36,891 nt of DNA from assembly GCA_016872215.1 (NCBI GenBank), contig VHAX01000023.1, positions 1 to 36,891 on the forward strand, written 5' to 3'. Under the pieces are notes generated by a model. The model searched no databases, had not been told where the DNA came from, and was given only the letters and a program-made list of their open reading frames with translations. The position numbers were made by a program, and so were the translations under genes. Origin of the DNA: Sphingomonadales bacterium (GTDB lineage Bacteria; Bacteroidota; Bacteroidia; UBA7662). This document shows, piece by piece, positions 1 to 36,891 of this stretch (position 1 is the first letter of the stretch; the number at the start of each line of letters is the position of its first letter).

Positions 1-486
1 AACGGACAGATCTACAGCCAAAGCGGCACCTACACGTCAGTTAATGGCTGCCATACCGAGACGCTGGTCTTGACGATCACGCCATCAACGTCAAACACAA
101 CGCAGGCATCAGCATGCGACAGCTACATCTGGAGCGTAAACGGACAGAGCTACAGCCAAAGCGGCACCTACACGTCAGTTAATGGCTGCCACACCGAGAG
201 GCTGATATTGACGATCACGCCATCAACGTCAAACACAACGCAGGCATCAGCATGCGACAGCTACATCTGGAGCGTAAACGGACAGAGCTACAGCCAAAGC
301 GGCACCTACACGTCTGTTAATGGCTGCCATACCGAGACGCTGGTCTTGACGATCACGCCATCAACGTCAAACACGACGCAGGCATCAGCATGCGACAGCT
401 ACACCTGGAGCGTAAACGGACAGAGCTACAGCCAAAGCGGTACCTACACGTCTGTGAATGGCTGCAACACTGAGATGTTGATTCTT
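1..486 (+). repeat. 138-bp coding tandem repeat, about 3.5 copies
   Basis: Copies begin at 73, 211 and 349, each exactly 138 bp (46 codons), and a partial copy fills 1-72. The copies at 73 and 211 differ at only a few bases near their 3' ends; the copy at 349 is slightly more diverged. Each encodes a unit with ACDSYxWSVNGQ, SQSGTYTSVNGC and a TITPSTSN lead. Conservation at the DNA level, including third codon positions, suggests recent duplication or gene conversion. The array continues beyond the left edge, so its copy number is unknown. Confidence 0.97.
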
Positions 487-3400
487 ACAATCAATCCAGG
501 TCCTTCATTTCAGGTTGCGATTAACGGCATGAATTATGGAGCGGTATCAGGCGGCAATAGCGTTACAGCCAATACATTAACCAGCTACAATATTGAGTTG
601 TCGTCGGTTCTCTCCGGACGTCTACCGTTTGTAGGCAGTATTCGTGTTTGGGATGGTTTCATTGGCACGGGCACGGCTGGTTCCGTCTTTGTTGACACGA
701 TCAACAGTGTGGGTGACCTGATTTATTCAGCTCCCGCGGGTAGTGTTCAGCCTGGTATATGGAGCGTGGAGTTTTTATCTGTTGTCGATGCCAATGGTTG
801 TGTTGCTAATCTTTCCAATTCACAATATAACTTCACATTTTATGTGTCTAATCCCAATGTAGTTGCCGTAAATGCGCAGGTTTGTGCACCATCGGGATAC
901 AATTTCAATGGGGTGAACCTTTTTGTAAGTGGTACATATACCGACACCTTAACCAGTTCTTTGGGTGTTGATAGTTTTGTTACGTTGAACTTAATTGTAA
1001 ATCAGCCTAGCTCGACGGCACTAACTGCGACAATTTGTGAGCCTGCTAGTTATTATTTTAATGGTCAAGTCATTACTGTAGGTGGTATCTATACCTCTAC
1101 CCTAACCAATGCCGCGGGTTGTGACAGTGTAATCACATTAAATCTAACGGTTAATCCCAGACCTGTTTTCTCAGTGGCACTCAATGGAGTCTTATACTCG
1201 CCGCAGCAAGGAGGTCATTCGCTCAACGTGTGCTCCAACGAGAATTTTGTATTTACCCTCGGTGGCGTACAGGCTGGAATGGTGCCTCTAATTGGCACAT
1301 TACGTGTTTGGGACGGCCAGATTGGTTCCGGAACACCTGGCTTGTTATTTACAGATACCATTTTCGCTTTAGGTGATGTCATATACTCTGCACCTTTTGG
1401 CAGTGTTAATCCCGGCATATGGAGTGTAGAGTTTATTTCTGTTGTGGATGGCAATGGCTGTGAGGCGGATCTGTCTAATGGAGGAATGAATTTCACATTT
1501 ACAGTCTCTGATCCGAGTGAAACGACCATTAACGCGTTGATTTGTTCACCTGCTACGTATTCCTTCGATGGACAGGCGTTAAGTACCTCGGGAACGTATA
1601 CAGCAATATTTATTAATGCAGGGGGCTGTGACAGCGTGGTTACTTTGAACTTGTCGGTCGGCACGCCTAGCCCAGCAACAAGCCTTACCGACACGATATG
1701 CGGTCCGAATACTATTACCGTTGGGGGACAAACATTTGGTTCAACAGGTAATTATACCATTACCCTAACGAATGCATCGGGTTGTGATAGTGTGATCAAC
1801 CTGACCCTTGTGGCTACTCTAGGCGTGACTCAGATCACAAGCCAACCAAGCTCAGTTTATGCAGAGCAAGGAACAGTTGTTCATCTTCCGCTCGGTGTTC
1901 AAGATGCCTTAGCTATTCACTGGCAGAGCAGCAATGACGGGTTGGTGTGGGCGAATCTGACAGACGGGACAATCTACTCAGGCGCACTTTCCTCGAATTT
2001 AAGCATCAATACAGGTGCAGCTTTGAGCCACACCCAGTACCGCGCGGTCGTTGTGGGTTGTCAGGGTCAAATGGTCTCGAACGCCGCCTCCCTGATACTT
2101 TATCCTTCAGCCGCCCCCATTGCATTAAGTATAGCAAATGCTACCGGATGCCCGGGTCAGGAAGTAATGGTGCCAATATTAGCCTCAAACTTCTCAAATG
2201 TTGGTAGGATTCAGTTGGATTTGAGCTACAACGTTTCAATTCTACAACTATTGAATTTCCAGACAGGAGCAGGTATCAGCGGTATTCAGATAACTCCGAC
2301 TTCTGGGGGGATTTCAATCCGTCGTAATCTGACCATACCTGCATCGCTGATTAACGATACCTTATTAAAATTGAATTTTGTTGCCTTTGGAAGTGGCCAA
2401 ACCAATATTCAATGGGTGCCCTCAGCTTCAGGTGTAGTGGGAATTGAAACGGCTTACCCGGGCAATTTGGTGCACAGGCTTTCTTACCAGAATGGTAGTG
2501 TCACTATTGGTGGTGTAACTCCAGTTATAACGCAACAGCCGATTAACATAACAGTATTGGACGGCGCGTCTGCCACTTTCTCAGTTGTTGCTACTAATGC
2601 GGCGGCTTATCAATGGCAGATTTTGCAAGCGGGCGGTTGGGTGAATCTGACCAATCAAAGCCCATATCAAGGGGTTCAGGCTGCTCAATTGACTATTTCG
2701 CCTGCAACTGGTGCACTCCACAATCGTAGGTTTAGGGTTATTGTTGATGGAGCTTGTCCCCCGTCTGTAACCTCCAATGAGGCGGTATTGAATGTTACAT
2801 CGGTTGCCGCACCTATTGTTTTGAGTATTGAAAATCGTACGGTTTGTTCACCCGGCAACTATAGCCTTTCTGTAGCTGCAAGTCACTTCATTGAGGTGAA
2901 CGCCTTGGATTTCTCTATGTCTTACAATTCATCTGCAATGGTGTTCACAGGGATCAGTTCTGCACATTCATCCCTACAAGGTATTACCGCCTATGTGAAC
3001 CAGTCAGGGGCGATATCAATCAGTTGGTTCGGTCTAACTCCATCCAACCTGGGATCAGGGGAGCTGTTCAAGCTCAATTTTGTGGTGAATGCTGGGGGGT
3101 CAGTGTCATGGAACTCATCAGTACCCGGTTTGACAAGTCTAGTCAATCAGTTCGGTCAAAACTTGCCTTTGCAGTTAAACAATGGGGGTGTTATAGTTCG
3201 AAGTTCATTCATTCAGATTAGTGGTTTGGGTAATGTTTGTATTAATTCAGCACCTGTTGCCCTTTCGGTCAATATAGGTGGTGGCGTATTCTCAGGTGCT
3301 GGTGTTGTTGGCGGAGTATTTTATCCCGCTTTGGCTGGCCTGGGTACCAATGCAATCAGTTACACGGTCACGGATAGTTTTGGATGTACCAATACCGCGA

Positions 3401-5733
3401 CAGTGTTCGTAACGGTTCAACCAGCTCCTTCAAGTACTGGTGGGGGAGCAGTAACGATTTGTCCGGGTTCTACTGCGACGCTAACGGGTGCTGGAACTGG
3501 AATTGTATCGTACCTGTGGAGCACGGGTGCAACTACTCAATCCATTAATGTTCAGCCGCAGAATAACTCGGTGTATTGGGTTACATTAACAAACGCAGCA
3601 GGGTGCAGCGTTACCGACACATTCCGTGTAAATACATTTGCTGAAACACCCGTGAACGCCGGAGCTGATCGCACTATTTGTCAGGGTTTCGGAACGCAAT
3701 TGAGTGCGAGTGGCGCAGTACAATACGTATGGTACACTCTTGGATCGCAACAGGCATTTGCGTTCACCTCCAATCCATTTGTGTTGCCGTCTGTAACAAC
3801 AACTTACTTGGTTACAGGCGTTAGCGTCAACGGTTGTATTTCCCGCGATACCGTTGTTGTTTTGGTTAATGCCCGGCCAAATGCTGCTGTGAGTGACGAT
3901 ACGGTAATCTATTGTGGTTCAGGGGTTGGAGCACAACTCGAGGCCTCCGGTGGTGTAACCTATCAATGGAGTCCCGCTACAGGTTTGAACAATCCAAATT
4001 CGGCAACGCCTGTTGCGTCACCAACAGTAACTACGCTGTATCTGGTCACCGTTACGAACGCAAACGGATGTTCGGATGTGAAATCGGTTTTGGTATTGGT
4101 TCCAACAGTATCAGCAGGTAGCAACCGCACGATTTGTTCGGGTACAAGTACACAGTTGAACGCTACGTATAATGGCTCTGCGTTGAGCTATCAGTGGATT
4201 CCGTCGACCGGTCTGAGCAACGCATTCATTTCGAATCCGGTGGCTTCACCCACATCCTCAGTTATTTATACGGTTCGCGTATCGGATGCATCCGGCTGTC
4301 AGGTTACAGCCCAGGTCCGTGTGATTGTGAATCTGAGCCCGATGGTGAATGCGGGAGCGGATGTATCAATTGCGCCCAACGCCTCGACGACCCTCAATGG
4401 ATTTGTTTCGGGCGCGAGTAGTTACTTGTGGTCGCCTTCTGCGGGTTTGAGCAATCCTGCGATTCTGAACCCGGTGTCTAGTCCAATGGTCACAACTGCG
4501 TACATCCTCACGGCAACTGGCTCGAATGGTTGTTCTCGCTCGGATACGGTTGTCGTGACTGTCGACCCCAATCTATCGGGTGGAACACTCAGTGGCCGGG
4601 TGGTATATGACCGTATTGGTAGCGCTGTTCGTACACCGGTATCGTCTGGGGCTGTAATTCTTTCGGGCAATGCTGTTGCCACCACGAATATTGCAGCAGG
4701 TGGTTCCTATGCCTTCCCCGGATTGTCCAATGGAGGTTATCAGGTTCGCGCTGATGTTGGAATGGCTCCGGGTGGAATCACCACGGCAGATGCGTTCCTA
4801 ATCAATAATTACATGAGTAATCCTGGAGCTCTATCCGGTTTGGCGGTACAGGCGGCCGATGCAAATGGTGACGGAATCGTGAATAGCGCAGACGCCTTAT
4901 TGGTACTCCAGCGGAGCATTAACCTGCCAACCGCCGTGTTCGCTACTCCATGGGTGTCGGAAAATGCTGCTATTACAATAAACAATTCAAATTCAGTTCG
5001 AGATGTGGCTGTTTTGAGTCGCGGCGACGTGAACCGTGACTATTCCTTCAGTACCCGTCTAATCCGTGGAATTCAAGCGGAGGTGGGCGCAGCAATCGCT
5101 TCTGACAAGCCGGTACATGTGTTGCCCATACAAGCAACTAGCCAAACGGTACTGGGGTCGTTCCAGATGCATGTGGAATTAGCTGGCGGACTACATGTAC
5201 GCAGCATTCGAATGTCTAAGACTGGCGAGACGGTGTTGTTCAATCAAACTGCCAACCAGCTCTATTTGGGGTGGTATGCTACGGGCGGAGCCTACACAGC
5301 CGCTGAGGGTGCCGATTTGTTTGAGGTAGATTTTGAGCAGGATATTCGGGGTATTGAAGTGGTGATGACGGTGGTTGGATTCTCACAAGCGACCGATTAT
5401 GAGGCAAATCCATATTCAATGCTCCGTTTGCAGATGCCCGCCTATGTTGAGTCGAGTGGCTTGACTTTGGAAGTGAGCAACTTCCCGAATCCATTCTCTA
5501 CCTCTACCGAGGTCATCTATAAACTGCCTGAGGATGGTTCGGTGCAAATACTGATTACCGATTACACAGGCAAGTCAATCTATCAGACAGAAAAAATGTC
5601 AAAGCTCTCCGGCAAGCATAGCATGCAATGGAATGCAGGCGATGTAGCTGATGGGGTGTATATGTTGCATGTACGTTTCGACGGCATTGTGGGTATTCAG
5701 TCAAAATCCACGAAGCTGATGATTCGTCGCTAG
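1..5733 (+). CDS. Giant multidomain secreted protein with T9SS sorting domain (5' end outside window)
   Basis: The frame is open from base 1 to the stop at 5731-5733, so the start lies to the left and at least 1910 residues are visible. In order: 46-residue Cys repeats (1-486); two long beta modules (about 496-870 and 1156-1515) interleaved with short repeats ending in a GCDSV-type motif; an Ig-like plus cohesin-like pair (1825-2512) and a second pair (2521-3200); several PKD/CHU_C-like modules (3420-4570); a carboxypeptidase-regulatory-like domain (4585-4850); a dockerin-like segment with DANGDGIVNSAD at about 4858-4893 and a weaker GDVNRD at about 5026; a further beta domain; and a type A T9SS sorting domain (about 5450-5733) with NFPNPF and GVYMLHVRF. 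It is therefore inferred to cross the outer membrane by T9SS and sit on, or leave, the cell surface. Adhesion or scaffolding is plausible but not shown. No catalytic domain was recognised. A paralog follows. Confidence 0.9.
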   Translation, partial: NGQIYSQSGTYTSVNGCHTETLVLTITPSTSNTTQASACDSYIWSVNGQSYSQSGTYTSVNGCHTERLILTITPSTSNTTQASACDSYIWSVNGQSYSQSGTYTSVNGCHTETLVLTITPSTSNTTQASACDSYTWSVNGQSYSQSGTYTSVNGCNTEMLILTINPGPSFQVAINGMNYGAVSGGNSVTANTLTSYNIELSSVLSGRLPFVGSIRVWDGFIGTGTAGSVFVDTINSVGDLIYSAPAGSVQPGIWSVEFLSVVDANGCVANLSNSQYNFTFYVSNPNVVAVNAQVCAPSGYNFNGVNLFVSGTYTDTLTSSLGVDSFVTLNLIVNQPSSTALTATICEPASYYFNGQVITVGGIYTSTLTNAAGCDSVITLNLTVNPRPVFSVALNGVLYSPQQGGHSLNVCSNENFVFTLGGVQAGMVPLIGTLRVWDGQIGSGTPGLLFTDTIFALGDVIYSAPFGSVNPGIWSVEFISVVDGNGCEADLSNGGMNFTFTVSDPSETTINALICSPATYSFDGQALSTSGTYTAIFINAGGCDSVVTLNLSVGTPSPATSLTDTICGPNTITVGGQTFGSTGNYTITLTNASGCDSVINLTLVATLGVTQITSQPSSVYAEQGTVVHLPLGVQDALAIHWQSSNDGLVWANLTDGTIYSGALSSNLSINTGAALSHTQYRAVVVGCQGQMVSNAASLILYPSAAPIALSIANATGCPGQEVMVPILASNFSNVGRIQLDLSYNVSILQLLNFQTGAGISGIQITPTSGGISIRRNLTIPASLINDTLLKLNFVAFGSGQTNIQWVPSASGVVGIETAYPGNLVHRLSYQNGSVTIGGVTPVITQQPINITVLDGASATFSVVATNAAAYQWQILQAGGWVNLTNQSPYQGVQAAQLTISPATGALHNRRFRVIVDGACPPSVTSNEAVLNVTSVAAPIVLSIENRTVCSPGNYSLSVAASHFIEVNALDFSMSYNSSAMVFTGISSAHSSLQGITAYVNQSGAISISWFGLTPSNLGSGELFKLNFVVNAGGSVSWNSSVPGLTSLVNQFGQNLPLQLNNGGVIVRSSFIQISGLGNVCINSAPVALSVNIGGGVFSGAGVVGGVFYPALAGLGTNAISYTVTDSFGCTNTATVFVTVQPAPSSTGGGAVTICPGSTATLTGAGTGIVSYLWSTGATTQSINVQPQNNSVYWVTLTNAAGCSVTDTFRVNTFAETPVNAGADRTICQGFGTQLSASGAVQYVWYTLGSQQAFAFTSNPFVLPSVTTTYLVTGVSVNGCISRDTVVVLVNARPNAAVSDDTVIYCGSGVGAQLEASGGVTYQWSPATGLNNPNSATPVASPTVTTLYLVTVTNANGCSDVKSVLVLVPTVSAGSNRTICSGTSTQLNATYNGSALSYQWIPSTGLSNAFISNPVASPTSSVIYTVRVSDASGCQVTAQVRVIVNLSPMVNAGADVSIAPNASTTLNGFVSGASSYLWSPSAGLSNPAILNPVSSPMVTTAYILTATGSNGCSRSDTVVVTVDPNLSGGTLSGRVVYDRIGSAVRTPVSSGAVILSGNAVATTNIAAGGSYAFPGLSNGGYQVRADVGMAPGGITTADAFLINNYMSNPGALSGLAVQAADANGDGIVNSADALLVLQRSINLPTAVFATPWVSENAAITINNSNSVRDVAVLSRGDVNRDYSFSTRLIRGIQAEVGAAIASDKPVHVLPIQATSQTVLGSFQMHVELAGGLHVRSIRMSKTGETVLFNQTANQLYLGWYATGGAYTAAEGADLFEVDFEQDIRGIEVVMTVVGFSQATDYEANPYSMLRLQMPAYVESSGLTLEVSNFPNPFSTSTEVIYKLPEDGSVQILITDYTGKSIYQTEKMSKLSGKHSMQWNAGDVADGVYMLHVRFDGIVGIQSKSTKLMIRR

Positions 5734-5754
5734 TCGGACGACTTTCCTTAGTGG

Positions 5755-8700
5755 ATGTTTCGATACCGTCCCCTTAACGTAGAGGCGCATTATGGTGCGC
5801 CTCTACGTATTTTTACTCTAATTCTGCTAACGTGTTTACTCTTTACAAAAGCGGGTTTTTCAACATTCGGAGGTTTCGGGCCTCCATGTAGGGTAGACAC
5901 AACGATATATTACGGGTGGTGCATTGGTGATACCCTGCAAGTAGGCGGTCTTAACTATTCCACGCCCGGAGTTTATGCTCAGTTTTTGCAGACAGCCTTG
6001 GGGTGCGATAGTGTAGTGAACCTACAAATCCACCCAAGACCGGACACCCCGATTATTGGTCAGCATCCTTCAAGTATTTACATCGGTGCGGGTGACACAG
6101 GATCATTCCTGGCATCGGCCTCACCAGCATCGGATTGTCGCTGGCAAACCAGAACGGGCACGGGTGTCTGGATGAATGTTCGGGCTGATTCGATTCATTC
6201 CTCTCCTTTTTTGTCTCATTTAAGTGTTGTAGCAACTGGGGGAAGCAACAACGCTGTTTACCGATACTACTGCCAGGGATGTATGGTTGATGCAGTGAGC
6301 GATTCAGCCGAATTATGGGTTTACCCCCAACAGCCGCCCGTAGTAGTTCAATTGCCTACAGTTGAATCCTGTGTCGGAGAAAATACCCCTATTGCAGTAC
6401 GTGTCAATTCCTGGCAACATGTTGGGCGTATTTCTTTGGACGTCATTCTGCCCACATCTTCTTTGCAATTGATTCAGTGGAGTGCACGCGTATCGGGTTT
6501 GTCGCTCTCGGTTCAGGGTGATACAGTCAAAATTCGTAAGGCAACGACAGTATCCTCCATCCTCACACTAGGTGATACCTTGCTCGTATTGGTGGTCCGC
6601 CCTTTATTTACAGGTACTTTTCCACTGACCTGGCTTGTTCCGGATAGCGGAACAGTGGGGTTACAGTACATAGATCCGAACAGTAGCTGGGTTCACAGGC
6701 TGGTACCAGTGAACGGACATGTTTTTGTGCCTTCTTTGGCTGCTCAGGTGGTTCAGGAGCCGATGTCCGTTTCGGTCCGATCGGGGGATTCTGTTTTGTT
6801 CTTGGCGGCATGCGTGAACGCCATCGGCTATCGCTGGCAAATCCGGGTCGGTTCATCATGGCGGAGTCTCGTCGAAACGAACGCTTACAGAGGTACACAA
6901 ACCGCCATGTTGTACATGGATGCAGCACCCGACAGCTTAAACAACGCCCGTTTTCGTTTAATTGCTTTTGGATCATGCGGGCGGAATGATACATCGCAAA
7001 CAGTCGACCTGCGGGTGGAATCGAGTTCACCTGCCATCCGAATGACTTTGCCGCAAGTATTGGCATGCACCACCGGACAGTATTCTCTATCGCTGAATGT
7101 TGAATCGTTCAACCAAGTTTCAGCTTTTTCGCTTCGGTTTACCTACCACCCCGATAGCATTCAATATATGGTGACTGAATACACCCATCCAGCGCTGGGA
7201 ACCGGTTATCAGCTCCTGCACCAATCGGGTGGGCTAACACTGAATTGGTACGGGACACAGCCCCTGCAGTTGGGTGCTGCGGAGTTGTTGAGGCTCAGGT
7301 TTCAGATAGCGGGAAGCTCTCAATTGCAGTGGGATACCTCCGCACAGGGCCCCATGTTGTGGACACCCTACCAACAGATGCTTCAAACTGCAGCCCAGGA
7401 CGGTTGGGTACGGGCAGGCTCCTTATCCGCAGTGGTCGACCCCATACCCTGTTTGTTTATTGGGGATGCCCCGGTCGCTTTGAGCGCCTGGCCACCCGGC
7501 GGAACCTTCAGCGGGGTCGGGGTCCAGAGCCAAGTTCTGTATGTCGACACATCACCCGGAGTCAGAACCGTGCATTATCAGGCCGTGTACCAGGGCTGTC
7601 CATATGGGGGACAATACACCTATGAGGTATGGCCCGCCCCGAGTCTGCAGTGGAACAATACCCGCGATGTTTGTAGAGGTACACCCATCACGCTTACGGC
7701 CCTTAGATTATCCAACAACGTTTGGAGTACGGGCGACACCAGCGCAATGGTCACTCTCCATCCGATAACCGACACCCTGGTTTGGGTTCGCTACACATCA
7801 CCCACAGGATGCATACGAATAGATTCTGTGCGTTTAGAAGTACGTCCCGGGCCAAATGCGACGGTTGATGACTCTGTTTATTATTATCACAACAATACTA
7901 CCCCCGTTCTGCTTAGAGCCGCGGGAGGGGTCAGCTATCTTTGGCAGCCATCGTCGGGACTTTCCGACAGCACTTCAGCGGCACCCTTGGCCATGCCCGA
8001 CACGACAACTACATACACGGTTACGGTTATGGATTCTTTTGGATGCAGCCGTACGTTGCGTGTTGTTGTTCTGCATCCGCGCATCAACCCGATGCCCAAC
8101 CGGGTTTTGTGCAGGGGCGATAGCCTTACCCTAGATGCACCTGTTCTCTATACCCATCAACCCACAAGCGGACCCCCTCCAACATTAACCCCTCCAATAC
8201 CCACCTATTTGTGGCAACCCGCTGCCGGACTCGATGATCCCTACAGCCCGAACCCTAAGGCATCACCGGGCAGCACCACGCTCTACCAAGTACGGGTTAT
8301 TGTGGCCCAAAATTGCACCCTCACAGCCCATAGAGGGGTAATCGTGCTCGCCCCTCCCCAAGTCGAGATTGGTCACGACAGTATCTACACCTCAATCGGA
8401 CATCCGGTGCGGCTTCAGGCCCACATCTGGGACACGACACAGCCCGTTCAATACCAATGGACGCCCGCCACCGGGCTATCCGACAGCACACAACAGCAGC
8501 CATTTGCGAACCCGATGTCCACCACAAACTACAAGCTAACCGTGCGTTCCGCCAACGGTTGTATCTCCTCGGATTCAGTGGTTGTTGTGGTATCGCAAGT
8601 GGGACTAGGCGCTGTGTTGCAGGGCCAGTTGATCTATGACAATTCCAGCCAAACCCCATTGCGGGAGGGAACCGTGACCCTGATGCCGATTCTCCCTCAT

Positions 8701-8772
8701 CAACCTTTTTATAATAACCCTAATCGTCCCCACTCCAAAAAGAGATCTGGCAGAATATCCAAGAAAAAATAA
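5755..8772 (+). CDS. C-terminally truncated paralog of the preceding T9SS multidomain protein
   Basis: This 1005-residue product has a hydrophobic signal segment (residues about 19-36, LRIFTLILLTCLLF). Then come one Cys-containing short repeat (about 5880-6030), Ig-like plus cohesin-like (6040-6730), a second Ig-like plus cohesin-like pair (6740-7430), and PKD/CHU_C-like modules (7650-8600). Domain order and wording follow the upstream protein closely, for example VGLxY followed by WVHRL, and LSDSTSAAPLAMP-type modules. The match ends a few residues into the carboxypeptidase-regulatory-like domain (GQLIYD, near 8630). After that comes an unrelated basic tail ending SKKK. The dockerin-like region and T9SS tail are missing, so the product may be stuck in the periplasm. 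The only usable ATG, at 5755, places a terminator hairpin inside the gene. It may be a decaying duplicate. Confidence 0.75.
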   Translation: MFRYRPLNVEAHYGAPLRIFTLILLTCLLFTKAGFSTFGGFGPPCRVDTTIYYGWCIGDTLQVGGLNYSTPGVYAQFLQTALGCDSVVNLQIHPRPDTPIIGQHPSSIYIGAGDTGSFLASASPASDCRWQTRTGTGVWMNVRADSIHSSPFLSHLSVVATGGSNNAVYRYYCQGCMVDAVSDSAELWVYPQQPPVVVQLPTVESCVGENTPIAVRVNSWQHVGRISLDVILPTSSLQLIQWSARVSGLSLSVQGDTVKIRKATTVSSILTLGDTLLVLVVRPLFTGTFPLTWLVPDSGTVGLQYIDPNSSWVHRLVPVNGHVFVPSLAAQVVQEPMSVSVRSGDSVLFLAACVNAIGYRWQIRVGSSWRSLVETNAYRGTQTAMLYMDAAPDSLNNARFRLIAFGSCGRNDTSQTVDLRVESSSPAIRMTLPQVLACTTGQYSLSLNVESFNQVSAFSLRFTYHPDSIQYMVTEYTHPALGTGYQLLHQSGGLTLNWYGTQPLQLGAAELLRLRFQIAGSSQLQWDTSAQGPMLWTPYQQMLQTAAQDGWVRAGSLSAVVDPIPCLFIGDAPVALSAWPPGGTFSGVGVQSQVLYVDTSPGVRTVHYQAVYQGCPYGGQYTYEVWPAPSLQWNNTRDVCRGTPITLTALRLSNNVWSTGDTSAMVTLHPITDTLVWVRYTSPTGCIRIDSVRLEVRPGPNATVDDSVYYYHNNTTPVLLRAAGGVSYLWQPSSGLSDSTSAAPLAMPDTTTTYTVTVMDSFGCSRTLRVVVLHPRINPMPNRVLCRGDSLTLDAPVLYTHQPTSGPPPTLTPPIPTYLWQPAAGLDDPYSPNPKASPGSTTLYQVRVIVAQNCTLTAHRGVIVLAPPQVEIGHDSIYTSIGHPVRLQAHIWDTTQPVQYQWTPATGLSDSTQQQPFANPMSTTNYKLTVRSANGCISSDSVVVVVSQVGLGAVLQGQLIYDNSSQTPLREGTVTLMPILPHQPFYNNPNRPHSKKRSGRISKKK
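5777..5815 (+). terminator. Probable intrinsic terminator of the giant gene
   Basis: A perfect 13-bp inverted repeat (left arm 5777-5789, right arm 5796-5808) with a 6-base loop is followed directly by a T-rich run (5808-5814). It lies 43 bp after the stop of the first gene. It also lies inside the 5' end of the next reading frame, just before its hydrophobic signal segment. Confidence 0.75.
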
Positions 8773-8773
8773 G

Positions 8774-10069
8774 CTACGGCACAATCAACTGAATATCCAG
8801 CGCTGTGTCGTGGTCAAACACGAGGGCAGCGTCTTTCCACATCGGCCCGCGGAAAATAGGGCGGTAGTTGCGACTAAACCCATAGGGTTCCGTCGGGAAG
8901 CCGAAGGCCGATTTATCGAGTCGACCGTTTCGATCCAGATCCTGATAAACGGCAACTGCATAGGTCGCGGCTGGAACCAAGAACTTCCATCGCATCCAGG
9001 AACCTTCTGCCTTTAACGCAGTGTGGTGGAGCGGTCGGCCATCCGGAAATGAAGCGCGATCGAAAAGACCGATTACCAAATGCGAAGCGCTTGTAATATT
9101 TAGGCCGTCGACTTGAATCGTCAATTCAACCAGTCGATTCTGTGCCTTCAGATCCAAAGAATGCCCCCAACCCAAGAGCATGTAGGTCAACAGCAACAGT
9201 AATGAACGATAGGACCGCTTGTGGATGAGAAACGCGAGCCGAGGCATCAGGTAGCTAACCACCCAATTGATGTGCCCCAAAAACGAGGGAACCGATACCG
9301 ACTTTCGGTGGATCAGCTGGCGCAAAATACCGCGCGCGGTCGCCTCGCGACTGCGGGTAAAGATGCGTGGACGATCAGGTATAGGTTGGGGTAAACCCTT
9401 CGAGTCCAGAGCCCGTTTGTCGGGTTCGTTGGCCGTGTAGCCCAGATAGGTGAGACCCACAAATACTCCATGGTCGAGGTTTTCGAGTCGCAGGCTCTCG
9501 CTCAGTGGCGTGAGGGCAGCTTTGCTCAGGGCATAAAGACCATATTCGGGCATACCATAAAAGGCCGAAATACTCGATACAAATAGAACCCCACCCCGGC
9601 TGTTGCGCAGGGCGGGCAAAGCGGCGCGCGTCAGGTGGATGCATCCCTTCACATTTACATCGATCATTTGGTCGATTACCTGCTCGGATGCCGCATCGAT
9701 CCGGTCGAAGTTAAATACCGCCGCATTGTGGATGAGGTAATCGATACGGCCAAAGTGTTTAAGACCGGCCTCTACTGCAATCCTACAATCGTCGGGGCTC
9801 GAAACATCCCCGACAATGGTCAGCAAGCGACCACGAGTTTCGTCACCCGTGTCACCACAAATGTGCAGGGTAGCTTCTTCCAGTCGTCCCGCATTCCGGC
9901 CCGTGGCAATCACCATCCCGCCGCTGGTCCACACCTGCCGCGCCAGTTCCTTTCCGATGCCCAGGCTCGCACCGGAAATCAGCACCACTCGGCCACGGTA
10001 TGCATCTTGCCATGCCATCAACTGTAGAGCGGGTTGGTGAACAGATCGGTTGGAAGGGTTTGGACCCAT
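8774..10069 (-). CDS. Short-chain dehydrogenase fused to a DUF2141 domain
   Basis: This 431-residue protein has two parts. Residues about 26-285 are a classical SDR oxidoreductase: the nucleotide-binding turn SGASLGIG (32-39), HNAA (about 115), a catalytic Ser near 166 and YALSK (Tyr179, Lys183). Residues about 289-302 form one hydrophobic segment. Residues about 311-431 match DUF2141, with the signature VAVYQDLDRNGRLD and FPTEPYGFS. The hydrophobic segment looks like the signal peptide of a once separate DUF2141 protein, so the SDR would be cytoplasmic and DUF2141 periplasmic. Both activities' substrates are unknown. Met18 (base 10018) is an equally good start because the SDR fold begins just after it. 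The stop is 1 bp from the converging truncated paralog's stop. Confidence 0.85.
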   Translation of the reverse strand: MGPNPSNRSVHQPALQLMAWQDAYRGRVVLISGASLGIGKELARQVWTSGGMVIATGRNAGRLEEATLHICGDTGDETRGRLLTIVGDVSSPDDCRIAVEAGLKHFGRIDYLIHNAAVFNFDRIDAASEQVIDQMIDVNVKGCIHLTRAALPALRNSRGGVLFVSSISAFYGMPEYGLYALSKAALTPLSESLRLENLDHGVFVGLTYLGYTANEPDKRALDSKGLPQPIPDRPRIFTRSREATARGILRQLIHRKSVSVPSFLGHINWVVSYLMPRLAFLIHKRSYRSLLLLLTYMLLGWGHSLDLKAQNRLVELTIQVDGLNITSASHLVIGLFDRASFPDGRPLHHTALKAEGSWMRWKFLVPAATYAVAVYQDLDRNGRLDKSAFGFPTEPYGFSRNYRPIFRGPMWKDAALVFDHDTALDIQLIVP

Positions 10070-10223
10070 GTATGGGATCGAATGGGAGCGAACATGGCGT
10101 GAAATTAATTCCTCATACGGCTTAACGATTCCGGAAATATTTCAAATCCTGTTAATCGTTGAACAAAAAGGTTTAAAGATTGTTCTTACTGGGTTCAAAT
10201 TATGCCCCGAGTGCACTTTTTTG

Positions 10224-10231
10224 TAATTTTG
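10224..10231 (+). promoter_or_regulatory. Possible -7 box for the mevalonate operon
   Basis: TAATTTTG matches the Bacteroidota -7 consensus TAnnTTTG and ends 14 bp before the ATG at 10246. No clear -33 TTTG lies 19-22 bp upstream, so support is partial. If it is used, it rules out the longer reading frame that begins at 10180. Confidence 0.35.
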
Positions 10232-10245
10232 TTCGTATTTGTTCC

Positions 10246-11598
10246 ATGAAAAAATCCACTGGCTTCTCGCGCCTGAGTCGTGACGAAAAAATCGATTTCA
10301 TTGCCCGTCGTCATTTTTCCCGGCCCGAAGAAGCTGCGCGGCTTCTGCACGCCTACCAGCATTCCGACCCCGATGTACAAAAACAGCACGATGAATTCAT
10401 CGAGAATAGCCTAACCAACTTCTACATGCCCTATGGCGTGGCCCCTAACTTCCTGATCAACGGCGTCAACTACACCATACCCATGGTGATCGAAGAAAGC
10501 TCAGTGGTTGCTGCGGCTGCGAAAAGCGCATCGTTTTGGTTCGATCGGGGCGGTTTTCACGCCCGGGTTTTGTCGACCCGAAAAATCGGTCATGTACATT
10601 TCCTGTGGAACGGCTGTGAGGCCGACCTCCGGGATAGGATGCCTGCCCTTGAAGGTCGATTGCGTGCGGCCACAGAAGGCCTAGGCGCCCAGATGAGAGT
10701 CCGTGGCGGAGGAATCACGGAACTGGAGCTCGTAGCAAAGCCGGAAATTGAACCGGGTTATTACCAGCTGAAAGCCAGCTTTGAAACCTGTGATGCCATG
10801 GGGGCCAATTTCATCAACAGCCACCTCGAATGCTTCGCCCGGGAATTGCGTTCCTTTGTGGAAGATGACCATTCGCTCCCCGAGGCGGACAGAAGCCTCA
10901 CCGTGGTCATGAGCATACTGAGCAACTACACACCCGAGTGTCTGGTGCGCGCCGAGGTCAGTTGTCCGGTTGAGGCTCTGGCCGATGGCGATGACTACAC
11001 CAACGAGCAGTTTTTGGCTAAATTTCTGCAAGCCATCCAAATCGCTCGTGAGGAGCCCTACCGCGCTGTCACCCACAACAAGGGAATCATGAATGGTATT
11101 GATGCAGTTGTGTTGGCAACGGGCAATGATTTCCGGGCGGTCGAGGCCTGTGCGCATGCCTATGCCGCACGCGATGGTCAATATCGCAGCCTTACCCAGG
11201 CCGAGGCAGTCGACGGACAATTCCGTTTTTGGCTCGACATTCCTCTTGCGTTGGGGACTGTGGGTGGACTTACCAGCCTGCATCCCCTGGTTCGCGCATC
11301 CCTCGAAATGCTCCAAAACCCCTATGCGGGTCGACTCATGGAAATCGTGGCCTGTGTGGGATTGGCGCAGAACTTTTCAGCGGTCAAATCGCTCGTCACT
11401 ACCGGCATCCAGAAGGGCCACATGAAAATGCACCTGCTCAACATCCTCAATCAGTTGGGTGCTACGGAGATGGAAAAGGAGCGGACCAAAACCTATTTCA
11501 ACGATAAGGTGATCAGCTTTCAGGCGGTCGGTGAGTACCTGAAAAAACTGCGTGGACAATCAGCCGTGCAGATATTGAGTCACATCCACCCCAACTGA
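10246..11598 (+). CDS. Hydroxymethylglutaryl-CoA reductase (class II-like)
   Basis: The product reduces HMG-CoA to mevalonate, the committed step of the mevalonate pathway. From the ATG at 10246 it has 450 residues. Visible landmarks are the catalytic Glu in VIEESSVVAAAAKSA (Glu83/84), DAMGAN (about 183-188, nicotinamide dinucleotide binding), catalytic Lys in HNKGIMNGI (about 279), catalytic Asp in ATGND (about 295) and catalytic His in QKGHMKMH (about 392). These match class II (Pseudomonas mevalonii-like) enzymes in length and spacing. The frame extends upstream to 10180, but those 22 residues look non-native and overlap a promoter-like box, so 10246 is preferred. It is the first gene of a five-gene operon. 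Cofactor choice (NADH or NADPH) cannot be read from the sequence. Confidence 0.93.
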   Translation: MKKSTGFSRLSRDEKIDFIARRHFSRPEEAARLLHAYQHSDPDVQKQHDEFIENSLTNFYMPYGVAPNFLINGVNYTIPMVIEESSVVAAAAKSASFWFDRGGFHARVLSTRKIGHVHFLWNGCEADLRDRMPALEGRLRAATEGLGAQMRVRGGGITELELVAKPEIEPGYYQLKASFETCDAMGANFINSHLECFARELRSFVEDDHSLPEADRSLTVVMSILSNYTPECLVRAEVSCPVEALADGDDYTNEQFLAKFLQAIQIAREEPYRAVTHNKGIMNGIDAVVLATGNDFRAVEACAHAYAARDGQYRSLTQAEAVDGQFRFWLDIPLALGTVGGLTSLHPLVRASLEMLQNPYAGRLMEIVACVGLAQNFSAVKSLVTTGIQKGHMKMHLLNILNQLGATEMEKERTKTYFNDKVISFQAVGEYLKKLRGQSAVQILSHIHPN

Positions 11599-11603
11599 AA
11601 CGA

Positions 11604-12785
11604 GTGGTCCGCGACTATCATGCCCGCGGTAAACTGCTTCTGACGGGAGAATATGTGGTGATGCAGGGCGCGCTCGCCTTGGCTTGTCCCACCCGTCGCG
11701 GACAATCCATGTACATAAGTACACACTGCCCCGGATGCATCCACTGGAAGGCGCTCACTCCCCGCGGGGAGGTCTGGTTGGAGGCTGAATGGACGTTGAA
11801 TGGGATGGAATTCAATGCAACACAAGGTTTCGGGCGCCAACCATTGGATAGCTCGGGGAGGATGCCTTTAAACTTAGTTGGGGTGACAAGGAAAGGTATG
11901 GAATCGTCCGTTGTACGTTTGGAAGAATGGATCACCAGGACCCTGTTTCTATCACGCAAAGCCAACCCCGACCGCTTCAATGAGGAAGTTGATCGAATTG
12001 AGGCCGAAGGTGTTTCGGTGGAAACATATCTGGAATTCGAGCGGGATTGGGGTTTGGGCAGCAGTAGCAGCCTGATTTCGCTGCTCGCCCAGTGGTGGGG
12101 TTGCCCGGCTATGGAACTGCATGCCTTAACACAAGGCGGAAGCGGCTATGATCAGGCTTGCGCCACCGCAGCCGGTCCCATCCACTACCAGCTAATGGGC
12201 GAAGGCTTTCAATCCTTCCCACATACAGGCTTCTCGACCGAAACTCAGTCCGACCCCAAGCCAGATACCCAGACCGACCTCTCGCCCGACATTCAGTCTG
12301 ACCTCCGTCCTTCAAACCGACCCATCCCGCAGCCCTGCCTGCGTCCCTGTATTCAATCAGTCGCGTTCCGACCCATCTTCCACGAGCATATATTGTTTGT
12401 GTATACCGGTATGAAACAGTCGACCGACCATTCCTTACGGAAGTATTTGTCACGCCCGCAATCACCAGAACCCGACGTGCTCGAGCTCTCAGAGTGTACC
12501 CGGCAGTTGACAGCTGCCGCCGATTTGAAGGAGTTTATGGAGATCATGCACAGGCATGAGAAGATCATATCCGATCTTTTGGGTTTCGAGCCGCTACAAA
12601 CGTCCCTTTTCTCCAGATTTCCCGGCCAAACCAAGTCGCTCGGCGCATGGGGGGGCGACTTCATCCTCGCGGCCACACCCGACCCGGATCAGGCGAAGAA
12701 ATTTTTAAAGAGCTCGGGTTATCCCGTACACTTTTCCTTTCACGATCTGTTGCTGTGTCCGGATTTTATCGAATCGACGCAATAA
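11604..12785 (+). CDS. GYDIA-family GHMP kinase
   Basis: A 393-residue GHMP-superfamily kinase that starts with GTG 5 bp after the HMG-CoA reductase stop; no ATG is available. It has the N-terminal GKLLLTGEYVVMQGALALA motif (9-27), the phosphate-binding GLGSSSS (150-156), GSGYDQACA (about 179-187, the family's name motif with Gln for Ile) and the C-terminal AWGGDFILAA. GYDIA proteins sit in mevalonate operons of Flavobacteriia, and no phosphomevalonate kinase is otherwise seen here. That missing step is therefore the natural inferred role, but it is unproven. Residues about 214-253 are a Pro/Asp-rich insertion containing three 8-residue repeats, which I do not expect in the family core. Confidence 0.85.
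   Translation: MVRDYHARGKLLLTGEYVVMQGALALACPTRRGQSMYISTHCPGCIHWKALTPRGEVWLEAEWTLNGMEFNATQGFGRQPLDSSGRMPLNLVGVTRKGMESSVVRLEEWITRTLFLSRKANPDRFNEEVDRIEAEGVSVETYLEFERDWGLGSSSSLISLLAQWWGCPAMELHALTQGGSGYDQACATAAGPIHYQLMGEGFQSFPHTGFSTETQSDPKPDTQTDLSPDIQSDLRPSNRPIPQPCLRPCIQSVAFRPIFHEHILFVYTGMKQSTDHSLRKYLSRPQSPEPDVLELSECTRQLTAAADLKEFMEIMHRHEKIISDLLGFEPLQTSLFSRFPGQTKSLGAWGGDFILAATPDPDQAKKFLKSSGYPVHFSFHDLLLCPDFIESTQ
12243..12314 (+). repeat. Three 24-bp degenerate coding repeats in the GHMP kinase gene
   Basis: Units at 12243-12266, 12267-12290 and 12291-12314 encode TQSDPKPD, TQTDLSPD and IQSDLRPS. A Pro/Cys-rich stretch follows to about 12360. The insert lies between the GYDQA motif and the C-terminal kinase lobe, so it should form a surface loop. 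Confidence 0.75.
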
Positions 12786-12802
12786 TACTCCATTGAAACC
12801 CG

Positions 12803-13987
12803 ATGAATTCTTCTACTTCGACCCCTTCTGGATCCACCCACATCGACCTATCCCCTGAAGCGGCCCTCGAACCACTTCAGGCACCCCTGAAGGAATTTCC
12901 GTACATCGAGGGTAGGGTGGCCTGGAAAGCACCCTCCAACATCGCACTCATCAAATACTGGGGGAAATACGGGCAACAAATGCCGTCCAACCCGTCGATC
13001 AGTTTCAGTTTGCGGACCTGTGTTTCCCAAACAGAAATGTTTTTTCAGCCCCGAAAGGGCGGGAGTGTGCACTTCACTCTGGGGGGGCAACCCAAAGAGG
13101 GTTTTGAGAACAGAATCGAGAAATTCCTGAACAGCGTTGTGGATTGGTATCCATGGCTGGCAGAATATGAACTGGACATACGGTCGAGCAACAGTTTCCC
13201 GCACAGCAGCGGCATCGCCTCCTCAGCATCGGGTTTCGCCGCCTTGGCGTTGTGCGTTCAGAGCGCCGACAGGCAGTTGCGCACGGCAATGGAAAATGAT
13301 GCAGCCCCTCACCGATCCAATCCTATGGAATACCTAAAAGATGCAACATTCTTGAGAAATGCATCCAACCTGGCGCGATTGGGATCAGGTTCGGGCTGCC
13401 GATCGGTCTACGGGGGATGGGTACTGTGGGGGGCGCATCCCGCCACCCCTGAGAGCCGTAATGAGTATGCCATTGCCTACAAATCGGATATTCACCCCGT
13501 TTTTGCCGATTATCGCGACACCATTCTGCTCATACACAAAGGGGCGAAGGAAACGGGGAGCACGGCCGGACATAAGCTTATGGAGGGTAATCCCTTTGCA
13601 GAAGCCCGCTATCGTCAGGCTGCCGACCGGATTCCCCGATTGCTGGGGATTTTGGCATCGGGCGATGTAGAGGAATTTGGCATTTTGGTAGAGTCGGAAG
13701 CCCTCACCCTACACGCCCTCATGATGGCCTCAGAGCCCTCTTTTATGTTGATGATGCCCAACACCCTGGCCGCTATTAGCGAAATACACGCGTTTCGCAA
13801 ACAAAATGGGGTTCCCGTGCATTATACACTGGATGCAGGCGCTAACCTGCATGTATTATACCCCGCGCAACACGAAACAGAAGTTATGTCACTCATTAAC
13901 AACAGCTTGATGCATTATTGCGAAAATCAGGCGTATATTTGTGATTCTGTGGGAACGGGACCCATACCACTAACCCCTTTAGCATGA
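12803..13987 (+). CDS. mvaD: Diphosphomevalonate decarboxylase
   Basis: It converts mevalonate 5-diphosphate to isopentenyl diphosphate using ATP, the last step of the classical mevalonate route. The 394-residue product has APSNIALIKYWGK (43-55), the phosphate loop SFPHSSGIASSASGFA (131-146), ARLGSGSGCRSVYGG (about 191-205) and the catalytic Asp in TLDAGANLH (Asp345). All of these are diagnostic. Some 40 residues precede the first motif, a somewhat long low-complexity N-terminus (STSTPSGST). The start at 12803 is 17 bp after the preceding stop. The gene end overlaps the mevalonate kinase start by 4 bp (ATGA), which supports translational coupling. Confidence 0.95.
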   Translation: MNSSTSTPSGSTHIDLSPEAALEPLQAPLKEFPYIEGRVAWKAPSNIALIKYWGKYGQQMPSNPSISFSLRTCVSQTEMFFQPRKGGSVHFTLGGQPKEGFENRIEKFLNSVVDWYPWLAEYELDIRSSNSFPHSSGIASSASGFAALALCVQSADRQLRTAMENDAAPHRSNPMEYLKDATFLRNASNLARLGSGSGCRSVYGGWVLWGAHPATPESRNEYAIAYKSDIHPVFADYRDTILLIHKGAKETGSTAGHKLMEGNPFAEARYRQAADRIPRLLGILASGDVEEFGILVESEALTLHALMMASEPSFMLMMPNTLAAISEIHAFRKQNGVPVHYTLDAGANLHVLYPAQHETEVMSLINNSLMHYCENQAYICDSVGTGPIPLTPLA

Positions 13988-14922
13988 TTAAAGACTCACT
14001 CTACTACGCCAAAATCTTGTTGTTTGGGGAATATGGCATTATAGAAGATGCGCAGGGTTTGTCCATTCCGTACGACGATTACAACGCACATTTTTCATTC
14101 GATCATCCGGAAAGCGAGACGGCACAAGACAGCAACCGCAAGCTGAAAGCCTACGCGGCACATCTGCACTCAATGCAGCAGGCAGGCGACCTTCACGTGT
14201 CGATTGATACCAATCGAATGCTGTCGGACCTTGCAAAAGGCATGCACTTCGATTCGAGCATCCCCCAAGGGTATGGTGTAGGCAGTTCAGGGGCTCTTGT
14301 GGCTGCAACCTATGCCCGCTATGCCACCAAGCCCATAAGGGCGGTAACCGATCATTCACTCGAGCAGTTGCAACAACTTAAATCTGAATTGGCGACATTG
14401 GAGTGCTATTTTCATGGACGCTCGTCGGGCATGGATCCTCTGATTTGCTATCTGCAGATTCCGATTCTGTTCAATGGAAAAAGAAATATGGGCACCGTAC
14501 AATTGCCACAGGAACAGGAGGGGGAAGGTACGATTTTTCTGTTGAATACGGGTGAAGCCGGGGAAACCCAACCTTTGGTGAACCTCTTTATGGATCGACT
14601 CAAACAAGATGGTTTTCGCCGGATGATTCGCACTGAGTTTAGAAAGTACAACAACGCCTGCATCAAGAGTTTCCTCAAAGGCGATGCGCAACCCCTATTC
14701 CGCAACCTGCGTAAATTATCGCAGTTGGCCCTCGACAATTTCAAACCGATGATTCCGGATCTTTTCCAGCATTTGTGGAAGCAGGGCATCGAAACGAAGG
14801 TCTATTACCTAAAACTTTGCGGTTCGGGCGGGGGCGGTTACATACTTGGTTTTACCCGAGATTATGAGCGGACGCGAACTTTGCTGCGCGGCTATGACCT
14901 CAAGGTGGTCTATCGATTCTGA
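13984..14922 (+). CDS. Mevalonate kinase (GHMP family)
   Basis: The 312-residue GHMP kinase phosphorylates mevalonate at C5. Motifs: AKILLFGEYGII (9-20), GYGVGSSGALVAA (96-108, ATP phosphate loop), LECYFHGRSSGMDP (140-152, with the acidic residues expected near the substrate) and LCGSGGGGYILGF (278-290, third GHMP motif). The start overlaps the mvaD stop by 4 bp, and the stop overlaps the prenyltransferase start by 1 bp. Specificity is assigned from motif style and operon context. A phosphomevalonate kinase activity cannot be excluded, since two GHMP kinases in this operon must share the two phosphorylation steps. Confidence 0.88.
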   Translation: MIKDSLYYAKILLFGEYGIIEDAQGLSIPYDDYNAHFSFDHPESETAQDSNRKLKAYAAHLHSMQQAGDLHVSIDTNRMLSDLAKGMHFDSSIPQGYGVGSSGALVAATYARYATKPIRAVTDHSLEQLQQLKSELATLECYFHGRSSGMDPLICYLQIPILFNGKRNMGTVQLPQEQEGEGTIFLLNTGEAGETQPLVNLFMDRLKQDGFRRMIRTEFRKYNNACIKSFLKGDAQPLFRNLRKLSQLALDNFKPMIPDLFQHLWKQGIETKVYYLKLCGSGGGGYILGFTRDYERTRTLLRGYDLKVVYRF

Positions 14923-15818
14923 TGGCTAGTTTGCTGATGCGGATTGGGAACGATTCCCGGCGACTGCAATTCGTGCGTTTTCTTGCTTTTTTATCACTCA
15001 TTCGGTGGTACAATCTGTTTCTGGTACTCATCGCCCAGTTCCTGGCCGCTCGCTTCGTATTAGTGGAACAGGCAGACGGCTGGAATTGGCTGCTCGACCG
15101 TGGTTTGTGGGGACTAGCACTGGCAGGGAGCCTTCTGCTTGCGGCGGGCTATGTCATCAATGCATTTTACGACATAGAAACCGACCTGGCCAACCGTCCC
15201 CAACAGGTTATCGTTGGCAGGGTCATCTCCAAAAAACATGCGCTGCAGGCATGGGTGGTGTTGAATGGAATGGGACTAACCCTAAGTGCAGGGTTATCGA
15301 CCCGCCTTTTGCTGTTTTACCTCCTCTTCAGCGGAGCCTTGTGGCTCTACTCGCACAAATTCTGCAAGTTTCCCTTAATGGGGGAAGTAGCAGCGGCTTT
15401 CCTGAGCATATCAGCTTTTTTCGCCATCTGCGTGCACTACCGATACGTGAACGCGGACTTGCTGATCCTCGCTACCCTATTCTGGATTCTGGTTTTAGCC
15501 CGGGAAATGGTTAAAAAGCTGATTAGCATGAAGGGCGACCTCGTGTATGGCTACAGAACCTTCCCTATCGAATACGGACTTAAAAAAACACGCAGCCTGC
15601 TCGTTTTGTTGCATCTTATGGCCCTTTTGCCTCTTTTGGCACTCGCCGTACTGAATCACACCCCATCCACCAATCTGTTTTCGGGATTGGTCGCCTCAGG
15701 GGTATTGGCATCCGCTTATTTATCTTTGAAGGCCGTTCGTTCGACAGACCATCGTCGGATCAACATAGCCCTGAAGATTGTTCTGTTAATGTGCATCTGC
15801 GGCATTGTTTTGATTTGA
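14922..15818 (+). CDS. UbiA-family prenyltransferase, possibly geranylgeranylglycerol-phosphate geranylgeranyltransferase-like
   Basis: A 298-residue membrane protein with about eight hydrophobic segments. It has the first UbiA aspartate motif NAFYDIETD (80-88) and a second polar cytoplasmic loop, REMVKKLISMKGDLVYGYRT (about 194-213). UbiA enzymes move a polyprenyl chain from its diphosphate onto an acceptor. Proteins of this type next to mvaD in Bacteroidota are usually named geranylgeranylglycerol-phosphate transferases, but the true acceptor is not visible. It overlaps the mevalonate kinase stop by one base (TGATG), making it the last gene of the isoprenoid operon and the likely user of the isoprenoid product. 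Confidence 0.85.
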   Translation: MASLLMRIGNDSRRLQFVRFLAFLSLIRWYNLFLVLIAQFLAARFVLVEQADGWNWLLDRGLWGLALAGSLLLAAGYVINAFYDIETDLANRPQQVIVGRVISKKHALQAWVVLNGMGLTLSAGLSTRLLLFYLLFSGALWLYSHKFCKFPLMGEVAAAFLSISAFFAICVHYRYVNADLLILATLFWILVLAREMVKKLISMKGDLVYGYRTFPIEYGLKKTRSLLVLLHLMALLPLLALAVLNHTPSTNLFSGLVASGVLASAYLSLKAVRSTDHRRINIALKIVLLMCICGIVLI

Positions 15819-15888
15819 TGGATGGTTTGAATCGGATTCGATGGAAAAGGATATGGAGGGGTAGATCCTGAGATGATAAGTTCTGATG

Positions 15889-16010
15889 GTAATGAATCTG
15901 ATCTAATAGAACAGAATTCAATAGAACATAACCCAAAAAATAGACCCCAAAAAATAGAAACCAATGCAGCAGAACCCGATAGAACAGAACCCAATGGAAT
16001 GGACTTGAAC
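15889..16010 (+). repeat. Low-complexity AG-rich stretch with recurring AATAGAACAGAA-like words
   Basis: After the isoprenoid operon, the words aatagaacagaat, aatagaacataac, aatagaccccaaaaaatagaaac and gatagaacagaac recur irregularly. It translates to Asn/Glu/Pro-rich sequence with no recognisable domain, and it abuts the pseudogene start. Confidence 0.5.
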
Positions 16011-16016
16011 AGGACT

Positions 16017-16553
16017 ATGAGTAGGATCATACTGGATTTGATGATCTTTGGTAGATGCATCGCAGGCCTGAGGCTTGAGGCACAATCGATCATGGGCAGA
16101 ATGAACGAAATGCCTGGCCGAAGCATTCGCTTGGAGGGGTTCGCCGGCTTCAAGACCTATCCCATATCGGAAACCCAATCCGATTCACTCGGCCGGTTTA
16201 GGTTGACTTACGGCAGTGCCGACCATGGGGTGGGTATCAGGTGGACGATGATGAAAAGCCCCTGATTGTGATCCTCAGTGAGGATACGGTGGAGGTTATC
16301 GGACAAACTACCAGCAGTCTTGAAACCATTAAAATTGTACGTGGACGAGAAAATCAAGCCTTCGAGCGATACGCACAGGAGTGCCCCAAGCGTGAACAAG
16401 CGCTAAGTGCATGGAGGTATTTGAATCGGATGTACACCAACCCTATTTTTATTGAGCGAGAACCGACAAATCTTGCTCAGACCCCAATCGGTCAAACAGC
16501 TCGACGCTTGGGTCGATTGGTATCTGGTGAAGGGCAACCCGATCCGCAATTGA
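16017..16553 (+). pseudogene. Frameshifted and truncated DUF4369-type (thioredoxin-like family) gene
   Basis: From ATG 16017, 75 or so residues in one frame resemble the N-terminal DUF4369 domain of Bacteroidota TlpA-like lipid- or thiol-related proteins (SIMGRM, a SDSLGRFRLTY strand, then DHGVG). That frame stops at 16263-16265. The second half continues in another frame from about 16241 (DDDEKPLIVILS, RGRENQAFERYAQE, KREQALSAWRYL). One missing base near 16232-16240 explains the switch: adding a T would read VGYQVDDDEKP smoothly. Near 16485-16553 the first frame again gives protein-like sequence (KQLDAWVDWYLVKGNPIRN, then stop), hinting at a second shift. The C-terminal thioredoxin-like half expected of the family is absent. 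No lipobox is seen. A sequencing error could explain one shift but not the shortness. Confidence 0.55.
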
Positions 16554-16559
16554 AAAACC

Positions 16560-17348
16560 CTAGGGCTGGGAGCGCGGCGTGCGAAACTCGTAGACCAGCG
16601 GTTTATCGTCCCGCAGCATAAACAAATTGCCTTCCTTGTCGAAACAAATGGAGCGTATTTTTTTGGTTTTTACCCGCCAGGAGCGCATAACATTATAGGT
16701 ATCGGGGTGAATTCGATAGAGCATACGCTCCCCTGAAGAAAATCCCCACAAGGCGCCGTCGAACCAGGTAAGAGCCGATAGGGAAGCAATCGGTTGTCTG
16801 TGTTCATGAATCTGACGAAAATCCGTATCAAATTCTGCTAGAATCAATTTCTTATTTTGCATTCCGGCCGTCAGAACAAAAGATTTACGCGCCTGATTCC
16901 AGGTGAAACCGCTCCCGGAGCTTGTGCTTTGTACGGTAACAGGTAGCTCGAAGGTGTACTGGGGCAGCAAAGTGCCTGCATCATAAGCTACTACCTTTTT
17001 CGCTCCGGCGTCGCGTACATAAACCACCTTCTCATGGGCACAAATGGCCTGATAATCGCTGCCCTCCCGTTCACTGCTGCGGATGGGCATCCACTGCTGA
17101 TTAAAACTGTATACCCTTCCCCGATCGCCTGTTAGGTAGTAACGCTTGAGCCGAATATCGAATGTAATGGACTGGGGTGAGGGCACATCCACGGAAAAAA
17201 AGCGCTCCGGCTTGATCGTGGCAATTTTTTGCGCCGAGAGTAGACCGGGTAACAAGATCCACAGACAAAACAGCGTCGGTGTTCTACTGATTCGAAACGA
17301 GGGTTGAGCCGCCTGGTATGAAGGCTGACACTTTGGCATATTTTTCAT
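16560..17348 (-). CDS. Secreted hypothetical protein, propeller-like (SdiA-regulated/SMP-30 style)
   Basis: A 262-residue product with an N-terminal signal (LFCLWILLPGLLSAQ, residues about 26-40), so it is probably periplasmic or exported. The body has repeated strands with W/Y-rich turns such as SITFDIRLKRYYLTGDRGRVY, VVYVRDAGAKKVVAYDAG, ALTWFDGALWGFSSGE and SICFDKEGNLFMLRDD. These are spaced at roughly 40-45 residues, as in beta-propeller proteins. I do not recognise a catalytic residue set or a named family. It diverges from grpE with a 70-bp gap. It has no T9SS tail. Met4 is an alternative start. Confidence 0.7.
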   Translation of the reverse strand: MKNMPKCQPSYQAAQPSFRISRTPTLFCLWILLPGLLSAQKIATIKPERFFSVDVPSPQSITFDIRLKRYYLTGDRGRVYSFNQQWMPIRSSEREGSDYQAICAHEKVVYVRDAGAKKVVAYDAGTLLPQYTFELPVTVQSTSSGSGFTWNQARKSFVLTAGMQNKKLILAEFDTDFRQIHEHRQPIASLSALTWFDGALWGFSSGERMLYRIHPDTYNVMRSWRVKTKKIRSICFDKEGNLFMLRDDKPLVYEFRTPRSQP

Positions 17349-17370
17349 CGTGGCAGGGCTATTGCAGCGC

Positions 17371-17378
17371 TATATTTG
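17371..17378 (+). promoter_or_regulatory. -7 box candidate for grpE-dnaJ
   Basis: TATATTTG fits TAnnTTTG and lies 40 bp before the grpE ATG, implying a leader of roughly 30-35 bases. A convincing -33 TTTG is not seen at the right distance. No CIRCE-type inverted repeat is present in the 70-bp divergent gap. Confidence 0.4.
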
Positions 17379-17418
17379 AAACCGAAAATACGATTCAAAA
17401 CGACCCATCAGCGAAACA

Positions 17419-18033
17419 ATGACGACCGAATTCGAAAATAATCCAAAACGGGGGGACAATCCGTCAACCGAAGCCGATGCCCAGGAGGCGAAAGAGACCC
17501 AAGCAGACGCTTCGACAACAGGAAACGTTGATCAACAATCTGGAGCATCCGATACTTCCTCCGCCGATACTTCCTCCGCCGGAACTTCCACCTCCGAATC
17601 AGACGGCGAATTGGAAGAAATGCAAAAAAAATACCTGTATCTGCTGTCGGAATTTGAAAATTTCAAAAGGCGGAGTGCCCGGGAGCGTCTCGACCTCTTC
17701 AAGAATGCGTCGAAGGACTTAATGGTCGACCTGCTCCCTGTACTCGATGATTTTGAAAGGGGTTTGGCAGCTATGGAGCAGGCTACAGAAGTGTCGGCGG
17801 TTAAAACAGGGGTAGATCTGGTGTACCAGAAATTTCGCGGGATTCTGCAGTCGCGTGGACTACAGCAAATCGACGCGGTCGGTGCGACTTTCGATACCGA
17901 ACTGCATGAAGCGATTTCTCAAGCACCCGCTGCCGATGATGCATCCAGGAATATGGTATTGGTTGAGGTAGAAAAGGGATATAAGCTCAACGAACAAGTG
18001 GTTCGTTATGCCAAAGTCATTGTAGCTGTTTGA
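17419..18033 (+). CDS. grpE: Nucleotide exchange factor GrpE
   Basis: GrpE releases ADP from DnaK (HSP70) so that the chaperone can let go of its client. The 204-residue protein starts with an acidic, Ser/Thr/Asp-rich disordered segment of about 70 residues containing short repeats ([15 protein letters not shown]). A coiled-coil helix follows ([20 protein letters not shown], about 71-90). The C-terminal beta domain ends with the family signature [18 protein letters not shown]. Its stop is 4 bp before dnaJ, the usual chaperone operon order. dnaK itself is not in the window. Confidence 0.95.
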
Positions 18034-18037
18034 TGTC

Positions 18038-19168
18038 ATGAGTAAGCGCGACTACTACGAGGTGTTGGGCGTGGCCAGAAATGCGGGCGATGACGAGATT
18101 AAAAAGGCCTATCGCAAGGCGGCGATTAAGTACCACCCCGACAAAAATCCGGGCGACGCCAAGGCCGAAGAGTTGTTTAAAGAAGCAGCGGAAGCGTATG
18201 AAGTGCTCAGCAACGCCGATAAACGGGCACGCTATGACCGTTTTGGCCACCAGGGCGTGAACATGGGCGGAGGTCCGGGTGGAGGAGGCGGCTTCTCAAT
18301 GGAAGATATATTCAGTCAGTTTGGTGACATATTCAACGATGGTAGTCCGTTCGAGAGCTTCTTTTCTGGCGGTCAAAGAAGCGGGGGCGCACGTCAACAC
18401 AGGGGATCAAATCTACGGATCCGGGTGAAAGTGACCCTGGAAGATGTGGCCAACGGTGTCGAAAAAAAGCTGAAAGTAACCCGCGCGGTTCCGGCCGATG
18501 GGGTAACCTATAAGCCCTGCCCCACCTGCAACGGAACCGGACAAATCAACAAAGTCACCCAAACCTTTTTGGGTCAGATGCGCATGGCATCCACTTGTCC
18601 ACATTGCGAAGGCAGTGGGAAGGTGGTAGACCGCAAACCACCGGGTGTGGACCAGGATGGATTGCAGAGAAAGGAAGAAATCATCAGCATACGCATTCCA
18701 CCCGGTGTGGCCGAGGGAATGCAAATCAATATGACAGGTAAAGGCAACTATGGACGAAATGGCGGTCCGGCAGGTGACCTTTTGGTGGTGGTTGAGGAAG
18801 AGAATCACGAGCATTTCCGCCGCGATGGCCATAACATCCTTTATGATCTCGATGTGAGTTTTGCCGACGCCGCTTTAGGCGATCAGATCGATGTTCCAGC
18901 GCTCGATGGTAAGGTCAGAATCAAACTCGATGCGGGCACGCAGCCGGGTAAGCTGTTGCGGTTAAAAGGCAAGGGTCTTCCCATTTTGCAAAGCCACGGC
19001 AAAGGTGATTTAATTATCCTTGTGAACGTTCATGTACCCACAAAATTGACCCGCGAGGAGCGTGAGATGCTCGAAAAGTTGCGCGACTCATCCAACTTTA
19101 AGCCGGAAGAGACCACGGGTCGACGACAGGGTTTTTTTGAACGGATGCGCGAATTTTTTACAGAATAA
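18038..19168 (+). CDS. dnaJ: Chaperone DnaJ with a reduced zinc-finger region
   Basis: DnaJ (376 residues) stimulates DnaK ATPase and hands it clients. The J domain (about 4-69) has the essential HPD at 33-35. A Gly/Phe-rich linker follows (about 74-118), then the central region and two C-terminal beta domains. Only two CxxCxGxG motifs are present, CPTCNGTG (161-168) and CPHCEGSG (187-194). The places where motifs 1 and 4 normally sit read [10 protein letters not shown] (150-159) and [15 protein letters not shown]. So one zinc site, formed by motifs 2 and 3, is kept and the other is lost. This looks like a clean replacement, not decay, since the reading frame and flanks are intact. Confidence 0.95.
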
Positions 19169-19287
19169 GCAGGCCAGCCGATTAAATTCAATCTTCCCTT
19201 TAGGACAACTGCAGTATCAATATTGCTGTCGGTCGTACCTATGATATTCCTCTTTATTCTTTAACGTGCGGTCAAAATAACGCATGA

Positions 19288-20670
19288 TCACTTCTTCACA
19301 AATCCCAGATTCTCACAATCGCGGTAGGATGGGTGAACCCGCACAAAGGTTTTCTGACGAGCCGATGCATACCAAGCCTCCATTTTACGAAGCTTTTTCA
19401 TGCCAAGAGCCGTTGCCTGAATGCGCGGATAGTCTTGTTTCAAACTGGTGAGGTGTGCTTCGGAGCGTGACTTCAAAAATAGGATGCGGAAACCCTGCCG
19501 GCCGTCCCTTGAGGTGAAGGGCTGGGTCTCGCTGTATTCACCCGGCTTTAACTTTTCGATGGCAAAGTAGAGGTCCGGACTCAATTGTTCGGGGGTAAAC
19601 CGAGTCGTTGCGCTTTCTTCATTCATCAGCATGCCGCCGCTGCTGCGGGTTTCGTCGTCCTGAGAATACAGCCGAACAGCATCGCCAAAGGGAATTTTAT
19701 CCGCGGTAATTCGCGTACGGAGTGTGTCGAGACGTTTACGAGCGTCCTCCATTTCCCGACTCCCAGTCGGGATTTTGATGAGGATGTGGCGGCACATAAA
19801 ACGCTCCCCCCTGCGTTCCATCAACTCAATAATGTGGTAACCAAACTTGGTTTTAACAACCGGTGAAATCTCTCCGGGCTTCAAACGGAAAGCAGCGGCT
19901 TCAAATTCGGGGACCATCTCGCCGCGACCAAAAAAACCGAGCGAACCGCCCTCTTGCTTCGATCCCGGGTCTTCCGAGTAGAGTGTTGCCAAGGTTGAAA
20001 AGCGCTCCCCCTTCAAAATTCGCTCACGGACCCCATTTATTTTCTCAAGTGTTAGTTCCTTTTGAAGCGCCCCGACTTCGGGTAACACTACAATCTGGCC
20101 TATTTCCAGCTCTGCATCGAGGTAGGGAATGGAATCGAGGGGAACGCTTTCGAAATACTGGCGCACTTCCTGCGGTGAAATAGAGACGTCGCCCGATAAC
20201 TTGTCCTGCATCCGCTGTACCATGATTTGCTCTTTGATTTGTGGACGAAACTCCTCGCGTATTTCGGCTAGTGTTTTCCCGTAAAACTCTTCCAGTTTCT
20301 CGCGGCCACCCACCATCGATGAAAAATAGCGCACCCGGCGCTCAAGCTGGTCGGACACTTCTTCATCATTCACCACAATCGAGTCTACTTCCGCCTGCCT
20401 GAGAAGCAGTTTATTGTTGATTAACTGCTCCAGTATAACGCATTTCATACGTGTATTGGGGAGGTTGTCCTGGGCCAGCCAATTGCTGTACTCCGCCTCA
20501 ATTTCCGATTTAAGGATGATTTTATCGGCCACCACCGCCATGATCCCCTCCGCCACCTCCTCCTGGGGCATAGATTGTGCATGAACCAAGTGAGGAAGGG
20601 CGGTCGACAGGGTCAGGCACACTAACAATAACCAAAGTGACAAGCGAATTCGACTCAAAAGCAGAGGCAT
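19288..20670 (-). CDS. Periplasmic peptidylprolyl isomerase, SurA-like, two PpiC domains
   Basis: The 460-residue protein begins with a clear signal peptide (residues 1-32, ending LVHAQ). A SurA-type N-terminal helical chaperone domain follows (about 36-175, with ILEQLINNKLLL). Two parvulin/PpiC domains come next (about 185-290, with GGSLGFFGRGEMVPEFEAAA and TKFGYHIIEL; and about 293-400, with RHILIK). It is expected to fold outer-membrane proteins in the periplasm. It is the last gene of a three-gene minus-strand operon, 9 bp after the lipoprotein-like gene. The second domain has fewer of the parvulin signature residues (SSGGMLMNEE) and may be non-catalytic, as in SurA. Confidence 0.9.
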   Translation of the reverse strand: MPLLLSRIRLSLWLLLVCLTLSTALPHLVHAQSMPQEEVAEGIMAVVADKIILKSEIEAEYSNWLAQDNLPNTRMKCVILEQLINNKLLLRQAEVDSIVVNDEEVSDQLERRVRYFSSMVGGREKLEEFYGKTLAEIREEFRPQIKEQIMVQRMQDKLSGDVSISPQEVRQYFESVPLDSIPYLDAELEIGQIVVLPEVGALQKELTLEKINGVRERILKGERFSTLATLYSEDPGSKQEGGSLGFFGRGEMVPEFEAAAFRLKPGEISPVVKTKFGYHIIELMERRGERFMCRHILIKIPTGSREMEDARKRLDTLRTRITADKIPFGDAVRLYSQDDETRSSGGMLMNEESATTRFTPEQLSPDLYFAIEKLKPGEYSETQPFTSRDGRQGFRILFLKSRSEAHLTSLKQDYPRIQATALGMKKLRKMEAWYASARQKTFVRVHPSYRDCENLGFVKK

Positions 20671-20679
20671 ATACAGGGT

Positions 20680-21525
20680 TTAGGGGACGAATTCTACAAT
20701 TTGATCCTCGATGGCCTTCAGTTTGAGTTCTTCATAGTAGGCCTGCAATAAACGATTTCTTCGTTCAGCACGCACCATCTCGCGAATTCCCTCCAACGCA
20801 TAGGACATGGGCACCGTTCCGCCTACGGGTTTCCATTCCCGAACCATCAGGTAATGCGAGACCGAATCTTGTTGAACCATTTGGGTCTGGTTGATGGCAC
20901 TATATGTAAACGAGTTTCTGGTGGATTCTGGTACATCTGCCAAAAAATCAAGGGGATTCCGCCAAACTGTATCGCTGAGGTGGCTAACCCACGCAAACTG
21001 CAGACAGTACTCGTCGAGTTGCTCGAGCCGCTTGCCGGCTCGTTCGCGCATGAGTCCACCCAACTGAGCCTGACGGGGCGCTTTTGCATCCACCCGCACA
21101 TACCGACCCTTGATGAGTGGGTGGCTAAGGCGAAATAATTCGGGGTTTTCACGATAAAATCTAACTATCGAAGCACTGTCGGGCTCCAGTTCTTGTGCCC
21201 GCGCTTCCAGCAGCTTTTCCTCGAGACGATGGCGCAACAAGGTTCGGCGGTATTGTTCTAATTCTTCGCTGAAATCACGTTCTCTGCCGCTGAGTTCATC
21301 ATCCGCTGCCCGGGCAATAAGTTGCTCACGAATCCAGAAATCGATCGCAGCGATGCTGTCGCCCGCATTGTAGTTTTCCGGAAGTAAATCGATGAGTGCA
21401 TCCTCGTAGAGTGCGGCATCGCCCACCCGCACCAACAATTGCCGACCCTGCTGCTCGTCGCCTCCGCATCCGGGCGATACCCATAGCAACAGCCCAAACC
21501 ACCCGATGTGACGTGCATTAATCAA
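20680..21525 (-). CDS. Probable lipoprotein of the SurA/PpiC cluster, no isomerase domain
   Basis: The 281-residue product has a short hydrophobic start and Cys20 in WVSPGCGGDEQ. This is a weak lipobox followed by acidic residues, as in Bacteroidota surface-lipoprotein signals. The mature part is helical and resembles the N-terminal chaperone part of SurA-type foldases (YEDALIDLLP, IDFWIREQLIARAA, RRTLLRHRLEEKLLEARAQE), but no parvulin domain is present. Lying between two PpiC genes and overlapping the upstream one by 4 bp, it probably works with them in outer-membrane protein assembly. The function is inferred from context only. Confidence 0.75.
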   Translation of the reverse strand: MINARHIGWFGLLLWVSPGCGGDEQQGRQLLVRVGDAALYEDALIDLLPENYNAGDSIAAIDFWIREQLIARAADDELSGRERDFSEELEQYRRTLLRHRLEEKLLEARAQELEPDSASIVRFYRENPELFRLSHPLIKGRYVRVDAKAPRQAQLGGLMRERAGKRLEQLDEYCLQFAWVSHLSDTVWRNPLDFLADVPESTRNSFTYSAINQTQMVQQDSVSHYLMVREWKPVGGTVPMSYALEGIREMVRAERRNRLLQAYYEELKLKAIEDQIVEFVP

Positions 21526-23537
21526 CGCGGCAGAATGCTTTGAAACACATCGCGACGAATGTCGACTTTGTATTTATTCTCGAGTGATTTAACCCACTCC
21601 GCTTCCAGTTGCTGCTGGTAGTCGGAAGTCACCAACCCCCTGATTTCGGAAAACTGCTTAAGGCCTGGAGGAATCAGGCGGTTGATCTGAACAAATACTT
21701 TTTGTCCGTTGTGCAACGTCACATCACTGATTCCTTTTTTCCATTCTACCCGGGAGAGCACCTCATGGGCCTGTTTTTCCAGCTTGCCTCCAATGATGCG
21801 GAGGCTTAGGGGGTCACTCGCGTTAAATGATTTGAGCAGCACGGCGCTGGTGTTCTTTTTGCTTTTAATGGCCTTGCGGACGGCAAGTGCAACTGAATCG
21901 TCGCGACAAACATAAACGGCTCCTTCTATGCGAGCGCCATAGCGATAGTGCTCGCGGCGCCCCTCGAAGAAGGCCTTGAGTCCCACCGTGTCATTCACTG
22001 CCTTCGACCATACTAACTCGTCGGTGAGGTCAAAAAGCAATATTCCTTCCCGGTATTCTTTGACGAGTGACCTGAATTCTGGGTATTTACGTTCCAACTG
22101 AGCATCCTCATAGGCCAATAACTGTTCATCGGTCCATTCGCGATAGGTGTTGCGGAGGTACATTCCAAAATCGCCGCTGCCTGGCGCCCCTTTGTTCTCG
22201 TTCAGGTATTGTGCAAAAGCATTCTGACGAATAACAGTATCCGCAAAATGGCAAAGTACCGGATCGTTTGGCCCGGGCATCGGCGGCTCCCATGATTTGT
22301 CGCGGTAGCTGTTCTCAGAAATGGTACTGATGAACTGGCCTAAGGCTGCATCATTTTCGTTCCAGGAATATTCCTTCTTCAACTTAGCAAGTAAGGTGGA
22401 TTTGTTGCGGTTCGCCCGACTATCCCGCGCAATTTTAGCCTCCAAATCTGCTTTGGATTCTTCTAAGGTTGGAATAGCCTTCAAATCCACCCTTTTCATG
22501 ATGTGCCAGCCATACGCAGTCTGAATGGGATCGCTGATATCGCCATTCGCCGTGAGGGCATAGGCCGCATTTTCAAATTCAGGCACCATCCGACCGGTAC
22601 CGAAATAGGGCAGGAGGCCATTGCTGCCCGAGGAAGAGGGGTCCTCGCTATGCTGCTTAACAAGGCTGTCGAACGATTCCCCCGCCTTGATGCGTCGGTC
22701 AATCTCGAAAATTCTTCTGCGTGCCGACTCCTTCAGAGAGTCGCTGTCGACATTTCTGCTCAGCAACATCAAATGGGCCACACGTATTTCCCCCCGGGCC
22801 GGACGTTCGTCGGTCACCTTCAGCACATGATAGCCGAATTGGGTGCGGAAAACGGGACTAACCCCACCGATGCGGGTTTGGTAGGCCATGTTTTCAAAGG
22901 GATAAATCATTCGAAAAGCAGAAAAGTAGCCGAGATCTCCTCTGTTTTCCTTAGCGGATGGGTCCTCTGATTTCTCCCGCGCCAAAGACTCGAAATCGGC
23001 CCCCGACAACAACTGCTTGTGAATTTCCACGGCTTTGTTGTAGGAGGCGAGACTATCAGCCGGGGAGGCGTTTTCCTCTATGCGGATCATGATGTGGCTC
23101 GCACGACGCTCAATCCGACTTCGCTGAAAGGCCTCCTGAAGCAGTTCCTCGCCAGTATGCTTGTCACGCAAATAAGGTTGCGCCAACTGGTCTCGGTAGT
23201 TGTCGAATTCCCGGCGAAACTTGGCCGTGGTGTCCATCCCACGGGCATAGGCTTCCTGTACCTTCAATTTAAACTTCACATACAGACCCAGGTATTCCTC
23301 GAGTTCTTCACGGGTTGCCGCCTTTTTGGTGTAGTTGTTTTTGTTGAAGACCGAAAGAAACTCATCCACGGATACGTCCACCTGATCGACCGAAAACAAG
23401 ACCCGGGGAACAGCCTGTGCAGGTTGTTGCGACAAGGCGGGGGATGAACAGAATGCGGTCAACAAACCAGAGATTAGCAGCGCCCCGAAATAATGAGGAA
23501 TGAAAGTCGACGGATTCAAGCGTGACGGTAATGACAT
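21522..23537 (-). CDS. Large periplasmic PpiC-type peptidylprolyl isomerase
   Basis: From the chosen ATG (23537) the product has 671 residues. It has a signal peptide (MSLPSRLNPS... to about residue 37, LLISGLLTAFCSSPALSQ), an N-terminal helical segment with VDVSVDEFLSVFNKNNY, two parvulin domains (about 145-260, RASHIMIRIEE, GDLGYFSAF, TQFGYHVLKV; about 265-370, RVAHLML, LPYFGTGRMVPEFENAAY, AYGWHIMKR) and a long helical C-terminal region of about 300 residues. The frame stays open to 23684, but that extension lacks signal-peptide character and would cover the divergent promoter region, so it was not used. First gene of the foldase operon. Confidence 0.9.
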   Translation of the reverse strand: MSLPSRLNPSTFIPHYFGALLISGLLTAFCSSPALSQQPAQAVPRVLFSVDQVDVSVDEFLSVFNKNNYTKKAATREELEEYLGLYVKFKLKVQEAYARGMDTTAKFRREFDNYRDQLAQPYLRDKHTGEELLQEAFQRSRIERRASHIMIRIEENASPADSLASYNKAVEIHKQLLSGADFESLAREKSEDPSAKENRGDLGYFSAFRMIYPFENMAYQTRIGGVSPVFRTQFGYHVLKVTDERPARGEIRVAHLMLLSRNVDSDSLKESARRRIFEIDRRIKAGESFDSLVKQHSEDPSSSGSNGLLPYFGTGRMVPEFENAAYALTANGDISDPIQTAYGWHIMKRVDLKAIPTLEESKADLEAKIARDSRANRNKSTLLAKLKKEYSWNENDAALGQFISTISENSYRDKSWEPPMPGPNDPVLCHFADTVIRQNAFAQYLNENKGAPGSGDFGMYLRNTYREWTDEQLLAYEDAQLERKYPEFRSLVKEYREGILLFDLTDELVWSKAVNDTVGLKAFFEGRREHYRYGARIEGAVYVCRDDSVALAVRKAIKSKKNTSAVLLKSFNASDPLSLRIIGGKLEKQAHEVLSRVEWKKGISDVTLHNGQKVFVQINRLIPPGLKQFSEIRGLVTSDYQQQLEAEWVKSLENKYKVDIRRDVFQSILPR

Positions 23538-23607
23538 ATATGACAAATTTGAAATGAAAATACTGTTTATAGATGCCACAAAACAGGCAGTTTTTTTTGC
23601 GAAAGTG

Positions 23608-23641
23608 CAAAAATAAGAAATAGTGCATTCATTGGGGCAAA
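23608..23641 (-). promoter_or_regulatory. Bacteroidota-type promoter for the PpiC operon
   Basis: On the minus strand a TTTG -33 element (23638-23641) is followed after 22 bp by TATTTTTG (23608-23615), matching TAnnTTTG. Transcription would begin near 23601, giving a leader of about 64 bases to the ATG at 23537. This is the only promoter in the window where I see both elements. Confidence 0.5.
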
Positions 23642-23652
23642 TTGCGTGCACA

Positions 23653-24342
23653 ATGTCATCTAATCCATTCAGTCTACTGGCCAATTTGTTTTATCCGCGT
23701 TTATGTGGCGGCTGCCGGCGCAACCTCTACACCGGCGAAAATTATATTTGTACACACTGTCTGATGGAGCTCCCGTTTACACGCTACCACCGAATGGCCG
23801 ATAATCCGCTGGAGCGCATGTTCAGAGGTCGGATTCCGGTGGAGGGGGTGACCTCACTGCTCTTTTTCAACCGAGGTGGTATAGCGCGAAAACTGCTGCA
23901 TCGGGTCAAGTACTACGGCGATACACACACGGCCCTCGCCATGGGTCGACTGCTTGGGGAAACGCTGCTTGACTCGCATTTCGCCGGTTGTGGGGCGGTA
24001 GTGCCGGTGCCCCTACACCCGGCCAGGCAGCGTGTTCGTGGATTTAACCAAAGCAGCCTGATTGCTCAGGGCGTTCATGAGGAGACGGGCATCCCCTTTC
24101 ACGACGATTGGCTGCAGCGCGTTGAGGCCACCGAAACGCAGACACGAAAAACCCGGGAGGCGCGCTGGGAAAATGTTGCGACGGCCTTTGCTGCGGGCGC
24201 TTCGTTTGCTGAATGCTCTGGACCGATTCTGCTCATCGATGATGTATTGACCACCGGTGCCACATTGGAAGCCTGCGCCCGTGTTGTGCTTGCCGCAGGA
24301 ACGGGGGTCATGCTGGCAACCCTGGCATGCTCCAACCGATGA
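23653..24342 (+). CDS. comF: ComF family phosphoribosyltransferase-like protein
   Basis: The 229-residue protein has an N-terminal zinc-ribbon-like part with CGGC (18-21) and CTHC (33-36) and a C-terminal phosphoribosyltransferase fold. It includes VPVPLHPARQRVRGFNQS and the PRPP-loop ILLIDDVLTTGATLEACA. ComF proteins are linked to handling of incoming single-stranded DNA during natural transformation. The biochemical role is not settled and the family is widespread in non-competent bacteria. A GTG at 23623 would add 10 residues; the ATG at 23653 gives the usual ComF beginning. It diverges from the PpiC operon. Confidence 0.9.
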   Translation: MSSNPFSLLANLFYPRLCGGCRRNLYTGENYICTHCLMELPFTRYHRMADNPLERMFRGRIPVEGVTSLLFFNRGGIARKLLHRVKYYGDTHTALAMGRLLGETLLDSHFAGCGAVVPVPLHPARQRVRGFNQSSLIAQGVHEETGIPFHDDWLQRVEATETQTRKTREARWENVATAFAAGASFAECSGPILLIDDVLTTGATLEACARVVLAAGTGVMLATLACSNR

Positions 24343-24348
24343 AGTATT

Positions 24349-24356
24349 TATATTTG
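24349..24356 (+). promoter_or_regulatory. -7 box candidate for the DUF3108 gene
   Basis: TATATTTG exactly fits TAnnTTTG and lies just after the comF stop, 13 bp before the next ATG. It implies a very short leader. No -33 TTTG was found at the usual spacing. Confidence 0.35.
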
Positions 24357-24369
24357 TGAGGTTAACAGA

Positions 24370-25215
24370 ATGGAAAAGATGAAGCCTCGAAAAGGCTATG
24401 GCGCAACGCAGTTCCTGGTTGTAATATCCCTTGTGATCACGACCATGCTATCGGCTGGGTCGCTGAATTCGAAAGTGAGTCAATCGGACGTTTCACCTGC
24501 CAATCAACCTGTTAGGGCCGTGTTTGCAGTGGGGGAGTACCTGCGCTATCGATTGCACTACGGATTTGTGGATGCAGGGGTGGGTGAACTCAAGGTCATG
24601 GAGGAGCCAGTTGTGATGCAGGGGCAGCCTTGTTACCACATCGTGGCCACAGGCACCACGACCCGTTCGTTCGATTGGATCTACAGGGTCCGCGATCGAT
24701 ATGAAAGTTACGTGACGCTTGGCGGAATGGTGCCGCTTCTTTTTAAGCGCGATATCTATGAAGGGGGGTTCGCCTACCGCGATGCGTATTCGTTCGACCA
24801 CAATGCAAGGCGCGCGACCTCCGACGGCAAGCAGTATGTAGTGCCAGAGAATGTGCAGGACGTTGTTTCTGCCTTTTATACTGCCCGTTCCCTAGATTTT
24901 TCACAGGCGGTGGCGGGACAAATATTCGAGCTTCCTTTGTTTCTCGACCATGAATTGCACCGGTTTATTTTTCGATTCAAGGGGCGCAAGACAATTTCCA
25001 CAGATGCCGGCACATTCCGTGCCCTGGTGTTTATGCCCGTTGTTATGAAGGGGAGGGTTTTTTCCAGTCAGGACGACCTCGTTGTGTATATTTCCGACGA
25101 TGCCAACAAAATCCCCTTGCAAATCAAAGCGAAAATCCTAGTCGGTGCGGTCAAAATGACCTTAACCGACCACAAAGGCCTGCGGCATCCCCTAACCTCC
25201 CGAATCTCCCGTTGA
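24370..25215 (+). CDS. DUF3108 domain-containing exported protein
   Basis: The 281-residue product has a hydrophobic signal (QFLVVISLVITTMLSAGSLN, about 15-34) and a DUF3108 beta-rich domain from about residue 52 (FAVGEYLRYRLHYGFVDAG, the typical opening). It continues with LFKRDIYEGGFAYRDAYSFD and ends with KIPLQIKAKILVGAVKMTL. DUF3108 proteins are predicted envelope proteins of unknown function, resembling beta-barrel lipid-binding folds in shape. No lipobox Cys is evident. It stands between comF and the bacilliredoxin gene on the same strand. Confidence 0.85.
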   Translation: MEKMKPRKGYGATQFLVVISLVITTMLSAGSLNSKVSQSDVSPANQPVRAVFAVGEYLRYRLHYGFVDAGVGELKVMEEPVVMQGQPCYHIVATGTTTRSFDWIYRVRDRYESYVTLGGMVPLLFKRDIYEGGFAYRDAYSFDHNARRATSDGKQYVVPENVQDVVSAFYTARSLDFSQAVAGQIFELPLFLDHELHRFIFRFKGRKTISTDAGTFRALVFMPVVMKGRVFSSQDDLVVYISDDANKIPLQIKAKILVGAVKMTLTDHKGLRHPLTSRISR

Positions 25216-25288
25216 ACTTTTTTGCCCCGCACGGGTTTTATGAAACTGAATCTTATCCAAACTAACCGATTAACTAAAACACATACCC

Positions 25289-25708
25289 ATGCCTTATCCA
25301 GAGTTCATGGTCACTCCCATGCGCAAAGATCTCACAGAAGTAGGCTTTCGTGAATTGAAAACACCTGAAGACGTAGACTTAGAATTCCAAGACTCCCAGG
25401 ACACCCTCCTGCTGGTGGTCAATTCAGTTTGTGGGTGCGCAGCGGCCAACGCGAGGCCAGCGGTGAAGAAGGCCATTCAAAACGATAAGCGCCCGGTTCG
25501 GTTAACCACCGTTTTTGCCGGTATGGAACTCGATGCTGTGACGCGCGCACGTGAATTTATGCTGCCCTATCCTCCATCCTCGCCCTGCATCGCTCTATTC
25601 AAGGGCAGAAATCTCGTTCATATACTAGAGCGTCACCACATCGAAGGCAGATCGGCGGAACTCATTGCCGACAACCTTGTAGGTGCATTCGACCAACATT
25701 GTTCGTAG
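25289..25708 (+). CDS. BrxA/BrxB family bacilliredoxin
   Basis: A 139-residue thioredoxin-fold protein of the YphP/YqiW family. The CGC active site (Cys48-Gly49-Cys50 in NSVCGCAAANARP) and the family end ...HHIEGRSAELIADNL are present. In Firmicutes these proteins remove bacillithiol from modified proteins. Many Bacteroidota carry the family too. Genes for bacillithiol synthesis are not in the window, so the thiol partner is unknown. Length and start match family members exactly (MPYPEFMVTPMRKDL). Confidence 0.93.
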   Translation: MPYPEFMVTPMRKDLTEVGFRELKTPEDVDLEFQDSQDTLLLVVNSVCGCAAANARPAVKKAIQNDKRPVRLTTVFAGMELDAVTRAREFMLPYPPSSPCIALFKGRNLVHILERHHIEGRSAELIADNLVGAFDQHCS

Positions 25709-25822
25709 TAGCACCCCGAATCCTGGGAGTGCGGGTAGGACCAATCTGCCCGGCATGATATAATTGTTACAGGCATATTTCTTTATTAGGGAGGCGTAAC
25801 ACTCTGCCCTCATAACAGTCAT

Positions 25823-26581
25823 TCAAAAAGGTTTTGTGGGTAGCTGATCCAAATGCCGGGCCGCACTTTGATATCCTGCTTCATACATTCGATCGCCCAT
25901 TCCCAGTGAGAACAAGTGGAATTCTTGCATGCCTTCCGGCACAATATAAACGTCGCACAAGCCTATTTCGGGTTCAATATTCGATTGAATAGCAATGTTG
26001 AGCACGCGCTCCAGGCTCTGTAGCCAGCTGTCTGTCACCCCCGATTCGTGCACCGGGTTCACATTAACGCCCACGAGCCGGCTGCATCGAGGGCGGATCA
26101 GATGAGCAGGCAGATTGCAGGTAATTCCACCATCAATGTAGAGTCGGTTGCCCAAGTTGACCGGCTCAAACAGCAGGGGAATGGCACTCGATGCAAGGAG
26201 TGCGGGGATCAGTTCCCCGCTGTTGAACACCTGATTTTTTCCGCTGTTCAAATCCGTTGTAGAAACAAATAAGGGCAGGCCTAAATCCTCAAAACGACTC
26301 GCTTTCAGATGGCGGGCCAATGCCCGGCGAAGACCCGACTGGCTCAGCAGGCCTGCCGTTTGACGGGAGAAACGTAATAAATTGATGCTCTTTTCGCGGT
26401 CAAATATGCTCTTAATCCCAGCCGGTGCATGACCTTCAGCAAGCAAGGCACCGATGATGGCGCCAATACTGGTTCCGGCAATACAGTCGAAATGCCAGTT
26501 ACGTTCATAAAAGGCCTGGAGCACACCCAGATGAGCATACCCTTTCGCGGCTCCCCCCGATAAAACCAAGCCGGTCGACAT
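25823..26581 (-). CDS. Patatin-like phospholipase family protein
   Basis: A 252-residue cytoplasmic patatin-type hydrolase. It has the oxyanion Gly-rich SGGAAKGYAHLG (8-19), the nucleophile Ser38 in GTSIG and the catalytic Asp150 in DGG. It belongs to the short, single-domain RssA-like group. Substrates are probably phospholipids or acyl esters; the sequence does not say which. There is no signal peptide. It starts 6 bp after the recA stop, so both are likely on one transcript. Confidence 0.92.
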   Translation of the reverse strand: MSTGLVLSGGAAKGYAHLGVLQAFYERNWHFDCIAGTSIGAIIGALLAEGHAPAGIKSIFDREKSINLLRFSRQTAGLLSQSGLRRALARHLKASRFEDLGLPLFVSTTDLNSGKNQVFNSGELIPALLASSAIPLLFEPVNLGNRLYIDGGITCNLPAHLIRPRCSRLVGVNVNPVHESGVTDSWLQSLERVLNIAIQSNIEPEIGLCDVYIVPEGMQEFHLFSLGMGDRMYEAGYQSAARHLDQLPTKPF

Positions 26582-26587
26582 GATCGG

Positions 26588-27613
26588 TCAAGATTCCTGC
26601 TCGACGGGCTGACCGGCTAATTTCTCCTTCAGTTTCTCGCGGATGCACTCTTCCAACTCCATCGACAAGTCCGGATTGTCGCCCAGCAACTGCCGGACCC
26701 CATCGCGACCCTGGCCCAATTTGGTTTCACCGTAGCTGTACCACGACCCACTCTTCTTGATGATGTTCAGTTCCGTTCCGAGATCAATAATCTCACCGTC
26801 TTTGGAGACCCCACTGCCGTACACGATATCGAATTCGCACTGGCGGAACGGGGGAGCCACTTTGTTCTTCACAACTTTGATGCGAACCCGGTTGCCGGTC
26901 ACCTCTAATCCGTCTTTGAGTTGCCCAATCCGGCGGATGTCGAGGCGTACTGAAGCATAAAATTTGAGGGCATTTCCACCCGTGGTCGTTTCCGGATTTC
27001 CAAACATAACCCCAATTTTCTCACGCAATTGGTTGATGAAAATGCAAACACAGCCCGTTTTGTTGATGCTGCCCGTTAACTTACGCAGGGCTTGTGACAT
27101 AAGTCGCGCTTGTAGTCCCATCGACGAATCGCCCATTTCCCCCTCAATCTCCGCTTTGGGCACCAACGCTGCTACGCTGTCGATTACCAGAATATCGATG
27201 GCGCCCGAACGAATGAGATTGTCGGCAATCTCCAGCGCCTGCTCCCCGTTGTCGGGCTGGGAAATGAGCAAATTCTCCGTGTCGATTCCCAAATTCTCCG
27301 CATAAACCTTGTCGAATGCGTGTTCCGCATCGATGAAGGCCGCAATGCCACCCTTTTTCTGCGCCTCAGCGATGGCATGTAGCGCAATTGTAGTTTTACC
27401 CGATGATTCCGGACCATAAATTTCGATGACCCGTCCCTTGGGAAACCCGCCAATGCCCAATGCAATGTCGAGGCCCAAAGAGCCGGAGGGTATTACATCC
27501 ACGGGGACCACACGGGCATCTCCCATCTTCATCACGACACCTTTACCGAACGATTTCTCCAGCTTTTCCATGGCCAGCTGCAGGGCCTTTTGCTTTTCGT
27601 TGATTGCATTCAT
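26588..27613 (-). CDS. recA: Recombinase RecA
   Basis: RecA forms filaments on single-stranded DNA for homologous recombination and SOS signalling. From the ATG at 27613 it has 341 residues, a normal length. Walker A is GPESSGKT (67-74). The loop around [20 protein letters not shown], the [20 protein letters not shown] loop and the C-terminal acidic tail are all standard. The frame continues 39 codons upstream to 27730, but that stretch is unlike RecA and overlaps a promoter-like box. Patatin gene follows immediately. No SOS box was recognised. Confidence 0.97.
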
Positions 27614-27639
27614 AAAAAAAACGATTGGATTTGAAGATT

Positions 27640-27647
27640 CAAAAATA
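27640..27647 (-). promoter_or_regulatory. -7 box candidate for recA
   Basis: TATTTTTG on the minus strand, 26 bp before the recA ATG, fits TAnnTTTG and would give a leader of about 20 bases. A -33 TTTG is not visible at normal spacing. Confidence 0.35.
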
Positions 27648-27756
27648 GGAGTAAAAGAGCCGGATAAGTGAATAGATATGCGACAATCTTTAGCACAAAA
27701 CAAAGGGGAAGCTGTGACATCTAACGACACTCAAATCAAAGGCCGATTCAAAAAAT

Positions 27757-28563
27757 TTACCAACTCCCGCTGGCACCGCCACCGCCCGACATCCCCCCGC
27801 CGAATCCGCCCCATCCTCCGCCGGAACCTCCTCCAAATCCCCCTCCAAATCCCCCTCCACCCATAGGGAAGAAAATCGGCCCACTCATACTTCGGCCACG
27901 ACCCGAATAGGTGGCGCGTCCACCGCCACCCCCGCCGCCCGCTCCGCGGGCAATCAGCAACAGAAGAATAATCAGAATGGCAAAAGAGTATGGCAGGCTC
28001 CGTTTGAGGTCATCCCAAAAATCCGAAGCCTTATCATCCGGGGCCACATAGGCACCCGAAAGCACTTCGGTAATCCGATAGATCCCCGCGGTAATTCCTT
28101 CTTCTACATTTCCAGCACGAAAACGGGGCAGGATGTCTTGCTCTATAATCCGGCGCGACAAAGCATCCGTTAACCGTTCCTCTAAACCATAGCCGGTTTC
28201 CATCCGAATTTTCCGGTCATCGCGCGAAACCAAAATCAACAATCCATTGTTCCGGCCTTTTTGCCCGATGTTCCATTTTTCAAAAACGCGGTTGGCATAA
28301 TCGGCCACGTCGTAGCCTTCCAAATCTGTGACAAAAACCACCGCGATTTGGGTAGAGGTACTGTCTTCATAGGCCGCCAGCAACGATTCGAGTCGACCGC
28401 TGCCCCCCGAAGCGAGCATACCCGCGAAGTCGTTAACCCGTTTCGGCGGTTGGGGAGGCTCCGGAATGCCCCGTGTGCGCAATGGAAGCCACAACAACAG
28501 CAATGTAAGCCCCAAAAGGACACGCGGAATGACCCGGCCCGACTTACATTGAATAAACCCCAT
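27757..28563 (-). CDS. TPM domain protein with transmembrane segment and Gly-rich tail
   Basis: The 268-residue product (ATG at 28563, 10 bp after the preceding stop) has a signal peptide (RVLLGLTLLLLWLPLRTRG) and a TPM domain (about 42-170, VNDFAGMLASGG, TQIAVVFVTDLEGYDVADYA, NNGLLILVSRDDRKIRMETG). One membrane helix follows (YSFAILIILLLLIARG, about 192-207) and a tail made largely of Gly, Phe and Trp ending GGGASGSW. This matches the YgcG-type proteins found beside LemA. The reading frame continues upstream to 28707, but the added 48 residues overlap the previous gene. Role in the envelope is unknown; TPM domains have been linked to phosphatase-like or photosystem repair activity in plants. 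Confidence 0.88.
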   Translation of the reverse strand: MGFIQCKSGRVIPRVLLGLTLLLLWLPLRTRGIPEPPQPPKRVNDFAGMLASGGSGRLESLLAAYEDSTSTQIAVVFVTDLEGYDVADYANRVFEKWNIGQKGRNNGLLILVSRDDRKIRMETGYGLEERLTDALSRRIIEQDILPRFRAGNVEEGITAGIYRITEVLSGAYVAPDDKASDFWDDLKRSLPYSFAILIILLLLIARGAGGGGGGGRATYSGRGRSMSGPIFFPMGGGGFGGGFGGGSGGGWGGFGGGMSGGGGASGSW

Positions 28564-28573
28564 AGCTATGTGG

Positions 28574-29020
28574 TCAGGATCCAAAAGAAACATCATTCGA
28601 CAGTTCATCCGGGTTGGCCGGACCTGTAGCCGGATAAAAGCGCGACAAAACCTGCCCGGCCTTCTCAACCGCCAACGCCAGTCCACCCGCATAATCACCA
28701 GCTTCAAAATATGACTTCATGCAAGCCACCTCCTCCCTCCAGAAGAGCTCACCAGCCTTTTGGTGGATACCCGCATCGGCAAACACCGCCATTTTGTGGC
28801 TCTGAACCGCAACGTAAATCAAAACGCCGTTTCTTTCCGCCGTTTTGTGCATGCCCAATTGCGTAAACACTGCGGATGCGCGCCGCAGAGCATCACCTTT
28901 GCACACATCCTCCAGGTGCACCCGAATTTCGGCCGTACACCCCCGTTCTGCTTTCTGAATGGCATCTACTACCCGCAATTGCCCGGCCTCATCAAGCAAT
29001 TGCCGTGCAGACTCTTTCAA
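28574..29020 (-). CDS. Small TPM domain protein without signal peptide
   Basis: The 148-residue protein is almost entirely a TPM (TLP18.3/Psb32/MOLO-1) domain: IQKAERGCTAEIRVHLED, TAERNGVLIYVAVQSHKMAVFAD and FEAGDYAGGLALAVEKAG. No signal or membrane segment is seen, so it is probably cytoplasmic, unlike its exported neighbour. It overlaps the lemA stop by 4 bp and is followed by the larger TPM gene, a conserved lemA-TPM-TPM set in Bacteroidota. Confidence 0.88.
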   Translation of the reverse strand: MKESARQLLDEAGQLRVVDAIQKAERGCTAEIRVHLEDVCKGDALRRASAVFTQLGMHKTAERNGVLIYVAVQSHKMAVFADAGIHQKAGELFWREEVACMKSYFEAGDYAGGLALAVEKAGQVLSRFYPATGPANPDELSNDVSFGS

Positions 29021-29622
29021 AACTCCACCTTCGGAGCCTTTTCACTACCGGCATCGGCCTTGAAATAGCCCTTTTTCTCAAAGCCAAAAATGCCTGAAAT
29101 CAAATTGTTGGGGAATTTGCGTATGTAGGCGTTGTAGTCCTGAACCATCTCGTTGAACCGACGACGCTCCACATTGATCCTGTTTTCGGTGCCCTCCAGT
29201 TGTGACTGCAACTCCAGAAAATTCTGGTTCGCCTTCAGGTCGGGGTATTTCTCGACAACCACAAGTAGTCGCGACAACGCTCCGCTCAGGGCAGCCTGAC
29301 TTTCCTGAAATTTCTGGATGCTCGCCTCGTCGAGCTTGTCGACATTCACCTGCATGCCCGTGGCCTTGGACCGTGCCTCCACAACCCCCAATAGAGTTTC
29401 CTGTTCGAATTGTGCGTAGCCCTTCACCGTGCTCACCAAATTGGGAATCAAATCGGCTCTGCGCTGATAGGCGGTCTCTACATTCGCCCATTGGCCGCCC
29501 ACTGCCTCTTCTTTGCTCACCATTTGGTTATAACCACAACTGTTTAACAAGAAAGGAAGGACCATCATCAAGAACAGGCGTGGCCGAAAAAGTTTAGGGA
29601 ATAGAAAATTAGGTGCGGTCAT
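29017..29622 (-). CDS. lemA: LemA family protein (lipoprotein)
   Basis: From the ATG at 29622 it has 201 residues, a hydrophobic signal and lipobox LLNSC followed by GYN. The helical LemA domain has ANVETAYQRRADLIPNLVST, LGVVEARSKATGMQV, FQESQAALSGALSRLLVVVE and ENRINVERRRFNEMVQDYNA. LemA proteins are four-helix envelope proteins of unknown biochemical role. The frame extends to 29679, but residues before Met20 do not look like a signal peptide start. It is the first gene of the lemA-TPM-TPM operon, with degenerate 22-bp repeats just upstream. Confidence 0.93.
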   Translation of the reverse strand: MTAPNFLFPKLFRPRLFLMMVLPFLLNSCGYNQMVSKEEAVGGQWANVETAYQRRADLIPNLVSTVKGYAQFEQETLLGVVEARSKATGMQVNVDKLDEASIQKFQESQAALSGALSRLLVVVEKYPDLKANQNFLELQSQLEGTENRINVERRRFNEMVQDYNAYIRKFPNNLISGIFGFEKKGYFKADAGSEKAPKVEF

Positions 29623-29668
29623 GGGTATGGTTGAAAGGGTTACTGGGGAATAATTTTGAGAGGTTAAA

Positions 29669-29782
29669 CTGAAAATCAAATGAACGAACGGTGGAAATTA
29701 ATTGAGGAAAGTGAATGTGAAAACTCAAATGAATGAACGTGAAAACTCAAATGAATGAAAGTTGGAAATCAAATCAATGAAC
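29669..29782. repeat. Degenerate 22-bp direct repeats between lemA and the ferredoxin reductase gene
   Basis: Units 29717-29738 and 29739-29760 differ at one base (gtgaaaactcaaatgaatga core). Related but diverged units lie at 29669-29690 and 29761-29782, with a longer, poorer copy between 29691 and 29716. There are no spacers, so this is not a CRISPR array. The period of about two helical turns and the position between divergent genes would suit a cluster of binding sites, but simple repeat slippage is equally possible. Confidence 0.75.
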
Positions 29783-29825
29783 GGCTTTCGAACAAAATAC
29801 ACGGGGAAGAAGTTCCAATACCCCG

Positions 29826-29833
29826 TATCTTTG
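29826..29833 (+). promoter_or_regulatory. -7 box directly upstream of the ferredoxin reductase start
   Basis: TATCTTTG fits TAnnTTTG and ends 7 bp before the TTG start at 29841. Transcription would begin at about the start codon itself, predicting a leaderless or nearly leaderless message. No -33 TTTG is visible at normal spacing. Confidence 0.45.
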
Positions 29834-29840
29834 CGTCGCC

Positions 29841-30845
29841 TTGATTGAAACCGATATCTGTATTATAGGAGCAGGCCCGGTAGGGCTCTTCGCCGTGTTT
29901 GAGGCAGGTCTGCTGCGGATGCGTTGCCACCTCATCGATGCATTGCCCAAAGTGGGTGGACAACTTACCGAAATATACCCGCGTAAGCCCATCTATGACA
30001 TTCCCGGACACCCATTCGTGCTGGCTGGCGATCTGGTGGACCGACTCATGGAACAGATTGCTCCGTTTCAACCCACATTCAGCCTGGCACAAAGGGTGGA
30101 AACCATCGTGCGCGAGGAAGATGGCAGTTTTCTGATCGGCACTTCAACTGGAACCCAGTGCCGTGCGAAGGTGGTGGTGATTGCAGCCGGGCTCGGATGC
30201 TTCGAACCGAGGAAGCCAAATCTGCCCCAGCTTGCCCGGTATGAAGAAAGGGGGGTTCGCTATATGATCATTGACCCGGAGGTCTATCGGGGGAAAAAGG
30301 TAGTGATCGCTGGTGGAGGAGACTCCGCCCTCGACTGGACCCTCATTCTGGCCGATTTAGCCTCCGAACTCACCCTGGTGCACAGAAATGCCGAATTTCG
30401 GGGGATCCCCGACAGCACCCATAAAGTCAAGGAACTGGCACGCCAAGGCCGCATACGTCTCATGCTCAGCAGCACCCTCACCGAATTGAAAGGCGATCCC
30501 AGGCTGGAAGCGGTGGTGGTGACCGATGCCAGCCAACAAGCACATACCCTCTCGGCCGATTATCTCATCCCCCTTTATGGGTTGAGTCCACGCCTCGGCC
30601 CCATTGCAGATTGGGGAATTCGATTGGAAAAACATGCGATCGTGGTGGATACCTTCGACTACAGCACCTCGGTAGAGGGGATATATGCCATAGGGGATAT
30701 CAATACCTATCCCGGGAAACTGAAACTCATACTCTGTGGCTTTCATGAGGCCACCCTCATGTGCCAAAGTGCCTTCGCGCGTGTGCGCCCAGGCGAGAAA
30801 CTGCGCTTCAAATACACGACCGTACAGGGCATCAACCCATTCTGA
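29841..30845 (+). CDS. Ferredoxin/flavodoxin--NADP+ reductase, thioredoxin-reductase-like
   Basis: The 334-residue FAD enzyme has the dinucleotide-binding CIIGAGPVGLFAVFE (7-21, FAD), GGQLTEIYPRKPIYDIPG (39-56), VVIAGGGDSALDW (154-166, NADPH), HRN (181-183) and the FAD-closing GIYAIGDINTYPGKLKL (about 280-296). It lacks the CxxC pair of true thioredoxin reductases, which places it with the ferredoxin-NADP reductases of Bacteroidota and Firmicutes. It starts with TTG: an in-frame stop lies at 29778 and no ATG or GTG occurs between it and residue 1. The next gene is a ferredoxin overlapping by 1 bp, its probable partner. Confidence 0.94.
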   Translation: MIETDICIIGAGPVGLFAVFEAGLLRMRCHLIDALPKVGGQLTEIYPRKPIYDIPGHPFVLAGDLVDRLMEQIAPFQPTFSLAQRVETIVREEDGSFLIGTSTGTQCRAKVVVIAAGLGCFEPRKPNLPQLARYEERGVRYMIIDPEVYRGKKVVIAGGGDSALDWTLILADLASELTLVHRNAEFRGIPDSTHKVKELARQGRIRLMLSSTLTELKGDPRLEAVVVTDASQQAHTLSADYLIPLYGLSPRLGPIADWGIRLEKHAIVVDTFDYSTSVEGIYAIGDINTYPGKLKLILCGFHEATLMCQSAFARVRPGEKLRFKYTTVQGINPF

Positions 30846-31198
30846 TGGCCAACAAGCAGTTCTGGGTCGAAGAACCCAACGGAATCCGCACCCCGCATGT
30901 AGTCCCCTACGGCATGGGCCTCAGCCTGATGGAAGCCCTCCAAGCGCTGGATTATCCCATAGATGCAACCTGCGGTGGTATCGCCCTGTGCGCAACGTGC
31001 CGAATCGAATGGCTCGAAGGAACAGCCCCCGATCGGGGCGATGCCGAAGCCGATATGCTCGATACTCTGCCCGACGCGGGGGCAAACAGCCGCTTAAGTT
31101 GCCAGCTTCGGTTGACCGACATCAGCGATGGGTCGGCCTTCCGGGTTGTCGCCCCGGAAAATAACGCGGATTACCACCCCGCCAACCGCCACGAATGA
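30845..31198 (+). CDS. [2Fe-2S] ferredoxin, adrenodoxin-like
   Basis: A 117-residue ferredoxin with four cluster ligands at Cys43, Cys49, Cys52 and Cys86 (CGGIALCATC, then RLSCQL). The C-x5-C-x2-C spacing is that of adrenodoxin-type, not plant-type, clusters. It starts one base into the reductase stop (TGATG) and its end overlaps ruvX by 4 bp, so it is translated with both. It is the likely electron partner of the adjacent reductase. The reading frame extends upstream to 30761, inside the reductase gene, but those codons are out of character. Confidence 0.93.
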   Translation: MANKQFWVEEPNGIRTPHVVPYGMGLSLMEALQALDYPIDATCGGIALCATCRIEWLEGTAPDRGDAEADMLDTLPDAGANSRLSCQLRLTDISDGSAFRVVAPENNADYHPANRHE

Positions 31199-31671
31199 GC
31201 AGAATTATGGCCATAGATTTTGGATTGAAACGAGTCGGGTTGGCTGTTACTGATCCTATTGGGATGTTCGCCACAGCACTCGATACCGTGGCACGCAAAG
31301 AAGTCAGGGCCTACATCAAGCAATACCACCAGGCGCAGACCATACGCGCCTTCGTGATTGGCGACCCCCGTACGCTGGCAAATGAGCCCTCCTCTGTGGC
31401 CGGTGCTCTGGCCGTCTTTAGGAAAGAACTGGAGGTTGACTTCCCCGACATTCCACAGCACCGGGTCGACGAGCGGTTTACCTCCCGAATAGCCTTGCAG
31501 ACAATTGCCGGGAGCGACCTGCCGCGACTTAAGCGGCGGGATAAAGGGCTTGCCGACCGGATCAGCGCTGTACTCCTACTGCAGTCATACCTCGAAACCC
31601 TCCAAAATCAATCATTGAGATGGACCTCGGGCGGCGAATTATCTTCACCCAATCCAACTGAAAGTCAATAA
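31195..31671 (+). CDS. ruvX: Holliday junction resolvase-like RuvX (YqgF)
   Basis: A 158-residue RNase H-fold nuclease. The first acidic residue is Asp8 (AIDFGLKRVGLA), followed by FVIGDP (53-58), VDERFTSRIA (91-100) and a DKGLADRISAVLLLQSYLE stretch that carries the last acidic residue. The family acts in pre-16S rRNA maturation and has been proposed as a resolvase. It overlaps the ferredoxin gene by 4 bp. It is followed after 35 bp by def, a usual order in Bacteroidota. Confidence 0.93.
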   Translation: MSRIMAIDFGLKRVGLAVTDPIGMFATALDTVARKEVRAYIKQYHQAQTIRAFVIGDPRTLANEPSSVAGALAVFRKELEVDFPDIPQHRVDERFTSRIALQTIAGSDLPRLKRRDKGLADRISAVLLLQSYLETLQNQSLRWTSGGELSSPNPTESQ

Positions 31672-31706
31672 TCCTCCCTATTCACTACTGCGGAATCCGA
31701 TAGCCT

Positions 31707-32279
31707 ATGATCCTTCCCATATACCTCTACGGGAACCCGGTGTTGACAACCCCCACGCTGGAGGTGGATCCGATGGATCCCGCTGTCCTCGGGCTGATTC
31801 ACGATATGTTCGAAACCATGTACGCCGCCAGCGGGGTGGGACTAGCCGCCCCGCAAATCGGGCGCGGAATCAAGTTGTTCGTGATGGATGCCGCAGGCTT
31901 CGACCCCAAACGATTTTCCGAAGAAAAGCGGGTATTCGTGAACCCAGTCATCATACAGGAAGAGGGAGAACCCTGGCTTTTCAACGAAGGTTGCCTCAGC
32001 ATTCCCGATGTGCGCGGCGATGTGATGCGCAAGCCCCGAATTCAGGTGGCGTGGACCGATCAGGATGGTAAACGCCAACTGCAGTGGTTCGATGATATGC
32101 CCGCCCGCATCATACAACACGAATACGACCACCTCATGGGAAAGCTATTCGTAGGATATTTCAGTCCACTGCGACGCCAGATGATACAAAGGCGACTCGA
32201 ATCCATCAGGAAAGGAATGACCAAGGTGGATTATCCAGTGTTCGCCGCACTACCACAGGGCGGACGAAATAAGCGATAA
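31707..32279 (+). CDS. def: Peptide deformylase
   Basis: It removes the formyl group from the N-terminal Met of new proteins, using a bound metal ion. The 190-residue product has all three family motifs: GVGLAAPQ (43-50), EGCLS (94-98, metal ligand Cys96) and QHEYDH (137-142, metal ligands His138 and His142, catalytic Glu139). Length and spacing are typical. It converges on the subtilase gene with the two stops 1 bp apart. Confidence 0.96.
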   Translation: MILPIYLYGNPVLTTPTLEVDPMDPAVLGLIHDMFETMYAASGVGLAAPQIGRGIKLFVMDAAGFDPKRFSEEKRVFVNPVIIQEEGEPWLFNEGCLSIPDVRGDVMRKPRIQVAWTDQDGKRQLQWFDDMPARIIQHEYDHLMGKLFVGYFSPLRRQMIQRRLESIRKGMTKVDYPVFAALPQGGRNKR

Positions 32280-32280
32280 G

Positions 32281-33957
32281 TTAGCGTTTGTACTCCGACA
32301 TTTGTCCCGGAAAACGCTCCTGAGCATATTTCAGGGCTCTTTCCAGATTCAAAACCCCACCGCTCACACACACTTCACGCGCCCCGGCTACTTTCCGATC
32401 GCCAAAAGTATTTTTCCGCGATTGTGCGATTTTTCCCGCCGTACCGTACGCCACCGGTAAAATCATATCGTCGGGAAACGGCTTCACCGACGAAACGATG
32501 ATGTCGCGGATCTCGGGTGCTGTAAGTTTGGGGTACAAGCCCCGCAGCAATGCGGCCATTCCTGCCACCACCGGGGCCGCCATACTCGTGCCGCTTTGGG
32601 ACCCATACTTCGCTCCAGGCAATGTAGCGTAGATGTCTTGTCCCGGTGCGAATACATCCACCACCGGACTACCATAATTTGAAAACGAAGCGATGCGGTT
32701 GGTGGGATTATTGTCCGAACCGATGGCCCCTACCTCAATCCAAAACGAAAAGCGGGCGTCATCGATCTGGGGGGCGCGTGGATAGGTAGGGATGTCGGGC
32801 ACAAAAAGTGCGTCATTGCCCGCGGCGTGCACCATCAACACATCGCGCGATGCCGCATAGCGAATGGCATCCTGTACCAGCGACTCACCTGGTGAAAACG
32901 GCTTTCCAAAGCTCATATTGATGACTTTGGCGCCCATATCCGCGGCATATCGTATGGCATTTGCCACATCCTTATCGCGCTCGTCGCCATTCGGCACCGC
33001 CCTCAGGCACATGATTCGGGCGTTGGGCGCCACCCCATTCATACCCGTTTTGTTGCTATGTGAAGCAGCTATAATGCCGGCAACGTGGGTGCCGTGACTC
33101 GCATCGGGACCGGTAACACGTTTGTCGCCATAAAAACGGTCTTTTATATCCTTATAATGATCACCCACCATGCCACGTGGGTCAAACTTCGGGTTAAGGT
33201 TGTAGGCATACATATCGCACAATCGGTCACAGTGCATATTCAACTCGGAATGAACATCGGATATGCACGTACCAGCCAGGTTCGACATCAGATAAAACCT
33301 CCTGATGTTCTTGCCCCATCGTCCCTTGACCGGAACCAAACTTAAATCGGCACTATCCCCCCCCATTCTTGCAATCTGGGCATAAAATTCGGCGTTGGCC
33401 TTCCTCAGTTTAAGCCCCCTTTTATTGTTCGTCTTCGCTTCCTTCAGCCTCGTTTTGTAGTGGAATGCAATTTCTTTACTGTAGGCCGTTAGCGTTGAAT
33501 CCTTTTGACGGGACACCCCGGATTTTATCATTTGTCGCAGGCGCAGCCACTCACGGGTTACCTCATAGGTATCCTGGTTTACTTCGCCCCCATGTCCGCT
33601 GATAAAACTCCAACCACGCAGGTCGTCGATATAGCCATTGCCGTCGTCGTCGATTCCATTGTCGGGATTTTCGCCCCTGTTTTTCCATAGAACCGGCACC
33701 AAATCCGGATGCTCGGTATCCACACCCCCGTCGATTACAGCCACCACCACGTCGAGTGGCTTGTAGGCCTTCCCTATTTCCTGGAGTATGCGGCGAGCCG
33801 AAATTCCCGGCAAACTGTCGGTATCCTCGTCAAGTAGATGCCATTGCTGCATTTTCGTGAGATCCTGCGCACAAAGCGTATGGAATCCGAGAAGTACAAA
33901 AAATGAAAGAAAGAGATACCTCCAAATGTGATGGGTGGGGGGACCATTCAGCAACAT
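32281..33957 (-). CDS. Secreted S8 family subtilisin-like serine peptidase
   Basis: The 558-residue protein has a signal peptide (LFLSFFVLLGFHTLCAQ, about 15-31) and an intact subtilase triad: Asp76 (VAVIDGGVDTEHPDL), His288 (HGTHVAGII) and Ser458 (GTSMAAP), with oxyanion Asn381 (HAAGND). Between Asp and His is an insertion of about 170 residues rich in charged helices, a feature of a Bacteroidota S8 subgroup. There is no T9SS sorting tail, so it may remain periplasmic or leave by another route. It follows the T9SS hydrolase gene by 33 bp on the same strand. Confidence 0.93.
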   Translation of the reverse strand: MLLNGPPTHHIWRYLFLSFFVLLGFHTLCAQDLTKMQQWHLLDEDTDSLPGISARRILQEIGKAYKPLDVVVAVIDGGVDTEHPDLVPVLWKNRGENPDNGIDDDGNGYIDDLRGWSFISGHGGEVNQDTYEVTREWLRLRQMIKSGVSRQKDSTLTAYSKEIAFHYKTRLKEAKTNNKRGLKLRKANAEFYAQIARMGGDSADLSLVPVKGRWGKNIRRFYLMSNLAGTCISDVHSELNMHCDRLCDMYAYNLNPKFDPRGMVGDHYKDIKDRFYGDKRVTGPDASHGTHVAGIIAASHSNKTGMNGVAPNARIMCLRAVPNGDERDKDVANAIRYAADMGAKVINMSFGKPFSPGESLVQDAIRYAASRDVLMVHAAGNDALFVPDIPTYPRAPQIDDARFSFWIEVGAIGSDNNPTNRIASFSNYGSPVVDVFAPGQDIYATLPGAKYGSQSGTSMAAPVVAGMAALLRGLYPKLTAPEIRDIIVSSVKPFPDDMILPVAYGTAGKIAQSRKNTFGDRKVAGAREVCVSGGVLNLERALKYAQERFPGQMSEYKR

Positions 33958-33990
33958 CGATTAAGTGGGGTTAATTTAAAAAAGAAGGAC

Positions 33991-35220
33991 TCAATACTTG
34001 ATGATTTTGTGATAGGAGGTGTTTTCCCTAAGGCGAACGGCCAATAAGTACTGTCCGGTTGATAAATCACCCAGGTATATCTTATTTCCCGATTCCAGTG
34101 TGGAATAGGGTCTGACAATTCGACCACATATATCAAGCAGGGCAAATTGGGGGAAGTGATCACCCATGCTGAGGTGGATAATGCCTTCCAATTGAAGCCA
34201 GTCACTTACTGGATTGGGGAAACAACGAACGGAGACCGACTGCAATTCCCCCACACTGCTGGCCCCGCCCCCGATTCGGGCATACAGGAATAAATTGCTG
34301 CGGTTGAGAATGAAATTCCAGCGTGCAGTATCTGAAACTAGGTCATGTCCACCCCCCTGAAATGTGTTCATTTCGCTGTTGATTTGCAGGTTGCTGAGCC
34401 TTTGGTGGATGAGGCTGCTCCCGTCGACGGTCAGTATATTCATACCCATGGCCCGTACTGGTCCCCGCGCATACGGCACGGTTTGGTCGTCGGTTCCATG
34501 GAAGTGAATGGCAGGCGCAAACCCGGTCTGTATGATTTGGGTGTCGAGCACGGCGCCAGCCAGATTCACCACGGCCTCTACCCCTGAATGGTAGCCGGGG
34601 TTGCCAGAAAGGCCTTCTAGTCCCGCGTTTAGGGCAGTTAAGTTGTTCTGTACCTGCTGCGAGGTGAGGGCGGGGTTTTTGAGCCAGGCCAGATGAATGG
34701 CGGTTATGGCGCCCGCAGAATAGCCCCCTGCATAAATGCGTGCGGTGTCGATGCTATAGGGGTTGTTGTTTTCTGTAAACGTTTTCCGGAAGAAGCGCGC
34801 TGCGGCCTTGGCATCATGCGTGGCACGGATGGCGGCCCGGATGAACTCGTCTTGTATTCCGGCCACATTGGCCACATTCACACCGAGCCGATAACCGACG
34901 GTCGCCGCTACATAACCTCTCTTGGCGAAGTAAATGCACATATTTTGCATATAGAAATCAGTACGGGAGCCACCCACGAAACTGCCGCCGTGGAACAGCA
35001 GCAACAGGGGTCGACGGGTAGCCGTATCGCCGGCGGGCATATATAGGTCGAGCAGCAAAGGGGTGCTGCTGCCGTTCCAGGAGACAGATTCACCGTATGG
35101 AATGGCCGATTGAAGGGTGGTTTGACTGAACACAGGATGCAGATAACGTTGAGCACTGGCGGCTGAGGCCGAAAGCAAACAAAGCAGGAGAGCATGGAGG
35201 TAGGTCGATTTCAGTTTCAT
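33991..35220 (-). CDS. Secreted alpha/beta hydrolase with T9SS sorting domain
   Basis: A 409-residue exported esterase- or peptidase-like hydrolase. It has a signal peptide (residues 1-24, ending ASAQ), the oxyanion HGG (77-79), nucleophile Ser168 in GYSAG, an acidic residue at 244/245 (GTDDQTVPY) and His292 (GGGHD). The C-terminal 78 residues are a type A T9SS sorting domain (CFPNPVSDWL at about 333, GQYLLAVRL, then YHKIIKY). The substrate is unknown. The fold resembles carboxylesterase-type enzymes that act on acyl or aromatic esters. First gene of a minus-strand pair with the subtilase. Confidence 0.92.
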   Translation of the reverse strand: MKLKSTYLHALLLCLLSASAASAQRYLHPVFSQTTLQSAIPYGESVSWNGSSTPLLLDLYMPAGDTATRRPLLLLFHGGSFVGGSRTDFYMQNMCIYFAKRGYVAATVGYRLGVNVANVAGIQDEFIRAAIRATHDAKAAARFFRKTFTENNNPYSIDTARIYAGGYSAGAITAIHLAWLKNPALTSQQVQNNLTALNAGLEGLSGNPGYHSGVEAVVNLAGAVLDTQIIQTGFAPAIHFHGTDDQTVPYARGPVRAMGMNILTVDGSSLIHQRLSNLQINSEMNTFQGGGHDLVSDTARWNFILNRSNLFLYARIGGGASSVGELQSVSVRCFPNPVSDWLQLEGIIHLSMGDHFPQFALLDICGRIVRPYSTLESGNKIYLGDLSTGQYLLAVRLRENTSYHKIIKY

Positions 35221-36194
35221 AAAGCAGGTGATAAATTGTACTTGAAAAACGCTCGTAATATATCAAAAATTTAGGAAATTGAGGTTTGATTATGGCAATG
35301 CGTATCAATAGAAAAACACCAGCTGCAAACGACAGGAACTGTCCAGAGCGCTGAACATGCTGTTTCCGATTGGGTTGATGTTTTTTCTACAGAGCCCTGC
35401 GGTCGGTATGGAAACTGTTTCGGATTTGCAATCTCTTGTTTTCCTTTTCACGCGTTTGATCCTGTGTGAACCAATGCGCGAAGTTGCGGGTCGTTGTGCC
35501 CGTTCGCGACTCAAACCGGCCAGATTGTGAAAGTGAACGGCTTCTTTTGATGGAATGGTGTATTTGTCCGTAAACGCTGATTTCAAGCAGACAGGTAGGT
35601 AGATTCATATTTCCGACGCCCACAAAAATTCAATGCTGGAAAGTATAAGGATTGGATTTTGTATTCATCGGATTTAAAACGTTGCGTGAGGGTGGCACCG
35701 TAGTCAATTTCCTCCCATGCAGAGTCAAACTCATTCAATTCATATAGAATTAGGGCGCACATCCAAAGAACGCAGGATTGCAGTTCGTGCCGAAATGATT
35801 TCGTTATCCATCTTCCGCAAGCAACAGGGTTTTCCCGGCCCCGGAATAGTTTTCATTTTGAACTTGTTTTTCTGCAAAGTCCAAGAGCACATTGTTGATT
35901 AGCTCATTTCAAGGGTAGGATAAGGGATTGAGGGGGTGTTTATTCAAGTTTTGGTAAGGCGGGTCATGTGCGATTACGATGATGGCGATGAGCAAAACCA
36001 CTAAAAGACTACCTCAAATGGCGATTGGCAGGCTAAATTTATGAGGTGGCATTTGCTAGGATTGTTCAAAAATTAGGAGAATCGAGGCCATGTCATTTCA
36101 TCTTAATTATTGCACAATTTTATTATTATTGCAGTCATTCTATTTCTATTTCACGCCATCCCAATTTGAATTTTTCATTCACAAATTTGCTTGT
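35221..36194. other. Gene-poor interval of about 970 bp
   Basis: I see no supported gene, RNA or mobile element. At 35305-35623 two minus-strand frames and a short plus-strand frame lack stops, but the translations (for example RLQIRNSFHTDRRAL) match no domain I know. At 35717-35902 a 61-codon plus-strand frame has no recognisable content. From about 36050 to 36190 the sequence turns AT-rich, as expected for a promoter region of the gene starting at 36195. Confidence 0.6.
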
Positions 36195-36891
36195 ATGACC
36201 GGTAATTTTCTTCGATTTTATTTATTCTCGATTCTGATGGCATTCTTTTCGGGGCCGTTTCTGTCGAGCGCACAGCCTTGTGCACCCGGGTCGGATGTTC
36301 AACCTCCGCAAGTTTTGCTGCAGCAAACAACCCTTTATCTTAATGGAAGCGGAATTGCAGTAGTGAGCCCTGCAACTGTCATTGATACAGCGATCGACAA
36401 TTGCAGCAACTTCACTTTTTTATTGTCAAACGCCACAGTAAGCCAGCAGTTTTTCAATTGCACCAACATTGGAGTGAATCAACTCGCTGTTCAGGTCAGG
36501 GATCAGGCGGGCAATCTAACTACATCTTACACGCAATTAAATGTGATCGATAGCATCATACCGGAGGTCTTTACCCGTCCCGTAGTCCTGACCCTGAATT
36601 CTGCCGGACTGTCATTTTTGTCGGTAGCTCAGGTCAACAATGGATCGCGTGATAATTGTGGCATCGCGTCGATGACGTTGAATCGAACCACTTTTTCGTG
36701 CGCCGATTTGGGAATGCAGCAAATACAACTGCTGATAACAGATTATTCCGGCAATACCGCTACTGCCACATCGAACATAACGATAATAGACACGACGCCA
36801 CCGCAGCTCAGTGCGCGTTCTGTTGTCATTGCACTGAATGAATCTGGTGCGGCTACGATTCAACCATCCGACATCGACAATGGGTCCTATG
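36195..36891 (+). CDS. Start of a large secreted protein with HYR-like repeats (3' end outside window)
   Basis: From ATG 36195 an open frame runs without a stop to the right edge (232 codons). It begins with a signal peptide (FLRFYLFSILMAFFSG, ending LSSAQ at about residue 27). Ig-like units of roughly 80 residues follow. Each opens near a PPQ or IPE motif and carries DNC, a FxC strand and a closing TDxxGN-type turn (DNCGIASMTLNRTTFSCADLG is one example region). This is the HYR-like repeat style of huge Bacteroidota adhesins, which often also carry the CDSY-type repeats seen at the left edge and a T9SS tail. The missing remainder prevents confirmation of secretion by T9SS. Confidence 0.85.
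   Translation, partial: MTGNFLRFYLFSILMAFFSGPFLSSAQPCAPGSDVQPPQVLLQQTTLYLNGSGIAVVSPATVIDTAIDNCSNFTFLLSNATVSQQFFNCTNIGVNQLAVQVRDQAGNLTTSYTQLNVIDSIIPEVFTRPVVLTLNSAGLSFLSVAQVNNGSRDNCGIASMTLNRTTFSCADLGMQQIQLLITDYSGNTATATSNITIIDTTPPQLSARSVVIALNESGAATIQPSDIDNGSY

Follow-up and report, generated by a model that had tools for sequence, protein, structure and literature searches.

Domains of the DUF2141 type are widespread in Bacteroidota, and we know of no function for them. In the stretch of DNA analysed here (36,891 nucleotides of contig VHAX01000023.1, referred to as the window), a single reading frame places such a domain behind a short-chain dehydrogenase/reductase (SDR). The locus raises the question whether the two halves belong to one genuine gene and, if so, how one chain could provide both a cytoplasmic oxidoreductase and a domain that is normally exported. 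Such a fusion could tie DUF2141 to oxidoreductase or lipid chemistry.

The reading frame and its domains

The minus-strand frame at 8774-10069 is open throughout its 431 codons, as a preliminary description had indicated in assigning the whole interval to the gene; the start, however, was probably set too far upstream. The orthologous frames of two related genomes (L061 and L062, see below) open just three codons ahead of the methionine equivalent to the ATG at 10018, and a TAA is met upstream in one of them when the alignment is extended beyond the start. Position 10018 rather than 10069 is therefore most likely the start, giving a protein that begins with MAWQDAYRG. Residue numbers for the SDR motifs, the segment between the domains, and the Ala292|Gln293 site are counted from 10018, and the Pfam positions below refer to the 431-codon frame (Table 1).

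Table 1 Features of the fusion gene in the window, with the observations on which each assignment is based
Feature	Position	Strand	Basis
Whole fusion gene, 414 aa + stop, likely ATG at 10018	8774..10018	-	Open frame; Pfam domains; orthologues in L061 and L062
Complete classical SDR domain, residues 1-265	9224..10018	-	PF00106; Ser149-Tyr162-Lys166; tail aligns with C-termini of stand-alone SDRs
Basic SDR end HKRSYRS, putatively doubling as signal-peptide n-region	9203..9223	-	Stand-alone SDRs end here; 15-residue tail 87-93% identical in the three fusions
Hydrophobic core and c-region of the putative internal signal peptide, residues 273-292	9143..9202	-	Hydropathy; 48-57% identity; aligns with leaders of stand-alone DUF2141 proteins
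Predicted signal peptidase I Q-rule site Ala292/Gln293	9140..9145	-	Ala-Gln in all three fusions; Q-rule (PMC5837995)
DUF2141 domain	8774..9139	-	PF09912; alignment; dN/dS 0.10-0.16; motif DxNxNGxxD...GxPxExYGFS

That an intact SDR and a DUF2141 domain share one frame, as described earlier, is borne out by Pfam: the adh_short profile (PF00106) matches residues 27-214 with an E-value of 2e-37, above its curated cut-off, and the DUF2141 profile (PF09912) matches residues 318-421 with an E-value of 4e-18 and 65.7 bits (gathering cut-off, 24.4), spanning profile positions 1-107 of 112. The SDR half carries GASLGIG, NAAV, Asn122 within DVNVKG, Ser149, and Tyr162-x3-Lys166, that is, the glycine-rich cofactor loop and the catalytic Asn/Ser/Tyr/Lys of the classical family; GASLGIG, Asn122, Ser149, Tyr162, and Lys166 are identical across all three fusions known. 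Its nearest NCBIfam model, PRK06181 (NF004825), is reached with 161.4 bits, below the cut-off of 215 for an equivalog, and a substrate assignment is therefore not transferable to the fusion. Family motifs, catalytic Ser-Tyr-Lys, and length are shared with the SDRs of PRK06181 and PF00106, and the tail aligns to the very end of the stand-alone members, but the fusion chain runs on into a putative signal peptide and a second domain. The DUF2141 half, too, is complete: the NxNGxxD and GxPxExYGFS motifs conserved in the family align, and a leader stands in front. Members of the family are normally exported proteins of about 140 aa encoded on their own, whereas here the leader is internal and follows an SDR. 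No relative of this DUF2141 domain was found in the PDB by sequence. AlphaFold models from the three-sequence alignments were of low confidence (pLDDT 57 and 51) and suggest an all-beta DUF2141 domain, nothing else in them being usable.

Conservation of the fusion within the genus

Two separate species-level metagenome-assembled genomes (MAGs) of the same genus contain orthologous single-frame fusions, L061 (CAIVQI010000200.1) with 75-76% and L062 (SYHW01000068.1) with 73-78% protein identity. The gene context is alike in the three species, with a convergent gene for a large surface protein to one side and, to the other, HMG-CoA reductase and mevalonate-type genes in divergent orientation. Among the three fusions, pairwise dS values are about 0.8-1.5, so that synonymous sites are near saturation, and the corresponding dN/dS ratios are 0.08-0.10 for the SDR and 0.10-0.16 for the DUF2141 half; the SDR tail is under constraint equal to that of the SDR core. 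No stop codon or frameshift interrupts the fusion frame in any of the three species. The fusion is thus older than their divergence, and purifying selection acts on both halves.

These data bear directly on the suspicion that the frame combines two genes through an error of sequencing or assembly, or through a recent loss of a stop codon in one genome; loss of a stop had been offered in the preliminary description as an alternative to a functional fusion. The window does belong to a draft assembly of 53 contigs, and the architecture was not found outside the genus. An error is nevertheless refuted by the fact that three separately assembled species share the in-frame junction, and with identities of 73-78% and purifying selection across it we consider both an artefact and a recent accident to be ruled out for practical purposes. 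The fusion gene was not found in a fourth congener (G001), an absence that is uninformative because HMG-CoA reductase was not found there either.

Distribution and origin

Our search covered three overlapping samples, with 21 genomes at the order level, 395 at the class level, and 395 at the phylum level, and the SDR-DUF2141 fusion turned up only in the three members of this one genus. The class-level search is complete to an E-value of 1e-6; at the phylum level the absence holds among the matches listed, which reach an E-value of about 5e-32, and a fusion whose DUF2141 match scores weakly might therefore escape there. With this scope no further case appeared among several hundred Bacteroidota genomes, and the earlier impression of an uncommon architecture can be sharpened: within the genomes searched, SDR plus DUF2141 is a new domain architecture restricted to one genus. 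Elsewhere, DUF2141 is mostly encoded by open frames of about 130-270 codons, and of the longer frames that were inspected none proved to be an SDR fusion. An exported protein encoded at L159:149-1540 (-), choloylglycine-hydrolase-like as judged by eye, is likewise a larger protein that ends with a DUF2141 domain; unlike in the fusion, its leader is N-terminal and both domains are exported, with no change of compartment between them.

The SDR halves of the fusions group as a single clade (100/100) in a maximum-likelihood tree, with stand-alone SDRs from the same order as their sister group (96/85), and these sister proteins stop within about 10 residues of the point where the hydrophobic core of the fusion starts. 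Tree and end points together make a single origin, in or before the ancestor of the genus, most likely. Judged by these alignments, a complete SDR was most likely joined in one event to a DUF2141 protein that carried its own leader. Two adjacent genes in place of the fusion, which had been named beforehand as an observation that would speak for joined genes, were not present in any of the relatives examined. The stand-alone SDR relatives in L005, L006, L007, and L010 adjoin a gene of about 330 aa resembling extended SDRs/epimerases, of which the genus with the fusion has only a distant homologue (26-27% identity), located elsewhere.

The junction between the two domains

Between the domains lies a single hydrophobic segment (residues 272-290), as had been described; its position, earlier given as around 9160-9210, is corrected to 9143-9202, with the basic stretch before it at 9203-9223. 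The sequences around the predicted cut (slash) read HKRSYRS-LLLLLTYMLLGWGHSLDLKA/QNRLVELT in the window, HKRSYRS-ILWPLTVSLLGLGLPLSVQA/QDRAVELT in the first relative, and HQRSYRS-ILLLLICSLLPLGASLNLRA/Q, followed by a 16-residue Q-rich insert and DRSVELT, in the second. The core is short and has diverged (48-57% identity) with its hydrophobicity retained, and the Ala-Gln at its end is invariant. In Bacteroidetes, glutamine directly follows the cut in most substrates of signal peptidase I, the so-called Q-rule (PMC5837995). In an approximate count, 24% of N-terminal and 3-6% of internal hydrophobic segments are followed by AQ; four exported proteins encoded within the window have leaders ending with AQ, and a small residue followed by Gln is found in 21 of the 40 leaders of stand-alone DUF2141 proteins. 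The substrate pattern, consisting of a basic n-region, a core, and a small residue plus Gln, is matched at the sequence level in all three fusions, although at position -3 Leu (two fusions) or Val (one) is acceptable rather than ideal. The insert of L062 sits directly after A/Q, a position at which a mature protein with a free N-terminus would accommodate it. Signal peptidase I genes were found in all three fusion genomes. The invariant A/Q, the diverging core, the leader-like alignment, and the Q-rule counts argue for reading what had been called a membrane segment as an internal signal peptide with the SDR tail as its n-region; the predicted cleavage depends, as far as the Q-rule is concerned, on three related sequences.

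A segment of this kind could instead be a permanent signal anchor, in which case cytoplasmic SDR and periplasmic DUF2141 would remain one type II membrane protein, the periplasmic domain, for example, binding or localising while the SDR acts. Conservation of the fusion and selection on both halves fit such a protein, and the 19-residue hydropathy maximum of L062 (2.08) would suffice for a permanent helix. The maxima of the other two species are 1.66 and, in the window, 1.27, the latter low for a permanent helix, and the core contains Pro/Gly; moreover, A/Q is conserved, and the segment aligns like the leaders of stand-alone DUF2141 proteins, which cover a similar hydropathy range (0.9-2.3). 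An uncleaved chain is thus the chief alternative, serious but somewhat doubtful, and cleavage at an internal signal peptide seems likelier than one chain spanning two compartments.

Cleavage of the long form would be unnecessary if a separate DUF2141 pre-protein arose from a start within the SDR frame, at ATG258 or GTG253. Both codons are common to the three species, and stand-alone SDRs have other residues at the methionine of ATG258; synonymous-site conservation, however, is not raised near the internal start, and the promoter motif TAnnTTTG is absent on that strand. With neither signature present, an internal start or promoter was dropped as improbable.

Proposed processing of the fusion protein

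The reading that best explains the locus as a whole, to which we assign a probability of roughly 55%, combines an ancestral fusion with Sec insertion, a signal peptidase I cut at A/Q, a periplasmic DUF2141 domain, and a tail-anchored SDR. According to this model, an independent SDR gene would have fused once, in the ancestor of the genus, to a separate DUF2141 gene whose product had a signal peptide of its own. With loss of the SDR stop and the DUF2141 start, the basic C-terminal tail of the SDR would have been turned into a signal-peptide n-region. The product would be translated as one chain and inserted by Sec into the inner membrane in N-in/C-out orientation with the SDR on the cytoplasmic side, and type I signal peptidase would then cut at the conserved A/Q. 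DUF2141 would be released to the periplasm with an N-terminal glutamine, probably converted to pyroglutamate (a search covering the plant-type glutaminyl cyclase family found no member), and the SDR would stay attached to the membrane, with what is left of the signal peptide acting as a tail anchor. Both domains may therefore end up as separate proteins. Their joint function could lie in a fixed 1:1 synthesis or in retention at the membrane of an SDR that acts on a lipid- or isoprenoid-type substrate.

The FbcH protein of Bradyrhizobium is a precedent: one gene encodes a precursor of cytochrome b and cytochrome c1, and this precursor is split at an internal signal peptide, as has been demonstrated experimentally, to yield two proteins that are both part of one complex. 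The mechanism proposed for SDR-DUF2141 is the same, deduced here from sequence; the proteins are unrelated, and whereas the processing of FbcH is established, the cleavage of SDR-DUF2141 is a prediction. The more specific notion of a bacterial two-compartment polyprotein, from which a cytoplasmic SDR and an exported DUF2141 would arise in a fixed ratio once signal peptidase I had split them at an internal Q-rule site, and which would link DUF2141 to SDR chemistry, is put forward tentatively, at somewhat less than even odds. The junction offers a clean test case for the processing of an internal Q-rule signal peptide in Bacteroidota.

Genomic context and neighbouring genes

The fusion gene is divergent from genes for HMG-CoA reductase, diphosphomevalonate decarboxylase, a GHMP kinase, and a UbiA prenyltransferase. 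These belong to a compact mevalonate-type cluster at 10246-15818 (+), in which the genes overlap or nearly do so and which also includes a GHMP-like kinase without a Pfam match. DUF2141 genes have been found to adjoin the carotenoid gene crtG in Sphingomonadales (PMC5989583, PMC9241875). Together, these neighbourhoods give a hint of isoprenoid or lipid chemistry, but a faint one, because the neighbours of stand-alone DUF2141 genes are heterogeneous, SDRs are rare among them, and the site beside HMG-CoA reductase is specific to the genus among the relatives examined; in other genera of the family this site is occupied by another divergent gene, judged by eye to be thiamine-pyrophosphokinase-like. 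A genomic association between stand-alone SDR and DUF2141 genes was considered and discarded as too weak, an SDR lying within about 7 kb at 3 of 40 DUF2141 loci.

On its other side, the fusion gene meets the convergent gene at 5755-8772 (+), whose stop is 1 base from that of the fusion. Its 1005-aa product is a paralogue (29% identity) of residues 544-1531 of the 1887-aa surface protein encoded at 70-5733 (+) and ends just ahead of the point where, in the surface protein, the dockerin-like and T9SS sorting regions follow. A comparable truncated end of the convergent surface-protein gene is found in L061 and L062, and the 3' end of the gene at 5755-8772 may have been lost when the fusion gene arrived.
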